The position numbers were made by a program, and so were the translations under genes. This document shows, in pieces, positions 1 to 64,000 of a stretch of DNA of 64,000 nt. Every line of letters starts with the position of its first letter. The stretch's first letter is position 1. The DNA is taken from positions 2,466,001-2,530,000 of the forward strand of contig NZ_CP079203.1 of the NCBI RefSeq assembly GCF_019297835.1, given 5' to 3'. The notes under the pieces were generated by a model that had not been told where the DNA came from, made no database searches, and saw nothing but the letters and a program-made list of their open reading frames with translations. Origin of the DNA: Sphingomonas sanguinis. GTDB lineage: Bacteria > Pseudomonadota > Alphaproteobacteria > Sphingomonadales > Sphingomonadaceae.

Positions 1-1154
1 TGCGTCGCGCGGTTGAACGGGCTTTTGGAATAATCCTTGCCGCCGACCATCGCGACGACGCGGCCGTCGGGGCGCATCGCGACCAGCGCGACCTGCGCCT
101 GGTTCAGCCCCGCGCTGCGCACGGTGCGCTCGGCGATCCGCTGGAGCCGGGGATTGAGCGTCGTCTGGACCGTCGCCTCGGTCTTGATCTCGCCTGCCTG
201 GTCGCGCGCCTCGGGCAGCACCCAGTCGGCGAAGTAGGTGCCGCTGGGCAAGGTCTCGGGCCGAGAGGCGAGCACGCGCTGCGGCTGGACCGCGTCGGCC
301 TCCGCCTTGGTCAGGAAGCCTGCATCCTCCATCGCCGCGACGACCACGGCCTGCCGCGCCCGCGCGCCCTTCAGGTTGGTGGTGGGGGCCAGGCGCGACG
401 GCGCCTTGACCAGCCCCGCCAGCATCGCCGCCTGACCGATGTTCAGCTTGTCCGGCGTGCGGCCGAAATAATGCTTCGACGCGGCGGTGATACCGTACAC
501 ATTATCGCCGAAATAGACGTTGGAGAGATAGCGTGACAGGATCTCGTCCTTGGTCAGCCATGCCTCCAGCCAGAAGGCGATCATCGCCTCGCGGATCTTG
601 CGGCCCGCCGTGCGGTCGGAATCGAGAAAAGCGTTCTTCGCCAGCTGCTGGGTGATGGTCGATCCGCCCTCGCGCACCCCGCCCGATCCGACATTGTGCC
701 AGGCGGCGCGCAGGATGCCGCGCGGGTCGATGCCCCAGTGCGAATAGAAGCGCCGGTCCTCGATCGCCATGAACGCCTCGCGCACATGGGCGGGCAGCTT
801 GGCGGCGTCGACCGGAGCGCCAATGATCGCCCCGCGCCGCGCGATCGGGGTGCCGTCATCGGCGGTCAGCGTGATCGAGGGCGGCGTCGGCGGCTGAAGC
901 GAACGCGACAGTGGCGCGGTGACGGCCAGCCAGGCAATCGCGATGACCAGCAGGATGATGCCCGCGCCGACCCCGCGCGCGATCCACCGGCCCCAGCGGA
1001 TGTTCCGACGCGGACGCTCGGGTCCGGCATCGTCCTCATCGGGGCCGAAGGTCCAGCTCTGCGTCTCCGCGTCATAGAGCGGATAATGCGGACCGACCGG
1101 CTCATAGGGGCGGTCCAGGGGTGTACGGTCGGGATTAAATGGGTCGGGGCGCAT
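1..1154 (-). CDS. Class A penicillin-binding protein (PBP1A-type transglycosylase/transpeptidase), 3' part outside window
   Basis: The minus-strand frame is open from an ATG at 1154 to the window edge (about 384 codons) and is the N-terminal part of a bifunctional murein synthase. A cytoplasmic lead of about 55 residues is followed by one membrane anchor (GVGAGIILLVIAIAWLAV). The glycosyltransferase domain (GT51) comes next, with the signatures EDRRFYSHWGIDPRG, GGSTITQQLAKN and the YLSNVYFGDNVYGI block. The visible end reads VALVAMRPDGRVVAMVGGKDY, the linker that precedes the transpeptidase domain, so the SxxK active site lies off the left edge. The role is peptidoglycan strand polymerisation and cross-linking in the periplasm. 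No strong ribosome-binding site is seen, so the exact start is moderately certain. Confidence 0.9.
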   Translation of the reverse strand, partial: MRPDPFNPDRTPLDRPYEPVGPHYPLYDAETQSWTFGPDEDDAGPERPRRNIRWGRWIARGVGAGIILLVIAIAWLAVTAPLSRSLQPPTPPSITLTADDGTPIARRGAIIGAPVDAAKLPAHVREAFMAIEDRRFYSHWGIDPRGILRAAWHNVGSGGVREGGSTITQQLAKNAFLDSDRTAGRKIREAMIAFWLEAWLTKDEILSRYLSNVYFGDNVYGITAASKHYFGRTPDKLNIGQAAMLAGLVKAPSRLAPTTNLKGARARQAVVVAAMEDAGFLTKAEADAVQPQRVLASRPETLPSGTYFADWVLPEARDQAGEIKTEATVQTTLNPRLQRIAERTVRSAGLNQAQVALVAMRPDGRVVAMVGGKDYSKSPFNRAT

Positions 1155-1224
1155 CTGGGGTTCCGGCGATCGGCCTCGCGTGTATTACTTTACCAGAACA
1201 CCGCGCGCAAGCTCATGCACGCGT

Positions 1225-2517
1225 TTACCCTGTTTGCGGCACCTCCGGCAAGCGGTCGACCGGCGGCGTGTCGGTGATGAGGCCCGCACGGTGCGCGACG
1301 ATGGTCGGGACCAGCGCCTGCCCCGCCACGTTGATCGCGGTACGGCCCATGTCGAGGATCGGATCGATCGCCAGCAACAGCCCCGCGCCCTCCAGCGGCA
1401 GGCCCAGGGTCGACAGGGTCAGCGTCAGCATGACGACCGCACCGGTCAGCCCGGCGGTCGCCGCCGAGCCCAGCACCGACACCAGCACGATCAGCACATA
1501 ATCGCCGACATGCAGCGGCAGACCGTAATATTGCGCGACGAACAAAGCCGAGATCGCCGGATAGATGGCGGCGCACCCGTCCATCTTGGTCGTCGCGGCA
1601 AAGGGTACCGCAAAGGCCGAGTAAGCGCGCGGCACGCCCAGCCGCCGCTCGACCGCATCCTCGGTCACGGGCAGGGTGGCAATCGACGAGCGCGACACGA
1701 AGCCCAGCTGAATGGCGGGCCAGGCGGCGGCATAGAAACGCTTCGGGGAAAGCCCGTTGGCGAGCAGCAGCAACGGATAGACCACGAACAGGACGAGGCC
1801 CAGGCCGATATAGACGGCCAAGGCAAAGCTGCCGAGCGCGGACAGTGACTGCCAGCCATAACGCACGATCGCATTGCCGAGCAGCGCGCCCGAGCCAATC
1901 GGGGTCAGCCGGATCACCCAGGACAGGATGCGCCGGAAGATGGCGAGCGCGGAGGCGTTGAACGACAGGAAGCTCTCGCCCTTGTCGCCGACCCGCACCG
2001 CCGCCACACCGATCGCGACCGCCATGACGATGATCTGGAGGATGTTGAACGACAGCCCGGTCTTCAACGCGCCGCCGTCACCCGCGCTCGTCGAGGCGGA
2101 CAGGCCCAGGATATTGGACGGGATCAGCCCGCGCAGGAAGTCCAGCCACGACCCTGCCGTATCGGGCCGCACCGCACTCCCCGCCGCGACGCCCGCATGG
2201 AGCCCCGGTTGCAGCACGGTGCCCAGCGTCAGGCCGATGGTGACGGCGATCAGCGCGGTGACAGCGAACCAGATGAAGGTGGCGGCGACCAGCCGCGCGG
2301 CATTGTTCAAGTCGCGCAGTGCCGCGATCGAGGCGACGATGGCGGTGAACACCAGCGGCACCACCAGCACCTTGAGCAACTGCACGAAGCTTTCGCCGAC
2401 GATACGCAGCGCCTCGGCCAGCCCGGCCAATCCCTGCGACCGGGCGAGCAGACCGAGCAGCAGGCCCATGGCCATGCCGACGAACACCTGGGCGCCGAAG
2501 GAAAAACGGAATCTCAT
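1225..2517 (-). CDS. Dicarboxylate/amino acid:cation symporter (DAACS/SDF family)
   Basis: A polytopic protein of about 430 residues from the glutamate/C4-dicarboxylate symporter family, which imports dicarboxylates or acidic amino acids with H+ or Na+. It shows the N-terminal pattern FGAQVFVGMAMGLLLG and the VVPLVFTAIVASIAAL segment. A serine-rich stretch (VSRSSIATLPVTEDAVERRLGV) corresponds to the re-entrant loop, and AATTKMDGCAAIYPAISALFVAQ to the transport core. The frame extends upstream to a TTG at 2577, but the ATG at 2517 fits the family N-terminus better. The substrate cannot be told from sequence alone. Confidence 0.88.
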   Translation of the reverse strand: MRFRFSFGAQVFVGMAMGLLLGLLARSQGLAGLAEALRIVGESFVQLLKVLVVPLVFTAIVASIAALRDLNNAARLVAATFIWFAVTALIAVTIGLTLGTVLQPGLHAGVAAGSAVRPDTAGSWLDFLRGLIPSNILGLSASTSAGDGGALKTGLSFNILQIIVMAVAIGVAAVRVGDKGESFLSFNASALAIFRRILSWVIRLTPIGSGALLGNAIVRYGWQSLSALGSFALAVYIGLGLVLFVVYPLLLLANGLSPKRFYAAAWPAIQLGFVSRSSIATLPVTEDAVERRLGVPRAYSAFAVPFAATTKMDGCAAIYPAISALFVAQYYGLPLHVGDYVLIVLVSVLGSAATAGLTGAVVMLTLTLSTLGLPLEGAGLLLAIDPILDMGRTAINVAGQALVPTIVAHRAGLITDTPPVDRLPEVPQTG

Positions 2518-2803
2518 CGCATCATAGCTAGCGAGCCTGCGAAACGATCCCAACCAACTTTTATGATGGGGCGGCAAAGCTCCGGATTTCGCGGGTCACC
2601 GAACCGTTCGGGCGATAGCCGTCCTGACCATGTCGATCCGATCCGGACGGAAAATCCGGCCATTCCGGGCGAGGATTAGCCGGTCGTGGCATGAATTGAT
2701 CCCGCGACATCACGCCACGAGCAAATTGATCGGCCCGCACTGAAAATATTTCGGCAAAATATCGTGCAAGTTCATGAGTGGCGTTCACGCTGCATCATCT
2801 ACC

Positions 2804-2836
2804 CCATCCGGTTCCCATTAACTCGGAACCGGATGG
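2804..2836. promoter_or_regulatory. Perfect 12-bp dyad upstream of the flagellar operon
   Basis: CCATCCGGTTCC at 2804-2815 and GGAACCGGATGG at 2825-2836 are perfect inverted copies separated by 9 bases. The dyad lies about 105 bp before flgF, in the 420-bp non-coding stretch 2518-2939 that separates the symporter from the flagellar genes. It has no following T-run on either strand, so it does not look like an intrinsic terminator. An operator for a dimeric regulator or a leader RNA hairpin are the simplest readings. I found no convincing sigma-54 or sigma-28 box in the same stretch and nothing else in it. Confidence 0.5.
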
Positions 2837-2939
2837 AAAATAGAAATTCGAACCTGGCTCTTATTCGTTTCGGTCGCAATCCAACTTGATCGGGAAAGGC
2901 GTGCGGGCTTGAACGTCCCGGAGTGACAGGGGGGGGCGT

Positions 2940-3662
2940 ATGACGGGGCTGGTGGACTCTGCGACGGCGATCATGCGCATGGCCGAGCGGCGGCTCGACG
3001 TGGTGGCGCACAATGTCGCCAATATCGCAACGCCGGGTTACAAGCGCCGCATCGGCTTTGCGCAGGCCATGGCGGCCGGATCGGCAATGCCCGCCTCTCC
3101 CGCCGAGGCCATGGTCGAGCTGATGGTCCGCCACGACCGATCGCAGGCCCAGCTGTCGCAGACGAGCAACCCCTTCGATCTGGCGATCAGCGGCGAAGGC
3201 TATTTCCGGGTTCGTGCCGGGGACGGCATCCTCTACACGCGCCAGGGACAATTCCACCGCGACGCCGACGGGCTCGTCGTCAGTCCGCAGGGCTATGTGC
3301 TGCAGCAGGCGGGCGGCGGCGACCTCGTGCTGGACGGCACGACGATGCGCATCCGACAGGACGGAACGGTGCTGGACGGCGAACGGCCGATCGCGCGCAT
3401 CGCCATCGAGACGGGCGCGGATGCGGCGGCGATGACGGCGGTCGGCGAGAGCTTCTATGCCGCGCCGGACGGAACCATGGCCCAGGCCGAGGGCGCGGTG
3501 GTGCGCCAGGGGATGTTGGAAGGCTCCAACGTCACGCTGGGCGACGAGATGACGCAGAGCATGGTCGCGGTGCGCCAGGCGGAGAGCGGGGCGCGGCTGA
3601 TCCAGCTTTATGACGAACTGATCGGACGGGCGGTGAGCGCATTCGGGAGCAGCGGCAAATGA
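2940..3662 (+). CDS. flgF: Flagellar basal-body rod protein FlgF
   Basis: A 240-residue rod/hook-family protein. It has the N-terminal rod signature (LDVVAHNVANIATPGYKRR, residues about 19-37) and a C-terminal helix (LEGSNVTLGDEMTQSMVAVRQAE) that forms the D0 coiled coil of axial flagellar proteins. It is exported without a cleaved signal and forms part of the proximal rod. The start is an ATG after a run of G (AGGGGGGG). It overlaps the next gene by 4 bp and is the first gene of the operon. The FlgF rather than FlgG call rests on its less conserved C-terminus and its position directly before a better FlgG candidate. Confidence 0.85.
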   Translation: MTGLVDSATAIMRMAERRLDVVAHNVANIATPGYKRRIGFAQAMAAGSAMPASPAEAMVELMVRHDRSQAQLSQTSNPFDLAISGEGYFRVRAGDGILYTRQGQFHRDADGLVVSPQGYVLQQAGGGDLVLDGTTMRIRQDGTVLDGERPIARIAIETGADAAAMTAVGESFYAAPDGTMAQAEGAVVRQGMLEGSNVTLGDEMTQSMVAVRQAESGARLIQLYDELIGRAVSAFGSSGK

Positions 3663-4432
3663 GCGACGCCTATTATGTCGGCGCGGTCGGTCTGGGTACG
3701 CAGCAGCGCGCGCTCGACGCGATCGCCAACAACATCGCCAATATCAACACCAGCGGGTTCAAGCGGTCGGAGGTGCGCTTCGCCGATGTCGTCGCCAGCG
3801 GCCCCGATCCGGTCGTCCTGCCCGCCGACCTGCAATCCGCAGCCCCGACGCTGGCGGGGGTCGCGCTGGACCTGCAACTCATGCTCAGCGACCAGGGCGA
3901 ACTGCAGAAGACCGGGGCGTCGATGGACGTCGCCATCGAAGGCGCCGGGTTCATCGAACTGATGGGCGCCGATGGTCGCACGCTGCTGTGGCGTGGCGGT
4001 CGCCTGAAGGTCGGCGAGGATGGGGTGCTGACCGGTGCGGGCGGCTTTGCGCTGAAGGCCGGGATCACCATTCCCGACGACGCGACCGACATCCGCATCG
4101 GCGCCGACGGCACGGTACAGGTGCAGGGCGGCGCGGATGCCGCCCCGGTCGAGGTCGGGCAGATCCGGCTCGTCCGCCTGAACGACATGGCGGACATCGA
4201 ACGCCTCGATGGCGGGCTGTACCGCCTGGCCGAGGATGCGCGGCTGGATGAGGCACCGGCTGGCGAGGATGGCGCGGGGCGGCTGGTCCAGGGTTCGATC
4301 GAGCGCTCCAACGTCCAGCTGACCGACGAGATGGTGCGGATGATGCTGGTGCAGCGCGCCTATGCCGCGAATGCGCAGATCGTCCAAGCGGCCGACCAGA
4401 TGATGGGGATCGCGAACACGCTGCGTCGCTGA
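3659..4432 (+). CDS. flgG: Flagellar distal rod protein FlgG
   Basis: A 257-residue axial protein with the classic N-terminal motif (LDAIANNIANINTSGFKRSE, residues about 19-38). The C-terminal signature SNVQLTDEMVRMMLVQRAYA followed by ANAQIVQAADQMMGIAN is typical of FlgG. It builds the distal rod that crosses the P and L rings. The start ATG overlaps the flgF stop by 4 bp, consistent with translational coupling. A 31-bp gap with a GGGAGAAAGG ribosome-binding site follows before flgA. Confidence 0.88.
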   Translation: MSDAYYVGAVGLGTQQRALDAIANNIANINTSGFKRSEVRFADVVASGPDPVVLPADLQSAAPTLAGVALDLQLMLSDQGELQKTGASMDVAIEGAGFIELMGADGRTLLWRGGRLKVGEDGVLTGAGGFALKAGITIPDDATDIRIGADGTVQVQGGADAAPVEVGQIRLVRLNDMADIERLDGGLYRLAEDARLDEAPAGEDGAGRLVQGSIERSNVQLTDEMVRMMLVQRAYAANAQIVQAADQMMGIANTLRR

Positions 4433-4463
4433 CGCGGGCGCGAAAGGGGGACGGGAGAAAGGC

Positions 4464-5090
4464 ATGATGCTGGTGGCTTTGGCGGCCGGGCTGACGCTCG
4501 TGCCGATGGTGACGGTCGACGCCCGCGACGTGCGGGCCGGGGACCTCCTGCGCGATGGACGGGGACGGCCGCTGGCGGGCGCATCGGCGAAGCGTGTCGT
4601 GCTGCGTCTGCCGGAGGGGCAGCGGCAAATGACGTTGCGCTGGGCGACGGTTGCCGCGCTCGTCCGGCGCAGCGGGTTGACGGTGACGGGCAACGGCCCG
4701 GTGACGATCACCCGCCGCATGGCCGCGCCCGTCGCCGCAACCTGCTGGATCGCCCGCCATGCGCTGGTCGCCGGGCAGACGGTGACCACACGCGATGTGG
4801 AGTCCGGTCCCTGTGGCGGCACGGTCGCCGCGATCGGCGGCGCGAACGGCCAGCCGGTTGTGCGGGTCGCCGTTCCGGCCGGTCGATCGCTGGGCCGGTT
4901 CGCACCCGCCGCAGCGGGACAGGTCGCGCCGGGCACGCCTCTGACCTTGCGGTCGGCCGCAGGCGTGGTGACGATCGAGCGCCCGGTGACGACCCTGCAA
5001 GTGGGACGCTCCGGCCGCCGGGTGTTCGTCCGCGATGCGACAGGACAGGTCTTCGCCGCGCCGCTCGCCCTTCGAGAGGATGCGCGGTGA
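4464..5090 (+). CDS. flgA: Flagellar P-ring assembly chaperone FlgA
   Basis: A protein of 208 residues with a hydrophobic N-terminus (MMLVALAAGLTLVPM) that can act as a Sec signal. Its C-terminal half carries the SAF-type domain of FlgA (CWIARHALVAGQTVTTRDVE at about residues 93-112, then VTIERPVTTLQVGRSGRRVFVRD). FlgA is a periplasmic chaperone that helps FlgI subunits assemble into the P ring. The family is poorly conserved, and the position between flgG and flgH/flgI supports the call. Confidence 0.78.
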   Translation: MMLVALAAGLTLVPMVTVDARDVRAGDLLRDGRGRPLAGASAKRVVLRLPEGQRQMTLRWATVAALVRRSGLTVTGNGPVTITRRMAAPVAATCWIARHALVAGQTVTTRDVESGPCGGTVAAIGGANGQPVVRVAVPAGRSLGRFAPAAAGQVAPGTPLTLRSAAGVVTIERPVTTLQVGRSGRRVFVRDATGQVFAAPLALREDAR

Positions 5091-5638
5091 TCCTGGCCAT
5101 CGCGCTGCTCGCGGCCCCCGTCCCCGACAATCTGTTTCGCGGCAGCGCCTGGAGCGCGCTCGCCAACGACCAGCGCGCGCAGGCCTTGGGCGATGCCATC
5201 ACCATCGTCGTCTTCCAGTCGACCGACGCGCGCAATTCGGCGCAGAACAACAGCCGCAAGGCTACCGATGCCGCCGCCACACTCGACGCCGGAGCGATCG
5301 ATGAACGCGCCCGCGCGACGCTGGGCGGCGGCTTTGCCGGACGCGGCGAGGCGCGGCGCAGCGAACGGCTGGTGACTCGACTGAGCGCGGTCGTCACCCA
5401 GGTCCTGCCCAATGGCGATCTGGTCGTGACCGGGCGGCAGCGTATGGCGATCAACGGCGAGCATACCGAAATCGGCGTGCGCGGGCGTATCCGGGTCGCC
5501 GATATCGGCCCCGACAACAGCGTACTGTCGTCGCGCATCGCCGATGCCGAGATCGATTATGGCGGTCGCGGCTTCGTGACGCGCGGGTCGCGGCCGGGCA
5601 TCATCAACCGGGTCTTCAGCTTCCTGGGGCTGGGCTGA
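5087..5638 (+). CDS. flgH: Flagellar L-ring protein FlgH, without a lipobox cysteine
   Basis: A protein of 183 residues from a GTG start overlapping flgA by 4 bp. The body is a normal L-ring protein: an N-terminal SAWSALANDQRAQALGDAIT block, then VTQVLPNGDLVVTGRQRMAI and GVRGRIRVADIGPDNSVLSS. FlgH is usually an outer-membrane lipoprotein. This one has a very short hydrophobic start (MILAIALLAAPVPDNLF) and no cysteine anywhere, so it cannot be lipidated in the usual way. It may be a non-lipidated variant, or the true N-terminus may lie in another frame. Expected role: the outer-membrane bushing around the rod. Confidence 0.85.
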   Translation: MILAIALLAAPVPDNLFRGSAWSALANDQRAQALGDAITIVVFQSTDARNSAQNNSRKATDAAATLDAGAIDERARATLGGGFAGRGEARRSERLVTRLSAVVTQVLPNGDLVVTGRQRMAINGEHTEIGVRGRIRVADIGPDNSVLSSRIADAEIDYGGRGFVTRGSRPGIINRVFSFLGLG

Positions 5639-6762
5639 TGCGCGCCCTGTTCCTGCTCCTCACGCTGATCGTGGCGCCCCCCGCGCCTGCGCAGACGGTG
5701 CCGATCAAGGCGCTCGGCCGGTTCGAGGGGTGGCGCGAAAATGCGCTGGTCGGTTACGGCCTGGTCGTCGGCCTGTCGGGATCGGGCGATACGCGGCGCA
5801 GCGCCGTCACGCGCCAGGCGTTGCGCAACGTCCTGAATCGCCTGGGCACCAATGTCGCGGAAGCGGAGATCAGCAGCCGCAACGTCGCGGTGGTGATGGT
5901 CACCGGCACGCTGCCCGCCTCCGCCAATGTCGGCGACCGGATCGATGCAAGCATCGCCTCGATCGGGGACGCGCGCAGCCTGGCGGGCGGCACGCTGGTC
6001 ATGACGCCGCTGCTCGGCCCGGACGGCAAGCCCTATGCGCTGGCACAGGGGCCGCTGCTGGTCGGGGGACACCGCTTCGACAGCCAGCTCAACCGCGAAC
6101 AGCGCAACTATCCGACCTCGGCGATCCTGGAGGGCGGCGCGACGATCGAGGCGCCGGTCGACAGCCATATCCTGAAGCCGGACGGAGAGCTGTCCTTCCT
6201 GTTGTCCGACCCCAGCTTCGCCACCGCCGAGCGGATCGCGGCGGGGATCGTCCGCCGCTTCGGCGCGGGCACCGCCTGGGCGCGCAATGCCGATGAGGTG
6301 CGCGTGCGGTTCGCCGGGCCGCCGACCGGCCTGACCGGCTTTCTCGCCGCCCTGGAAGGGGTGACGGTCGAACCAGCGACCCAGCGCCGCGTCGTCATCA
6401 ACGAGCGGACCGGCACCGTCGTCGCGGGCGGCGACGTGACCATCTCGCCCGTCGTCATCGCGCAGGGCGACATCAAGGTATCGGTGGTCGCCGAGAATAT
6501 CGCCTCGCAACCCGATTTCTATGCCGGTTTCGCCAGCGACGTCGTCCAGCCCGGCGCGGGCGTCCGCAGCCTGGTCGTGACCAACACCAGACTGGATGTC
6601 GCGCAAGGCGTCGGCGACCGCGCCTTCCGCTTTCCCAGCACGACCATCGCCGATCTCGTCCAGGGGCTGTCGCGTGCGCGCGTCGATACCCAGCGGATGA
6701 TCGGCATCCTGCAAGCCATCAAGGCCGCCGGCGCGCTGCACGCCGAACTGGTCGTCAAGTGA
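5638..6762 (+). CDS. flgI: Flagellar P-ring protein FlgI
   Basis: A protein of 374 residues, the usual FlgI length. A cleavable signal peptide (MRALFLLLTLIVAPPAPAQT) is followed by the highly conserved N-terminal block with NALVGYGLVVGLSGSGDTRR. Later come RVVINERTGTVVAGGDVTIS and the C-terminal IADLVQGLSRARVDTQRMIG. It forms the periplasmic ring in the peptidoglycan layer around the rod. The ATG overlaps the flgH stop by one base. Confidence 0.95.
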   Translation: MRALFLLLTLIVAPPAPAQTVPIKALGRFEGWRENALVGYGLVVGLSGSGDTRRSAVTRQALRNVLNRLGTNVAEAEISSRNVAVVMVTGTLPASANVGDRIDASIASIGDARSLAGGTLVMTPLLGPDGKPYALAQGPLLVGGHRFDSQLNREQRNYPTSAILEGGATIEAPVDSHILKPDGELSFLLSDPSFATAERIAAGIVRRFGAGTAWARNADEVRVRFAGPPTGLTGFLAALEGVTVEPATQRRVVINERTGTVVAGGDVTISPVVIAQGDIKVSVVAENIASQPDFYAGFASDVVQPGAGVRSLVVTNTRLDVAQGVGDRAFRFPSTTIADLVQGLSRARVDTQRMIGILQAIKAAGALHAELVVK

Positions 6763-6772
6763 GGAGAGAGAC

Positions 6773-7117
6773 GTGGACGCGCTGACCCCGCTGATTATCG
6801 CCAAGGCGTTGGACGGGCTGACCGCGCGGGCGGAGGCGAGCGCGGCCAATATCGCCAATGCCAGCACGCGCGGCTATCGCCCCGTGCGCGTCGATTTCGA
6901 GGACCGCTTGCGCGCCGCCGCCGGGCAGGGCGCGGCGGCGGTCGCGGCGGTCCGGCCCGACCGGGTGACGGCGGTGCTGCCCGCGTTCGGCAACGAGGCG
7001 CGGCTCGACCTGGAACTGGCGACCGCCTCGGCCACGTCGATGCGCTATGCCGCGCTGGTCGATGTGCTGGGCCGCGAGATGGGCCTGATGCGCGCCGCGC
7101 TGGCCGGGGGCCGCTGA
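6773..7117 (+). CDS. flgB: Flagellar proximal rod protein FlgB
   Basis: A 114-residue axial protein starting at a GTG with GAGGAGAGA upstream. It has the rod motif ASAANIANASTRGYRPVRVD near residues 22-41 and the MRYAALVDVLGREMGLMRAA C-terminal helix, matching FlgB in size and layout. It lies 10 bp after flgI and one base before flgC, its usual partner in the proximal rod. Confidence 0.87.
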   Translation: MDALTPLIIAKALDGLTARAEASAANIANASTRGYRPVRVDFEDRLRAAAGQGAAAVAAVRPDRVTAVLPAFGNEARLDLELATASATSMRYAALVDVLGREMGLMRAALAGGR

Positions 7118-7118
7118 G

Positions 7119-7550
7119 ATGCAGGCCGCGCAGATCAGCCGCACCGGGCTGGACGTCGAATGGCAACGGCTTCAGGTCATTGCCCAAAATATCGCCAATA
7201 TGAACACCAGCCGGTCGGCGGGCGGACCGCCCTATCGCGCGATGCGGCTCTTGTCGGGACCGGCCCGCGCGAACGGCGATTTCCGCAATCTGGTGCAGCA
7301 GCGTGACGCGCGCGTCTCCGGCGTGTCGGTGCTGGGGCTGGAGCCGGTCGCGAACGGGGTCCGCCGGGTGCACGAGCCGGGCCATCCGGATGCCGATGCG
7401 CAAGGGTTCGTGACCTATCCCAACATCGACCAGGCGGGCGAGATGGCGCTGATGATCCGCACCGCCCGCTCATACGAGGCGAACCTGACCGCGATGGGCA
7501 TCGCACAACAAATGTACGCCCGCGCGCTCGACCTGGGGAAGCAGCAGTGA
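7119..7550 (+). CDS. flgC: Flagellar proximal rod protein FlgC
   Basis: A 143-residue rod protein with the N-terminal motif VIAQNIANMNTSRS. The central VHEPGHPDADAQGFVTYPNI block is diagnostic for FlgC. The C-terminal helix reads MALMIRTARSYEANLTAMGI. It is exported to form the proximal rod together with FlgB, FlgF and FliE. The stop overlaps the fliE start. Confidence 0.93.
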   Translation: MQAAQISRTGLDVEWQRLQVIAQNIANMNTSRSAGGPPYRAMRLLSGPARANGDFRNLVQQRDARVSGVSVLGLEPVANGVRRVHEPGHPDADAQGFVTYPNIDQAGEMALMIRTARSYEANLTAMGIAQQMYARALDLGKQQ

Positions 7551-7867
7551 CGATCGAGGCCATTCCCCCGCTGGGGAGCGTCGGCGCGTCGCCGCTCGCC
7601 CTGCAACTCAGGCCGGTCAGCCCGCCGCCCGCGACCGCGGCACCGATGGGCGGGTTCGGCGCGATGCTGATGCACGGCATCGGTGCGGTCGACGTCAAGC
7701 TGCAGAGCGCCGACGCGCTCGTCCGCCAGTTCGCGGTGGATGACGGGGTGCCGGTCCATCACGTCACCATGGCGCTGGAGGAGGCGCGGCTGTCGCTCGA
7801 ACTCGCGATGCAGGTCCGGGGCCGTCTGGTCGAGGGCTACCGCGAACTGATGAACATGCAGCTGTGA
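7547..7867 (+). CDS. fliE: Flagellar hook-basal body adaptor FliE
   Basis: A protein of 106 residues from a GTG start that overlaps flgC. The C-terminal half (PVHHVTMALEEARLSLELAM, then QVRGRLVEGYRELMNMQL) is the conserved FliE helix pair that joins the MS ring to the rod. The N-terminal half is proline-rich and less conserved, as is normal for the family. Confidence 0.9.
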   Translation: MTIEAIPPLGSVGASPLALQLRPVSPPPATAAPMGGFGAMLMHGIGAVDVKLQSADALVRQFAVDDGVPVHHVTMALEEARLSLELAMQVRGRLVEGYRELMNMQL

Positions 7868-9114
7868 GCGAGGGGCTTCCTTCGCGCCGCCGTCAGTGGA
7901 TGGTGATCGGCGGCGTCTTTGCGGGCTTCGTCGTGCTGCTGGGCGCGGGTTATTACTGGTTCCTGTCGGGCCATTACACGGTGCTGGCCGATCATGTCCG
8001 GCCGGGCGAGGCGGCGGCGATCGTCGCCGAACTCGACAAGCGCGGCACCGCCTATGAGCTGAAGGACGGCGGGACCACGGTGTTGGTGCCCTCTGCCGAG
8101 GCGGACGCGACGCGGCTGGCACTGGTCCGATCGGACGCGGCGGCCAGCGGGCAGATCGGGTTCGAGCTGTTCAACAAGTCCGACATGGGCCTCACCAACT
8201 TCGCGCAGAAGATCAACTATCAGCGTGCGCTACAGGGCGAACTGGTCCGCACGATCATGCTGATGGACGGGGTCGAGACCGCGCGCGTCCATCTGGCGCT
8301 GCCCGAACGCGCGCTGTTCCGCGACGACCGCACCGAGCCCAGCGCGGCGGTGACGGTGCAGATGCGCGGGGCCACGGCCCCCGATGCGGCGATGGTGGCG
8401 GGTATCCAGAGGCTGGTTTCGGCATCGGTGTCGGACCTGCCCGCCGCGCGCGTCGTCGTGCTGGATGCCGAGGGGCGCGTGGTCAGCCCGGCGGCCATGG
8501 TCGACGCGCCGCAAGGACAGGACCGATCGGTCGAGGGCGGGGCACGCGCGGCGGTGGAGCAATATTATCGCGCCCGTGCCCGCGCGGCGGTCGAGGCGGC
8601 GCGGCCGGACCTGCGCTATCAACTGCGCGTGCTGGCGCTGCCGCAGGCGGACGGCGTGGTCGATCCTGCGCGATGGACGCCCGGCGAAACCGGCGCGGGG
8701 CGCAATTTCCGGTTGCGGATGACGATCGTCACCCCCGCCCCGATCGACCAAGCGGCGCAGGACGCGCTGGCGGCGGCGATCCGGCCCGCCGCCGCGCTGG
8801 ACGATGCGGCGGGCGACGAGCTGGTGTTCGAAACCGGCCCGATGATCGCGGACAGCCCCGCCCCGGCGGTGGCAGACCAAGGTCAGCCGCGCCGTATCGT
8901 CGCCCCGGTCGCGCCGGTGATCGAACCGGTGAAGAGTGGCTGGGAACCATGGTGGCTCTGGGCGAGCGTGGCGGCGCTGATCGCGATCGTGCTGGCGGCA
9001 CGCTTCCGCCCCCAGCCCGCGCGCGACCTGTCGACGGAGGAGCAGGAAGCGTTCGCGCAGACGCTGCGCCGTCAGCTTGCCCTGACCGACGGGGATGGCC
9101 ATGCTGCTCGCTGA
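7864..9114 (+). CDS. fliF: Flagellar MS-ring protein FliF, short C-terminus
   Basis: A protein of 416 residues starting at GTG. It has a first membrane segment at about residues 12-32 and the ring-building motif FELFNKSDMGLTNFAQKINY. The block ALQGELVRTIMLMDGVETAR and the PSAAVTV core follow. The second membrane segment (WWLWASVAALIAIVLAA) lies near residues 360-378. Only about 37 residues follow it, where typical FliF proteins of roughly 550 residues carry a longer cytosolic tail that binds FliG. The periplasmic part is also compact. The MS ring is the assembly base for the export gate and C ring. The reduced tail agrees with the unusual switch proteins in this operon. Confidence 0.9.
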   Translation: MSEGLPSRRRQWMVIGGVFAGFVVLLGAGYYWFLSGHYTVLADHVRPGEAAAIVAELDKRGTAYELKDGGTTVLVPSAEADATRLALVRSDAAASGQIGFELFNKSDMGLTNFAQKINYQRALQGELVRTIMLMDGVETARVHLALPERALFRDDRTEPSAAVTVQMRGATAPDAAMVAGIQRLVSASVSDLPAARVVVLDAEGRVVSPAAMVDAPQGQDRSVEGGARAAVEQYYRARARAAVEAARPDLRYQLRVLALPQADGVVDPARWTPGETGAGRNFRLRMTIVTPAPIDQAAQDALAAAIRPAAALDDAAGDELVFETGPMIADSPAPAVADQGQPRRIVAPVAPVIEPVKSGWEPWWLWASVAALIAIVLAARFRPQPARDLSTEEQEAFAQTLRRQLALTDGDGHAAR

Positions 9115-9427
9115 GGACCCGCTCGCCCTGCTGATCGAACGGCTGCGTGGCCTGTCGCCCGCCGACCGGCGCGCGATCCTGTCGCGGCTGAGCGCACCCG
9201 AGCGGCGCCGGGTCGATGCCGCGCTGCATGCGCCCGCGCGAGGGACGGCACAGAGCTTCGCGACCGATATCATGGCGCGCATCACAGCCGCGCCGACCGA
9301 TACGACGATGACCGCTTCCGCGCGCCAGGTGCTGCTCCGCGTGGCGGGTGGCGCGGTGCCGGTCGAGGCCCCGCGCCGCAGCCCGTCGCTATTCGCACGG
9401 CTCGGCGATGCGTTTCGGCGGGGTTGA
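9095..9427 (+). CDS. Unknown 110-residue protein in the fliG position
   Basis: This small protein sits exactly where fliG is expected, between fliF (20-bp overlap) and fliH (4-bp gap). The N-terminal half is helical (LLIERLRGLSPADRRAILSR, then LSAPERRRVDAAL), slightly reminiscent of an armadillo-like FliG repeat. The rest is short and basic, ending SLFARLGDAFRRG. FliG proteins are about 330 residues with a charged torque domain that is clearly missing here. It may be a vestigial FliG, a FliF-tail partner or an unrelated assembly factor. I do not recognise it with confidence. Confidence 0.6.
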   Translation: MAMLLAEDPLALLIERLRGLSPADRRAILSRLSAPERRRVDAALHAPARGTAQSFATDIMARITAAPTDTTMTASARQVLLRVAGGAVPVEAPRRSPSLFARLGDAFRRG

Positions 9428-9431
9428 GCGC

Positions 9432-10109
9432 ATGGCGGTGATCAAACAGGCCGAGGGCATCCATGGCGTGCGTCAGCTCGCGGGTCCGCCGCCGCTGACC
9501 GCCATTCTGATCGATCCGCGTGACGAGGCGATCGCGCTGCTTCAGGCCGAGCGCGACACGCTGGCAGCCCAACTGGCGGAGGCGGGGGACCGCATCGCCC
9601 GGGCCGACACGCAGGCGCGCGACCATATCGGTGCCGCGCGCGAGGAGGCGCTGTCCGAAGGGCGCCGCGCCGGTCTGGCCGCCGCCGAAACGCGGGAGGC
9701 GGAACGTGTCGCCGCGATCGCGCGGGGCGTGACCCAGGCCTTGGCGCAGTTCGACGCGCGGCTGTCCGCCACCGAGGGGCTGGCTGCGGCCCTGGCCCGC
9801 GCCTGTCTGGACCGCGTGTTCGCGCAGCCCGATGCGACGGCGGCGATGGTGACGCAGGCGCTGGCCCGCCACTTCGCCACCTTGCGCGACGACGCCGTGG
9901 TGACGGTGCGGGTCAGCGGGGCCGATTTCTCCGATGGCGAGGCGCTTGCGGCGGCGGTTCGTGATGGCGCGCGCGCGACCGTCGCGATCGACCGCCACCT
10001 GCCCTCCGGCGCGTGCCGGGTCGAGGCGCGGCTCGGGCAGGTCGCGCTGGACGTGCCCGAGCAATGGAGCGTGCTCGCGCGACTGCTCGACGAGATGGCG
10101 GCCGCATGA
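9432..10109 (+). CDS. fliH: Flagellar export ATPase regulator FliH
   Basis: A protein of 225 residues from an ATG at 9432. A charged coiled-coil N-terminal half (QAERDTLAAQLAEAGDRIAR, then AREEALSEGRRAGLAAAETR) leads to a C-terminal FliH/HrpE-like domain with VAIDRHLPSGACRVEARLGQ. FliH holds the ATPase FliI at the export gate and C ring. It lies immediately before fliI with a 4-bp overlap. Overall identity in this family is low, so the call rests on architecture and position. Confidence 0.82.
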   Translation: MAVIKQAEGIHGVRQLAGPPPLTAILIDPRDEAIALLQAERDTLAAQLAEAGDRIARADTQARDHIGAAREEALSEGRRAGLAAAETREAERVAAIARGVTQALAQFDARLSATEGLAAALARACLDRVFAQPDATAAMVTQALARHFATLRDDAVVTVRVSGADFSDGEALAAAVRDGARATVAIDRHLPSGACRVEARLGQVALDVPEQWSVLARLLDEMAAA

Positions 10110-11416
10110 CGGCGCACCCCTTTCTGGCGCGGATCGCCGGGGCCGAACTGGCGGTGCCTTACGGCGAAGTTCGCCGCGTCCTGCCCGGCCGGATGGAGGC
10201 GAGCGGCCCCATGGCGGCGGTGGGCGATTTGTGCCGGGTCGGCCCAGCCGGGCAACTGGCCGAGGTCGCGGCGGTGGGCGAGGACGGGCTGGTGCTCGTG
10301 CCCGTGGAGGATGGCGCGCCGGTGCCGATCGGCGCACGGGTGCTGCCTGCGCCGCATGGCGGACAGGCCGGGGTTGGCGACGGCTATGGCGGTCGCGCGA
10401 TCGATGCGCTCGGCCGCCCGCTGGACGGCGGTGCGGCGATCCGGGCGACGAAATATCGGTCGGCGCGGGGCGTTACGCCGGGAATGCTGGAGCGGACCGC
10501 GCCCGACACGGTCCTGGAAACCGGCATTCGGGCGATCGACGCGCTGCTGACGCTGGGCAAGGGGCAGCGGATCGGCATCTTCGCGGCCAGCGGCGTGGGT
10601 AAGACCAGCCTGGTCGAACAGCTCGTCGCGCAGGTGTCCGCCACCCGCCATGTCCTGTGCCTGGTCGGCGAGCGGGGCCGTGAGGTCGAGGGATTCTGGC
10701 GCCTGCTGTCGCACCGGGCCGACGCCGGTCGCTGCACGCTGGTCGCCGCCACCTCCGACGAGAGCGCGGCGATGCGCGCGCGGTGCGTGTCGACCGCTTT
10801 GTGCCTGGCCGAATATTGGCGCGATCGCGGCGAGCATGTGCTGCTGGTCATCGACTCGGTGACGCGGCTGGCCATGGCGTTGCGCGAGATCGGATTGGCG
10901 GCGGGCGAGCCACCCACGGTGCGCGCCTATACCCCCAATGTCTTCGCGGCCCTCCCCCGCATCGTCGAGCGGTGCGGCGCGGTTCGCGCGGGCGGGGCGA
11001 TCACGGCGGTGATGACGGTGCTGAGCGAAACCGACGAGGTGGACGATCCCATCGTGGAGACGATGAAGTCGTTACTCGACGGGCATATCCTATTGTCGCG
11101 GGGGCTGGCCGATCAGGGCCATTTCCCCGCCATCGACGTGACGCGCAGCATCAGCCGTCAGGCTGCCCGCCTCGTCACGCGCGACCATGCCGCCGCTGCC
11201 CGCGCCGTCGCAGGCCAAGTCGCGACCTATGACGAGGCGCGGGTGATGATCCAGAGCGGCATCTATCAGACAGGCACCAGCGCCGCGATCGACGCCGCCA
11301 TGGCGGGGCGCGAGGCACTCAACGCCTTTCTGCGACAGGGCCAGGACGAACGCAGTGCCATCACCGAGACGGTGCGGCGACTGTCCCTGCTCGGTCGGGG
11401 AGGGCGGCATGGCTGA
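10106..11416 (+). CDS. fliI: Flagellum-specific export ATPase FliI
   Basis: A 436-residue F1-like ATPase. Walker A is at about residues 156-165 (AASGVGKTSL) and Walker B near residue 247 (HVLLVIDSVTRLAMA). The type III ATPase signatures GERGREVEGFW and DGHILLSRGLADQGHFPAID are present. It energises unloading and export of flagellar substrates at the cytoplasmic face. The ATG overlaps the fliH stop by 4 bp. Confidence 0.96.
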   Translation: MTAHPFLARIAGAELAVPYGEVRRVLPGRMEASGPMAAVGDLCRVGPAGQLAEVAAVGEDGLVLVPVEDGAPVPIGARVLPAPHGGQAGVGDGYGGRAIDALGRPLDGGAAIRATKYRSARGVTPGMLERTAPDTVLETGIRAIDALLTLGKGQRIGIFAASGVGKTSLVEQLVAQVSATRHVLCLVGERGREVEGFWRLLSHRADAGRCTLVAATSDESAAMRARCVSTALCLAEYWRDRGEHVLLVIDSVTRLAMALREIGLAAGEPPTVRAYTPNVFAALPRIVERCGAVRAGGAITAVMTVLSETDEVDDPIVETMKSLLDGHILLSRGLADQGHFPAIDVTRSISRQAARLVTRDHAAAARAVAGQVATYDEARVMIQSGIYQTGTSAAIDAAMAGREALNAFLRQGQDERSAITETVRRLSLLGRGGRHG

Positions 11417-11852
11417 CCCCGCGGTAGCGATGCTGGCCGATTGCCTGAGCGCGGCGCGCGCACGCGTGGATCGCGCGGAGATGGACCACGCCGCCGCGAT
11501 CCGTGCGGCGACTGCGGCAAAGGCGGCGCGCGATGCGGCGCAGGCGGCGCTGTTCGTGGCCGAGGCGGCATGGCATCGCCAGATGGCGGACGGGTTCGAT
11601 CCCATGCTGGGAGGTCTTCTGGCGCAGGACGTGCGGGCGCGGGCGGCGGTTCTCGCCGATGCCGACACCACACAGACGCAAGCGGAACGGGAGGCGGCGC
11701 GCACCGCCGCGACCTGGCAGGGCGAGGAGGCCCGCCGCCGGGCGGTCGAGGCGCTGGCGACCACCGCGCGCCGTCGCGCCCGACACCGCGCCGACGAGCG
11801 GCTGCTTGCCACGCTTGCGGATCGCGAGACGTTTCGCCGGAGCGTACGGTGA
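11409..11852 (+). CDS. fliJ: FliJ-like coiled-coil export protein
   Basis: A 147-residue protein, almost entirely alpha-helical and rich in Ala, Arg and Glu (for example ERAEMDHAAAIR-like heptads and EEARRRAVEALATTARRRAR). It starts at the ATG at 11409, inside the last 8 bases of fliI. Size, coiled-coil composition and position directly after fliI match FliJ, the stalk protein that couples the ATPase to the export gate. Family sequence conservation is weak, so this is a positional call. Confidence 0.65.
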   Translation: MADPAVAMLADCLSAARARVDRAEMDHAAAIRAATAAKAARDAAQAALFVAEAAWHRQMADGFDPMLGGLLAQDVRARAAVLADADTTQTQAEREAARTAATWQGEEARRRAVEALATTARRRARHRADERLLATLADRETFRRSVR

Positions 11853-12565
11853 TCCCGCCGCTGACCGATGCCGCTTTGGGCGGCGCCCCGATCCCGCCGC
11901 CCGTCGTCGCGGGCGAGGCATCGCCGCGCTTCGCCGATTTTCTGGGCGCGGCACGAGCGGCGGCCACGGCTTCGGACAATCCGCCGGATACGCCGGACAC
12001 GCAGGCGCGCCTGTTCAATCAGGACGGCTTTTTCGGACAGGCGCAGCCATGGGCGATGGCAAACCCCGTACAGCCGGTCGCCGCGCTTCAGCCCTCGCCG
12101 ATCGCCGTCGAGGATGGCGAAACCACGATTGCGGTGGAAGCGACGCCATCGGTGCCGGATCATGGCCCCGAACGGACGGCCGGACGGAATGGGTTGGTCC
12201 CGCTTCCCGATCCCGTCGTGGCGGGATCATCCCATGTCGTCAGGTCCGACACGCGATCCCCCGCGCGGGCCGTGCAGCTTCCGCCGACTCCGCCCCGCCC
12301 GGTCGAGCAGGCACCTCCCGGCCGCGCGCCGAGTGCTCCGGCACCGGTCCAGCGCCCGGCTCCACCGCCCAATGCCATGGTCGCCGTCGCGCTGCACGGT
12401 ACGGCACGCGGGATGGAGGTCGCCGCGCAGGTCGCCGGTCTCGACGATCGCGACCGCGCGGCGCTGGCCGACGAGGTCGCGGCCCTTCTCTGTGCGCATG
12501 GCTACGCACCCGCGCGCATCGCCGTCATCGCGGCCACGCACGCCGCCCATCGGGATCCTCGCTGA
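11849..12565 (+). CDS. fliK: FliK-like hook-length control protein
   Basis: A 238-residue protein from a GTG overlapping the fliJ stop. The N-terminal two thirds are low-complexity and rich in proline and alanine (for example ARAVQLPPTPPRPVEQAPPG). A short structured C-terminus (MVAVALHGTARGMEVAAQVA, then LADEVAALLCAHGYAPARIA) follows. This disordered-ruler plus small C-domain layout and the location before flgD fit FliK, which measures hook length and switches export specificity. It is shorter than typical FliK proteins, and I see no strong diagnostic motif. Confidence 0.65.
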   Translation: MIPPLTDAALGGAPIPPPVVAGEASPRFADFLGAARAAATASDNPPDTPDTQARLFNQDGFFGQAQPWAMANPVQPVAALQPSPIAVEDGETTIAVEATPSVPDHGPERTAGRNGLVPLPDPVVAGSSHVVRSDTRSPARAVQLPPTPPRPVEQAPPGRAPSAPAPVQRPAPPPNAMVAVALHGTARGMEVAAQVAGLDDRDRAALADEVAALLCAHGYAPARIAVIAATHAAHRDPR

Positions 12566-13014
12566 TGCAGACCACTTCCATCACCCCGACAGGCCAGGGC
12601 GCGGCGGCGGCGTCCGCCGACACCGGCACGAGCCAGGCGGCGTCCAGCGCCTTCGGGCTGGGTTTCGACGCGCTGCTCAAGATCATCCTGACCCAGCTGA
12701 CCTATCAGGACCCGCTGAAGCCGATGGACAATTTCCAGTTCGTCTCGCAGCTCGCGCAGTTCAGCCAGGTGCAGCAGGGTCAGGCGACCAACGACCGGCT
12801 GCAGGCGCTGGTCAGCGCGCAGGCGGCGAATCAGGCGACCGGGCTGCTCGGGCGGCGGGTCGACATCCCGGCGGGGTCGGCGACGCTGTCGGGCACCGTC
12901 ACGGCGATCGCGCTGTCGGGGGGCACGCCAACGCTGACCATCGAGACCGACGACAAGCGAACGGTGAGTGGCATCGCGATCGGCAGCATCGCGCAGGTCA
13001 GGGAGAAGAAATGA
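12565..13014 (+). CDS. flgD: Flagellar hook cap protein FlgD
   Basis: A 149-residue protein with the strongly conserved FlgD motif FDALLKIILTQLTYQDPLKP, then MDNFQFVSQLAQFSQVQQ (residues about 33-70). The remainder, LLGRRVDIPAGSATLSGTV, is a shortened tudor-like region, and the FnIII part of longer FlgD proteins is missing. It caps the growing hook. The ATG shares one base with the fliK stop, and the stop overlaps flgE by 4 bp. Confidence 0.93.
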   Translation: MQTTSITPTGQGAAAASADTGTSQAASSAFGLGFDALLKIILTQLTYQDPLKPMDNFQFVSQLAQFSQVQQGQATNDRLQALVSAQAANQATGLLGRRVDIPAGSATLSGTVTAIALSGGTPTLTIETDDKRTVSGIAIGSIAQVREKK

Positions 13015-14192
13015 TGTTCGGTGCGATCTATGTCGGCCTGTCCGGCCTCAACGCCTATTCCAAGGGCCTGCAACAGGTCAGCAACAACGTTGCGAACCTC
13101 AACACCACGGGGTTCAAGGGCGCGACGGTCAGCTTCCGCAATCTGTACGGCCAGTCGGATCGCGGGGGCATGGCGATGACCGGCCAGGGGGGCAGCGGCG
13201 GCCATGGCGTCGCGGTCGATGACGGCACGCTCAACTTCAAGCAGGGCGAACTGCGCACCACCGACCGCGACCTGGACCTGTCGGTCGACGGCAACGGTTT
13301 CCTCGTGCTGCTCGACGGCGACCGGACCCTGTACGCCCGCACCGGCAGTTTCGAGGTCGATACCAACGGCTATATCGTGATGACGGGGACCAGCTATCGG
13401 CTGGCGACGCTGGACGGGGACGGCCGTGCCGTCAGCCTGTCGATCGACAGCCGCCGCACCAGCGCGCCCCGGCCGACCGCCACCGTGACCTTCGCCGACA
13501 ATCTGTCGTCCAGCGCGTCCGCCTTCACGGTCGGCGATATCAAGGTGTTCGATGCCAGCGGCACCGCGCATGGCTGGACCGCCAAATTCACCAAGGATGC
13601 CTCGGCCGGAACCAACGCCTGGTCGATCGCGGTGACCGACGACAAGGGTAGCGCGATCGGCACCCAGACGCTGAAATTCGCGGGCGGTTCGGTCGATCCG
13701 ACCACGACCAGGCTGGATTTCACCGACAAGGCATCCGGCCTGACCGTCGCATTCGACTTTTCGAGCGGCGTCACCTCCTTTTCGGGCGGTGACGTGTCGA
13801 CGCTGCGCGCGGCCAAGGTCGACGGCTATGGAGCGGGCACGGTGACGGGGCTGGCGGCGGATACCGGCGGGCGCCTCCAGCTTTCCTATTCCAACGGGCA
13901 GAAGGTCGATCTGGGCGCGATCGCCTTGGCCGATTTCCGCGACCCCGCCGCGCTGGAACAGCGCGACGGGGTGTTCGCAGCGGCGCGAGATGCGCAGCAC
14001 ATGCTGCTCGCCAGCGAGGACCCGCGGGTCGGACAGGTCCGCTCGAAGCGGCTGGAGGCGTCCAATGTCGACCTGTCGCAGCAATTCGGCGACCTGATCC
14101 TGATCCAGCGCGGATTCCAGGCGGCATCGCAGATCGTCAGCGTCTCCAACGACATGATCCAGCAGCTGTTCGGCATCCGGGGGCAGGGATGA
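13011..14192 (+). CDS. flgE: Flagellar hook protein FlgE
   Basis: A protein of 393 residues. The N-terminal hook signature is GAIYVGLSGLNAYSKGLQQV followed by SNNVANLNTTGFKGATVSF. Central variable domains contain many Ser/Thr/Asp residues. The C-terminal helix LEASNVDLSQQFGDLILIQR, then GFQAASQIVSVSNDMIQQL, is also typical. Two in-frame ATGs (13011 and 13014) are possible. It polymerises into the hook. The stop overlaps the next gene. Confidence 0.94.
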   Translation: MMFGAIYVGLSGLNAYSKGLQQVSNNVANLNTTGFKGATVSFRNLYGQSDRGGMAMTGQGGSGGHGVAVDDGTLNFKQGELRTTDRDLDLSVDGNGFLVLLDGDRTLYARTGSFEVDTNGYIVMTGTSYRLATLDGDGRAVSLSIDSRRTSAPRPTATVTFADNLSSSASAFTVGDIKVFDASGTAHGWTAKFTKDASAGTNAWSIAVTDDKGSAIGTQTLKFAGGSVDPTTTRLDFTDKASGLTVAFDFSSGVTSFSGGDVSTLRAAKVDGYGAGTVTGLAADTGGRLQLSYSNGQKVDLGAIALADFRDPAALEQRDGVFAAARDAQHMLLASEDPRVGQVRSKRLEASNVDLSQQFGDLILIQRGFQAASQIVSVSNDMIQQLFGIRGQG

Positions 14193-14929
14193 CGCCCGGC
14201 GCGCGCACCTGGTTGCCGGTCGATACCGTGCCGCCCGCGTCGCTCCGTGCGCTGCTGGCGGAGGTGGTCGAGCCATGGTCAGCACGCTGGTTCGCGGGCG
14301 AGGGGCTGCGTCTGTCGTCGCTGCGGCGCGAGGGCGGCGGGCCGTGGTCGTGGCGGTCGCTGGATGCCGGGCTAATGCTCGGCACCACGGCCGATACCAT
14401 GGCGCGGATCGGCGCGCGGATGCTGGGGGTGGATGCCGAGGACCGCGCCGCGCCCGACCGCGCCTTGCTGGAGGAGGTGGCGGAGGACTGCCTCGTCGAT
14501 CTGCGGGCGCGGTTGGCGCAGGTCGTCGCCATGGCCCCCGACGCCGAGTGGCGACCGGTCGTGCGCACCACCAGCTGGGTCGCGACGATCGGCACAGCGC
14601 CGCTGTCACTCGGGATCGCGCTGACCGACACGCTGTTCGCGCAACTCGTACTGCGCGTGCTCCCGCCCGCCCCTGCCGGTCCGCTCGGCTCGGGCATGAC
14701 CGCGCTGGCCGCGACGCCGGTGACGGTGAGCGCGGCGGTCGGCCGGGCCGAACTCAGCGTCGCCGATCTTCGGGCGCTGGAGATCGGCGACGTGATCGTG
14801 CTCGACCGCCCGCTCGCCGAGCCGGTGCCCCTCGCGGTCGATGGCCACGCCCTGCCACGCGGCACCGCCCGCATCGTCGCCGCCGAGCCGCCCTTTCTCG
14901 ACATCGTCCAGGCCGCAACCCCAGCATGA
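14189..14929 (+). CDS. FliM-like SpoA-domain protein (reduced motor switch protein)
   Basis: A protein of 246 residues in the fliM position, directly before fliN with overlapping stop and start. The last about 80 residues (SAAVGRAELSVADLRALEIG, then DVIVLDRPL) fold-match a SpoA (FliM/FliN C-terminal) domain. The middle part resembles a diverged FliM CheC-like domain. Typical FliM is about 330 residues and begins with a CheY-binding helix of the type LSQDEIDALL. No such helix is visible here, and the first residues are MTPGARTWLPVDTVPP. It may build a C ring that does not respond to CheY. Confidence 0.7.
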   Translation: MTPGARTWLPVDTVPPASLRALLAEVVEPWSARWFAGEGLRLSSLRREGGGPWSWRSLDAGLMLGTTADTMARIGARMLGVDAEDRAAPDRALLEEVAEDCLVDLRARLAQVVAMAPDAEWRPVVRTTSWVATIGTAPLSLGIALTDTLFAQLVLRVLPPAPAGPLGSGMTALAATPVTVSAAVGRAELSVADLRALEIGDVIVLDRPLAEPVPLAVDGHALPRGTARIVAAEPPFLDIVQAATPA

Positions 14930-15210
14930 GCATATCCGTGACAGACACCATCACCCCCATCACGCCCCGCGTCAGTGCCAAGCTGATCGACACGGTCGAA
15001 GTCGCGCTCGACGCCTTTCTGGGGAGCAGCCGGATGAACGTCGGCGCGCTGACCGCGCTGACACCGGGATCGGTCGTCACGCTCGATGCCGCGCTCAACC
15101 GGCAGGTGGAGCTGCGCCTGAACGGCGTCGCGGTCGCGCGGGGCGAGCTGGTCGCGGTGGGCGAGAGTTTCGGGGTCCGTCTCGCCGAGATCGTCGAATG
15201 GCCGCAATGA
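14926..15210 (+). CDS. fliN: Flagellar motor switch protein FliN
   Basis: A 94-residue protein that is essentially one SpoA domain: VSAKLIDTVEVALDAFLGSS, then LTALTPGSVVTLDAALNRQV and FGVRLAEIVEW. FliN forms the bottom of the C ring and a docking site for the FliH-FliI complex. The start overlaps the FliM-like stop by 4 bp, and the stop overlaps fliO. Confidence 0.85.
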   Translation: MSISVTDTITPITPRVSAKLIDTVEVALDAFLGSSRMNVGALTALTPGSVVTLDAALNRQVELRLNGVAVARGELVAVGESFGVRLAEIVEWPQ

Positions 15211-15551
15211 GCCTGGTGACGATGCTCGCCGCCGCGCCCGCCCGGCTGGGTGGTGGCGGGGCGCTCGACGTGTCGCTGGGGCGGATCGTGTCGGCGCTGC
15301 TCGTCTGCCTGTTGCTGGCCGGTGGCGTGGCATGGCTGTTGAAGCGGGGCGGCGGCCGGATCGACTGGGCGGCGCTGAAGCCGCTGAACGCGGTGCCCGC
15401 GCGCCGGATCGCGCTGATCGAGACGCGGCGGATCAGCGCCCATGCCGATATCTGCCTGTTCCGCTGCGACGACGAGGCTTTCCTGATCCTGTCGTCGGCG
15501 ACCACCCAGCGCGTGCTGCGCCGCGGCCCCGCACGCGCGGATCAGTCATGA
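15207..15551 (+). CDS. fliO: FliO-like export gate assembly protein
   Basis: A protein of 114 residues starting at ATG 15207 (an in-frame ATG at 15198 is possible). One membrane segment (IVSALLVCLLLAGGVAWLL) is followed by a small cytoplasmic domain with the typical FliO pattern RIALIETRRISAHADICLFR and CDDEAFLILSSATTQRVLRR. FliO promotes assembly of the FliP pore. It overlaps fliN and fliP by 4 bp each. Confidence 0.82.
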   Translation: MSLVTMLAAAPARLGGGGALDVSLGRIVSALLVCLLLAGGVAWLLKRGGGRIDWAALKPLNAVPARRIALIETRRISAHADICLFRCDDEAFLILSSATTQRVLRRGPARADQS

Positions 15552-16216
15552 ACGCGCTAGCCGTCGCCGCACCGCTGGCGGGCGGGATCATCGGCAACGA
15601 CGTCGTTCGCACCGCGCTGATCCTGACCCTGCTGGCGGTCATCCCCGCCATCGTCATCAGCATGACCAGCTTCGTGCGCACGGTCATCGTGCTGTCGATG
15701 GTCCGCCATGCCTTCGGGATGCCGGAGACGCCGCCCAACCCGGTGCTGATCGCGCTGGCGTTGTTCCTGACCGCCTTCACCATGTCGCCGACGCTGACCC
15801 GTATCAACGCCGACGCGCTGCAACCGATGATGGCCGGGCGGATCGGCGTGGAGCAGGCGCTGGCGGCGGGCGTCGCCCCGTTGCGGCGCTTCATGCTGGC
15901 GCAGACCCGCGACGCCGATCTCGAATCGATCTACGCCATCGCCAAGACGCCGCTGCCGCGCCGGGCGGAGGATGTCGAAACGCTCAAGCTCGCCCCCGCC
16001 TTCATCCTCAACGAGCTGCGCGTGTCGTTCACGATCGGCTTCGTGATCCTGCTGCCCTTCCTGCTCATCGATCTGGTCGTCGCCTCGATCCTGTTGGCGC
16101 TGGGCATGATGATGGTGCCCCCGGCGACGATTTCCCTGCCGATCAAGATCCTGATGTTCGTCCTGATCGATGGCTGGGGTCTGGTCCTCCAGGGGGTGCT
16201 CGGCAGCTTTCGATGA
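15548..16216 (+). CDS. fliP: Flagellar export gate protein FliP
   Basis: A 222-residue, four-helix membrane protein with the FliP signatures MTSFVRTVIVLSMVRHAFGM, LALFLTAFTMSPTL, AFILNELRVSFTIGFVILLP and DLVVASILLALGMMMVPPAT. It forms the core of the type III export channel with FliQ and FliR. Those two genes do not follow here, which is unusual because fliP, fliQ and fliR are normally adjacent. Confidence 0.95.
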   Translation: MNALAVAAPLAGGIIGNDVVRTALILTLLAVIPAIVISMTSFVRTVIVLSMVRHAFGMPETPPNPVLIALALFLTAFTMSPTLTRINADALQPMMAGRIGVEQALAAGVAPLRRFMLAQTRDADLESIYAIAKTPLPRRAEDVETLKLAPAFILNELRVSFTIGFVILLPFLLIDLVVASILLALGMMMVPPATISLPIKILMFVLIDGWGLVLQGVLGSFR

Positions 16217-16965
16217 AAGGGCGGGCGATGAAGGCGCGCGCGGGTCTGGACATCGTCGTGGTGCCGCCGCGCGTGGAGGCGTCGCTGTGGCGGCGGCTTC
16301 GCTTCGAGAAGGAGGCGGGGTGCCGCCAGCTGATCTTCACCCGCTATCGCGCGCTCGCCCGCGCCATCGCCCGGCGACAGCATGGCCGCCGCCCACCGCA
16401 TGGGGCCGAACTGGGCGACATGGAGCATTTCGCTTACCAAGGCCTGCTCCAAGCGATCGACCGCTATGATCCGCTGCGCGGCATCCCGTTCGGCGCCTTT
16501 GCCCGGCGGCGGATCGTCGGCAGCGTGGCGGACGGCGTGGCGCGGATGAGCGAGATCGACGCCGCCTGGTGTCAGCGCCGCCGACAGGAGGTCGACCGCG
16601 CCCGCTCGCTGACCGACGCCGAACCCGAGGATGCCGATCCGGTGGCGGCGCTCGCGGCGCTGGCGGCGGGGCTTGCGCTCGGGATCATGATCGAGGGCAG
16701 CGCGATCCCGGTCGGCGAGGACGCCCCCGACCCGCGCCCCGATGCCTATCAGAGTCTCGCATGGCGCGAACTCCAGGTGCTGATCGCGCGCGGCATCGCC
16801 GAACTGCCCGAGCGCGAGGGCTGGATCATCCGCCAGCATTACGAGGCGGGGGTCAGCTTTACCCAGATCGCCGACCTGCTCGGCCTGACCAAGGGCCGGG
16901 TGTCCCAGATTCACGCCGCCGCGATCGGCCGGTTGCGACAGCGCTTAAATGGCTACAGGAGATGA
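16213..16965 (+). CDS. fliA: Flagellar sigma factor FliA (sigma-28 family)
   Basis: A protein of 250 residues. Region 2 is visible at about residues 35-110 (GLLQAIDRYDPLRGIPFGAF, then ARRRIVGSVADGVARM). Region 4 is at about residues 185-247 (ELPEREGWIIRQHYEAGVSF, then TQIADLLGLTKGRVSQIHAA). The region between them is Ala/Asp-rich and poorly conserved. It directs RNA polymerase to late flagellar promoters. The ATG overlaps the fliP stop, so the sigma factor is made from the same transcript as the basal body genes. No FlgM anti-sigma gene is recognised nearby. Confidence 0.88.
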   Translation: MKGRAMKARAGLDIVVVPPRVEASLWRRLRFEKEAGCRQLIFTRYRALARAIARRQHGRRPPHGAELGDMEHFAYQGLLQAIDRYDPLRGIPFGAFARRRIVGSVADGVARMSEIDAAWCQRRRQEVDRARSLTDAEPEDADPVAALAALAAGLALGIMIEGSAIPVGEDAPDPRPDAYQSLAWRELQVLIARGIAELPEREGWIIRQHYEAGVSFTQIADLLGLTKGRVSQIHAAAIGRLRQRLNGYRR

Positions 16966-16969
16966 TGTC

Positions 16970-17533
16970 ATGCTGATGTGCGGTGACGAAGACATGGCGC
17001 GGCTGATCGCGGTGGCGGAGACCGGCACGGGCGAAGAGATCGGCTTGGCCGAGCGGCTGATCGACGCCTATCCCGACGATGCGCGGCTGCATTTCCTGCG
17101 CGGATCGTTCCTGGCGGGCAGCGCGCGGCCGATCGAGGCGCATGCGTCGCTGTCGCGGGCGGTGGCGCTGGCCCCGGACTTTCACCTTGCCCGCTTCCAG
17201 CTCGGATTTTTCGAGCTGACGTCCGCCGAACCCGCGCGGGCTCTGGCGACGTGGGAGCCGCTATCGACGCTGCCCGAGGATCATTATCTGGCGCATTTCG
17301 TCGCCGGGCTGACGCATCTGATCCATGACCGTTTCCCGGAGGCGATCCGCGCCCTGGACGCCGGGATCGCCGCCAACATGGAGAACCCGCCGCTCAATCG
17401 CGACATGGGCCTCATCATCGAACAATGCGGCGGACTCGTCGCCAAGCCAGCGGCGGAGGCGCAGCCGGTCGAAGAGGCGTCGGCGACGTCGTTCCTGCTG
17501 GGTCAGCTGGGTGGGAGGGGGCCGACGCCGTGA
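16970..17533 (+). CDS. TPR-repeat protein of the flagellar operon
   Basis: A 187-residue protein with tandem tetratricopeptide-like helices (ARLHFLRGSFLAGSARPIEA, then HASLSRAVALAPDFHLARFQ). It ends in a short disordered tail. The ATG at 16970 is preceded by AGGAG at 8 bases. An upstream ATG at 16949 would overlap fliA and is less likely. TPR proteins of this size act as chaperones or scaffolds, including class II chaperones in type III secretion. A role in substrate handling is an inference from position only. Confidence 0.75.
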   Translation: MLMCGDEDMARLIAVAETGTGEEIGLAERLIDAYPDDARLHFLRGSFLAGSARPIEAHASLSRAVALAPDFHLARFQLGFFELTSAEPARALATWEPLSTLPEDHYLAHFVAGLTHLIHDRFPEAIRALDAGIAANMENPPLNRDMGLIIEQCGGLVAKPAAEAQPVEEASATSFLLGQLGGRGPTP

Positions 17534-17862
17534 CCCGGATTATCGGCGCCGAGCATGTCCTGCTGTTGCTGCGCGAGAAGCTGGCCAGGGCGGGGCAGCG
17601 GCGCGCCGGTCCGTCGGCCGCCGCGCGGACCGATCCGCGCCCCCTCGACCGGCTGCGGGCGATGGCGGGTTTCGACGCGCTGGGCGAGGAGGAACGGCGG
17701 CGCGCGGTGGTCCACGCGCTGCTCGCCGAGGAGCTGGGCGATGCGGTCGCCAATGACGCGGCGTTCGGCGCAGTGCTCGACGACGTGTTGCGCATCATCG
17801 CCGAGATGCCGGGCGGCGGCGCGATGATCGACCGCGCCGCCATGGCCCTGCGCGACGGTTGA
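17530..17862 (+). CDS. Unknown 110-residue protein, last gene of flagellar operon
   Basis: A small soluble helical protein starting from a GTG that overlaps the TPR gene stop by 4 bp. No signal peptide or membrane segment is present. The sequence LDRLRAMAGFDALGEEERRR followed by AVVHALLAEELGD suggests a helical bundle. I do not recognise the family, and it is not an obvious FlgJ, FlgN or FlgM. Tight coupling to the operon suggests a flagellum-related role. Confidence 0.6.
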   Translation: MTRIIGAEHVLLLLREKLARAGQRRAGPSAAARTDPRPLDRLRAMAGFDALGEEERRRAVVHALLAEELGDAVANDAAFGAVLDDVLRIIAEMPGGGAMIDRAAMALRDG

Positions 17863-17969
17863 GCCGGATCGACATTCGTCCCCCTCCGCGCCTCTGCGGG
17901 AACCAAAACTATGAGACGGAAGGGCTTGCCCTGCCCGCCCCTCCCCCGTTAAACGCCCGTCATTCGCAA

Positions 17970-18018
17970 GGACCCGGTGAAATTCCGGGTGGCTATTCCG
18001 GCCGCCGATCCGCCGGAC
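17970..18018 (+). promoter_or_regulatory. Two tandem hairpins in the leader of the SulP gene
   Basis: ACCCGG at 17972-17977 pairs with CCGGGT at 17985-17990 around a 7-base loop. A second stem, TCCGG at 17997-18001 with CCGGA at 18013-18017, follows. No T-run follows, so an intrinsic terminator for the flagellar operon is unlikely. The pair sits about 75-120 bases before the SulP start and could be a structured leader RNA. Conserved leader motifs upstream of alphaproteobacterial sulfate transporters are known, but I cannot confirm membership by eye. The rest of 17863-18091 shows nothing clear. Confidence 0.35.
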
Positions 18019-18091
18019 AACAGAATGCATGGCCCTATCCCCGCTCCTGCCATCAGGACGCGCGCCGCCATGCGCGACATTCTGGTATTTC

Positions 18092-19573
18092 ATGACTGTT
18101 CAAACCTATCGAACCCAATGGTTCTCCGGCCTGGGAGACGCACGCCGTGACGTGCTCGCCGGGCTGGTCGTCGCCCTCGCGCTGATCCCCGAGGCGATCG
18201 GCTTTTCGATCATCTCGGGCGTCGATCCGCGCGTCGGGCTGTACGCCTCGGTCGCGATCGCGATCGTCATTTCCTTTCTGGGCGGGCGGCCCGCGATGAT
18301 CTCCGCCGCGACCGCCGCCGTGGCGGTCGTCGTGACCCCGCTGGTCCGCGAACACGGCGTCGACTATCTCTTTGCCGCGACCATCCTGATGGGGCTGATC
18401 CAGATCGCCGCCGGGGTATTGCGCCTCGACCTGGTGATGCAGTTCGTCTCGCGCTCGGTCATTACCGGCTTCGTCAACGCGCTCGCCATCCTGATCTTCA
18501 TGGCGCAGCTGCCGCAACTGACCGGCGTGACGTGGCACAGCTATGCGATGGTCGCCGCCGGGCTTGCCATCATCTACCTCCTACCGCGCGTGACCAGGGC
18601 GGTGCCTTCGCCGCTTGTCGCGATCCTGGTGCTGGCGGGGATCAGCATCGCCATGGGCCTGCCGGTGCGCACGGTCGGCGATATGGGCCGCCTGCCCGAG
18701 GGACTGCCCAGCCTGACGCTGCCCAATGTGCCGCTGACCTGGGAGACGCTGCGTATCATCCTGCCCTATTCGCTGACCATGGCCGCCGTCGGCCTGCTCG
18801 AATCGCTGCTGACCGCGCAGATCGTCGACGACATGACCGACACCGACAGCGACAAGCGCCGCGAGTGCATGGGACAGGGCGGCGCGAACATCGCCGCTGC
18901 GCTGGTCGGCGGCATGGGCGGTTGCGCGATGATCGGCCAGTCGGTGATCAACGTCACCTCGGGCGGGCGCAAGCGACTGTCGACGCTGACCGCCGGGGTC
19001 GTCCTGCTGATCCTGCTCGCCGGGCTTGGTCCCTTTGTCGGGCGTATCCCGATGCCCGCGCTGGTCGCCGTCATGGTGATGGTGTCGATCGGGACGTTCA
19101 GCTGGAACTCGATTCCGAACCTGCGCCGCCACCCGCCGACCTCTTCGGTGGTCATGCTGGTCACGGTCGCGGTGGTCGTCGCGACCCATGACCTGGCCAA
19201 GGGTGTGGCGGCGGGCGTGCTGCTGTCGGGTATCTTCTTTGCCGGAAAGGTCCGCCGCCTGTTCGCAGTCGAGCGGATCGAGACGGGCGAGGCGGTGCGC
19301 TACCGAGTCACGGGGCAGATCTTCTTCGCCTCGGTCGACCGCTTCACCCGCGCTTTCCAGGCGGAGCCGGGCCGCGATGTCGTGATCGACGTGTCGGCGG
19401 CGCATTTCTGGGATATTTCGGGTGTCGGCGCGCTCGACAAGATCGTCGCGCGGTTGCGCCGCGACGGGGCCAGTGTCGCGGTGATCGGCTATAACCAGGC
19501 GAGCGCCGACCTGGTCGACCGCTTCGCGCTGCACGACAAGACGGGCGTCGAGCTGGGCCTCGCGCCGCATTGA
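18092..19573 (+). CDS. SulP family anion transporter with STAS domain
   Basis: A protein of about 493 residues. The N-terminal domain of 10-12 membrane segments has the SulP signature ALALIPEAIGFSIISGVDPR, then VGLYASV. QGGANIAAALVGGMGGCAMI follows in the core. The C-terminal STAS domain is at about residues 390-490 (DVVIDVSAAHFWDISGVGAL). It is an inner-membrane transporter of sulfate, bicarbonate or related anions. The ATG at 18092 (MTVQTYRTQW) is preferred over an upstream in-frame start at 18029. It is separate from the flagellar operon. Confidence 0.92.
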   Translation: MTVQTYRTQWFSGLGDARRDVLAGLVVALALIPEAIGFSIISGVDPRVGLYASVAIAIVISFLGGRPAMISAATAAVAVVVTPLVREHGVDYLFAATILMGLIQIAAGVLRLDLVMQFVSRSVITGFVNALAILIFMAQLPQLTGVTWHSYAMVAAGLAIIYLLPRVTRAVPSPLVAILVLAGISIAMGLPVRTVGDMGRLPEGLPSLTLPNVPLTWETLRIILPYSLTMAAVGLLESLLTAQIVDDMTDTDSDKRRECMGQGGANIAAALVGGMGGCAMIGQSVINVTSGGRKRLSTLTAGVVLLILLAGLGPFVGRIPMPALVAVMVMVSIGTFSWNSIPNLRRHPPTSSVVMLVTVAVVVATHDLAKGVAAGVLLSGIFFAGKVRRLFAVERIETGEAVRYRVTGQIFFASVDRFTRAFQAEPGRDVVIDVSAAHFWDISGVGALDKIVARLRRDGASVAVIGYNQASADLVDRFALHDKTGVELGLAPH

Positions 19574-19632
19574 TGTCGGAGATGGGGAAGCGGTGTTGAC
19601 CTGCTCCCCCGCCTCCCCCAAACGGCTGGGCC

Positions 19633-20649
19633 ATGCGCTTCTTCTCGGACAATGCCGCCCGTATCCATCCCAAGGTGATGGAGGCCATCGCCGCCGCTGA
19701 CCAGATGGACGCCGCCTATGACGGCGACCGCTGGTCCAAGGCGCTGGACGGGCGGTTGTCGGAGCTGTTCGGCACCGATGTGGAGGTGTTGTGGGTGCCC
19801 ACCGGCACCGCCGCCAACTGTCTGGCGTTGGCCGCGCTCTGCCCGCCCTATGGCGGCGTGGTCTGTCACCGCGATTCGCATATCCAGAATGACGAAGGCG
19901 GCGCGCCCGAATTCTACACGCATGGCGCCAAGCTGATGCTCGCCGATGGCGAGGGGGCCAAGCTGACCCCCGGCACGATCCGGTCGGTGATCGACGCCAT
20001 CGCCAATGACGTGCACCGGGTCCAGCCGCACGCCGTCTCGATCACCAACGCCACCGAATATGGCCGGGTGTACAACCCCGACGAGGTCGCCGCGATCGGC
20101 GCGCTGGCGAAGGAACGGGGGCTGGGCTTCCACATGGACGGCGCGCGCTTCGCCAATGCGGTGGCCCGCCTCGGCTGCACGCCCGCCGCGCTGACCTGGC
20201 AGTCGGGCGTGGACGCACTGTCCTTCGGCTTCGTCAAGAACGGCGCGATGAGTGCGGAGGCTTTGGTCTTCTTCAAGCCGGGTCTCGCCGACGCCACCCG
20301 CCGCCGCCGCAAGCGCGCCGGGCTGCTGATGTCCAAGGGCCGCTATCTCGCCGCGCAGGTGCTCTCGATGGTCGAGAACGACCTGTGGATCGCCAACGGC
20401 GCGCTCGCCAATGCCTGTGCCGAGCGGCTGGCGGGCGCGGCCGGAAACCGGCTGGTCTACCCGGTCGAGGCGAACGAGGTCTTCCTGCGCGCCACGCCGG
20501 AAGAAGCCGCCCGTTTGCGCGCACAGGGTTTCGACTTTTACGACTGGGCGGACGGGGAAATCCGCCTCGTCACCGCCTGGGACACGGACGGCCAGCATGT
20601 CGCGCGTCTTGCCGACGCGATCGCCGCCCTGGATACGAGCACGACATGA
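19633..20649 (+). CDS. ltaE: Low-specificity L-threonine aldolase (PLP-dependent)
   Basis: A protein of 338 residues from the fold-type I beta-eliminating lyase/threonine aldolase family. It begins MRFFSDNAARIHPKVMEAI. It has the cofactor region WVPTGTAANCLALAALC and HRDSHIQNDEGGAPEF. The FHMDGARFANAVARLGC block contains the PLP-binding Asp. The lysine motif DALSFGFVKNGAMSAEAL is near residue 200. Expected reaction: cleavage of L-threonine or L-allo-threonine to glycine and acetaldehyde. The stop overlaps the downstream transporter by 4 bp, so the two are co-translated. Confidence 0.9.
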   Translation: MRFFSDNAARIHPKVMEAIAAADQMDAAYDGDRWSKALDGRLSELFGTDVEVLWVPTGTAANCLALAALCPPYGGVVCHRDSHIQNDEGGAPEFYTHGAKLMLADGEGAKLTPGTIRSVIDAIANDVHRVQPHAVSITNATEYGRVYNPDEVAAIGALAKERGLGFHMDGARFANAVARLGCTPAALTWQSGVDALSFGFVKNGAMSAEALVFFKPGLADATRRRRKRAGLLMSKGRYLAAQVLSMVENDLWIANGALANACAERLAGAAGNRLVYPVEANEVFLRATPEEAARLRAQGFDFYDWADGEIRLVTAWDTDGQHVARLADAIAALDTSTT

Positions 20650-21566
20650 GCGAGTTCGACACCGCCCCCCGCTCGACCCGCGCCGCCGTCCTCATCCCCT
20701 TTGCGATCGTCACGCTGATCTGGGGATCGACCTGGCTGGTGATCCGTGACCAGATTTCGGTCGTGCCCGCCACCTGGTCGGTCAGCTATCGCTTCCTGGT
20801 CGGTGGGCTCGCCATGGGGGCGTTCGCGCTGGCCCGACGGGAGAGTTTCCGCCTCGGCACCACCGGCCTCCTGTTCGCCGCCGGGATCGGGCTGTTCCAG
20901 TTCGTCCTGAACTTTAACTTCGTCTATCATGCCGAAGGCTACATCACCTCCGGGCTGGTCGCGGTGATCTTCGCGATGCTGCTGATCCCCAATGCGGGGT
21001 TCGCGCGCCTCTTCCTGGGGCAGCGCATGGGGCGACAACTGCTGATCGGTTCCGCCATCGCGATGGCAGGCGCGGCCTTGCTGTTCGTGCATGAGGCACG
21101 GGTTGATCCGGCCGGGCCGGCGCGCGCGCTGACCGGCATCGCGCTGACCATCGTCGCCATCCTGTCCGCCTCCACGGCGAACGTCATGCAGGCGACCAAG
21201 ACCGCCAAGCGTTTTCCGATGCACGCGACCTTGAGCGTCGCGATGCTGATCGGATCGGCGCTGGATGCGATCATCGCCTATAGCCTGAACGGCCCGCCGG
21301 TATTCGAGATGCGCACCGGTTATGTGCTGGGCATCCTTTATCTCGGGCTGTTCGCCTCGGCGCTGGCCTTTCCGCTCTATTACCGGGTGCTGCGTGCGAT
21401 CGGCCCAGCCAAGGCGGCCTATTCCAGCGTGATCGTGCCGGTCATCGCGATGAGCCTGTCGACGGTGTTCGAGGGTTATCGCTGGTCGCTGCTGGCGGGC
21501 GCGGGCGCGGCGGTGACGGCGGTCGGGCTGGTGATCGCGCTCAAGGCGCGCAGGCCCAACCGGTAA
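20646..21566 (+). CDS. EamA/DMT-family transporter
   Basis: A protein of 306 residues with ten predicted membrane helices and two EamA repeats. The typical start is IPFAIVTLIWGSTWLVIRDQ. The second repeat ends with LYYRVLRAIGPAKAAYSSVI, then VPVIAMSLSTVFEG. Members export amino acids or other metabolites. Coupling to the threonine aldolase gene makes an amino-acid-related substrate plausible but unproven. The last 91 bp overlap the 3' end of the convergent SDR gene. Confidence 0.88.
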   Translation: MSEFDTAPRSTRAAVLIPFAIVTLIWGSTWLVIRDQISVVPATWSVSYRFLVGGLAMGAFALARRESFRLGTTGLLFAAGIGLFQFVLNFNFVYHAEGYITSGLVAVIFAMLLIPNAGFARLFLGQRMGRQLLIGSAIAMAGAALLFVHEARVDPAGPARALTGIALTIVAILSASTANVMQATKTAKRFPMHATLSVAMLIGSALDAIIAYSLNGPPVFEMRTGYVLGILYLGLFASALAFPLYYRVLRAIGPAKAAYSSVIVPVIAMSLSTVFEGYRWSLLAGAGAAVTAVGLVIALKARRPNR

Positions 21567-22315
21567 TCGGGATAAAGCGGGCGCCAGTTCAGCACCCGCT
21601 TGGCCTTGCCGTTCGCCACCCGCCGGTTCTCGGCATAGAAACCGCGCGCCGCCGCCGACAGGCTCTCCAGCGGCACGAGCGGCGGCGGCGCCACCCCCGC
21701 CAGTTCGGCGGCATAGGCGACGACCGCATCCTGGTCGCACGGGAAATCGTCGGACAGGTTATAGGCCCCCGCAGGCCCGTCGAACCCTGCGATCACGCCC
21801 GATACGATGTCGGCGATATGCACCCGGCTGAACACCTGTCCGGGTAGCCCGACGCGGTGCGCGCGACCGCCACGAACCCGGTCGATCGGCGAACGGCCGG
21901 GGCCATAGATGCCGGGCAACCGGAACACCCGTGCGCTCAGAGCCTGCCAGTCCGCATCCGCCGCCGCCCGCGCCGCGCGCCTTCCGGAGCCGATGAGGGC
22001 GGTCTCGTCCACCCAGGCGCCGCCGGTATCGCCGTACACGCCGGTCGAGGACAGATAGCCGAGCCACACGTCCGACTTTGCCAGCTGATCGCCATAGGTA
22101 GCGAGCACCGGGTCCACCTCGCCATCGGGGGGCACGGAGGACAGGATATGCGTGGCGGCGGCGATTTCCGCCTCCACCCGCACTTGGTCGTCGAAGCGGA
22201 TCGTGCCACCGCGTCCGTCACGGGTCGTCCCCGCCACGGACCAGCCGCGCCCTTCCAAGAGCGCGGCCAAGTGACCAGCGGCATAGCCCATGCCGAAGAC
22301 GAACAACCGGCTCAT
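21476..22315 (-). CDS. NAD(P)-binding SDR / epimerase-like protein
   Basis: A protein of 279 residues with an N-terminal Rossmann start (LFVFGMGYAAGHLAALLEGR, a GxGxxA variant). It carries LSSTGVYGDTGGAWVDETAL and GIYGPGRSPIDRVRGG, typical of extended SDRs of the YeeZ type. The catalytic YxxxK is not conserved in its usual place, as in several atypical members. The gene is convergent with the EamA transporter gene. Its last 30 codons run antisense inside that gene, because no earlier stop is present. The function is unknown beyond nucleotide binding. Confidence 0.82.
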   Translation of the reverse strand: MSRLFVFGMGYAAGHLAALLEGRGWSVAGTTRDGRGGTIRFDDQVRVEAEIAAATHILSSVPPDGEVDPVLATYGDQLAKSDVWLGYLSSTGVYGDTGGAWVDETALIGSGRRAARAAADADWQALSARVFRLPGIYGPGRSPIDRVRGGRAHRVGLPGQVFSRVHIADIVSGVIAGFDGPAGAYNLSDDFPCDQDAVVAYAAELAGVAPPPLVPLESLSAAARGFYAENRRVANGKAKRVLNWRPLYPDYRLGLRALSAITSPTAVTAAPAPASSDQR

Positions 22316-22407
22316 GCCTTAAACGCGCCCATCGTCATGATCGCCACCGATCCCAACCTCCGTTTGCACCGAGCCAAGCCGAATTGCGCATACCAGCGGT
22401 TCCGCGT

Positions 22408-22435
22408 GGCCTTCGACTTCGCTCAGGCTGAACGG
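22408..22435 (+). repeat. 28-bp dispersed repeat, solo copy
   Basis: GGCCTTCGACTTCGCTCAG followed by GCTGAACGG. The same 28 bases occur in inverted orientation at 28141-28168, and with one mismatch in direct orientation at 28082-28109. The copy lies in the 155-bp gap between the SDR and peptidase genes. Repeats of this kind are common between genes in sphingomonads. Confidence 0.75.
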
Positions 22436-22470
22436 GGGTTGGGGGATTTGGTGCCAAACCCAGGCCCTAT

Positions 22471-24177
22471 TCACTTCGCCGCCATCGGTCCTTTGTAGAG
22501 CGTCCCGAAATAATCGCCCTTGTTCCACACCGGCCGCTCGGGCGCGTCGGCGATTTCGCGGGCGATGGCGTAGTTGACGCTGACGAAGCGCGGCCCCTGG
22601 CTCCAGTCGATGCCCTGGTCGATCTCGTCGCCGACACGGTGATAGCGGTGGCTCATGAAATCCTCGACCGCGGCCTTGCCCGGTCCCTTCTGGCCCGGCC
22701 ACAGGAAGACCGAGGGGATGCCCTTCTGCACGAAGCGGAAATGGTCGGAGCGGACGAAAATGCCTTCCTCCGGCATCGGATCGGGCGAGACGGGCAGGTT
22801 CATCGCCCCCACCGCCTTGCGCACGATCGGCCCCAGCGTCGAGCGATCCGCGCCGAACACCACCATATCCTCGAACTTGTAGGTCAGGATCGGCATGTCG
22901 AGATTGACGTCGGCGACGATCGACTTGAGCGGCACGGTCGGGTGGTTGGCGAAATAGTCGGAGCCGACCAGCCCCTTCTCCTCCGCCGTCACCGCCAGGA
23001 ACATGACCGTGCGCTTGGGCGAGGTCGCGGCCTTGAAGCGCTTGGCCTCCTCGATCAGGCTGGCGATGCCGATCGCGTTGTCGAGCGCGCCGTTGTTGAT
23101 CCGGTCGCCCTCGCCGCCTTCATTGGTGCCGATATGGTCGAGATGCGCGGACAGGACGACGACCTCGTCCTTCAGCTTGGGGTCGCTGCCGGGGATCAGG
23201 CCGATGACGTTGCTGCTGTCCATCGGCTTGAAGCTGGTCTTGGACGACACACTCAGCTGCCCCTTGGCAGCGAGCGGCTTGTAGGCGGGCTTCGGCGTGG
23301 CGGCGGCCTTGACCACCGCGTCCCAGCCCTTGCCGAACAGCTTGGCTGCGCCCGTCTGCGACAGGGTGCCGAGCACCGGGGTCGTCGGCGTCATCGCGTG
23401 CGCGGTGCCGTCCGGGTTCGCCCAGGTCACGCGCGGGGCGTTGTAATAGCGGGCGAGCGAGGCGAAGGGCCGCTGCCGTCCGCCGGCGCGCGGCATGTCG
23501 ATCTGGATCGCGCCGACCGCCCCACGCGCCGCCGCCAGCGAAGCCTTGTTGCCCGCCGATCCGAAGAACGCCCGCGCCTCGCCGTCCAGCCCCTCGGGCG
23601 TGCCGGGAACGAAGGCGACGATCTTGCCGCGCACATCGACGCCCTTGTAATCGGTCAGGCCATATTGCGCGGCGTCGATGCCGTATCCGACGAAGACGAC
23701 CGGCGCACTGACGCTCGTCTCGCGCTTGTCGGGCACGGGCGAGGGTACGAAGTCCTCGCCGAAGACCAGCTCCTGCGGCTGGCCGCCCGCCGGGGTCCAC
23801 AGCGCGCTGCCCTTGTCGGCGACGTTATAGGCGATCAGTGGCACCTTTTGCAGATAGCCGCCACTGTCGCCGCCCGGCCGCAGCCCCGCCGCATAGAATT
23901 GCGCCGCCACATATTGCGCGGCGATGTCATAGTCGCGGGTTCCCGCCTCGCGCCCCGCCATCGCGTCCGACGCCAGGAACATCACATGCGCCTTCATCGC
24001 CGCCTGATCCTCAGGGAGCGGTGCGGTGATGACGGCGTTGCGTTCGGCCGGGCTGCGCTGCGCCTTCGCCTCGGCAGGCGCGGCGCTAGCGGCTTGATAA
24101 TGCAGGTGATCGTGATCGTGCGCGATCGCGGCGGTGGACAGGAGAAGCAGCGGCAGCAGAGCCGTCGAACGCGACAT
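22471..24177 (-). CDS. Secreted M28-family metallopeptidase with PA domain
   Basis: A protein of about 568 residues beginning with a signal peptide (MSRSTALLPLLLLSTAAIAH). The following His-rich stretch HDHDHLHY may bind metal. A protease-associated domain occupies about residues 130-300 (VVFVGYGIDAAQYGLTDYKG). The zinc peptidase domain follows with VVLSAHLDHIG, INNGALDNAIGIASLIEEAK and TAEEKGLVGSDYFANHP, supplying the His/Asp/Glu ligands. The C-terminal RSDHFRFVQKGIPSVFLWPG completes the site. It is probably an exported aminopeptidase. An in-frame ATG at 24207 exists, but 24177 gives a standard signal peptide. Confidence 0.9.
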   Translation of the reverse strand: MSRSTALLPLLLLSTAAIAHDHDHLHYQAASAAPAEAKAQRSPAERNAVITAPLPEDQAAMKAHVMFLASDAMAGREAGTRDYDIAAQYVAAQFYAAGLRPGGDSGGYLQKVPLIAYNVADKGSALWTPAGGQPQELVFGEDFVPSPVPDKRETSVSAPVVFVGYGIDAAQYGLTDYKGVDVRGKIVAFVPGTPEGLDGEARAFFGSAGNKASLAAARGAVGAIQIDMPRAGGRQRPFASLARYYNAPRVTWANPDGTAHAMTPTTPVLGTLSQTGAAKLFGKGWDAVVKAAATPKPAYKPLAAKGQLSVSSKTSFKPMDSSNVIGLIPGSDPKLKDEVVVLSAHLDHIGTNEGGEGDRINNGALDNAIGIASLIEEAKRFKAATSPKRTVMFLAVTAEEKGLVGSDYFANHPTVPLKSIVADVNLDMPILTYKFEDMVVFGADRSTLGPIVRKAVGAMNLPVSPDPMPEEGIFVRSDHFRFVQKGIPSVFLWPGQKGPGKAAVEDFMSHRYHRVGDEIDQGIDWSQGPRFVSVNYAIAREIADAPERPVWNKGDYFGTLYKGPMAAK

Positions 24178-24315
24178 GCAGGACCTTTCGGGGAAATGGT
24201 GTGCCATAGGCGTATCACGCCATCTTCGCCGATCAACCCCGCCTATGACGTGTCATCCCGTTTTTTCCTGATGCGCCCGGTGGTCGCGGGGGGAGTGCAC
24301 GGCTATATTCGCGTC

Positions 24316-26919
24316 ATGGACATTCAGCGCAGCGCCGCCCAGCCCAGCATCTCCCCCGCCGCCATCCGGCGCGAGGATTACAGCCCCCCCGCCTGGGAGG
24401 TGCCGCAGATCGCGCTGGACTTCGCGTTGGACCCCGCCGACACCCGCGTCCGCGCCGCGCTGACCGTCACGCGCAGCGGCCCGCATGACGAACCCCTGCG
24501 GCTCGACGGTGCGGGCCAGACGCCGCTGTCGGTCAAGGTCGACGGCGTCGCGGTCAACGACTGGCGGATCGAGGGCGAGCAGCTGGTCGTGCCGCTGACC
24601 GGCGACTCCCATATCGTCGAGACCGAGGTGTCGATCGCGCCCGAGAGCAACACCCAGCTCATGGGTCTCTACGCCTCGGGCGGGAATCTCTGCACCCAAT
24701 GCGAGGCGGAAGGGTTTCGCCGCATCACTTGGTTCCCCGACCGGCCAGATGTGCTGAGCGTCTACCGCGTGCGGATGACGGCGGACCGGCTGCGCTACCC
24801 GGTGCTGCTCGCCAATGGCGATCCGATTGCGCAGGGCGATAACGACGACGGCACGCATTGGGCGGAATGGCACGACCCCTTCCCCAAGCCCTCCTATCTG
24901 TTCGCGCTGGTCGCGGGCGATCTGGCGGTCAATGCCTCGACCTTCACCACGATGAGCGGGCGCGAGGTGCAACTGGGCATCTGGGTCCGTGCCGCCGACA
25001 TTGCCAAGACCGACCATGCGCTCCACGCACTGAAGCTGTCGATGGCGTGGGACGAGCGCGTCTATGGCCGCGAGTATGATCTCGACGTGTTCAACATCGT
25101 CGCGGTCGACGATTTCAACTTCGGCGCGATGGAGAATAAGGGGCTGAACATCTTCAACAGCCGCTACATCCTCGCCGATCCCGACACCGCGACCGATTAT
25201 GATTACGACGCGATCGCCGCCGTCGTCGCGCATGAATATTTCCACAATTGGTCGGGCAACCGGATCACCTGCCGCGACTGGTTCCAGCTTTCCTTGAAGG
25301 AAGGCTTCACCGTCTATCGCGACCAGTGTTTCTCCGCCGACCAGGGATCGGCCGCGGTCAAGCGGATCGAGGATGTGCGCGGGCTTCGCGCCAGCCAGTT
25401 CCCGGAGGATTCCGGCCCGCTCGCGCATCCGGTGCGCCCCGAAAGCTATATCGAGATCAGCAATTTCTACACGGCGACCATCTATAACAAGGGTGCCGAG
25501 CTGATCCGCATGATGGCGACCATGCTCGGGCCGGTGAAGTTCCGCGCGGCGACCGACCTGTATTTCAGCCGCTTCGACGGTACGGCCGCCACCTGCGAGG
25601 ATTTCGTCGCCTGCATGGAGGAAGCAAGCGGCGTCGACCTGTCGCAATTCCGCCTATGGTATGCCCAGGCGGGCACGCCGCGCGTCTCGGCGGGGCTTAG
25701 CCATCAGCCCGGCGGCGGTCGTGCCGAACTGCGCCTCGCCCAGCATGTTCCCGCCACGCCGGGGCAAAGCGTCAAGCAGCCGATGCTCCTCCCGCTCAAG
25801 GTCCGGCTGTTCGGCGCGGAAACCGGCCGACCGCTGACCGAGGAAAAGCTGATCCTGCTCGACCAGGTGGCCGAGACGATCACCTTCGAGACGATCACCG
25901 AGCGCCCTGTCCTGTCGATCAATCGCGGCTTTTCCGCGCCCATCGTGATCGAGAGCGACCGCACGGCGGAGGACCTTGCCTTCCTGTCAGCGCATGACGA
26001 CGATCCCTTCGCCCGGTACGAGGCGATGCAGCAACTGATGCTCGACACGCTGGTCGCGGGCACGATCCATGGCGAGATAAAGGGCCAGGCGGTGATCGAC
26101 GCCGTCACCCGCACGCTGGAGGCCGAGGGGCTGGAGCTGGCCTTCCTCGCCGAGGCGGTGCTGTTGCCGTCGGAGAATTTCATCGGCGACCAGCTCATCA
26201 CCGTCGATCCCGATGCGATCCATGCGGCGCGCGAGGCGCTGCGTACGCAATTGGGCCAGGCGCTGCTGCCGACCTGGCGGCGGCTTTATGCCGAGCTGGC
26301 GCAGGGTTCTTATGTCTATTCGCCCGAGGCCAAGGGGCGCCGCCGCCTGCGCAACGTCGCGCTCGGCTATATCGCCGCCAGTGGTGCGGAGGATGCCGCC
26401 GCGCTGGCCTTCGCGCAGTTCGAGGCGGCGGACAATATGACCGATCGGCAGGCGGCGCTGACCACGCTGGTCAGTTCCGACGCCCCCGAGCGGGAAGAAG
26501 CGCTGGCGCGTTTCCATGCGCGCTATGCCGGTAACGGGCTGGTGCTCGACAAATGGTTCCAGACCCAGGCGCTGTCGTCGCGCGGCGACACCGGCGCGGT
26601 GGTCGAGCGGCTGGTCCAGCATCCCGACTTCACCCTCGCCAATCCCAATCGGGCGCGGGCGGTGCTGGGGGCGTTCGGGGTGAACCAGCGCGCGTTCAAC
26701 GCCGCCGATGGCTCGGGCTATCGCTTCCTGGCGGACCAGCTGATCGCGCTCGACCGACTCAACCCGCAGACCGCCGCCAAGCTGCTCCCGCCGCTCGGCC
26801 GCTGGCGCCGGTTCGACGCCAAGCGCTCGGCCCTGATGCGTGCCGAGCTGGTGCGGATCGTCGAGACGCCGGGCCTGTCCAAGGATCTGTTCGAGCAGGC
26901 GTCGAAGAGCCTGGACTAA
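24316..26919 (+). CDS. pepN: Aminopeptidase N (M1 family)
   Basis: A cytosolic zinc aminopeptidase of 867 residues, the normal length for alphaproteobacterial PepN. The exopeptidase motif FNFGAMENKGLNIFNSRYIL lies near residues 270-290. The zinc site HEYFHNWSGNRITCRDW with LKEGFTVYRDQ follows. The C-terminal helical domain is complete to RIVETPGLSKDLFEQASKSL. The ATG at 24316 starts just before the conserved Asp/Tyr N-terminal region. The long open frame upstream of it is antisense to the M28 peptidase and is not part of the gene. It removes N-terminal amino acids from peptides in protein turnover. Confidence 0.96.
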   Translation: MDIQRSAAQPSISPAAIRREDYSPPAWEVPQIALDFALDPADTRVRAALTVTRSGPHDEPLRLDGAGQTPLSVKVDGVAVNDWRIEGEQLVVPLTGDSHIVETEVSIAPESNTQLMGLYASGGNLCTQCEAEGFRRITWFPDRPDVLSVYRVRMTADRLRYPVLLANGDPIAQGDNDDGTHWAEWHDPFPKPSYLFALVAGDLAVNASTFTTMSGREVQLGIWVRAADIAKTDHALHALKLSMAWDERVYGREYDLDVFNIVAVDDFNFGAMENKGLNIFNSRYILADPDTATDYDYDAIAAVVAHEYFHNWSGNRITCRDWFQLSLKEGFTVYRDQCFSADQGSAAVKRIEDVRGLRASQFPEDSGPLAHPVRPESYIEISNFYTATIYNKGAELIRMMATMLGPVKFRAATDLYFSRFDGTAATCEDFVACMEEASGVDLSQFRLWYAQAGTPRVSAGLSHQPGGGRAELRLAQHVPATPGQSVKQPMLLPLKVRLFGAETGRPLTEEKLILLDQVAETITFETITERPVLSINRGFSAPIVIESDRTAEDLAFLSAHDDDPFARYEAMQQLMLDTLVAGTIHGEIKGQAVIDAVTRTLEAEGLELAFLAEAVLLPSENFIGDQLITVDPDAIHAAREALRTQLGQALLPTWRRLYAELAQGSYVYSPEAKGRRRLRNVALGYIAASGAEDAAALAFAQFEAADNMTDRQAALTTLVSSDAPEREEALARFHARYAGNGLVLDKWFQTQALSSRGDTGAVVERLVQHPDFTLANPNRARAVLGAFGVNQRAFNAADGSGYRFLADQLIALDRLNPQTAAKLLPPLGRWRRFDAKRSALMRAELVRIVETPGLSKDLFEQASKSLD

Positions 26920-26921
26920 CC

Positions 26922-27040
26922 TTATTCCTCCCCTTGCAGGGGAGGTAGCAGGCGCAGCCTGACGGAGGGGTGTCCCGCTCTCGATAGGACGACACCCCTC
27001 CACCATCCTTCGGATGGTCCCCCTCCCCTTACAGGGGAGG
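26922..27040. repeat. Palindromic intergenic element, copy 1 (119 bp)
   Basis: The element starts TTATTCCTCCCCTTGCAG and ends with its near mirror TACAGGGGAGGAATA. Inside lies a second inverted pair, GGAGGGGTGTC and GACACCCCTCC, and CACCATCCTTCGGATGGTCC. It fills the gap between pepN and the convergent esterase. It shares ends and internal hairpins with the element at 33594-33727, so it is a family, possibly a non-autonomous mobile repeat. Confidence 0.75.
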
Positions 27041-27044
27041 AATA

Positions 27045-27977
27045 TTACTGGGCCTTGGCCTTCAAAAACCCTTCCATCACGATCCAGCGATAAAAGGCGT
27101 CGAACCAGCCGGTGCTGGTCGTCGTCTTCGGATACATACCGAAGCCGTGGCCGCCCTGGCCGTAGAGGTGGAACTCGACCGGCTTCTTCGCGGCCATCCA
27201 CTGGTCGATCAGGCCGAAGCCTTTGCCCGCGAACAGGGGATCGTCGGCGGCGATCGCGGCGAACATCGGCGGCGCGTCGGCGGGCACCGTCATCGGCTGG
27301 AGTGGGCCATAGATGTCGCCGATAAAGGCGGGCTTGGCCTGACCGTCGAGCACCGTCGCGACGGTCAGCATCGCGCCTGCCGAAAAGCCGATCATGCCGA
27401 CCCGGTTGGGGTCGACCTTCCACTCGCCCGCCCGCTGGCGAACCAGTGCGAAGGCGGCGCGGGAATCGGCGATCTGCGGCGCGAGGCCCTTCAACGCCTC
27501 CTCCGGGTTCGGCCGCGCGGCGGGGCGCGCCACGCTGGAGAACATCGCCGCCATCGACTTTTCGAACTCGCCCATATCGGCGGGCGTCTGGTTCAGCCGG
27601 TATTTCAGGACGAAGGCGGCAATGCCACGATCGGCCAGTGCCTTGGCCACGTCCCAGCCTTCATTCTGCATCGACAGGGTACGGAAACCGCCGCCAGGCG
27701 CGACGATGACGGCGGCACCGGTCGCCTTGGCGGGATCGGGCAGGAAGGGGGTGAGCGTCGCTTGCGTCACGTTGCGGGCGAACACGCTGTTATACTGGCT
27801 GTGCCAGCTTTCCTTGTTCTTCGCACCCGGCAACGGCCCGGTGTTCAGCGGAATGGCGGTCGGCTGTGCGGGTATGGCGATCGGCGCCATCTTGTCGGCC
27901 TGCGCCATGGCGGGTGCCGCCACCGAGAGCGTTAGCAAAGCGGCCAGCGCATGGCCGGCCCAGCGTTTGGACTTCAT
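27045..27977 (-). CDS. Secreted alpha/beta hydrolase (acetyl-esterase/BD-FAE type)
   Basis: A protein of 310 residues with a signal peptide ending near APAMAQ. The oxyanion region is VIVAPGGGFRTLSMQNEGWD. The nucleophile elbow is GMIGFSAGAM (Ser near residue 199). A candidate Asp lies in IAADDPLF and a His in QGGHGFGMYP. It probably deacylates a small or carbohydrate-linked substrate in the periplasm. The stop lies 5 bp from the palindromic element. Confidence 0.87.
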   Translation of the reverse strand: MKSKRWAGHALAALLTLSVAAPAMAQADKMAPIAIPAQPTAIPLNTGPLPGAKNKESWHSQYNSVFARNVTQATLTPFLPDPAKATGAAVIVAPGGGFRTLSMQNEGWDVAKALADRGIAAFVLKYRLNQTPADMGEFEKSMAAMFSSVARPAARPNPEEALKGLAPQIADSRAAFALVRQRAGEWKVDPNRVGMIGFSAGAMLTVATVLDGQAKPAFIGDIYGPLQPMTVPADAPPMFAAIAADDPLFAGKGFGLIDQWMAAKKPVEFHLYGQGGHGFGMYPKTTTSTGWFDAFYRWIVMEGFLKAKAQ

Positions 27978-28081
27978 ATCCCCTCCTGTCCTCCGTGGGT
28001 TATGTCCCTACGGTCGGACGGGGATGGTACGCCTATTGGGAACGCACGCAAGGCAAAATGTTAAGGCTAACAAGGAAGCGT

Positions 28082-28168
28082 GGCCTTCGACTTCGCTCAG
28101 CCTGAACGGGGTTTGGTATCCAGACTCAGTTCCCTTCCCTCCGTTCAGCCTGAGCGAAGTCGAAGGCC
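28082..28168. repeat. Inverted pair of the 28-bp dispersed repeat
   Basis: The direct arm at 28082-28109 and the inverted arm at 28141-28168 match 27 of 28 bases and are separated by 31 bases, so the transcript could form a long hairpin. The arms are copies of the repeat at 22408-22435. The 202-bp stretch 27978-28179 between the esterase and CsaA genes holds nothing else clear. Confidence 0.8.
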
Positions 28169-28179
28169 AAGGGAAACCC

Positions 28180-28539
28180 TCAGAACAACCGCCCCCCATT
28201 GGGTACAGGCAAATCCGGCGCGATCAGCACCACCTGCCCCTCCGCATCGGGAAAGCCCAGGGTCAGCACCTCGGACATCATCGGCCCGATCTGGCGCGGC
28301 GGAAAGTTCACCACCGCCGCCACCTGCCGCCCGACCAGGGTCTCCGGCGTATAATGCCGCGTGATCTGCGCCGAGGACCGCTTCACCCCGATAACCTCAC
28401 CAAAGTCGATGGTCAGCTTGATCGCGGGCTTGCGCGCCTCCGGAAACGGTTCGGCGGCGATGACGGTGCCGACACGGATGTCGACCGCCAGGAAATCCTC
28501 GATCCCGATACGGGTGGCGGGGGCGTCAGAAGTCGACAT
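28180..28539 (-). CDS. csaA: tRNA-binding domain protein CsaA
   Basis: A 119-residue single-domain protein with the EMAP/tRNA-binding OB-fold of Csa[21 protein letters not shown], then [20 protein letters not shown] and [20 protein letters not shown]. CsaA homologues have chaperone-like and tRNA-binding activity. The start overlaps the end of the upstream GST gene by 14 bp, suggesting a two-gene unit. Confidence 0.92.
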
Positions 28540-29197
28540 TGTCGTAATGCGACGGCGGGGTGACCATCTCCATCCGCTCGGACAGTAGCGGGCGGAAGGA
28601 GGGGCGGCTTTTCAGCCCGCGATACCAGCGCGCGGTCTGTTCATGCCCCTTCCAGTCGATGCCGCCCAGATAATCGGCGACCGAAATCTGCGCCGCCGCC
28701 GCCAGATCGGCGAGACTCATCGTCGCACCGCCCAGCCAGTTGCGATGGTCGAGCAGGTAATCGGTGTAGTCGAGATGCCCGACCGCCGCCTTCATCGCCT
28801 CGCGTAGGCCCTTGGCATCGGGGCTGCCGGTGCGTGCGACACGCTTAACCATGCGTTCGTGGAGTAAGGGGCCGGTCACGTCCTGGTAGAAATGCGTGTC
28901 GAACCACGTCACCAGCCGCCGGATCTCGGCGCGGCCGACGGCGGTGCCGTTGATCATCGCCGACTTCTCGACCGTCTCCTCGAAAAACTCACTGATCGCC
29001 ATCGAGTCGACCAGCAGCACGCCGCGCTCCTCATCGACCATCACCGGAGTCTGCCCGGCAGGGTTCATGTCGAGAAACTCGTCGCGCCGCTGCCATGGCG
29101 ACTCGCGCACCAACTCGTATCCGACGCCCTTCTCGCCCAGCAACAGCCGGACCTTGCGGGAAAAGGGACAGAGCGGGAATTGGTAGAGTTGCCACAT
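28526..29197 (-). CDS. Glutathione S-transferase family protein
   Basis: A protein of about 223 residues. The N-terminal thioredoxin-fold domain begins [20 protein letters not shown] with a Cys-Pro-Phe-Ser site. [20 protein letters not shown] and [10 protein letters not shown] form the glutathione-binding part. The C-terminal helical domain includes [20 protein letters not shown]. The CPFS motif resembles omega/beta-like or glutaredoxin-like members. A GTG nine bases upstream could also start the protein. Confidence 0.88.
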
Positions 29198-29250
29198 GCC
29201 GCCCACTTAAGCGGGCGGGACACGCGACGCCAACCCCGATGGCGCGCTTT

Positions 29251-30678
29251 TCACCCTTTCCCGCGCGCAGGGCGGCGCAACCTTCGCTGCCCGAGCACGA
29301 TACCGCTGATCGACAGCACCAGACCGGCCAGCGACCAGAGCCACATCCACGCATTCCAGACCCACTCATGCGCGGTCAGCCACGGCCAGTCCCAGGTGTG
29401 GAGCAGCGTATAGACCCAACGATAGGCGCGCCGCGTGCCATCCTGCCGCTCGACCAGCGCGCCGCTCATCGGATCGACATAGAGCCAGGTCGCCGCCGCA
29501 TCGTCGAACCGCAGCCTCCAGAGCGGCAGCCGCGTCGCGTCGGTCCAGTAGAAATCGGGCCGCGCCAGCCACTCGCGCGCCACCCGCCGCCCGCCGGGCA
29601 CCAGCATCGCGGCGCGCAGCGGATCGGCGGCGCGTGCGGGCTGAAGCGTCGCCTGCTCCAGCCAGCGCGGATGCGGCGAGGCGCGGTCGATCGCGATTCG
29701 GGCGAATCCGGCATCCCCGCTCCACTCGACGGTGCGCGCATTCGGCGCGATCCGGGACAGCCGGTCAAGATCGTGCGGCTGCCCCGCCCGCCCGGCATAG
29801 GCCCGCATCGCCGCCGCAGGCGCCTCGCCCCCGGCAAAGGCGTGGCCCGGATCGACCGACAGCCAGCCGCTGACGATCCAGGTCGTCAGCATCACACCGC
29901 CCGCCAGCCCGCTGACATGATGCCAGAGCATCCAGCCGCGATAGGGCGTCATCCGCCCGCCGCGATAGCGCCGCCGCCCCACTCGCAGTCGCAATATGCC
30001 GATCCACAGGCCGGTCAGCGCGACCGCGATGCACGGGCCCGCCACCCACATCACCGCCTGCCGCCAAGTCTCGCGATCCCGGCGCAACAGGGTCGGATAA
30101 ATCCAGTGCGGAACCGAGCCCAGCCAGTTCCAGAACCGCTGGCCCCGCGTCGTCCGCTGCACCGGCTGGCCGGTCAGGCTGGAGATATAGAGTTCGGTCC
30201 CCGCCGCATCGGCCAGCGCGACCTTCCACAAGGGGCGATGCCGGTCGAAGCCGTTCGCCACCGTCCATTGGTCGTCCGCGATCCGCTCGGCAGCGCGGAT
30301 CGGCCCCGCGAAGCGGATCGCGACGCGCATGGCGAGTGCCGCATCGACGGGCGCGACCGATCCGCCATCCGCCGACAGAATGCGCGTGTCGCCGTCGCGG
30401 CTTTCGATCCGCCAGACCGGCACGGCGTCGCGCATCTCCAGCGTGATCCGCCGGGCATCGGGCGCCATGGGCGCTCGGCCCACCCGCGCCCAGTCGATCG
30501 GTTGCGCGCGCTTCCATGTCTCCGCCGGGCTCAGCGACGGATAGGGCACGTAAAGCATCACCAGCCCGCTCGCGAACCACATGGCAAAGAACAGGCAGGT
30601 GACGATCCCGACCCAGCGATGGGTGAGGAAGGCGAGCCGCAAAGCCGCCTTCCCCCAGGACCGGTCAGAACCCGGCAC
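29251..30678 (-). CDS. PepSY-domain membrane protein, coupled to TonB receptor
   Basis: An inner-membrane protein of about 475 residues with four or more membrane helices. The start region FLTHRWVGIVTCLFFAMWFA, SGLVMLYVPYP, a central HWIYPTLLRRDRETW and a conserved His pair in MLWHHVSGLAGG match PepSY-associated TM proteins of iron and metal uptake operons. The GTG at 30678 overlaps the receptor stop by 14 bp. A longer frame to 30732 exists but overlaps more. The conserved histidines may bind haem, so a reductase role on an imported metal complex is possible (inference). Confidence 0.82.
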   Translation of the reverse strand: MPGSDRSWGKAALRLAFLTHRWVGIVTCLFFAMWFASGLVMLYVPYPSLSPAETWKRAQPIDWARVGRAPMAPDARRITLEMRDAVPVWRIESRDGDTRILSADGGSVAPVDAALAMRVAIRFAGPIRAAERIADDQWTVANGFDRHRPLWKVALADAAGTELYISSLTGQPVQRTTRGQRFWNWLGSVPHWIYPTLLRRDRETWRQAVMWVAGPCIAVALTGLWIGILRLRVGRRRYRGGRMTPYRGWMLWHHVSGLAGGVMLTTWIVSGWLSVDPGHAFAGGEAPAAAMRAYAGRAGQPHDLDRLSRIAPNARTVEWSGDAGFARIAIDRASPHPRWLEQATLQPARAADPLRAAMLVPGGRRVAREWLARPDFYWTDATRLPLWRLRFDDAAATWLYVDPMSGALVERQDGTRRAYRWVYTLLHTWDWPWLTAHEWVWNAWMWLWSLAGLVLSISGIVLGQRRLRRPARGKG

Positions 30679-32827
30679 GAACGCCGATGTCCAGCGCACG
30701 CGGGCGGCCCAATATCCATTGCTGGTCGCCATAGGCCGTCACCGCATAGGCCTTGTCGAACAGATTATAGACACGGACATTGACCGCCAGATGCGGCGTC
30801 AGCGCATAGGACAAGGTGGTGTCCACCGTCGCATAGCCGGGGATACGGAACGCCTCCCCATTGTCGGAGAAGCGCCGCCCGACATAACGCAGCCCGGCGC
30901 GCGCCTGCAGCTTCGCCGAGGCATCCCAGCGCAGCCAGAGATTGGCCAGCGCCTCGGGCACGTTCGGCGGTGTGCGGCCGCTATAATCCACGCCGCCGGA
31001 ACGGAAATCGTCAAACCGGGCATCGAGCAGCGTGCCGTTTGCGTCGATTCCGAAGCCCTGCGGCAGATCGAGCGTCACCGCCGCCTCGACGCCCTGCGAC
31101 GATCGTTGCCCGACCTGCTCGACGGGGCTCGCCAGCGTGCGCTGGGCGAGAAGGCCGGTCTTGACGATGCGATAGGCCGCCAGCGTGGCGGTGCCATGTC
31201 CGTTCGCGAACAGCCACTTGGCCCCCGCCTCGACCTGATGGCCCCTGGCGTTGCTATACTGGACCTGCCCGGTCGACACGGTGGTCAGCGTGCCCAGCGG
31301 ATCGACGCCGGTGGCATATTGCGCATAAAGCGACAGGGTCGGCACCGGCTGATAGACCAGCCCCGCGCGCCACGTCGCGTTGCGGAACGTCTTTTCCAGC
31401 ACGAAGCGATCCGGCGTGGCGACGGTCCAGCGACGGACATTGTCCACCTCGTAACGGACGCCGCTGACCACCGACCATTTCGGGCCGAGCGTCACCCGAT
31501 CCTCGGCAAACACCGCCAGTGCGGTGGTGCGGGTGCGATAGCGTGGGGCGATTCCCTGCGTATCGAGGAAACGGCCGGGATCGAAGGCTAAGGGATCGAC
31601 CGCATCGACCTGCTCGACCGAGCCGAAGTCGTTCTCATGGGTGAAGCGGACCAGATTGGCGTCCACCCCGACGACCAGCGCGTTGGCGATGCCCGGCGCA
31701 AGTCCCGTGCGCCACGTCACGCTGGCCTGATCGCCCCATTGGGTCAGGTCGTGGCGGATGCCGTAATTGCTGCTTCGGCGGATCGTGGCCGGAGTGCCCG
31801 TCGATCCGTCCGCGCACGCGCCGCTCGCACCGACCCAGCAATAATTCTCCAGATTGCGCCAGAAGCGGTCGCTGGTCAGGACATAGGCGATATTGGACAG
31901 GCTGATCGCATTGCTCGGCGTCCAGTCGACCCGGATCGAGGCACGGTCGTCGCGGAACCGCATCCGCCCGTCGCCGACATTATAGTTGCGATCCCGCACC
32001 GCCAAGTCGAGCCGCCCGTCGATCAGCGGGGTGCCGAAATAGGTCATGGGCCGCTGGTCGCCATGATCGCCGCGCACCGTCACCGCCAGTGTCGAGGACG
32101 GCGTCCAGCGCAACGTACCTGACAGCGCGACGCTGTCCGACCGTCCCCGATCGACATAGCCATCCGACCGGCGATAGCTGGCATCCACCCGGTAGCCGAG
32201 CGTCGGGGTCAGCGGCCCGCCCAGCCCGGCGGCGGCGCGGAAACTGTCCTGCCCGCCATAGCCGATCTCGGCCTGCCCATGGGTCTGCGCGGTGGGCGCA
32301 CGCATCACGACATTGACCGCGCCGCCCAGCGCGCCCTGCCCGTAGAGGACCGAGGCAGGGCCGCCCAGCACATCGATCCGCTCGACCATCCAGGGATCGG
32401 TCGGGAATGTGATCGTCCCCGCCGCCGGGAACAACCGCACGCCGTCGACCAGTTGCAGCACCGACCCCTGCCCCGAAAAGCCTCGCGCTGACAGGGCCGT
32501 GCCGCCATTGCCGGGATTGGCGACGCTCGACAGGCCGGGCGCGCGCGTTTCCGCCTCGACGATCGACACATCGCCTTGGGCGCGGATCGTCCCGCCGTCG
32601 AGCGATGCGATGCTGGCGGGCGTCTCCAGCGGTGTCAGGCCCAGGCGACTGCCGGTGGCATTGGGTGTGTCGAGCGCCTGTTTCTCCCGCGTGCCGATCA
32701 CCAGCACGGTGGCGTCGCCCCCCTGCTCCTCGGCCTTTTGCGCCCTTGCCTGCGTCGCCCCCAGCAGAAGCGCCGCGCCACCCCACAGGACCATAGGAAC
32801 CTGTCCGAATCTGTTACGATATATCAT
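30665..32827 (-). CDS. TonB-dependent receptor in the cobalamin regulon
   Basis: An outer-membrane receptor of about 720 residues. The signal region is VLWGGAALLLGATQARAQ. The plug domain shows ETPASIASLDGGTIRAQGDV, SARGFSGQGSVLQLVDGVRL and MVERIDVLGGPASVLYGQGA. The 22-strand barrel ends with LRYVGRRFSDNGEAFRIPGY and a terminal aromatic-type strand (RALDIGVRAGF). The sequence resembles siderophore receptors. The cobalamin riboswitch directly upstream instead points to a corrinoid or B12-regulated substrate. The ATG at 32827 or at 32839 is the likely start. Confidence 0.88.
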   Translation of the reverse strand: MIYRNRFGQVPMVLWGGAALLLGATQARAQKAEEQGGDATVLVIGTREKQALDTPNATGSRLGLTPLETPASIASLDGGTIRAQGDVSIVEAETRAPGLSSVANPGNGGTALSARGFSGQGSVLQLVDGVRLFPAAGTITFPTDPWMVERIDVLGGPASVLYGQGALGGAVNVVMRAPTAQTHGQAEIGYGGQDSFRAAAGLGGPLTPTLGYRVDASYRRSDGYVDRGRSDSVALSGTLRWTPSSTLAVTVRGDHGDQRPMTYFGTPLIDGRLDLAVRDRNYNVGDGRMRFRDDRASIRVDWTPSNAISLSNIAYVLTSDRFWRNLENYCWVGASGACADGSTGTPATIRRSSNYGIRHDLTQWGDQASVTWRTGLAPGIANALVVGVDANLVRFTHENDFGSVEQVDAVDPLAFDPGRFLDTQGIAPRYRTRTTALAVFAEDRVTLGPKWSVVSGVRYEVDNVRRWTVATPDRFVLEKTFRNATWRAGLVYQPVPTLSLYAQYATGVDPLGTLTTVSTGQVQYSNARGHQVEAGAKWLFANGHGTATLAAYRIVKTGLLAQRTLASPVEQVGQRSSQGVEAAVTLDLPQGFGIDANGTLLDARFDDFRSGGVDYSGRTPPNVPEALANLWLRWDASAKLQARAGLRYVGRRFSDNGEAFRIPGYATVDTTLSYALTPHLAVNVRVYNLFDKAYAVTAYGDQQWILGRPRALDIGVRAGF

Positions 32828-33019
32828 TTCAAAGCCCATAGCGTCTTGTCGCGAACAAGCCGAGGCCTTGCCGCCCGATTTCGGGCAGCCGGGTGCCCTG
32901 CGTGCGGCACGCCGTTTTCCGCATTCCACAGGGCCACCCATGCGCCTCCGCCACTTATGGCGTCGCTCGTCGGAACAGACCTAGCCTCGACCATCCCCTG
33001 GACCGGGCATGAGCGACCT

Positions 33020-33210
33020 GACGCCGGCAGGTCTCCTGGCTCACGGGTCATCGCGGACGGATGCGCCTTCCCAGGTTGCCCCAGTGGCTGGATCGCGCCC
33101 ATGGCCGATCCGTGCATCGCCGCTCACCGCTTACAGTTGCAGGGACAGCCGCGGATTTGGGGAGCCAAGCCCCCTCACCGTGTTCCCTTTTAATCTCCCT
33201 TGTCGGGAGA
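33020..33210 (-). promoter_or_regulatory. Cobalamin riboswitch
   Basis: Read on the minus strand, the region contains AAAGGGAACACGGTGAGG and CGGCTGTCCCTGCAACTGTA. GCCACTGGGGCAACCTGGGA then AGGC follow, and finally GACCCGTGAGCCAGGAGACC with TGCCGGC, which is the B12 box at 33023-33045. These are the conserved blocks of the AdoCbl riboswitch in the right order and spacing. About 190 bases separate it from the receptor start. That stretch includes a GCCCGA/TCGGGC hairpin at 32873-32886 that could form part of the expression platform. Expected effect: repression of the receptor/PepSY operon by cobalamin. Confidence 0.93.
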
Positions 33211-33319
33211 ACCGGCGCGATCATATCGCCGGATCATTCCGGCCCCGTATCGCTACGCGGCGGCGATGGAGGGCGTCAAGCGGGATGAGGTCGCGGCGTC
33301 GTTGCGCTATGGCGGCGGC

Positions 33320-33655
33320 ATGGCACGCAGGAACCGTTATCTGATCGCGACGATGCCCGATGGCTATGTGAAGACGATCGGCCCGACATCGCAGCCCTTC
33401 ACCCATTATTGGCGGATCGTCGCCGATCTGGGCGGGGGCAAGACAGAAGTGTTCTGGGGCCATGCCAAGTCGCGCAAGGCGGCGATGGCGAACGATGCCG
33501 CCATGGCAGAGGCGGTGCGGCAGCGCGGCTGGGTCGGGTATCGGTTCGAGGTCGTCGAACTGGTCGAGGCGGACGCGCCGGAAGGCCATAGAAAATCCTC
33601 CCCGGTACGGGGAGGGGGACCGCCGCGCAGCGGTGGTGGAGGGGGGATGCGGTAA
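33320..33655 (+). CDS. Hypothetical protein whose C-terminus runs into a palindromic repeat
   Basis: A small soluble protein, about 111 residues from the ATG at 33320 (an ATG at 33266 is also possible). It begins MARRNRYLIATMPDGYVKTI and continues with SQPFTHYWRIVADLGGGKTE. Homologous-looking small proteins occur in sphingomonads, but I do not know a function. The last about 20 residues (RKSSPVRGGGPPRSGGGGGM) are encoded by the repeat element starting at 33594. The native C-terminus has probably been replaced. Confidence 0.55.
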   Translation: MARRNRYLIATMPDGYVKTIGPTSQPFTHYWRIVADLGGGKTEVFWGHAKSRKAAMANDAAMAEAVRQRGWVGYRFEVVELVEADAPEGHRKSSPVRGGGPPRSGGGGGMR

Positions 33656-33727
33656 AGGGCGCACCTCGCGGCGCGCCCCCTCCACCATGCTTCGCATGGT
33701 CCCCCTCCCCGGGACGGGGAGGATTGG
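33594..33727. repeat. Palindromic intergenic element, copy 2 (134 bp)
   Basis: The ends AATCCTCCCCGGTACGGGG and CCCCGGGACGGGGAGGATT are inverted. The internal GGTGGAGGGGGGATG pairs with CCCCCTCCACCATGC, and the CATGCTTCGCATGG hairpin corresponds to the one in copy 1 at 26922-27040. It sits between a plus-strand hypothetical gene and the convergent lipoprotein gene. Confidence 0.78.
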
Positions 33728-33755
33728 CAGGGACGCATCGCCCCTGCCCTTCCCG

Positions 33756-33902
33756 CTACTTCTTCGGCTTGTTCTCGCCCGACGCGTCCGAAATCGCGGA
33801 CCCGGCCGAGCGCAGGTCGCGGCCCGCGCCGTTCACGGTGTTGCAGGCCGACAGGGTCAGCACGGCGAACAGGGTAGCACCCAGAGCGATCTTCTTGGTC
33901 AT
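33756..33902 (-). CDS. Entericidin-like small lipoprotein
   Basis: A protein of 48 residues starting MTKKIALGATLFAVLTLSAC with a lipobox cysteine near residue 20. A short Gly/Ala/Ser tail (NTVNGAGRDLRSAGSAISDA) follows. This is the layout of entericidin A/B lipoproteins, small membrane-associated proteins often induced by stress. AGGAGA lies 5 bp before the ATG. It is the last gene of the stress operon and is separated from the preceding gene by a strong hairpin. Confidence 0.85.
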   Translation of the reverse strand: MTKKIALGATLFAVLTLSACNTVNGAGRDLRSAGSAISDASGENKPKK

Positions 33903-33915
33903 GGCGATCTCCTCG

Positions 33916-33957
33916 AAAAAAGGGGGGTGCGGCGGGCCGGATACGCTGGCCCGCCGC
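33916..33957 (-). terminator. Strong hairpin with T-run between membrane protein and entericidin genes
   Basis: On the minus strand GCGGCGGGCC (33957-33948) and GGCCCGCCGC (33938-33929) form a perfect 10-bp stem with a 9-base loop. A C-run and six Ts (33921-33916) follow about 7 bases later. It can terminate or attenuate transcription before the entericidin-like gene, or stabilise the 3' end of the upstream message. Confidence 0.6.
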
Positions 33958-33963
33958 GGACAC

Positions 33964-34845
33964 TCAGCGCAGACGACGGCGGCTGGCCGCCGTTGCGCCA
34001 AAGGCGGAGGCACCGGCGCCGACCAGCAGCGCGAGCACCAGGATGAACGAGGTCTTGGCACCAGCCCCGGCGGCGGCATCGGCGGCCTGCTTGGCCTTTG
34101 CGACCGCTTCATTCTTGGTCTGGACGAATTCGGCCTTGGCCTGATTCACCTGGGCCTGGGCCTGGTCGCGGCTGATCTTGCGCTGGGCGGCGACGATGTC
34201 GACCACGCGCGCTTCGGCCCGGGCGCCGTCCGCACCGCCACGCGCCATGGCGGGCAGCTGCTTGGCGACTTCCTTCTGCGCCTGTTCCGGGGTCATCTGA
34301 GCCGGATCGGCAGGCGTTTCGGTCAGATATTTGGCGGCTTCGGCCTGCACGTCATTCTGATCGACACCCGCGACCTGCGCGACCTTCGGAGCAGCCGCGC
34401 CCACGGTCGAACCGGCGGCACCGGCGACCGCGCCGACGGTACGGAACGCGCCACCGATGATCCCACCGACCGCCGAGGTCAGCAGATACAGGGTCAGGAG
34501 CAGCGTGACGCCCCACACGACCAGGCCGTGGACCAACGCATCGAACTTCTCGGTCACGCCCGACACGCGCGCCGCGGCATAGCCGCCAGCACCCAGCGCG
34601 ACGACGGTGGTGATCAGCCAGTACAGGCCCGCCCCGATGCCGAAGCCCGCCGCGCCCGGCGTCGAACCCTGGACCGGGTCGACCATCGACAGGCCGATGC
34701 CGGTGCCGAGGATGCCCATCACCAGCTGGACCGCGACCGCGATCACCACACCGGCAAAGATCGCGCCCCACGAAATCCGACGGGTCGCGCGGACGATCGC
34801 GCCCTCTTCCACCGGCGCATAGCCGGGCGTTACATGCGTAGCCAT
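33964..34845 (-). CDS. Membrane protein of unknown function in the stress operon
   Basis: A protein of 293 residues. The N-terminal half has three to four membrane helices (ISWGAIFAGVVIAVAVQLVM, then VVWGVTLLLTLYLLTSAVGG). The second half is a long soluble Ala/Lys/Gln-rich helical region (QAQAQVNQAKAEFVQTKNEA). A last membrane helix (SFILVLALLVGAGASAF) and a basic tail follow. AACAGGAG precedes the ATG at 34845. It directly follows the CsbD-like gene. I do not recognise a function. A membrane-integrity role under stress is only suggested by its neighbours. Confidence 0.8.
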   Translation of the reverse strand: MATHVTPGYAPVEEGAIVRATRRISWGAIFAGVVIAVAVQLVMGILGTGIGLSMVDPVQGSTPGAAGFGIGAGLYWLITTVVALGAGGYAAARVSGVTEKFDALVHGLVVWGVTLLLTLYLLTSAVGGIIGGAFRTVGAVAGAAGSTVGAAAPKVAQVAGVDQNDVQAEAAKYLTETPADPAQMTPEQAQKEVAKQLPAMARGGADGARAEARVVDIVAAQRKISRDQAQAQVNQAKAEFVQTKNEAVAKAKQAADAAAGAGAKTSFILVLALLVGAGASAFGATAASRRRLR

Positions 34846-34847
34846 AT

Positions 34848-35030
34848 TCACTCCTGTTCTTTCGGTTCTTGGGCGGGACCGGCCTTTTTGGTGCGGGCCG
34901 CCGCCTCTTGTTCCTTGCGCCCCTGGCTGATGGCGGCGTCGTCGCCGATCAGCTTCCCGATCGTCTCGCGTGCCGCCCCTTTGGCATGACGCACGCGATC
35001 GGTCGGATTCCTGAAATTCTTGTCGCTCAT
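34848..35030 (-). CDS. Small CsbD-like stress protein
   Basis: A 60-residue hydrophilic protein. VRHAKGAARETIGKLIGDDA matches the core of CsbD proteins (K-G-x3-E-x-x-G-K), which are abundant after general stress. The start overlaps the PAS-LuxR stop by 4 bp, and the membrane protein gene follows 2 bp downstream, so it lies in the middle of the operon. Confidence 0.72.
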   Translation of the reverse strand: MSDKNFRNPTDRVRHAKGAARETIGKLIGDDAAISQGRKEQEAAARTKKAGPAQEPKEQE

Positions 35031-36535
35031 GCGGGCATCTCCCGTCGGCCAAGCGCACCCTCGCCGTCGAAGCCACGCGCATGCGCCCAGGCGGCGGCGG
35101 CGGTGCGGCGGTTCACGCCGATCTTGGCGTAGATGCGCGCGACATGGTTGCGCACCGTGTTGCCCGATACGCCCAGCGCCCGCGCGATGCTCTTGTCGTC
35201 CAGCCCGCGACAGATCAGGCCCAGCACCTCGCGCTCGCGCGCGGTCAGATCGTCCAGGCTCGCGCCGCCCAGTTCGTCCTGCGGCGCGCGCAGCCGGGCC
35301 AGCTTGTCCATGATCGACCGGCTGAACCAGCTGGTGTCCTTCATCACCGCGTCGATCGCCTCGACCAGCTCCAGCTCGGTCGCCTTGCGCTGGGTGATGT
35401 CCTGGAACGCCCAGAGGACGCAGGTGTCGTCGCCCAGCGTGATCAGCTCGGTCGACACCAGGCAGTCGCTGCACCCGCCGTCCTTGGCGACGATCCGCGC
35501 CTCGACCCCGCGCAGGTCGCGACCGTCGTCGATCGCCGCCTCGATCTCGGTCTGCGCCGCGTCGTTCGCCCACAGTCCGACAGCGGCCAGCGAGCGCCCG
35601 ATGATCTCGGTCGTGCCATATCCGGTCAGCTCGGCGAAACTGGCATTGACCTCGCACAGCACATGGCCATCGCGCGCACCGATCGCCATCGGCACCGGCG
35701 CCATCTGGAAGGTGCGGGTGAAGCGCTCCTCGCTGTGGCGCAGCGCCGACTCGGCCTTTCGGCGCGGCTCCAGATCGGCGAAGGTGAACAACATGCAGGG
35801 CTGGTCCCCCATGTCGATCGGCTGGCCCGCCACGATGACCAGCTTGGTCCCGCCGCCCGGCAGCGCCAGCTCCGCCTCCATCTGCGGTATGGTCCGCCCC
35901 TCGGCCAGCCGCTCCTTCGCCAGCTCCAGCCGCTCGGCGCCGCGCAGCACGTCGATGTCGTAGACGGTCCGGCACAGCACCTGGTCGCGCGGATATCCGG
36001 TCATCTCGACAAAGCCCTGGTTCACCTTGACGAACCGCAGGTCGGCCAGACGACAGATGATTGCGGGCGCCGGGTTGGCGTTGAACGACTGTTCGAACCG
36101 ATCCTCCGCCTCGTAACGGGCGGTGACGTCCTGGATGATCAGGACGACGCAGGTCGGCTCGCCGTCGTCGCGGTCGTTCAGCACCAGGCTGCGCACCTGA
36201 TGCACCCAGCGCGGGTCCTTCTCGCCCTCGACCGCGACTTCGACCACGACCTCGGAAAAGGATTCGCCCGCCGCGACCCGTTCGACCGGATAGTCGTCCG
36301 CCTCCAGCCGGTGGTTGTTGCGGTAGCGAAGGCGGAAACGGCTGCGATACTCGTCCACCGTCCGGCCGAGCTGCTCCAGACGCTCGACCCCGTGCATCGC
36401 CAGCGCGGCGTCGTTCGCCCAGAGCAGACTCTGATCGGGATCGACCAGGATCACCCCCTCGTCCAGCCCCGCGACGATCTGTCGCAGGTGCCGGAGGTCG
36501 ACGGTATCCCGCATGGTGGCCAGCGAAGGCGCCAC
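35027..36535 (-). CDS. PAS-PAS-PAS LuxR-type transcriptional regulator
   Basis: A soluble protein of 502 residues. Three PAS-type sensor domains lie at about residues 15-135 (GLDEGVILVDPDQSLLWAND), 145-260 (FVEMTGYPRDQVLCRTVYDI) and 270-390 (NASFAELTGYGTTEIIGRSL). A LuxR helix-turn-helix is at about residues 430-490 (LTAREREVLGLICRGLDDKS, then IARALGVSGNTVRNHVARIY). No kinase domain is present, so it may sense a ligand, light or redox signal directly and bind DNA. It is encoded between two CsbD-like genes, so it may feed back on this operon. Confidence 0.88.
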   Translation of the reverse strand: MAPSLATMRDTVDLRHLRQIVAGLDEGVILVDPDQSLLWANDAALAMHGVERLEQLGRTVDEYRSRFRLRYRNNHRLEADDYPVERVAAGESFSEVVVEVAVEGEKDPRWVHQVRSLVLNDRDDGEPTCVVLIIQDVTARYEAEDRFEQSFNANPAPAIICRLADLRFVKVNQGFVEMTGYPRDQVLCRTVYDIDVLRGAERLELAKERLAEGRTIPQMEAELALPGGGTKLVIVAGQPIDMGDQPCMLFTFADLEPRRKAESALRHSEERFTRTFQMAPVPMAIGARDGHVLCEVNASFAELTGYGTTEIIGRSLAAVGLWANDAAQTEIEAAIDDGRDLRGVEARIVAKDGGCSDCLVSTELITLGDDTCVLWAFQDITQRKATELELVEAIDAVMKDTSWFSRSIMDKLARLRAPQDELGGASLDDLTAREREVLGLICRGLDDKSIARALGVSGNTVRNHVARIYAKIGVNRRTAAAAWAHARGFDGEGALGRREMPA

Positions 36536-36546
36536 AGTGTCAGCCC

Positions 36547-36924
36547 TTAGTCCCGGCGACCGTGGATCAGCGCGGCGAGCGCATAGCCGCCCAGCGCCGC
36601 GACGACGGCCCAGACCACGCCGTTATTGCCGTTATGGGCGCGCACCGCGTCCACGGCCTTTTCGGAGCCGCGCCGCGCGGCCGCGACCGACCGATCGGTG
36701 GCGTCGCCGATCCGCTCGCGCGCTTCCTCGATCAGGCTGGGGGTGGCATCCGCCACATCGCCCGCAACCGACTGGGCACGACCGAACAGATGCTCGGCGC
36801 TGCCCGCGACCTGATCGGTGACGCCCGCCACTTTCCAGTCGCGGCTGTCGACCGCATCGCCGATCGCCTTTTCCACCTTGCCACCGAAATGGCGCGCATT
36901 GCCGTGCAGTTCATGCTTGTTCAT
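36547..36924 (-). CDS. CsbD-domain protein with C-terminal membrane helix
   Basis: A protein of 125 residues. The N-terminal part (HFGGKVEKAIGDAVDSRDWK, then VAGVTDQVAGSAEHLFGRAQ) is CsbD-like. The C-terminus is a single membrane helix (GVVWAVVAALGGYALAALIH). This suggests a membrane-tethered stress protein, as in alphaproteobacterial general stress regulons. It lies 11 bp upstream of the PAS-LuxR gene. Confidence 0.82.
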   Translation of the reverse strand: MNKHELHGNARHFGGKVEKAIGDAVDSRDWKVAGVTDQVAGSAEHLFGRAQSVAGDVADATPSLIEEARERIGDATDRSVAAARRGSEKAVDAVRAHNGNNGVVWAVVAALGGYALAALIHGRRD

Positions 36925-36955
36925 CGTTCGTCTCCGAAAATGAAAAGAAGGGGTT

Positions 36956-37276
36956 TCAGGGAGCCACGCCGCAGGTGGCGGCGGCCTTGCCGACTTCCAG
37001 TGCGATCTTCGGGTCCTTGATCTCGCCCGCGACCCGGATCAGATCGCCTGCGGTCAGCTGGCCGGGATTGGGATCGTCGCGGCGATAGGCCGCGGCGGCA
37101 TTGCCCAATTGTTGCAACTGACCGAGCGACAGGTTGTGCTCCAGTCGCTGGCCGACACAGGTCGAACGTTGGCTGTCCAGGCCATAGCGCTCCAGCCCGG
37201 TGGCGATCCGCGTCGAGGGCGGGGTGCACGCCACCGCGACGAGCGCGATGCCGATGCTTGCGAGGATTTTGGCCAC
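36956..37276 (-). CDS. Small lipoprotein, first gene of the stress operon
   Basis: A protein of about 106 residues from a GTG at 37276, preceded by GGGAGC. The N-terminus VAKILASIGIALVAVACTPP is a lipoprotein signal with a cysteine after LVAVA. Two further cysteines (QRSTCVGQRL and KAAATCGVAP) may form a disulfide. I do not recognise the family. A sigma-EcfG-like promoter lies 53 bp upstream. Confidence 0.72.
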   Translation of the reverse strand: MAKILASIGIALVAVACTPPSTRIATGLERYGLDSQRSTCVGQRLEHNLSLGQLQQLGNAAAAYRRDDPNPGQLTAGDLIRVAGEIKDPKIALEVGKAAATCGVAP

Positions 37277-37328
37277 CCGGTTGCTCCCGTGCGACCGGCG
37301 GCGAAATGCGACCGATCTGGCCGGGTAC

Positions 37329-37353
37329 AACTTATGATAAGTTAAGCCGTTCC
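37329..37353 (-). promoter_or_regulatory. Sigma-EcfG (general stress) promoter
   Basis: Read on the minus strand, GGAAC at 37353-37349 and GTT at 37331-37329 are separated by 17 bases. This matches the known alphaproteobacterial general-stress consensus GGAAC-N16/17-cGTT except for the preceding C. It points towards the lipoprotein gene at 37276 and the operon behind it. The remainder of 37277-37599 holds nothing else I can name. Confidence 0.65.
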
Positions 37354-37596
37354 TGGTATTTTTGCCGGTATGGTTGGTAGTCTTCTACCAGTTTTGAGGC
37401 GCTGGCGGGCCTATGCGCCGGCACGCAGCGCGATCACCCATTCGACGAACGTGGCGGCACCGCAAAGGATTTCCATCGACAAGCCATTGTCCTAACGCCA
37501 TTTTCCACCAAACCGCCTTGTGTGATCGGGCCATAAACGGCACCATCCCCCCTCCGACATGGTCGAAATGAACCAACGGATGACGAGGGAGGATGA

Positions 37597-38784
<1,188 letters not shown>

Positions 38785-38829
38785 GGAGAAGGGACGGCGG
38801 TCGTGCGGACCGCCGCCCCTTTCGGATCG

Positions 38830-39249
38830 TCAGTTCCGCAGACTGTCGGGCACGATCCCGCCATTTTCGGCGAGCTTCGCCATCACCGCTTTGTGAAGCG
38901 CGATATTTTGCTCGGCCGAGCCGTCCTCGGCGGCATGCACGCCTAGTTCGTTGGCCAGTTCCTTACGCGCCGACAGACTCGAATCCAGGTCGAGCAGCTT
39001 CAGCAGATCGACGATCGAGCTTTGATAATTGCCCCCGCCGCCCTTCATCGACGCCATTTCCGACAGGACCGCACCGACATCCACATTCTGCGGCGCCGGG
39101 GTCGGAGCCGCGACGGGGGCCGGAACCGGTGCGGGGGCGGCGGCGGGTGCGGGTTGTGCCTGAGCCGGTGCGGGTGACGGTGCAGGTGCGGCTTCGCCCT
39201 TGCTGCCATGGTGGAATATCTTGTTCAGGATATTGCCGAAAATGCTCAT
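38830..39249 (-). CDS. DUF3597 domain protein
   Basis: A protein of 139 residues. The short start MSIFGNILNKIFHHG is followed by a Pro/Ala repeat linker (residues about 20-52). The conserved domain follows: VDVGAVLSEMASMKGGGGNY, QSSIVDLLKLLDLDSSLSAR and KELANELGV. This matches DUF3597, a small LysM-neighbour-type protein of unknown function. GGAACCACC precedes the ATG. It is divergent from the DUF4142 gene. Confidence 0.85.
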   Translation of the reverse strand: MSIFGNILNKIFHHGSKGEAAPAPSPAPAQAQPAPAAAPAPVPAPVAAPTPAPQNVDVGAVLSEMASMKGGGGNYQSSIVDLLKLLDLDSSLSARKELANELGVHAAEDGSAEQNIALHKAVMAKLAENGGIVPDSLRN

Positions 39250-39401
39250 CGGGTGGTTCCTTCGCTGATCGGATGCGACGATGCCCGCTCTAACGACGCA
39301 AGCGCCCTGCGGGTCCGCTCTTCCGACGAGATGGCCTCTGCGGGAACGTCATGGCGCGACAGACGCTTAGACAGCATCTGTCGTCTTTTCAGGGGTTTGC
39401 C

Positions 39402-39986
39402 ATGACCATCCGTTCGACTTTCATTGCGACCACCGCCCTGCTTGCGATGGCGGCCTGTGGCCAGAAGCAGGACAATTCGTCGACCTACACGACGAACAGC
39501 GCCGATACGTACAACCAAGCGGATGCGTCCGCCCCCGCCCCGGCACAAACCCCTGCCGCAAGCGCGGCGCATAGCTTCGTAAACACGGCCGCAGCCAGCG
39601 ACGCCTTCGAGATCGAGACGTCCAGGCTCGCGCTCACCAACGGCGCTTCGCCCTCGGTGAAGTCCTATGCCCAAAAGATGATCGACGCCCATACCGGCTC
39701 GACCGCCAAGCTGAAGACGCTGACCGCCGGGATGAGCCCGGCGCTGACACCCGATGCGACGCTGAATGCGCAGCAACAGGCGACGCTGGACCAGTTGAGG
39801 TCGCTGCGGGGCGAGGCGTTCGACGCGGCGTATATAGCGGCGCAGAGGTCGGGGCATCAGCAGACGCTGGATGCGCTGAAGGGGTATGCGACGACGGGAG
39901 ACGTGGCGTCTTTGAAGAGCTTTGCCAGCGACCTCATCCCGACGGTGACGGCGCATCTGAACATGGCGAAGGGCCTGAAGGCGTAA
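39402..39986 (+). CDS. DUF4142 lipoprotein
   Basis: A 194-residue lipoprotein with MTIRSTFIATTALLAMAACG as signal and lipobox. A low-complexity spacer is followed by the DUF4142 (ferritin-like four-helix) domain with AASDAFEIETSRLALTNGAS, VKSYAQKMIDAHTGSTAKL and DLIPTVTAHLNMAKGL. It is a periplasmic protein of unknown function, often stress-linked. The ATG at 39402 follows AGGGG. It is the last chromosomal gene before the genomic island. Confidence 0.88.
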   Translation: MTIRSTFIATTALLAMAACGQKQDNSSTYTTNSADTYNQADASAPAPAQTPAASAAHSFVNTAAASDAFEIETSRLALTNGASPSVKSYAQKMIDAHTGSTAKLKTLTAGMSPALTPDATLNAQQQATLDQLRSLRGEAFDAAYIAAQRSGHQQTLDALKGYATTGDVASLKSFASDLIPTVTAHLNMAKGLKA

Positions 39987-40067
39987 CTTCGGCCGCTGGC
40001 CCGCAAACGGGGCGGACATGGCGAATGCCATGTCCGCCCTTGGCGTATGGGGAGCGTGGGCAAACGC

Positions 40068-40097
40068 AAAAAGCCGCCACGGGGTATGCCGGGCGGT
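40068..40097 (-). terminator. Orphan tRNA terminator beyond the island
   Basis: On the minus strand ACCGCC (40097-40092) pairs with GGCGGC (40078-40073), including one G-U pair, and is followed by five Ts (40072-40068). Its only upstream transcribed partner is the truncated tRNA 3' end at 40115-40133. It therefore appears to be the original terminator of the tRNA-fMet/rRNA operon, stranded by the insertion. Confidence 0.6.
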
Positions 40098-40114
40098 TAT
40101 GGTAGTGGGGAGGA

Positions 40115-40133
40115 ATGGTTGCGGGGGCAGGAT
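40115..40133 (-). repeat. Attachment-site repeat (distal), copy of tRNA-fMet 3' end
   Basis: The 19 bases ATGGTTGCGGGGGCAGGAT are identical to 60667-60685, which covers the last 18 bases of the tRNA gene, including CCA, plus one flanking base. No tRNA body follows here. The copy marks the island end away from the integrase. Between this site and the first island gene (40134-40357) there is no gene. Confidence 0.85.
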
Positions 40134-40212
40134 GATTTTGCACCCACGCCAATACCTATCTACTTGATTTACGTTCCTATTTTTGTTGCGCTACGGGCCA
40201 GCACCCCCATTG

Positions 40213-40220
40213 ATACCCCC
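40213..40220 (+). other. ATACCCCC motif near the distal island end
   Basis: ATACCCCC is repeated exactly at 60522-60529 and in inverted orientation at 60482-60489, next to the integrase start. All three lie within about 190 bases of an island end, so they may be integrase arm-binding sites. An 8-mer in GC-rich DNA can also recur by chance. Confidence 0.3.
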
Positions 40221-40357
40221 AGCTGGGTCTGAAGCGCCGAGGCGGTAAAAATCTGCGACAAATGGTCAAAATCGCGGCGGCTCGACTATGAGGCATCAAG
40301 TCGCATTGAAACCGAATGCATCGCTGTTTTCATTGGGTACAATTTTGAAAGAGTACG

Positions 40358-41344
40358 TCACTGCCAGCGAGCTTTAACGAACCGGGCTATCTCGGCCGCC
40401 AAGTCGTCGTCCTCCGGGGTGTTCCCTTGAAATCCTCCGTGCGGCATCCCTTCAAAGACGTGCAGTTCGGCATCCACATCCGCTTGGCGCAGTGCACGGT
40501 GCATCCGTACAGCGTTGGACAGGAAGAGGTCTCGCGTGCCGGATTGGAGGAAGGCCGGCGGCAGGTCTTTTAGATCTCCGAACAATGGCGAGAGGTAAGG
40601 ATGCGACAGGTCTGCCCCACCGGCATACAGCGCGTTGTTCCGCATCAATGATCCGGGCAGCACGACATCTACCATCTGATTGACCTGGAAACTGTCGCCG
40701 GACTCGGTCAGATCGACCTCCGGTGACAGGAGAACCATGCCGGCGGGCATGGGCAGCCCTTCGTCCTTCGCGCGCAGGAGCATCGCGACAGCGAGGTTGC
40801 CGCCCGCCGATCGCCCGCCCACGACGATGCGCGACGGTGCATGCCGTTCCAGCACGTAGCGATACGCCGCCATAGCGTCATCCAATGCCGCCGGATAGGA
40901 ATGCTCGGGCGGCATCCTGTAATCGACGCCGTAGCTGAGCGCCCCAAGCCGATCCGCCTGCATCCGCGCCTGCACGCGACACGCCTCGCCGCCACCAAAC
41001 ACGAACGCTCCGCCATGGAAATCCAGATAGGCACAATTCGGTGCCGATATGGCTTCAGGCGTCGCGACGTGAATCGTGGTCTCGCCGATGCGAAGCGTCT
41101 CGGCGCTGGCACGCAACGTACCGGCTAGCCCTTTCACTGCCGCCGCATAATGCCCGTCCGCGGCCGCCTTGATCTTCATCCAGCCTGCATGATCGTCCGG
41201 CGGTGGCATCGAGTAGAGCGCGTTGATCGGGACGCCATCGTTATTCACCAGTCGCTCGAGACTGGCGCGAGCTTCCTGGCTTATCGATGAGGGAAACGGT
41301 ATCAAACGGCCCTGGACCATGATGCCGCTCTTCTGGTCGGTCAT
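40358..41344 (-). CDS. Alpha/beta hydrolase of the hormone-sensitive-lipase family
   Basis: A protein of about 328 residues. The HSL oxyanion motif is CAYLDFHGGAFVFGGGEACR. The nucleophile is VVGGRSAGGNLAVAML. The Asp region is QSGTRDLFLSNAVRMHRALR, and the catalytic His is in FEGMPHGGFQ. Cytosolic carboxylesterases of this family act on short-chain esters. The ATG at 41344 has GAGGAGC upstream. An upstream in-frame start at 41395 lacks such support. It lies first inside the island. Confidence 0.88.
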   Translation of the reverse strand: MTDQKSGIMVQGRLIPFPSSISQEARASLERLVNNDGVPINALYSMPPPDDHAGWMKIKAAADGHYAAAVKGLAGTLRASAETLRIGETTIHVATPEAISAPNCAYLDFHGGAFVFGGGEACRVQARMQADRLGALSYGVDYRMPPEHSYPAALDDAMAAYRYVLERHAPSRIVVGGRSAGGNLAVAMLLRAKDEGLPMPAGMVLLSPEVDLTESGDSFQVNQMVDVVLPGSLMRNNALYAGGADLSHPYLSPLFGDLKDLPPAFLQSGTRDLFLSNAVRMHRALRQADVDAELHVFEGMPHGGFQGNTPEDDDLAAEIARFVKARWQ

Positions 41345-41525
41345 GTCGTTGCGCTCCTCATGACGCGCGCCGGATCGCAGCTGCGCCGCAACCAATGCTG
41401 ACGGGGCCCAAGCATTGCGTCAAAGCGCCCCCTCCCCTGTTCCCGTAAACGGACCTTGAGCGGGTTGGTCTTGCACTGCTGGGTGGCGCCGTCGTTTAAG
41501 GTGATAGCTGCTCTGGCCCAGCCGC

Positions 41526-42353
41526 TCAGGCATCTTCCTCATAATCGGTCGAACGCGTTACGCTTTCCCAGCGATCCATCTCGTCGATCACCACGTCGAG
41601 CTTCTCTCGGGCACGTCGCAGCGCGTCGCTCCCAAGCAGCAGATGAAGCGGCGGATTGGGCGTGTCGACCAATTCGAGGATCGCCGCAGCCGCCTTGTCC
41701 GGATCGCCGATCTGGCGCCCGGCCATCGCGTCAAGCCGTGCGATTCCGGTCCCGACGCTTTCGGCATACTGCTCGCTGCCCTGACTGCGGCGGATCGAAT
41801 GACCGCTGAGAAAGTCGGTACGAAAGGCACCAGGTGCGATGGCTGTGGCCTTGAGACCGAAAGGCGCGACTTCCTGGGCTAGGCTCTGTGTTAGGCCTTC
41901 GAGTGCGGATTTGGTCGCCGAATAGAGGCCGGATGATCCCGCTGGCGCACGGCCTGCGATCGAGGTGATGTTCAGGATGTGACCGCTGCCCTGCCGCCGC
42001 AAGACGGGAAGCGCGGCGCGAATGATGGCAAAGGGTGCAAAGACGTTGACCGCGAACAGCCGTTGAAACTCGGCGTCCGTCGCTTCCTCGATTGCCCCGA
42101 GCAGGCCATAGCCGGCGTTGTTGACCAGCACGTCGATGTGGCCAACCATGTCGAAGGCCGCACTTACAACCGGCGCGATCGCCGCCGCATCGGTAAGATC
42201 GACGGTCAGGACATGCAGCGTACCATGACCCACTTCCAAATCCGGCGCAGCCTCGCGCACCGTGCCGACGACGGTGTCGCCCCGAGCGAGCGCCGCCTGC
42301 GCGAGCGCCTGGCCGAGGCCGCGGGAAATACCTGTGATGAACCATGTCTTCAT
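41526..42353 (-). CDS. Short-chain dehydrogenase/reductase
   Basis: A classical SDR of 275 residues. The cofactor motif is TGISRGLGQALAQAAL, then DVLVNNAGYGLLGAIEEATD. The catalytic Ser and YxxxK are in SSGLYSATKSALEGLTQSLA. AIAPGAFRTDFLSG follows. The substrate is unknown. The gene is divergent from the LysR gene 106 bp away, so that regulator probably controls it. Confidence 0.92.
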   Translation of the reverse strand: MKTWFITGISRGLGQALAQAALARGDTVVGTVREAAPDLEVGHGTLHVLTVDLTDAAAIAPVVSAAFDMVGHIDVLVNNAGYGLLGAIEEATDAEFQRLFAVNVFAPFAIIRAALPVLRRQGSGHILNITSIAGRAPAGSSGLYSATKSALEGLTQSLAQEVAPFGLKATAIAPGAFRTDFLSGHSIRRSQGSEQYAESVGTGIARLDAMAGRQIGDPDKAAAAILELVDTPNPPLHLLLGSDALRRAREKLDVVIDEMDRWESVTRSTDYEEDA

Positions 42354-42459
42354 AGCTGTTCTCCTTCGCCGCTAGATGTAGCGCTTCATCCCAGGCGGAT
42401 AATCGATCATTTGCCACCCAGGCTTGTAAGGTCAGCTTCACAATGCTGAGGTGCACGCC

Positions 42460-43368
42460 ATGATCCATCCCAGCGAGTTCGGTGCCTTGCGCGCCTTTGC
42501 AGCCGTCGCCGAGCACCGGAGTTTCAGCCGGGCGGCCGAGCAGTTGGGGGTATCGTCCTCGGCGCTGAGCCAGTTGATCCGCGGCCTGGAGGAGCGGCTA
42601 GGCATCCGCCTGCTCCATCGCACCACCCGCAGCGTGTCGTTGACCGAGGCTGGCGCCGCGCTGCTCGGTGATATCGCACCCGCGATCGACAGCCTGACGG
42701 GCGCCCTGGAGCAGGCGCGTACTGCCGCGAAGCTGCCGGCCGGTACAGTCCGCCTGCACTGCTTCCATGCTGCCGCAGACAGGTTCGTAGTGCCGATCCT
42801 GCCGAGGCTGTTGCGCGCCTTCCCGGATATCACGCTCGATCTCACAATTGATGACACGGTCGTCGACATCGTCGGCAGCGGCTATGATGCCGCAATCCGT
42901 ATCGGCGAGGTGATCGAACGCGACATGGTCGCACTTCGGCTAGGCGAGGATATTCGCCAGCTGGCTGTCGCCGCGCCCGCATACTTGGCCGAGCACGGCG
43001 TTCCGCAAACGCCAAAGGATCTGCTCCAGCATCGTTGCATCCGCTGGCGCTGGCCGGGGCAGCCCGGCCCCTATGCATGGGAGTTTTTCGAGAAGGGCCA
43101 CTGGTTCTCGGTGGCGGTCGAAGGGCCGTTGATCACCAGCAGTCGCGCCGTGATGGTGGACGCTGCGCTTGCTGGCATCGGGATCGCCTTCCTCAAGGAG
43201 GAGTCTGTCGTCGACGCTTTTGCGCGAGGTGCCCTCGTTCCGCTGCTGGCGGAGTGGTCGGTTCCCTTTCCCGGCTATTATTTGTGTTACCCCCAGCAAC
43301 GGCAGATGGCACCGGCCCTGCGCGCGGTAATCGATATGATCAGATCGGGTGAGGATGCGGCGTTCTAG
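42460..43368 (+). CDS. LysR-family transcriptional regulator
   Basis: A protein of 302 residues. The N-terminal helix-turn-helix is FAAVAEHRSFSRAAEQLGVS, then SSALSQLIRGLEERLGIRLL and HRTTRSVSLTEAG. The C-terminal effector domain includes LTIDDTVVDIVGSGYDAAIR. The ATG at 42460 with TGAGG eight bases before it is preferred to a GTG at 42451. The divergent SDR gene is the natural target. Confidence 0.93.
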   Translation: MIHPSEFGALRAFAAVAEHRSFSRAAEQLGVSSSALSQLIRGLEERLGIRLLHRTTRSVSLTEAGAALLGDIAPAIDSLTGALEQARTAAKLPAGTVRLHCFHAAADRFVVPILPRLLRAFPDITLDLTIDDTVVDIVGSGYDAAIRIGEVIERDMVALRLGEDIRQLAVAAPAYLAEHGVPQTPKDLLQHRCIRWRWPGQPGPYAWEFFEKGHWFSVAVEGPLITSSRAVMVDAALAGIGIAFLKEESVVDAFARGALVPLLAEWSVPFPGYYLCYPQQRQMAPALRAVIDMIRSGEDAAF

Positions 43369-43811
43369 CTAGCCGCATCGCAGTGTGCGTCGAAATCGCG
43401 CGCCAGTTCGGCCAGGCTGACGGAATCGAGGCGCGCCACCAGCAGCGCCTCGGCGTCACGGAGCACACCCTCCAGCGCAGTATTAACGGCTTTCTCGACA
43501 GCGCAGTCGGCATTGGCGTTCTCATGGCCGATAGCGAACAGGCGGGGTCCGCCAACCGCGCGGTGTACGTCCAGCAACGAAACGTTCTTCAAGGGCTGCG
43601 CGATCACCCAGCCGCCGCCATGGCCCTTTTCCGACCGCACATACCCTGCATTCCGAAGACCAGCCATCGTGCGCCGTACCACGACCGGGTTGGTACCCAG
43701 CATGCGGCCAATCGCTTCGGAGGTCATTGGTCCCTCATGCCGCGCCATGTGGAGCAGCACATGGAGCATTCGCGAAAGGCGGCTGTCGTTGCGCACGATG
43801 TGATCCTTCAC
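43365..43811 (-). CDS. Rrf2-family transcriptional regulator
   Basis: A protein of 148 residues from a GTG. The winged helix region is RLSRMLHVLLHMARHEGPMT, then IGRMLGTNPVVVRRTMAGLR and SEKGHGGGWVIAQPL. Only one cysteine (ANADCAVEKA) is visible where IscR/NsrR have three for an Fe-S cluster, so cluster binding is doubtful. It is convergent with LysR (4-bp overlap) and divergent from the methyltransferase gene. Confidence 0.9.
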   Translation of the reverse strand: MKDHIVRNDSRLSRMLHVLLHMARHEGPMTSEAIGRMLGTNPVVVRRTMAGLRNAGYVRSEKGHGGGWVIAQPLKNVSLLDVHRAVGGPRLFAIGHENANADCAVEKAVNTALEGVLRDAEALLVARLDSVSLAELARDFDAHCDAAS

Positions 43812-43838
43812 GGCGCCATCGAGATTGGCAAGGGTCCA

Positions 43839-43850
43839 GTATCACGATAC
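43839..43850. promoter_or_regulatory. Palindrome GTATCACGATAC between rrf2 and methyltransferase
   Basis: GTATC and GATAC are perfect inverted half-sites with two bases between them. The site lies 28 bp from the Rrf2 start and 33 bp from the methyltransferase start, inside the A/T-rich shared promoter region. It is a candidate operator for the Rrf2 protein. Confidence 0.45.
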
Positions 43851-43883
43851 TTATAATGTTACATGATTCGTGGAGCGTCGATT

Positions 43884-44663
43884 ATGCCTGCCTATGAAAG
43901 CCCAGATCATTGGGACACAGCCGCCCAGCATTATGAGAAGACGGCGCATCCATTCACGTCCCTTTATGCCGAGGCGGCACTCGCAAAGGTCGCTCTGACA
44001 TCGGAAAGCCACGTGCTGGACGTGGCGGCCGGGACTGGCGCGCTGACGTTGGCAGCGGCGCGTACCGGCGCACGCGTGCTAGCGACCGACTTCTCCCCCG
44101 GCATGGTGGCGCGCATCGCCGCTGCGAACCTGCCCAATGTCGACGCATGCGTCATGGATGGACAGGCCCTGACTCTGGCAGACCGCCGTTTTGATGCGGT
44201 CTTCTCGATCTTCGGAGTCATCATGTTTCCTGACTGGCGCAAGGGCCTATCGGAAATGGCGCGAGTAACGCGGCCGGGTGGCCACGGCGTGATCACGACT
44301 TGGCAGGATGGCGGGGCGGCGACCTTTCTCCTGCTCGGCCAGATCCGTCGCAAGCTGTTTCCCGGGCGCGACGGCATGACTATGCCGAATGCGGTCAAGG
44401 CGTTGAGCGACCCGAGCGATTTTGCCCGCGAACTCATCGCCGCGGGATATCAGGATCCCCAAATCCAACATGTCACCCACGACTATGTGCTCGATGTCAG
44501 CGCACTTGCCGAGCCCGATACCTTGTTCGGTATGTCCCCCGACTGGATCAGCTTGAGTGATACCGAGAGGGCCGCCGTCGTCGCTGAAGTGCGAGACATG
44601 GCTGGTGATCGAATGATCCTGCCCATCCCTTCTACCGCTCTCATCGGTGTAGCCAGGCGCTGA
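43884..44663 (+). CDS. Class I SAM-dependent methyltransferase
   Basis: A protein of 259 residues. The SAM-binding motif I is HVLDVAAGTGALTLAAARTG. Motif II/III is ARVLATDFSPGMVARIAAAN, and the post-motif region is RFDAVFSIFGVIMFPDWRKG. It resembles UbiE/Methyltransf_11 members, with unknown substrate. The ATG at 43884 follows TGGAG. An ATG at 43863 is also in frame. It is divergent from the Rrf2 gene, which likely regulates it. Confidence 0.88.
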   Translation: MPAYESPDHWDTAAQHYEKTAHPFTSLYAEAALAKVALTSESHVLDVAAGTGALTLAAARTGARVLATDFSPGMVARIAAANLPNVDACVMDGQALTLADRRFDAVFSIFGVIMFPDWRKGLSEMARVTRPGGHGVITTWQDGGAATFLLLGQIRRKLFPGRDGMTMPNAVKALSDPSDFARELIAAGYQDPQIQHVTHDYVLDVSALAEPDTLFGMSPDWISLSDTERAAVVAEVRDMAGDRMILPIPSTALIGVARR

Positions 44664-44874
44664 CCATCGCTATGCTACGAGATAGCGATCGCAATCGAAG
44701 AACAGCAGATCCGCTTGGATGGAGCACAAAACTCTACCCATCAGTGCAGTTATAAAAATTCCCAAATTTGAAAGGCGTACCCAAGGGGGGCATAGGGAGC
44801 GCCGCGGTCCGAAAGTCTTTCCAACCAAAGACTTGGAACCGCCTGTTGGCATCAACCAAACTGAGGTCGTTTTT

Positions 44875-45834
44875 GTGTTCAGGATACTGCTTCGCTCCAT
44901 GGCTCTTCCCGCTTGCGTGCTCGCGCTCTCTGGGTGCGGGAGCAAGGAAGAAGGAAATTCAAGCGCGGTGACAGCGGCTGCCGACCAGAACGAGATGCAG
45001 AAATACAATGCCTATGTCGAAGCGGCCAATACGGCGCGCACGCCCTTTGCCGACATAGTGGCCACCTATCAGCGCTCCATCAAACCGGTTTTCGACAGCG
45101 GCAAGGACCTGACAAAACTTTTCTTTCCGTCCGATCCGGGCATAGACCGGATCAAGGCGCAGTTGGACAAGGCTTTAGCCATGAAGCCCGCCATGCCGGA
45201 ACTCGACGGGGCGGCGCGGACCTATAGCCAAGCGCTTGCCAAGGTTGCGCCGCTCTATCGTGATATGGCGAACTATATTGAGGCCAAGACCTATGTGAGC
45301 GACAATGGCGCCCATGGCCGCGAGCTCCAGCCGGCGCTGCTTACCGCCTTGGACAATGTTGCATCGGCTCAGGCTACCTATGCAAAAGCCATCGACGCCG
45401 CAGACCGCGCGCGCATCAAGGCCGCATTCGAGGCGACGAAGAAGGATACCCTGGACTATTATCGCAAGGGCACCGTCTATTATCTCAAGGAAAGCATGGA
45501 TGATGCCTCCGGCGTGCTCGATGGCAAGGGATTGGGCGACCAGAAGGCGGCATTCAAAGCGTCCCTGGACCAGTTCAACACCATGGCCGTCCAGTTCGAC
45601 AACAAGGTCCGCGAGAAGGACAAGACGGCATGCGCGAGCTTTATGCTGCACGCCAATGCCTATCTTGCAGCCGGGCGCGATATCATCCAGCGCACCGAGG
45701 ACGGCACCTATGCCAAGGATCGCAGGAATGGTGCCTCGTTCCAGATGATGAAGCCGAAGGCGATAGAGGACGCCGAAACGCTGCTCCAGACCTACAACAG
45801 CGTCATCAACGACCTCAATGTCAGCCAGTGCTGA
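44875..45834 (+). CDS. DUF3829 (YiiG-like) lipoprotein
   Basis: A protein of about 319 residues starting at a GTG with TGAGG eight bases before it. The signal FRILLRSMALPACVLALSGC ends in a lipobox cysteine. The remainder is a helical soluble domain (QKYNAYVEAANTARTPFADI, then SVINDLNVSQC) typical of DUF3829. No function is known. It is a periplasmic anchored protein in the island. Confidence 0.8.
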   Translation: MFRILLRSMALPACVLALSGCGSKEEGNSSAVTAAADQNEMQKYNAYVEAANTARTPFADIVATYQRSIKPVFDSGKDLTKLFFPSDPGIDRIKAQLDKALAMKPAMPELDGAARTYSQALAKVAPLYRDMANYIEAKTYVSDNGAHGRELQPALLTALDNVASAQATYAKAIDAADRARIKAAFEATKKDTLDYYRKGTVYYLKESMDDASGVLDGKGLGDQKAAFKASLDQFNTMAVQFDNKVREKDKTACASFMLHANAYLAAGRDIIQRTEDGTYAKDRRNGASFQMMKPKAIEDAETLLQTYNSVINDLNVSQC

Positions 45835-45862
45835 CATCTAAGAGGGTTTTGTGAATTAACTG

Positions 45863-45897
45863 GCATCCCATTCCTCGGCTTCGCAGGAATGGGATGC
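45863..45897. repeat. Perfect 13-bp stem hairpin after the DUF3829 gene
   Basis: GCATCCCATTCCT at 45863-45875 and AGGAATGGGATGC at 45885-45897 are perfectly inverted around a 9-base loop. No T-run follows in either direction. It may be a factor-independent 3' stabiliser or the edge of the IS5-like remnant that begins here. Confidence 0.6.
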
Positions 45898-46190
45898 TGA
45901 GGCGAACGGCACCAAAAACCGCCGGACTTTTGTACAAATGACCCACAATGCGACGTTTAAGCGTCCTTGCACGCTCCCCAACATCAGATATCCGTTCATG
46001 TCTTTTCCTGCAGCGGTGCTCGCTTAGGTCACTGACGGGAATGCCGCAGATTAACCGGCTGGTTGCATGATCGCTGGCCTGGGATGCCTTTGGCTTGCAG
46101 GGCCGCACTGGAACTCGTCGGCTTCATAGCTGCGATCGCCGAACAACCGCTGTGCGATATGGCATCAATCGTAACCCGACACTCGGTGAT
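45880..46190 (-). pseudogene. Decayed IS5-family transposase fragment
   Basis: In minus-strand frames the sequence LFGDRSYEADEFQ is followed in another frame by AALQAKGI, and in a third by RCRKRHERISDVG...KRRIVGHLYKSPAVF. These recall the IS5 transposase C-terminus (GDRGYDAD, RGI, then the RRIAT/RYD region). Frameshifts and stops interrupt it, so it is a remnant. It accounts for most of the 450-bp gap 45835-46285. Confidence 0.5.
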
Positions 46191-46285
46191 GCGTCATTTG
46201 GCAATTGTTTGGGGATCGCAAATTGGTCGACGACGCCTTGCGGGGGTCGCCTGATCCCACCGTGCTGCGTGCCCTACGGCAGCAA

Positions 46286-47314
46286 TCACCCTTGGATGTC
46301 CAGGCTACCCACGTGCAACCGCCGCCTCGGCGCGATGGCGGCGCCGGCGAGCGCGACGGATCCGCCGATCAGTGTAGCGGTCAGTCGGTCCCAATCAGCA
46401 CCGATCACGCCGCTTCCCGCCAAGGCAATCATCAGCACGACGGTGGCGGTGATCGCGGTGGCCAATACGGCATAGCGGGCCTGTTGCAGGCCGAAAGCCG
46501 ATGCGGCGAAGACGGTCGCCGCCACGACCCGCGCGATCGGCGATCCGGTCGCGAGGATGATAGCGGTTGCGATCACGATGCCGAGGATGGTCCCTCCGAT
46601 ACGCTCGACACCGCGCAGCGCGGTGTCGCGCAAGCCTGGCTTCAGGACGATCATCGCCGTCATCGGGGCCCAATATTCGTGAACGATGTGCGCGGCTCTG
46701 CTCGCCAGCAGCGCGACGCCGATGCAGATCGCCGCGCGCAGCGCGTGAAGCGCCACATCCCCAACCCGAACGTCCTCCCCGGCCAGAGACGCACTGGTGG
46801 GCGTGTCGATACGCCGCTTCATCAGCCAGACCATGCCGATCTGAACACCCGCGCCGAGCGTGACGAGCCCGGCGCGATGCAGTCCGTCGGTCATGTCGCC
46901 GGGATAATTTGCCGCCAGAAGGAAGGCGATGATGACCTGCAACCACACCCACCAGAGCGCGCTATCCCAACGTATGAGAGCGCCGCACAATCCGCCCATG
47001 ACCATCGTCACGATCAGTTCAACCAACGGGTCTCTTCCGGCCAGCGTTCCTAGGATACTGACGATCGTCATCCCGACACCGGTCAGCAGCATCGCATCCA
47101 GGTTTCTGTGGCGGACACGCTTGGTCGCGCCGAACCCGACCGCAAAGGCGGCACCGGCCGCGATCGAGGCCGGGACATGAATATGACTGAGTGCGCCCAC
47201 GAGCAGCAACAGAAATAGCGCTGGCATCGCCACGACGGCACCGCGCCACTCGAAGCGGAACATGTGATGCAGCCCCTCGCGAGTGTCCATCCGAATGCCA
47301 GCCACCTCGATCAT
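46286..47314 (-). CDS. FUSC-family membrane protein
   Basis: A protein of about 342 residues with two sets of membrane helices (MPALFLLLLVGALSHIHVPA, then ATKRVRHRNLDAMLLTG). The second-half motif HEYWAPMTAMIVLKPGLRDT is characteristic of the FUSC/aromatic acid exporter-like family. Such proteins are linked to efflux of aromatic acids or toxic compounds. Longer starts (GTG at 47389) are possible. It is divergent from the pyruvate oxidase-like gene. Confidence 0.82.
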   Translation of the reverse strand: MIEVAGIRMDTREGLHHMFRFEWRGAVVAMPALFLLLLVGALSHIHVPASIAAGAAFAVGFGATKRVRHRNLDAMLLTGVGMTIVSILGTLAGRDPLVELIVTMVMGGLCGALIRWDSALWWVWLQVIIAFLLAANYPGDMTDGLHRAGLVTLGAGVQIGMVWLMKRRIDTPTSASLAGEDVRVGDVALHALRAAICIGVALLASRAAHIVHEYWAPMTAMIVLKPGLRDTALRGVERIGGTILGIVIATAIILATGSPIARVVAATVFAASAFGLQQARYAVLATAITATVVLMIALAGSGVIGADWDRLTATLIGGSVALAGAAIAPRRRLHVGSLDIQG

Positions 47315-47469
47315 CAGCCCTTCATCGCGTTGGGCCGGACGCAGATGGCGCAGCCCCGGACGAAGATCAAAGCCTCCCGTCCCACTCACATGACGTTTCG
47401 CATCGGGAACAGATCGCTACGACATTTATTGACTGGGATCAAAACGACCATTGATCAACAGCAAGGTGG

Positions 47470-49194
47470 ATGATGACGCGACGTGTAGCTGATGTGATCG
47501 TGGAAACCCTGGCTGCCGCAGGCGCCAAGCGGTGCTATGGGGTACCGGGCGACACGCTCAATTACGTGACCGACGCCATCCGCCGCAGCGACATGCGCTG
47601 GATCCATGTCCGGCATGAAGAGGCGGGTGCCTTTGCCGCTGGGGCCGACGCGCTGCTGACCGGCGAACTGGCGCTGTGCGCCGGATCGTGCGGCCCCGGC
47701 AGCCTGCATTTCATCAACGGCGTCTGGGAGTCGAACAGGAACCGCGCGCCGGTGGTGCTCATCGCCAGCCAGATCGTGCAGGACGAACTCGGCTTCGACT
47801 TCCCGCAGGAGGTCGATTTCAAATCGGTCTATGCCAAAGGCACCGTCTTCTGCGAAGAAATCCGCACCCCCGCACAGGCGAGGCGGATGACGGCGATGGC
47901 CGCGCAGGCGGCGCTCGCCAAGCGTGGCGTGGCGGTCCTGATCGTGCCGGTCGACGTGTCCAAGGCCGAGGCGCCCGACGAGCCGGACTTTGCCGTACAC
48001 CGGGCCGCGCCGGTGATCCGCCCGTCCGATGGGGAATTGCAGCGGATCGCCGACGCTCTCAACACGGGCAAGAAGATCGCCATCTATGGCGGATCGGGCT
48101 GCGAGCGAGCGCATGACGCGGTTGTCGCCTTGGCCGAGCGCCTCAAGGCGCCGATCACACGGACCAGCCGTGCCAAGGACTTCCTCGAACACGACAATCC
48201 TTTTGATGTCGGCATGACCGGCGTGTTCGGGACGGCGGGCGGCTATCAGGCGCTGATGGACTGCGACACGCTGCTGCTGCTCGGCTGCGACTTTGCGTGG
48301 CGGCAGTTCTATCCCAGCAAGGCGACGATCATCCAGATCGACGTGGAGGGCACCCATTTGGGGCGTCGGCATCCGGTCGACATCGCCGCGGTGGGGAGCA
48401 TCGCGGACACGCTGGAGGCGTTGATCCCGCTGGTTTCGCCGCGTGACGATCGCAGCTTTCTCGACCACGCCTTGTCCCATGCGCACAAGGCGGAAGCCGC
48501 GCTCGATGCGCGCCAGACGCCCGGGCACCGCGACGTGATCCACCCGCAATATCTGACCGCGCTGATCGGGCATCATGCCGCGCCGAACGCCGTCTTCACC
48601 GCCGATGGCGGCTCGCCCATGGTCTGGTGCCTGCGCCACATCCCGTCGACCGGCGCAAACCGGACGGTGGTGAGCCTCAGCCACGGGACGATGGCGAATG
48701 CTATGCCGCAGGCGCTGGGTGCGCAGGCCGCCTATCCGGAGCGGCAGGTCATCTCCATGTCGGGCGACGGCGGGCTGACCATGTTACTGGGCGATATGCT
48801 GACTGCGGTGCAGGAGGACCTGCCGATCAAGGTCGTCGTCTTCAATAACGGCACGCTCGGCTTCGTCGAGATCGAGCAGAAGGTCGAGGGGCTGCTCGAC
48901 ACCTTCACCGACCTTAGAAATCCGGATTTCGGCCGCATGGCGGAAGCGATGGGCTGGTGGGGCCGACGGGTCGAGCATCCCGATGCGCTCGACGATGCCG
49001 TCAGGGCATGGCTTGCCGCACCCGGCCCCGCCCTGCTCGACGTCGTGACGGTGCGCGACGAACTCGTCATGCCGCCCAAGATCGAACCCGGACAAGTGTT
49101 CGGCATGGCCCTCTATTCGGCCAAGGGCATCCTCTCCGGCCCCAAGGAAGCGACTACCGTCATGGACATGCTGAAAAACGCGGTTCTTCCATGA
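47470..49194 (+). CDS. poxB: Thiamine-diphosphate enzyme, pyruvate oxidase/dehydrogenase (PoxB) type
   Basis: A protein of 574 residues. The PYR domain has RCYGVPGDTLNYVTDAIRRS and the catalytic Glu in VRHEEAGAFAAGADALLTGE. The central FAD-type domain shows IAIYGGSGCERAHDAVVALA. The PP domain has the ThDP motif MSGDGGLTMLLGDMLTAVQE with VVFNNGTLGF. The length and C-terminal tail (KGILSGPKEATTVMDMLKNA) match PoxB, which decarboxylates pyruvate to acetate and passes electrons to quinone. An acetolactate synthase is less likely from the tail. Confidence 0.87.
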   Translation: MMTRRVADVIVETLAAAGAKRCYGVPGDTLNYVTDAIRRSDMRWIHVRHEEAGAFAAGADALLTGELALCAGSCGPGSLHFINGVWESNRNRAPVVLIASQIVQDELGFDFPQEVDFKSVYAKGTVFCEEIRTPAQARRMTAMAAQAALAKRGVAVLIVPVDVSKAEAPDEPDFAVHRAAPVIRPSDGELQRIADALNTGKKIAIYGGSGCERAHDAVVALAERLKAPITRTSRAKDFLEHDNPFDVGMTGVFGTAGGYQALMDCDTLLLLGCDFAWRQFYPSKATIIQIDVEGTHLGRRHPVDIAAVGSIADTLEALIPLVSPRDDRSFLDHALSHAHKAEAALDARQTPGHRDVIHPQYLTALIGHHAAPNAVFTADGGSPMVWCLRHIPSTGANRTVVSLSHGTMANAMPQALGAQAAYPERQVISMSGDGGLTMLLGDMLTAVQEDLPIKVVVFNNGTLGFVEIEQKVEGLLDTFTDLRNPDFGRMAEAMGWWGRRVEHPDALDDAVRAWLAAPGPALLDVVTVRDELVMPPKIEPGQVFGMALYSAKGILSGPKEATTVMDMLKNAVLP

Positions 49195-49396
49195 AGGGTG
49201 AACTTGGTCGAGAGCGGCATGAGCGGGCAGTTGCGGCATGAGATGACCCACATCCGGTCGTTGGAGACACTCACAAGCGTTCCCCGTTTCTGCCATTCGT
49301 TCACATCGGAAACAGCGCATCATCCATGGCCGCGTTGAACGGATGAACGGCCAGCGTTGGTGGAAAGCGGACGCAATGGCCACTCTACATGGCCTC

Positions 49397-49645
49397 TTAG
49401 AGGAGGCGGAGCACGCTACCTGATACAATGCCGACCAAGAATACGCCCATGCCCAGCCAGATCAATCCAGCAAAAATGGTAAGCCAAAATCCGACCGGTT
49501 CATCTTGTCGAGAGACGCGACGTTGCGACATTCGGCTAAGCGACGGAACATGGTCTTTGCCAATGTAGCGAAGCGTGTCCGCTCCGATTACGATCGCAGC
49601 AAGCCCAACTGCGAAGAAGAGAGCACTTCCAATGGCATCCAGCAT
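49397..49645 (-). CDS. Small two-helix membrane protein
   Basis: About 82 residues, with helices LDAIGSALFFAVGLAAIVIG and VGFWLTIFAGLIWLGMGVFL joined by a basic loop. No strong ribosome-binding site is visible. A GTG at 49678 would add 11 residues. It is unrecognised. The preceding 200 bp (49195-49396) hold nothing clear. Confidence 0.4.
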   Translation of the reverse strand: MLDAIGSALFFAVGLAAIVIGADTLRYIGKDHVPSLSRMSQRRVSRQDEPVGFWLTIFAGLIWLGMGVFLVGIVSGSVLRLL

Positions 49646-49723
49646 GAACCGGGCTCGCAACGTGGCAATTTCCCGCACCTAGGCGTTGAGCGTTATGTCT
49701 GCAATTGGGCGGAAGCGGAACCG

Positions 49724-49918
49724 CTACACGCTACGTCGAAAGCAGAGAATGCACACCGGTATCGGCGACAGCGCGACGACCGCGAAGCCGAGCAACTCGT
49801 CAAGACGCCACTGGTCATTGGCGCCTGCCCACGCGAGCGTGAACCACACTCCCGCTGCTACCATGCCGGTATAGCAGACCGCAGCTATCCGGGTCGTGAT
49901 GTCAGCCCTACCTGTCAT
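49724..49918 (-). CDS. Possible small two-helix membrane protein
   Basis: A 64-residue peptide with hydrophobic stretches AAVCYTGMVAAGVWFTLAWA and LGFAVVALSPIPVCILCF. An AGGAG touches the start codon, which is too close for a standard site, so the start may be wrong. The composition suggests a real membrane protein but the evidence is thin. The interval 49919-50162 downstream has nothing recognised. Confidence 0.35.
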   Translation of the reverse strand: MTGRADITTRIAAVCYTGMVAAGVWFTLAWAGANDQWRLDELLGFAVVALSPIPVCILCFRRSV

Positions 49919-50162
49919 CTCCTTTGGATAGCATACGCGTGAACGCCCGCAACGGGGTGAAAGTGGCTACCCTGCCCCAGCGCAACGAGGACCCAAAACC
50001 AGACGTTCATGCACTTTTTCAGACTTCTCGATATCGGCCGTTTGTTAAGCCAACGGGCAAGCACGGACGTGAGCTATCTGGCGGTCAAGCAATGGCTGGA
50101 ATGGGGAAGCTCGGGGGAACACACTCGAGCGTCCCCCTGCCCCGCAAACAGTCAGACTTCTA

Positions 50163-52013
50163 TCAAAATTCTGACCAACCGTCCTGCACCACGGTAAGCG
50201 CGGCCTTGCCAGAATGACGTGCGGAAGCTGAGGTAGCGATCACCCGACCAGCCGTGGCAGCCCGTTTCTGAAGTTCATGCACGGCGGGCGCGACCGAACG
50301 ACCGTTGGCCACCTTGAAACGCCTTACCTGGCGCGACAGTTCGTCCGCCTCCGTTGATAGGGAACGCGCAGCGGCGGTTGCTTCCTCAACCATCGCAGCG
50401 TTCTGCTGCGTGACGCCGTCCATCTCGGCGACGGCGGTGTTGACCTGCTGCAACCCCGTGGCTTGTTGTGCCGCGGCCGAGGCGATGTCCGAGACGAGCG
50501 TATTGATCTCGCCGATCCGCCCGGTGATGCGAGTCAGTGCGTTGCCTGCTTGCTCGACCAGCTGGACCCCCGCATCGACCTGCTGGCTCGAAGCGGTAAT
50601 CCGCTCCTTGACGTCCCTGGCCGCATCGGCTGACCGCTGAGCGAGTGCCCGAACTTCGGAAGCGACGACGGCAAAGCCCTTGCCCGCATCTCCGGCACGG
50701 GCGGCTTCAACACCTGCATTCAGTGCCAAGAGATTGGTTTGAAACGCAATGCCGTCGATCACCGAAATGATCTCGCTGATCTCATTCGACGATCGCTCGA
50801 TACCGTGCATCGCGGCAACAGCTTGGCGAACCACATCGGCGGACTGGTCGGCATCGGTGCGGGTTTCGGTAACGACCTGATTGGCACGCTTGGCATTCAC
50901 GGCGGTTTCGCGAACCGTCTCGGTGATCTCGTGCATGGCAGCGGCCGTTTCCTCGAGGCTGGCCGCCTGCTGCTCGGTCCGCTGAGACAGATCGTCGGAC
51001 GCCTGACGGATGTCGCTCGCGCCATTGTTAATGCCGCTTGTCGCATCGGTTACCGCTGCCATCGCGTCATTCATCGCACCTAATGCGTGATTGAAATCGG
51101 TACGGAGCTTGGCGAATGGCCCCGTAAGATCGGTTTCGATCCGCGCGGTCAGGTCACCGTCGGCCAGCGCGCCTAGCCCGCGCCCGATGCTCTCGACAAT
51201 CAACGTCGTCTGGGCTGCCTTGGCCTCATCAGCCGCGAGCAATTGCCCACGCAGATTTTTCAAGGCCCCCGCCAAGCGCCCGACTTCGTCCTGGCGATCG
51301 TGATCGACCGACGTTACCGACATGTCGCCACTGGCCAACGCCGTCAGGCCCGAGGTGACCTGATCCACCGGACGTGCGATCTGCCGGACCAGCAGAAGCA
51401 ATATGCCAACCAAGGCAGCGCATGCCATCACGACGACCAGCGCAAGCAGCGTAACGACGTGGGTGTGAAGGTCGGAAGCGTCCTGACGCTGCTGTGCCGC
51501 CAGCTTCATTTCGAAGGATACAAGCGCGCTGATACGATCTGAGAGCTCGTCAAACAACACCTGGCTGCGCCCCCGCATGATAGCGGTCGCCTCTTCATTG
51601 CGGTTTAGCCGCGACAGGGTGATGAGTTTCTGGTGCTGCTCGAGATAGGAAAGCCATTTCTGGCGGAACGCCGTCAAAAGTTGACGAGCCTCAGGCCGCA
51701 CTATGGTTCGATCGAGCACCGAAAAATTCTTGTCTACGATACCTTGGGCAGTAGAAATCTTTTGCTCGGCAGCCGTCATATCGGCGGACTGAGTTGCCAA
51801 AATGTGCTGTACTTCCGCTATCCGGAAGTCCGACGTCGCAGTATCAATCTGCTGAGCGGCCACTGTCTTCGGCATGAGGTCATTCGACACATAGTCGATG
51901 GCCGTGTTCATCTTACCGATTTGAACGGCCGAAAAACCTGCCACGCCACAAAGGACTACAGCAATTATAAGGAACGCAACGGCAAGCTTTTGTGGGATTG
52001 AAATGTTTTTCAT
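50163..52013 (-). CDS. Methyl-accepting chemotaxis protein
   Basis: A protein of about 616 residues. TM1 is at residues 9-29 (LAVAFLIIAVVLCGVAGFSA). A four-helix-bundle periplasmic sensor extends to about residue 185. TM2 (HVVTLLALVVVMACAALVGI) and a HAMP domain follow. The signalling domain contains the hairpin tip ISVIDGIAFQTNLLALNAGV, then EAARAGDAGKGFAVVASEVR. The extreme C-terminus DGWSEF resembles the CheR/CheB tether pentapeptide (xWxxF). The receptor would feed the chromosomal chemotaxis pathway, since no che genes are in this window. Confidence 0.94.
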   Translation of the reverse strand: MKNISIPQKLAVAFLIIAVVLCGVAGFSAVQIGKMNTAIDYVSNDLMPKTVAAQQIDTATSDFRIAEVQHILATQSADMTAAEQKISTAQGIVDKNFSVLDRTIVRPEARQLLTAFRQKWLSYLEQHQKLITLSRLNRNEEATAIMRGRSQVLFDELSDRISALVSFEMKLAAQQRQDASDLHTHVVTLLALVVVMACAALVGILLLLVRQIARPVDQVTSGLTALASGDMSVTSVDHDRQDEVGRLAGALKNLRGQLLAADEAKAAQTTLIVESIGRGLGALADGDLTARIETDLTGPFAKLRTDFNHALGAMNDAMAAVTDATSGINNGASDIRQASDDLSQRTEQQAASLEETAAAMHEITETVRETAVNAKRANQVVTETRTDADQSADVVRQAVAAMHGIERSSNEISEIISVIDGIAFQTNLLALNAGVEAARAGDAGKGFAVVASEVRALAQRSADAARDVKERITASSQQVDAGVQLVEQAGNALTRITGRIGEINTLVSDIASAAAQQATGLQQVNTAVAEMDGVTQQNAAMVEEATAAARSLSTEADELSRQVRRFKVANGRSVAPAVHELQKRAATAGRVIATSASARHSGKAALTVVQDGWSEF

Positions 52014-52196
52014 GGGGCCATCCATTCAGGTGACCAAACCCATAACAAATCTATGTAAATCAATTATCTATGACAAATATGTAATGACCCCGGACGGGAG
52101 GCGAAATGGGGTATGTCGTGACGGGCACGGATATTGATAGGGACTACCCCGCTTCTCAGGCGCTGCCTGTTTGCCCGAGGCGGTCCTCCGTGTGCA

Positions 52197-54608
52197 TCAA
52201 GCCGCTCTATCGGCATGGGCATAGAGGGGTATTCCCATGTCGACCAACGGGATGAGCGGACGCCCCATGTGGTATCCCTGCACGGCGTCGCAACCAATTT
52301 CTCGGCACAGTGCAAGTTGGTCCGATGTCTCGACGCCTTCGGCATGGGTGACGACACCCAATTCGCGTCCAAGCGTGACCGTGGCTCGTAAGACCGCCAT
52401 CGAACGCGGGTCGTTAGCTGCACGCAGCACGAAGCTGCGATCAATCTTGATCCGGTCGAAGCACAGATCGCGCAGATGTGAGAGCGAGGACTGCCCGGTT
52501 CCAAAATCATCAAGCGCGATTTTAAAGCCAAGTTTGCGAATACGCTCCAACCGGCCAGCGACCTTCGCAGGGTCACGGATGAGCGCAGTTTCGGTGATTT
52601 CAATCTCCAGCCGCTCGGCTGCCAATCCATTGGTCATGACAGCCTGCGTGAGGTGGTCGAGCAACGCGTCCGATGCCAGCTGCGCCGCCGAAACGTTGAC
52701 CGCCACGTACAGATGGGGCGACCACCCCGCCAGGTGTCGACACGCTTCTGCGATCACCCACCGCCCGATGTCGTCGATCAGGCCTGCATCCTCGGCGATG
52801 GGGATGAAGACTTCAGGCGAGATCCATCCTCGTTCGGGATGTTGCCAGCGCAGCAGCGCCTCATAGCCGCAGGTGATCCCGGAAGCGAGGTCGGCGATTG
52901 GCTGAAAGGCCAAGCGGAAGCCGCCGCCTTTCACAGCATCATGAAGGCCGTCGACGATCTCCTGTCGCTTCCGGAGCGCCTCTGTCATGGCGTGCTCGTA
53001 AGGATGCGCGCGACGACGGCCCGCACGTTTGGCGTCGTAGAGCGCGAGGTCTGCACGCCTCATCAGTTCCTCACCCGACAGCCCGGGCTCCCACTCTGCT
53101 ACACCGATGCTGCATCCCGGCAGGAGGCGATAGCCGTCAATGGTCACGGCATGCGACATCTGGGTCACTACGTCTGCGGCGAACGTCGTGGCTTGACCGA
53201 TCGGCAAGCCCATCACGATGGCCATCTCGTCGCCGCCCATACGGGCGACGAAGCTGTCCGGGTCGACCAAGCGATTCAGGACTGCCGCGCAGTGGACCAG
53301 CAGCTTGTCGCCGATGCCATGGCCAAAGGTGTCGTTGACCTCCTTAAATTCATCAAGGTCAATGAGCAGCAGGCTGAACGTCTCTGCCTTGTCGATCATG
53401 GTCGCCACGTGGTCTTGAAGCGCCCGGCGGTTGCCGAGATTGGTCAGGACGTCATAATGCGCATGATAACTCAGCGTGCGGCTGGCCTGCCGTTCGACCG
53501 TCACGTCGTTGAACGTCAGAACCACGCCTTGCTCGATTACCGGCCGACACTGCATGACGTAGGTCCGGCCGTCCTCCATTTCGCATTCTCGGTCGAAAGG
53601 CTCACCGGAATGAACCCAGGCCTTCATCGACTGGCCAACAAGGGTCCGTTTGTCGGGATGCCAGTTTCGGTACCGTGCAATGGTGTCCAGAAAGGTGTCG
53701 ATGGTCACACCGGTTCGAAGCGCCTCGGGCGGCGTATCGAACAGGGTCAGGAAACGCTTGTTGTACTGGCGAAGCCGCCCCGCCTTGTCGATAAAGACCA
53801 GACCGTCCGACATACTCTCGATAACAGCTTTAAGCGTCTGCGCTTCCCGCTCGCGCCGCAACCTTGCCTGTGAGGCAGAAAGGACGCCACCCAGGCAGGC
53901 GATCGAGACGGCAAAGGCGGTGCATGCCGCGATGAGGCCTGGCGACATGGCACTGCCATGGATCTTGGCTAGGGGTGCGGTCACCGCGTCCCCGCCCAGG
54001 CTGATGAAATGGATGGCGCACACAGCGCCAACAAAAGAGATGCCGGTGGCAAGCCGTGAAAAATTGGACGAACGACGGATTTGCCAACCGATCAGGATCG
54101 CTGTGCCGATCAGCACGCCGATCAGGTTTGTCATGGTTGAAAATTGGTGGCCGCAGTCGACGAGTGCCGACAAGCCGACGGCGTGCATACACCAGATGCC
54201 TGCTCCTGCCGCCATGGCGAGAACGATCTGCCTGCGTCGATGCTCGACCCTGGCAAGCGCGGCGATTGGCAGGCCGACCAGTAGGATGCCCACCGCAGCG
54301 GAAATCGCGGTGCGATCCGGTGCATAAGTCAGGATCAGATCAGGACGATAGGCGGTCATCGCGCTGAAATGGGTTGACCACACCCCCAACCCCGCAGCCA
54401 GCACCAAGCCTCCATCGCGCCAGCCAATTGGGCTGATGCGGGCATGGCGAATTTCCGCCGTAAGCAGTGCCACCAACCAGCCCGACGTCAGGCAAATGCC
54501 GATGGAAACCGCCAGAAGATAAGCGGAATAGGGCAACAGGGAGGAGATCAAGGGAAGCCCATCGCAGCAGCAAGAGTGGCTGCGGCCATCCCACCTACTG
54601 GTTAACAA
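52197..54608 (-). CDS. MHYT-PAS-GGDEF-EAL c-di-GMP signalling protein
   Basis: A protein of about 803 residues. The N-terminal seven-helix MHYT-type sensor has metal-ligand repeats varied to WSTHFSAM, WCMHAVGL and AIHFISLGG. A PAS domain (VIESMSDGLVFIDKAGRLRQ) follows. The GGDEF-type domain reads RMGGDEMAIVM, with Phe replaced by Met. A complete EAL domain has GYEALLRWQHPERGWISPEV, LDDFGTGQSSLSHL and RIKIDRSFV. The EAL signatures are intact, so phosphodiesterase activity is likely. Cyclase activity may be weakened. It starts at a TTG, 54608 or 54551, so the N-terminus is uncertain. Confidence 0.88.
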   Translation of the reverse strand: MLTSRWDGRSHSCCCDGLPLISSLLPYSAYLLAVSIGICLTSGWLVALLTAEIRHARISPIGWRDGGLVLAAGLGVWSTHFSAMTAYRPDLILTYAPDRTAISAAVGILLVGLPIAALARVEHRRRQIVLAMAAGAGIWCMHAVGLSALVDCGHQFSTMTNLIGVLIGTAILIGWQIRRSSNFSRLATGISFVGAVCAIHFISLGGDAVTAPLAKIHGSAMSPGLIAACTAFAVSIACLGGVLSASQARLRREREAQTLKAVIESMSDGLVFIDKAGRLRQYNKRFLTLFDTPPEALRTGVTIDTFLDTIARYRNWHPDKRTLVGQSMKAWVHSGEPFDRECEMEDGRTYVMQCRPVIEQGVVLTFNDVTVERQASRTLSYHAHYDVLTNLGNRRALQDHVATMIDKAETFSLLLIDLDEFKEVNDTFGHGIGDKLLVHCAAVLNRLVDPDSFVARMGGDEMAIVMGLPIGQATTFAADVVTQMSHAVTIDGYRLLPGCSIGVAEWEPGLSGEELMRRADLALYDAKRAGRRRAHPYEHAMTEALRKRQEIVDGLHDAVKGGGFRLAFQPIADLASGITCGYEALLRWQHPERGWISPEVFIPIAEDAGLIDDIGRWVIAEACRHLAGWSPHLYVAVNVSAAQLASDALLDHLTQAVMTNGLAAERLEIEITETALIRDPAKVAGRLERIRKLGFKIALDDFGTGQSSLSHLRDLCFDRIKIDRSFVLRAANDPRSMAVLRATVTLGRELGVVTHAEGVETSDQLALCREIGCDAVQGYHMGRPLIPLVDMGIPLYAHADRAA

Positions 54609-54869
54609 TCCATATCAGCTTAATGCTTCGTAATTGGCCATGCCTGCAAAGAGTGGCCTATTCCGGTACTGGCTGGCAGCAAGGGCGCGTGAGACGCACT
54701 GCCGCTGTACGTGTGGCAGCGGCAAGGACGCCATGACGACCCACAAACGGTCGTTCGCGCCACCTCCGTCGCTTCCCAACTTCCGACATTCATTCACGTT
54801 GGGAGTGGCCATTGTGCAGTCCCCATTAGCGCGGTCCGAGTGGTCGTCAGATGTCTCGAGAACGATCCA

Positions 54870-56379
54870 GAGCGTGTGAAAAGTTGCGTCTGCGATTCCG
54901 CCGGGCCGCGGGTCGGCGTATGCTTTGGGCATGGCGTATATCGAGGGTCACGCGCGCGACCAGGCGCTGCTGCTGCCGGCATCGGTTGAGGATTACGTAT
55001 CGGCAGACAACCCAGTGCGCTTCATCGATGCCTTCGTCGACGATCTTGATCTCGGCGAGGCCGGTTTCCATCGTTCGCAGCCGAAGGCCACCGGACGGCC
55101 GGGCTATCACCCGGGCGACATGCTGAAGCTGTACCTGTACGGCTATCTCAACCGAACGCGGTCGAGCCGGCGCCTGGAAGCCGAGGCGACACGCAATCTC
55201 GAGCTGATCTGGCTGCTGCGCGGGCTGCGGCCCGACTTCAAGACCATCGCCGACTTCCGCCGTGACAACCGCTCCGCGTTCAAGGCGGTGTTCCGCGCGT
55301 TCGTGGTGCTATGTCGCAAGCTCGACCTGTTCGGGCGCGAGCTGCTGGCGGTGGATGGCACGCGGCTGAAGGCGGTGAACAGCCGGACGCGCAACTTCAC
55401 GAAGGCCAAGCTAGACAAGTATATCAGGTCCGCTGACGAGCGGCTCGAGAAGTATCTCGCACAGCTCGATGATGCCGACCGCGGCGAGGAGGCAGGCACA
55501 ACCAGACGGAGCGATGCACTGGCGGCGAAGATCGTGAAGGTGCGCGAACAGCGTCAGGTCAACCAGGCGCTGCTGGAACAGCTGAAGGCCAGCGGCGAGA
55601 GCCAGATTTCGCTCACCGACCCGGACGCTCGCGCGATGGCGGCGCATCCCAAGGTCGGCGTCGGCTACAACGCGCAGGTCGCGGTCGATGCAAAGCACAA
55701 GCTGATCGTCGAACAGCATGTCACCAACGCGGGCAGCGATCTGGGTTTCCTGGCTGAGACAGCCGGCGCGGCGAAGGACCTTCTCGACGTCGACCGGATC
55801 GATGTGGTCGCCGACATGGGGTATTACATGGGCGAGGACATCGCCGCGTGCGAGCGAGCCGGCATCACGCCCTATGTCGCCCGCCCCCAGCGCGGCACGG
55901 CCGTTGGCGACGGGCGCTTTCCCAAGGAGCGGTTCCGCTATGATGAAGCCGCGGATTGCTACCACTGCCCCGGCGACCAGCGCCTTGATACACGGTACCG
56001 ATGGCTTCAGGGCGGTCACATCATCGTGCAGTATTCAAACCCGCGCGCTTGTGACGGATGCGAACTCAAGGCGCAGTGCGCCCGTGGAAACTTCCGTCGC
56101 ATCACGCGGTGGGAAGGCGAGGCGGTGCTCGATCGCATGGCGATACGCCTCGCCGCCCGGCCCGACATTCTCGACATCCGGCGCGAGACGGTCGAGCACC
56201 CTTTCGGTTCGATCAAGCAATGGATGAACCAGGGCACTTTCCTGATGCGCGGTCTCGACAAGGTGCGGGCCGAATTCAGTCTGACGGCGTTTGCCTATAA
56301 CCTGAGACGGGCGATAAACCTAGTCGGCGTACAGGGATTGATCCGGGCCTTGCAAACCTGATCCGACGTTCAAACGCTC
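54870..56379 (+). mobile_element. IS1182-type insertion sequence
   Basis: About 1.5 kb around one transposase gene. Imperfect terminal inverted repeats start GAGCGTGTGAA at 54870 and are mirrored by TTCAAACGCTC ending near 56379. No clear target duplication is visible. The flanking stretch 54609-54869 has no recognised gene, so no gene is evidently disrupted. Confidence 0.72.
54931..56361 (+). CDS. IS1182-family transposase
   Basis: About 476 residues. The N-terminal DUF772 region is HPGDMLKLYLYGYLNRTRSS, then DFKTIADFRRDNRSAFKAVF. The DDE core has VDGTRLKAVNSRTRNFTKAK. The zinc-like CxxC region is ACDGCELKAQCARGNFRR, and ETVEHPFGSIKQWM supplies the Glu. The gene is intact. A TTG at 54925 is an alternative start. 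It is complete enough to be active. Confidence 0.92.
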   Translation: MAYIEGHARDQALLLPASVEDYVSADNPVRFIDAFVDDLDLGEAGFHRSQPKATGRPGYHPGDMLKLYLYGYLNRTRSSRRLEAEATRNLELIWLLRGLRPDFKTIADFRRDNRSAFKAVFRAFVVLCRKLDLFGRELLAVDGTRLKAVNSRTRNFTKAKLDKYIRSADERLEKYLAQLDDADRGEEAGTTRRSDALAAKIVKVREQRQVNQALLEQLKASGESQISLTDPDARAMAAHPKVGVGYNAQVAVDAKHKLIVEQHVTNAGSDLGFLAETAGAAKDLLDVDRIDVVADMGYYMGEDIAACERAGITPYVARPQRGTAVGDGRFPKERFRYDEAADCYHCPGDQRLDTRYRWLQGGHIIVQYSNPRACDGCELKAQCARGNFRRITRWEGEAVLDRMAIRLAARPDILDIRRETVEHPFGSIKQWMNQGTFLMRGLDKVRAEFSLTAFAYNLRRAINLVGVQGLIRALQT

Positions 56380-56570
56380 CCCGGCCGTCGCCCGCAGCCG
56401 ATGGCCGCCCTTCCGGCGACACTGTGCCACCCATAAAAATCAGCCAACATCCTGACGTTCATTCAGCGGATCCCAAGCGTGGCATCAGCCAACAGCGAGT
56501 TTCCGCACAGTCTGGATCGAAAATTGGGAAGGGCCAAAGGCCCTTCTCACACCGCCGCCTGTCGCACAAA

Positions 56571-56942
56571 TCAGCTCAAATCTACGATCCGCGTCAGCAA
56601 GCCTTCCCTGATCGTCATGAATGATGCGCCTCGCATGGCGATCGGTTCACCGGCCTTCATAGGTCCAAGATCGACAGCCGGGGTGCCGGTCCAATCCACC
56701 TCCATCGCGACACGATCGCCATCAACAACTGCGTTGGTGATGGTCTGATGACGGGTAGTGAACATCGTGGCTGCTTGTTCAGCAAGTTTGGCGAAGGCGG
56801 TCCGACCTTCGACCTTCATGCTTTGCCCCGAGTTCGATACGTTCTCGAATACAACATCGTCGATGACACACGCCACCAGCGCGGCTGCGTCCTTACGATT
56901 GTACGCATCGATGTAGCTTTGAATGATTGCAGGTAGCGTCAC
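56571..56942 (-). CDS. SnoaL/NTF2-like protein
   Basis: A 123-residue protein from a GTG preceded by AAGGG. It shows the SnoaL-like fold pattern IIQSYIDAYNRKDAAALVAC, then DVVFENVSNSGQSMKVEGRT and WTGTPAVDLGPMKAGEPIAM. Such proteins are small isomerases, hydrolases or binding proteins. The substrate is not predictable. The adjacent stretch 56943-57325 (about 380 bp) holds no gene I can support. Confidence 0.82.
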   Translation of the reverse strand: MTLPAIIQSYIDAYNRKDAAALVACVIDDVVFENVSNSGQSMKVEGRTAFAKLAEQAATMFTTRHQTITNAVVDGDRVAMEVDWTGTPAVDLGPMKAGEPIAMRGASFMTIREGLLTRIVDLS

Positions 56943-57325
56943 AGCTATCGCCCTTCTTCCAGAAGTGCGGGGCCTATCGCCATTTTTTTGGCAAGGCGGA
57001 CCGCGCTTCAAACTGACAATGCCTGTCGGCATTGGTCACTCGGACAGACCCGACCTGACGTATCAGGCCGGGTTATTAAATCGTCCGCTGGTCGCTACCG
57101 CGATGTGAACAACGAAGGTCATGCGAGCAGTATGCCTGTCTGTGTGAGATTGTCGAGCCGGCAACGTAACCGACAAACCTTCCCGATTGGGAACGGCGAT
57201 CGAGGCGGCCGGGCTTTCCCATTGGGATCGAGAAGCGAGAATCTGGTCGCGACGCGAGCGCCATGCCACTTGCAGGCCAGATTGATCGAGAGCAGACATA
57301 CGCACCCTCTAGGGAGAAGTGATCG

Positions 57326-57724
57326 ATGCGCTACGTTGCAACCGTGCTTACGCTAATGGTTTCATCAGCCGCGATGTCGGCCCCGCAAACTCGCACGATC
57401 ACTACATCGCTGCCCGCCAATCGGCCGATAGGCGTGGAAGCAAGCGCATTTGTGCGTTCGGTGAAGGCGGGGGCCGTTCCCGAACACTCCGATTACAAGG
57501 ATCACGACCTACTTTTGGTGGGGAATCTGCTAGAATTGCAATCTGGTAAGCAAGTCGATATAGTAATCCTAGCCAGCGCAAATCAAAAAGAGCGGCTCAA
57601 AGCATTCATCCAGCATGATCCCCGGCTTGTCACTGGAAAACTAACGAGCATTGCTTGCCGCAGGATCGACGGGCGCGGACCAGTCGTTGTAGTTTCGAAC
57701 TGTCGCTTCGCAGCCTCCGCTTAG
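57326..57724 (+). CDS. Hypothetical exported protein
   Basis: A protein of 132 residues with a signal peptide (MRYVATVLTLMVSSAAMSAP). The mature part is KDHDLLLVGNLLELQSGKQV, then VDIVILASANQKERL. Two cysteines near the end (SIACRR and VSNCRF) may pair. AGGGAGAA lies before the ATG. I do not recognise the family. The following 57725-58011 interval has no supported gene. Confidence 0.65.
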   Translation: MRYVATVLTLMVSSAAMSAPQTRTITTSLPANRPIGVEASAFVRSVKAGAVPEHSDYKDHDLLLVGNLLELQSGKQVDIVILASANQKERLKAFIQHDPRLVTGKLTSIACRRIDGRGPVVVVSNCRFAASA

Positions 57725-58011
57725 TCCCCACAAATGAACCCGTAGCGGGAAAGTAGCCTTCTTGACCGTGCCGAGAGGCGTCAGAGACATCGACTTTCCC
57801 AAAATATGTTCCCAATTGCTCTTTCCCGAAATAGGCCTTCGTGGATGGGGAAACGGGAATGGTCGGCTGAATCATTAGCTGATTTCGGGAAGACAGATTG
57901 CCTGCCTGAGCGTCCAGGTTTGGGCGAAGAAGTCGATTTTCAGTGGAGTTAGCTTATCCCAACACGCTTATAGCGCCGCCCCGCCCGACGTGCGGGCGGA
58001 GCGACGGACGC

Positions 58012-58287
58012 TTATCCGTTGAGCTTGTCCTTGACGGCCTTGGCTGGCGCAAAGCCGAGCTTCTTGGAAGCGGCAATCTGCATGGCCTCGCCGGTGGCGG
58101 GATTACGACCTTCACGCGCCGGGCTGTCCTTGACCTTGAACTTGCCAAAGCCGTTAATGGCAATCTCGTCGCCAGCGACCGCGGCCTCGACAATGGCAGC
58201 AAAGACACCGTCGACGAGCTTGCGGGCATCAGCCTTGCTGACGCCGTGGCTGGTAGTGATACGGTCGGCGAGGTCGGAATTGTTCAT
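58012..58287 (-). CDS. HU-family DNA-binding protein
   Basis: A 91-residue histone-like protein: SDLADRITTSHGVSKADARK, then GFGKFKVKDSPAREGRNPAT, GEAMQIAASKKLGFAPAKAV and KDKLNG. The conserved RNP beta-arm (GRNPATGE) is intact, so it should bend and bind DNA. It may help integrase-mediated recombination, as HU/IHF do, or serve as nucleoid protein of the island. The 420-bp stretch 58288-58707 upstream of the next gene shows nothing I can name. Confidence 0.93.
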   Translation of the reverse strand: MNNSDLADRITTSHGVSKADARKLVDGVFAAIVEAAVAGDEIAINGFGKFKVKDSPAREGRNPATGEAMQIAASKKLGFAPAKAVKDKLNG

Positions 58288-58707
58288 GTCATGCTCTCAA
58301 ATTGTGGAGCGACCTCCATATGCGTGGGTTTGGGTGTTACGCCACCCCACTTCTTGAAATGGGTCAAACCGACCGCCTGTCCATGTACTTGGAATGGCTG
58401 AGATAACGCTTGGCATATACCGACGTTCGTGCCGCCTCACCGATTTGATCCGAACGGGGCAGCTTGCATATCGTGAATGGAAGGTACGTCGCTAAATAAA
58501 CAACGATGTCTCCAACCGTAAGAGACAAATCGACGATTCACTCCACCTGGTGACCCGATGAAACACATCGACCGTATACCGGATCAAATCGTCGCTTGAC
58601 GCCGTGTCGTTATTGCTGCTGCAAGACCATTGCTGTGACATGGCCGTTTACGGTTCTCCGGAACCGCGCAGCGTTTAAGACTCCTGCCACTCCCATTTGG
58701 ATAGACC

Positions 58708-59220
58708 ATGGCTGACGAAACCATCACCGACACCGCGCATGCGGTCGAACTCGCCACCGAACTGACCATTGCCTGGCTGGGCAATCCCAACACGCGCATC
58801 GACGCCGAGCAGGTCCCGGCTTTCCTGGGCAGCATGCACAGCGCCATCCTGAAGCTGGCCGGCGGCGGCGAGACGGCGGCAGCGGACGCCGTCGACACCA
58901 CCGAATACACGCCTGCGGTGTCGGTGCGGAAGTCGCTGGCGTCGAAGGACCACATCATCTCGATGATCGACGGCAAGCCCTACAAGACGCTGCGCCGCCA
59001 CCTCGCCACCAATGGCCTGACGCCGGAGGAATATCGCGAGCGCTATAACCTCAAGGCCGACTATCCGATGGTCGCCGAGAGCTATTCGGAAAGCCGCCGG
59101 GCGATGGCCAAGAAGATCGGCCTCGGCCGCAAGCCGGGTGCCAAGGTGGCACCAACCGCCAAGCCCAAGGGCGCCCGCGCCGCCAAGAGCGCTGCTCAGG
59201 CGCATCTGTCAGGCGAATAA
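58708..59220 (+). CDS. MucR/Ros-family regulator without canonical zinc-finger cysteines
   Basis: A protein of 170 residues. The N-terminal MucR block is ELTIAWLGNPNTRIDAEQVP. The DNA-binding part is HIISMIDGKPYKTLRRHLAT, then NGLTPEEYRERYNLKADYPM, followed by a basic Lys/Ala tail. The usual Cys-Cys of the Ros finger (CLECGKxFK) is replaced by SMIDGKPYK, so classical zinc binding is lost. Similar zinc-free variants are known in rhizobia. It lies convergent to the integrase, with 4 bp between their stops, and may regulate island genes. Confidence 0.88.
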   Translation: MADETITDTAHAVELATELTIAWLGNPNTRIDAEQVPAFLGSMHSAILKLAGGGETAAADAVDTTEYTPAVSVRKSLASKDHIISMIDGKPYKTLRRHLATNGLTPEEYRERYNLKADYPMVAESYSESRRAMAKKIGLGRKPGAKVAPTAKPKGARAAKSAAQAHLSGE

Positions 59221-59224
59221 CTGG

Positions 59225-60481
59225 TCAGGCAGGGCTGGCTTCAAGACAGCCCTGCCTATCACTCGCCACTAGACCCAAGGCGTCATCGACCGCTGGCACG
59301 GCGTTCAGATGGCTTTGGATGAACCTGGCCCAGTCCTCGAGCATGCGCCGGCGCGGGGAAAGATAGAGCGCGGCGTTATACGCCCCCCTCACCTCGTCGC
59401 GCTCGACATGGGCGAGCGCCATCTCGATCCAGTCGGGCTGATAGCATTCCGCCTCATTGGCCCAGGTCGAGGCGAGTCCGCGAAAGCCGTGCACAGTCTG
59501 GCGGCCGCGATAGCCCATCCGGTAACAGGCATAGATCATCGTGTTCTGCGAGATCGGCTGGTCAGGCTTCTCGCCCACAAAAACATAGCCCGCTGAACTA
59601 TAGGCGCGCACATCCTTCAGGAGCGCGACGACAGCGGGCGCGAGCGGCACGACATGCTCGCGTGCCATCTTCATGCGTTCAGCCGGCACCCGCCACAGAG
59701 GCGCAGGCCCATCGAGATCCTCGAACTCCTCCCAACGGGCATGTCGCGTCTCGTTGGTTCGCGCCCAGGTCAGCAGCGTAAACAGCAGCGCCGCCCGGGT
59801 GACCGCGCGACGCCGCAGCGTATTTTCACCATCATAACCGTCAATGGCCCGGATCAGCGCGGGCAGCTCGCTGCGGCCAATCCGCGGCATATGCCGGGTG
59901 CGCGGCTTGGGCTTGAGCAGCTGGCCGAGATGCTCGGCGGGATCGCGCTCGGCCCAGCCATGAGCGATGGCAAAGCGGTAGACCTGGCTGACATGCTGCT
60001 TGAGGCGGCGACTGACGTCGAGCGCACCGCGTGCTTCGACCGGCCGTACCATCGCCAGCACATCAGCCGGCGTGATGACACCGAGCGCGAGTTTGCCGAG
60101 CACAGGAAAGGCATCGCGCTCGAGCCGGGTCAGCAGCCGGGTGGCATGCCCGGGATCAAGCCCGTCGAGACGGTGACCATGCCATTTGCGCGCCGCTTCC
60201 TCGAAAGTCATCTGCGCCCTGGGCTTGTTGCCGGCGCCGGGATCGCCCCCCTCGCCTAGCACCACTTTAGCCTTGGCGCGGCGCAGCCGCGCCTCTGCCA
60301 ACGACACGCCGGGATAAGCACCAAAGGAGAGCAGCTTTTCCTTGCCGCCGTACCTGTACTTCATCCGCCACAGCTTGGAGCCATTGGGGCGGACAAGAAG
60401 GTAAAGGCCGTCGCCGTCGGTGAGTTTATAGTCTTTTGCCCGCTTGGTGGCGTAGCGGACTTCGAGCTCCTTGAGGGCCAT
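59225..60481 (-). CDS. int: P4-type tyrosine recombinase/integrase
   Basis: A protein of 418 residues. The N-terminal arm-binding DUF4102 domain is LTDGDGLYLLVRPNGSKLWR, then MKYRYGGKEKLLSFGAYPGV. The catalytic domain has Arg in TWARTNETRHARWEEF, the HxxR in VHGFRGLASTWANEA, and LAHVERDEVRGAYN with the terminal His and Tyr. The ATG at 60481 follows AGGAGA. The gene is next to the tRNA-fMet 3' end, and its product is expected to recombine the 19-bp repeat at the two island ends. Confidence 0.95.
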   Translation of the reverse strand: MALKELEVRYATKRAKDYKLTDGDGLYLLVRPNGSKLWRMKYRYGGKEKLLSFGAYPGVSLAEARLRRAKAKVVLGEGGDPGAGNKPRAQMTFEEAARKWHGHRLDGLDPGHATRLLTRLERDAFPVLGKLALGVITPADVLAMVRPVEARGALDVSRRLKQHVSQVYRFAIAHGWAERDPAEHLGQLLKPKPRTRHMPRIGRSELPALIRAIDGYDGENTLRRRAVTRAALLFTLLTWARTNETRHARWEEFEDLDGPAPLWRVPAERMKMAREHVVPLAPAVVALLKDVRAYSSAGYVFVGEKPDQPISQNTMIYACYRMGYRGRQTVHGFRGLASTWANEAECYQPDWIEMALAHVERDEVRGAYNAALYLSPRRRMLEDWARFIQSHLNAVPAVDDALGLVASDRQGCLEASPA

Positions 60482-60529
60482 GGGGGTATCTCCTGCCGAG
60501 GCGGCGATGATACCCACGAAAATACCCCC
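60482..60529. other. Two ATACCCCC motifs beside the integrase start
   Basis: GGGGGTAT at 60482-60489 and ATACCCCC at 60522-60529 flank a 32-bp interval. A third copy lies at 40213-40220. They are candidate arm-type binding sites that might also autoregulate the integrase promoter. The assignment is inference. Confidence 0.3.
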
Positions 60530-60617
60530 AAAGGCAAATCGCCGTCCTGGCATCGAGAGGCGTCGACTGGCACCCGATGAGAGCCGCTGAGCGAGGGCTA
60601 ACTCTTGGAAAAATGAC

Positions 60618-60650
60618 ACAAAAAAACCGCCTCGGGATGATCCGGGCGGT
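60618..60650 (-). terminator. Intrinsic terminator after tRNA-fMet
   Basis: On the minus strand ACCGCC (60650-60645) and GGCGGT (60631-60626) form a stem with a 13-base loop, followed by seven or more Ts. It would end the rRNA/tRNA transcript inside the island end. It resembles the orphan terminator at 40068-40097 in stem sequence but differs in the loop. Confidence 0.75.
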
Positions 60651-60667
60651 TATGGTATCGGGAAGTA

Positions 60668-60744
<77 letters not shown>

Positions 60745-60864
60745 ACGCTAGCTGAGCCGCACGGCGGCACGCTTCACGCGTGGTGTCGTGGGGCTTAGCG
60801 CCCCGGGCTGGATTGGCCCGAGGAGACGAGTGAATGGGTTTTGTGTGTATTCGCGGACTGTAAT

Positions 60865-60980
60865 GCCTGGCGACGCCCTACTCTTCCACTGCTTGAGCAG
60901 TAGTACCATTGGCGCAGTCGGGTTTCACGGCCGAGTTCGGGATGGGATCGGGTGGGACACCGACGCTATGGCCACCAGGC
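60865..60980 (-). rRNA. rrf: 5S rRNA
   Basis: About 116 bases on the minus strand. The ends TGCCTGGTGGCC and CAGGCA pair, and the internal region contains the conserved CCCGATCCCATCCCGAAC and CACGGCCGTGAAACC-type segments. The gene lies about 136 bp after the 23S gene and 120 bp before tRNA-fMet. Confidence 0.95.
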
Positions 60981-61116
60981 AATAGAGTCCGCGAATACTG
61001 ACCCTCGAGGGTTGGCTCGAGGGTGTGTGGGTATAAAATCGATGCGTGCACTGGCTGTATTGATGACCGCACCCGTATTGCCATCTAGCCCAGGGCTGAT
61101 GGTGGGGGTGTGGAGC

Positions 61117-63910
<2,794 letters not shown>

Positions 63911-64000
63911 AGCCCACACCACCACCATCAACGCTGGGCTTGTCTCTCGACAAAGCCGACTCGGCAGAGCAGCATTGGGTAGCATCTCGGTGTGGTCATT
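63911..64000 (-). other. Start of 16S-23S internal transcribed spacer
   Basis: The last 90 bases lie upstream of the 23S gene on the minus strand and belong to the 16S-23S spacer, which continues past the window edge. No tRNA gene is visible in this part. Confidence 0.75.

Follow-up and report, generated by a model that had tools for sequence, protein, structure and literature searches.

A probable flagellum-derived, non-rotary secretion system with a reduced switch complex in Sphingomonas sanguinis

Introduction

What can a flagellar operon do when the parts that turn a flagellum are cut down or missing? This question is raised by a 64,000-nucleotide stretch of Sphingomonas sanguinis DNA (referred to here as the window), in which a first-pass annotation had described a flagellar operon with a reduced switch complex and suggested either an unswitched or non-rotary flagellum or the use of a separate FliG. 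The reduced switch is real overall, and the sizes and domains of FliF, of the small protein in the fliG position (X) and of the FliM-like protein were all borne out. Here, we describe the operon, its relatives and its neighbouring genes, and we argue that it most probably encodes a secretion machine.

Results

Organization of the operon

The part of the operon inside the window extends from flgF through a conserved gene, Y (2940-17862), has its core at 7864-15210 and consists of the following features.

2940..5090, + strand: flgF, flgG and flgA (rod, P-ring chaperone); FlgF and FlgG by Pfam, FlgA by position
5087..7867, + strand: flgH, flgI, flgB, flgC and fliE (L/P rings, proximal rod); Pfam FlgH 1.8e-42, FlgI 3.7e-101, FliE 5.5e-18
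7864..9114, + strand: fliF, short form with a 37-residue cytoplasmic tail; YscJ_FliF 7.4e-52, kin and alignment
9095..9427, + strand: X, probable shortened FliG-like adaptor, torque domain not recognised; profile and fold resemblance to FliG, conserved place in the loci
9408..11852, + strand: fliH, fliI (ATPase) and fliJ-like gene; FliH 2.8e-5, ATP-synt_ab 3.6e-75, fliJ by position
11858..12565, + strand: fliK-like gene, start uncertain; by position
12565..14192, + strand: flgD (hook cap) and flgE (hook); FlgD 4.2e-19, Flg_bbr_C and FlgE_D2
14189..14929, + strand: FliM-like gene, one SpoA domain, middle domain absent; FliMN_C
14926..15210, + strand: fliN (SpoA); FliMN_C 5.6e-18
15207..16216, + strand: fliO-like gene and fliP; FliP 9.1e-70, fliO by position
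16213..16965, + strand: FliA/WhiG-type sigma factor of the operon; TIGR02479 1e-26, below its cut-off, recurs in the operon
16949..17533, + strand: TPR protein, conserved; recurs in the operon
17530..17862, + strand: Y, conserved 110-aa protein of unknown family; follows the TPR gene in alpha-class loci

The set is completed by fliQ-fliR-flhB-flhA and a further TPR gene, which lie immediately outside the window on its upstream side (L006). The rod, ring, hook and ATPase genes had been called normal throughout, and this holds for most of them: Pfam families were matched by FlgF, FlgG, FlgH, FlgC, FlgE, FliE, FlgI, FlgD, FliH, FliI, FliN, FliP, FliQ, FliR, FlhA and FlhB, but FlgB scored just under the cut-off, and the FliK-, FliJ-, FliO- and FlgA-like genes, which gave nothing in Pfam at E<=0.01, are named from position. 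The rod, P/L rings and hook are present in the window operon, as is the type III secretion core (the export gate FliPQR-FlhAB and the ATPase FliI), and all structural genes in the window are open. The NPxH pattern is present in this genome's FlhB, as well as in 13 of the 16 named loci having flhB among the matches listed.

For Y, 16 sequences were aligned, and Pfam gave no convincing match. Sigma-28-like sites upstream of flgF were found with a strict pattern in one of 14 loci (L118); when 2 mismatches were allowed across the window, the + strand had a single site, well away from the operon, and the - strand had five, including those at 2752 and 17567. An exact palindrome, TGTCCCATNNNGGGACA, lies just upstream of or at the flgF start in three loci (L109:5233, L114:5019 and L115:5017), looser forms were seen by eye in other loci, and it is a possible candidate operator.

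Reduced FliF and FliM compared with the ordinary flagellum

FliF has 416 aa with, as first reported, 37 residues beyond its last hydrophobic helix, and the FliM-like protein has the 246 aa noted earlier; FliMN_C is its sole Pfam match. FliF retains the ring domain, but PF08345 was not found in the window FliF by Pfam; the beta/gamma FliFs of this system do match it. Near the end of ordinary FliF, the 'WL' motif ('.W[LI]') has its W in 35 of the 36 tails printed, the exception being this genome's own ordinary FliF. Among 20 tails of the present system, the W stands at that place only in the three basal ones (Hahella, Lacisediminimonas and Polaromonas), and the remaining tails carry a helix of the type '.eRe.fa.rLr.lL'. 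Relatives of the FliM-like protein matched FliMN_C in 26/26 cases and the FliM middle domain (PF02154), through which FliM contacts FliG in ordinary motors, in 0/26. Its SpoA part also matches SctQ and FliM models below their cut-offs, and its N-terminus has a conserved R.WLP / W..WF pattern.

The same genome provides a positive control. An ordinary flagellar cluster at about 3.13-3.16 Mb, 0.66 Mb from the window operon, contains full-size FliF, FliG and FliM together with MotA/B, FlgK/L and two flagellins; the genome's third flagellin gene (G000 C1 1505146-1505553) is far from both flagellar clusters. Its FliG matched FliG_N, M and C, its FliM PF02154 and its FliF PF08345, and the window counterparts gave no match to any of these models; no FliG_C above cut-off occurs in the operon. 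The idea that sphingomonad flagella typically have such short proteins does not hold here, where ordinary FliF, FliG and FliM measure 603, 337 and 325 aa with full domains. When the window system was compared with the gene calls of the ordinary cluster, 15 of 27 proteins matched, at 25-50% identity, so the two systems are only distantly alike. Of the further genes suggested for a check, fliG, fliM and motA were found in the ordinary cluster, and the flhA and flhB of the window operon lie just upstream of the window. Because the single FliG_C of the genome sits in the ordinary cluster, as does MotA_N, and eight carriers of the operon have none, the proposed use of a separate FliG is unneeded.

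Protein X in the fliG position

X has 110 aa and its gene overlaps fliF. Pfam gave nothing at cut-off for X, and neither the window X nor the Caballeronia X matched NCBIfam. Nevertheless, X is not a chance frame, since all 16 further loci of the family have it between fliF and fliH, and 28 of the 30 named-record loci among the matches listed have a frame of 85-195 aa in its place. In the two exceptions (L114 and L122) the sequence runs out just past fliF or within it, and the 85-aa frame (L125) was excluded from alignments.

A relationship to FliG is suggested by profile comparisons. A profile of three basal X proteins ranked 42 FliGs at positions 2-39, 41, 51, 55 and 57 among 452 ORFs, with a best score of 20.6 bits vs 7.7 for the top of 30 shuffles. 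By hhalign, the three basal X proteins aligned to FliG 11-203 with P 0.0019, and nine comparisons with other alignments gave 0.075 or weaker. The 117 matched X-FliG stretches of >=3 bits fell in FliG N (52), M (64) and C (1). With a fold model of the Caballeronia X, FliG filled rows 1-13, the resemblance being to the M or C domain, and injectisome SctK-type adaptors were absent from the fold rows shown. One X member matched FliG_C at E 0.12. In the reverse search, a FliG profile against 30 X proteins gave no E below 0.046, so the resemblance in sequence emerges chiefly when the X profile is used to find FliG. Together, these results suggest that X is a cut-down FliG relative. X does stand in the place of fliG, as had been noted, and since it looks FliG-like, the claim of a replacement may hold in the literal sense. 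In Hahella, Lacisediminimonas and Polaromonas, X is longer (~160-195 aa), and this series down to 110 aa may preserve stages of FliG reduction.

Distribution and carriers without a motor

We surveyed 397 genomes of the window's family, sphingomonads as judged by their named relatives, of which 263 match at E<=0.001. The short FliF was found in 17 of the 397 (own genome included; 12 genera), and the next FliF after these, in G048, belongs to an ordinary system with FliG. FliG_C is present in nine of the 17 carriers. In the other eight, from five genera and with 92-100% completeness, no match to FliG_C, Flagellin_N (flagellin/FlgL) or MotA_N was found genome-wide, although they keep the operon with its rod, ring and hook genes, fliI and fliP. 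Seven of the eight also show flhA and six show fliQ, these genes lying beyond contig ends or fetched stretches in the others. As for stator candidates, a third MotA_ExbB match in genus g66 was set aside, as it lies beside another short membrane protein (2 of 3 genomes read) and looks like a different proton channel. These results support the earlier suggestion of an unswitched or non-rotary flagellum.

The gene set and order are nearly constant across the 17 carriers and in other classes, except that flgH-flgI is inverted in L067, some small genes were missed by BLAST and several loci end at contig ends. Among the matches listed, named loci with the same operon come from at least Sphingomonas, Sphingorhabdus, Novosphingobium, Brevundimonas, Asticcacaulis, Paraburkholderia, Burkholderia, Caballeronia, Polaromonas, a Luteibacter MAG and Hahella; the operon thus spans sphingomonads, Caulobacterales, Burkholderiales, Luteibacter and Hahella, with X present wherever the listed locus is complete. 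For these named loci, 30 of 31 genomes were searchable; FliG_C occurs in 27, and neither FliG_C nor MotA_N in Sphingorhabdus sp. Alg239-R122, Polaromonas sp. A23 and a Lacisediminimonas MAG. The named and family sets overlap and are not independent (Alg239-R122 is apparently G144, L116 is G240, and L133 is G189; identical FliI). In the 50 remaining loci among the matches listed, FliG was found in 42 (in 35 of these <=60 bases from an upstream frame read as FliF), an X-type protein in two (L147 and L154), and the other six stop close to fliF. The system contributes 47 of the 84 rows of a FliI tree, and all of them fall on one side of a branch (98/89), with long branches. A plasmid search with the Caballeronia FliF at 1e-60 gave no match. 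On an Undibacterium plasmid, flgI is annotated as two pieces and fliH is displaced.

Giant RHS-repeat genes beside the operon

Just upstream of the window, a gene for a 4,594-aa protein (G000 C1 2445429-2459210, minus strand; L191/L006) is divergent from fliQ with ~200 bp between them. Its product matched RHS_repeat (9.4e-31) and DUF6531. For 16 carriers, stretches of 24-90 kb were examined beyond the operon, and 11 of them proved to have a giant RHS-repeat gene (about 3,400-4,600 aa). In nine, this genome included, it is no more than about 0.5 kb from an operon gene (Y lies between in one), and in the other two it is 5-7 kb away. It is absent near the operon in G065, G083, G222, G182 and G189, of which G182 and G189 are on short contigs; for the remaining carrier, G219, the view covered 10.9 kb. 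Of the eight motorless genomes, five carry the giant gene, and the three without it belong to genus g66.

The giant proteins share a signal-less 'MVAIFTG' N-terminus and vary at the C-terminus; over 45 pairs of 10 giants, median identity is 48% for the first 250 aa and 9% for the last 120 aa. Eight C-terminal pieces were scanned, giving a Col-Pyo DNase match for one (a relative's), a weak M91 peptidase match for one and no match for six. The C-terminus of this genome's giant looks HNH-like by eye, with Pfam silent. No PAAR match was found in its first 300 aa, and no Rhs-core model matched. The DNase C-terminus is similar, in addition, to the one of a type VI effector, and the giant RHS proteins may instead be delivered by a type VI system.

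In equal-length stretches (mostly about 20 kb), the N-terminal motif occurred at 5 of 51 loci of the system vs 0 of 53 controls (6 of 52 loci with our own longer stretch included), so the contrast between operon and controls is smaller in this comparison. Among the 30 named loci from the matches listed, only L117 has the motif, and RHS-like ends lie upstream of flgF in L110 and L114. A search of 72,556 plasmids for the 'MVAIFTG'-type N-terminus gave six records, three with the operon close by and three in which it was not found within 20 kb. Giant genes without the operon within 20 kb were seen at L221, L222 (Eleftheria terrae) and L223 (Undibacterium sp. KW1), and these may be orphans or be served from another replicon. 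On one of the three operon-bearing records, the Undibacterium sp. YM2 plasmid (L189, 1-5223), a 38.8-kb tandem-95 gene with an N-terminus related to that of the RHS giants lies near the operon in place of RHS, and a second giant YD-repeat frame is near the operon in L201 (G191) and L213 (G091). Because the N-terminus is also found away from the operon, the linkage is strong but not exclusive, and the view that RHS toxins are cargo of this machine is one that we infer from linkage.

Discussion

We propose, with a probability of about 0.8, that the operon is a flagellum-derived, non-rotary type III secretion system. It is kept without a swimming flagellum in some relatives and often stands beside a giant toxin-like gene, and therefore it is probably a secretion machine. 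The proposal is favoured because eight of 17 carriers keep the operon while lacking FliG_C, Flagellin_N and MotA_N; because gene content and order vary little wherever the operon recurs, and it lies on one side of a FliI tree branch; because X resembles FliG, the FliF tails differ from ordinary ones and FlhB keeps NPxH; and because Lysobacter FliF has the same tail type and, according to excerpts of the papers cited below, Lysobacter enzymogenes exports foreign flagellin without flagella. 'Torque-less' is a better wording than 'FliG-less' for this system. In the mechanism we envisage, X would be a FliG remnant that grips the short new helix of the FliF tail and offers a docking site to the FliM-FliN ring and FliH/I; export could then work, yet no stator could push on the ring. 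Proteins would be exported through the hook-like tube, with export presumably switched by FlhB self-cleavage and the machine under its own FliA-type sigma factor, and the adjacent giant RHS-repeat proteins would be the best cargo candidates. More tentatively, and at somewhat less than an even chance, the operon may represent a third type III secretion branch, in which a flagellum without its torque ring has been turned into a weapon. Giant RHS polymorphic toxins lacking a signal would leave the cell through rod and hook, neighbouring bacteria being the probable targets, and the TPR proteins and Y would serve as chaperones or regulators.

The reading that comes closest is a structural hook-basal body that does not secrete and serves as a surface anchor, adhesion hook or nanotube base. 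It fits the retained hook and rings, the operon holds no known late substrate, and filament-less basal bodies are known elsewhere; we consider it unlikely, as the FlhB NPxH site and the sigma factor are kept, as expected of a two-stage export programme, and RHS genes are adjacent in 11 of the 16 carriers examined. A second true rotary flagellum could borrow FliG, stator and filament from an ordinary system, which in this genome does supply FliG, MotA and flagellins, and nine of 17 carriers have FliG_C; with nothing to borrow in the other eight, a FliF tail without the usual motif and a FliM without its middle domain, such borrowing is very improbable. Least probable of all is a decaying, functionless leftover. 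Parts have been lost, the distribution is patchy (17 of 397 family genomes), and the Undibacterium plasmid has its flgI in two annotated pieces and its fliH displaced, but the structural genes in the window are open, the gene set and order are nearly the same in the 17 carriers and other classes, the system holds to one side of the FliI tree branch, with long branches, and the operon persists in genomes without FliG_C, flagellin and MotA.

The non-rotary secretion reading points to a natural separation of flagellar secretion from rotation in bacteria of three proteobacterial classes, and it bears directly on the interconversion of rotary motor and secretion machine. If the RHS link is causal, it would provide a new delivery route for giant toxins.

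Compared with known systems, the operon shares with the rotary flagellum the MS ring, rod, P/L rings, hook, FliP/Q/R-FlhA/B gate, FliH/I, FliN and a FliA-type sigma factor; it differs in lacking FliG_C and the FliM middle domain and in its short FliF tail, and eight of 17 carriers have no MotA, flagellin/FlgL or FliG_C match. With the injectisome it would share non-rotary export, and its SpoA proteins match SctQ models below cut-off, whereas FlgH/FlgI rings, rod, hook and a flagellar-type FliF set it apart. The hook-basal bodies of Buchnera, which have a basal body but no filament or stator, are alike in the latter respect, but they are an endosymbiont reduction in which FliG is kept. Flag-3 loci of Enterobacterales were rejected as the same operon, since they carry 46/47 genes of an ordinary system according to passages of PMC7526173. 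Our literature search on this operon type itself found no report except the Lysobacter work. Lysobacter enzymogenes FliF (P0163, P0181) shares 45% identity with its Luteibacter counterpart in this system and has the same tail. According to excerpts of two papers (PMC9927559, PMC7277350), 15 Lysobacter genomes lack fliG, fliM, motA/B, flgK/L, fliC and fliD, and also flgB and fliE, and the flagellar type III system of L. enzymogenes has a reported role in twitching; in excerpts of PMC7277350, this non-flagellated species exports foreign flagellin in an flhB- and fliI-dependent manner. The window operon differs from the Lysobacter operon, known here from those papers, in having flgB and fliE, and the same excerpts (PMC9927559, PMC7277350) mention neither X nor an RHS link. 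The RHS adjacency is the new point of this analysis. The neighbour gene resembles RHS polymorphic toxins in its RHS repeats, constant N-terminus, variable C-terminus and, in two cases, toxin domains; unlike them, it has no Rhs-core match and, in the first 300 aa of this genome's copy, no PAAR match, begins with a signal-less 'MVAIFTG' N-terminus and stands beside a flagellar operon.
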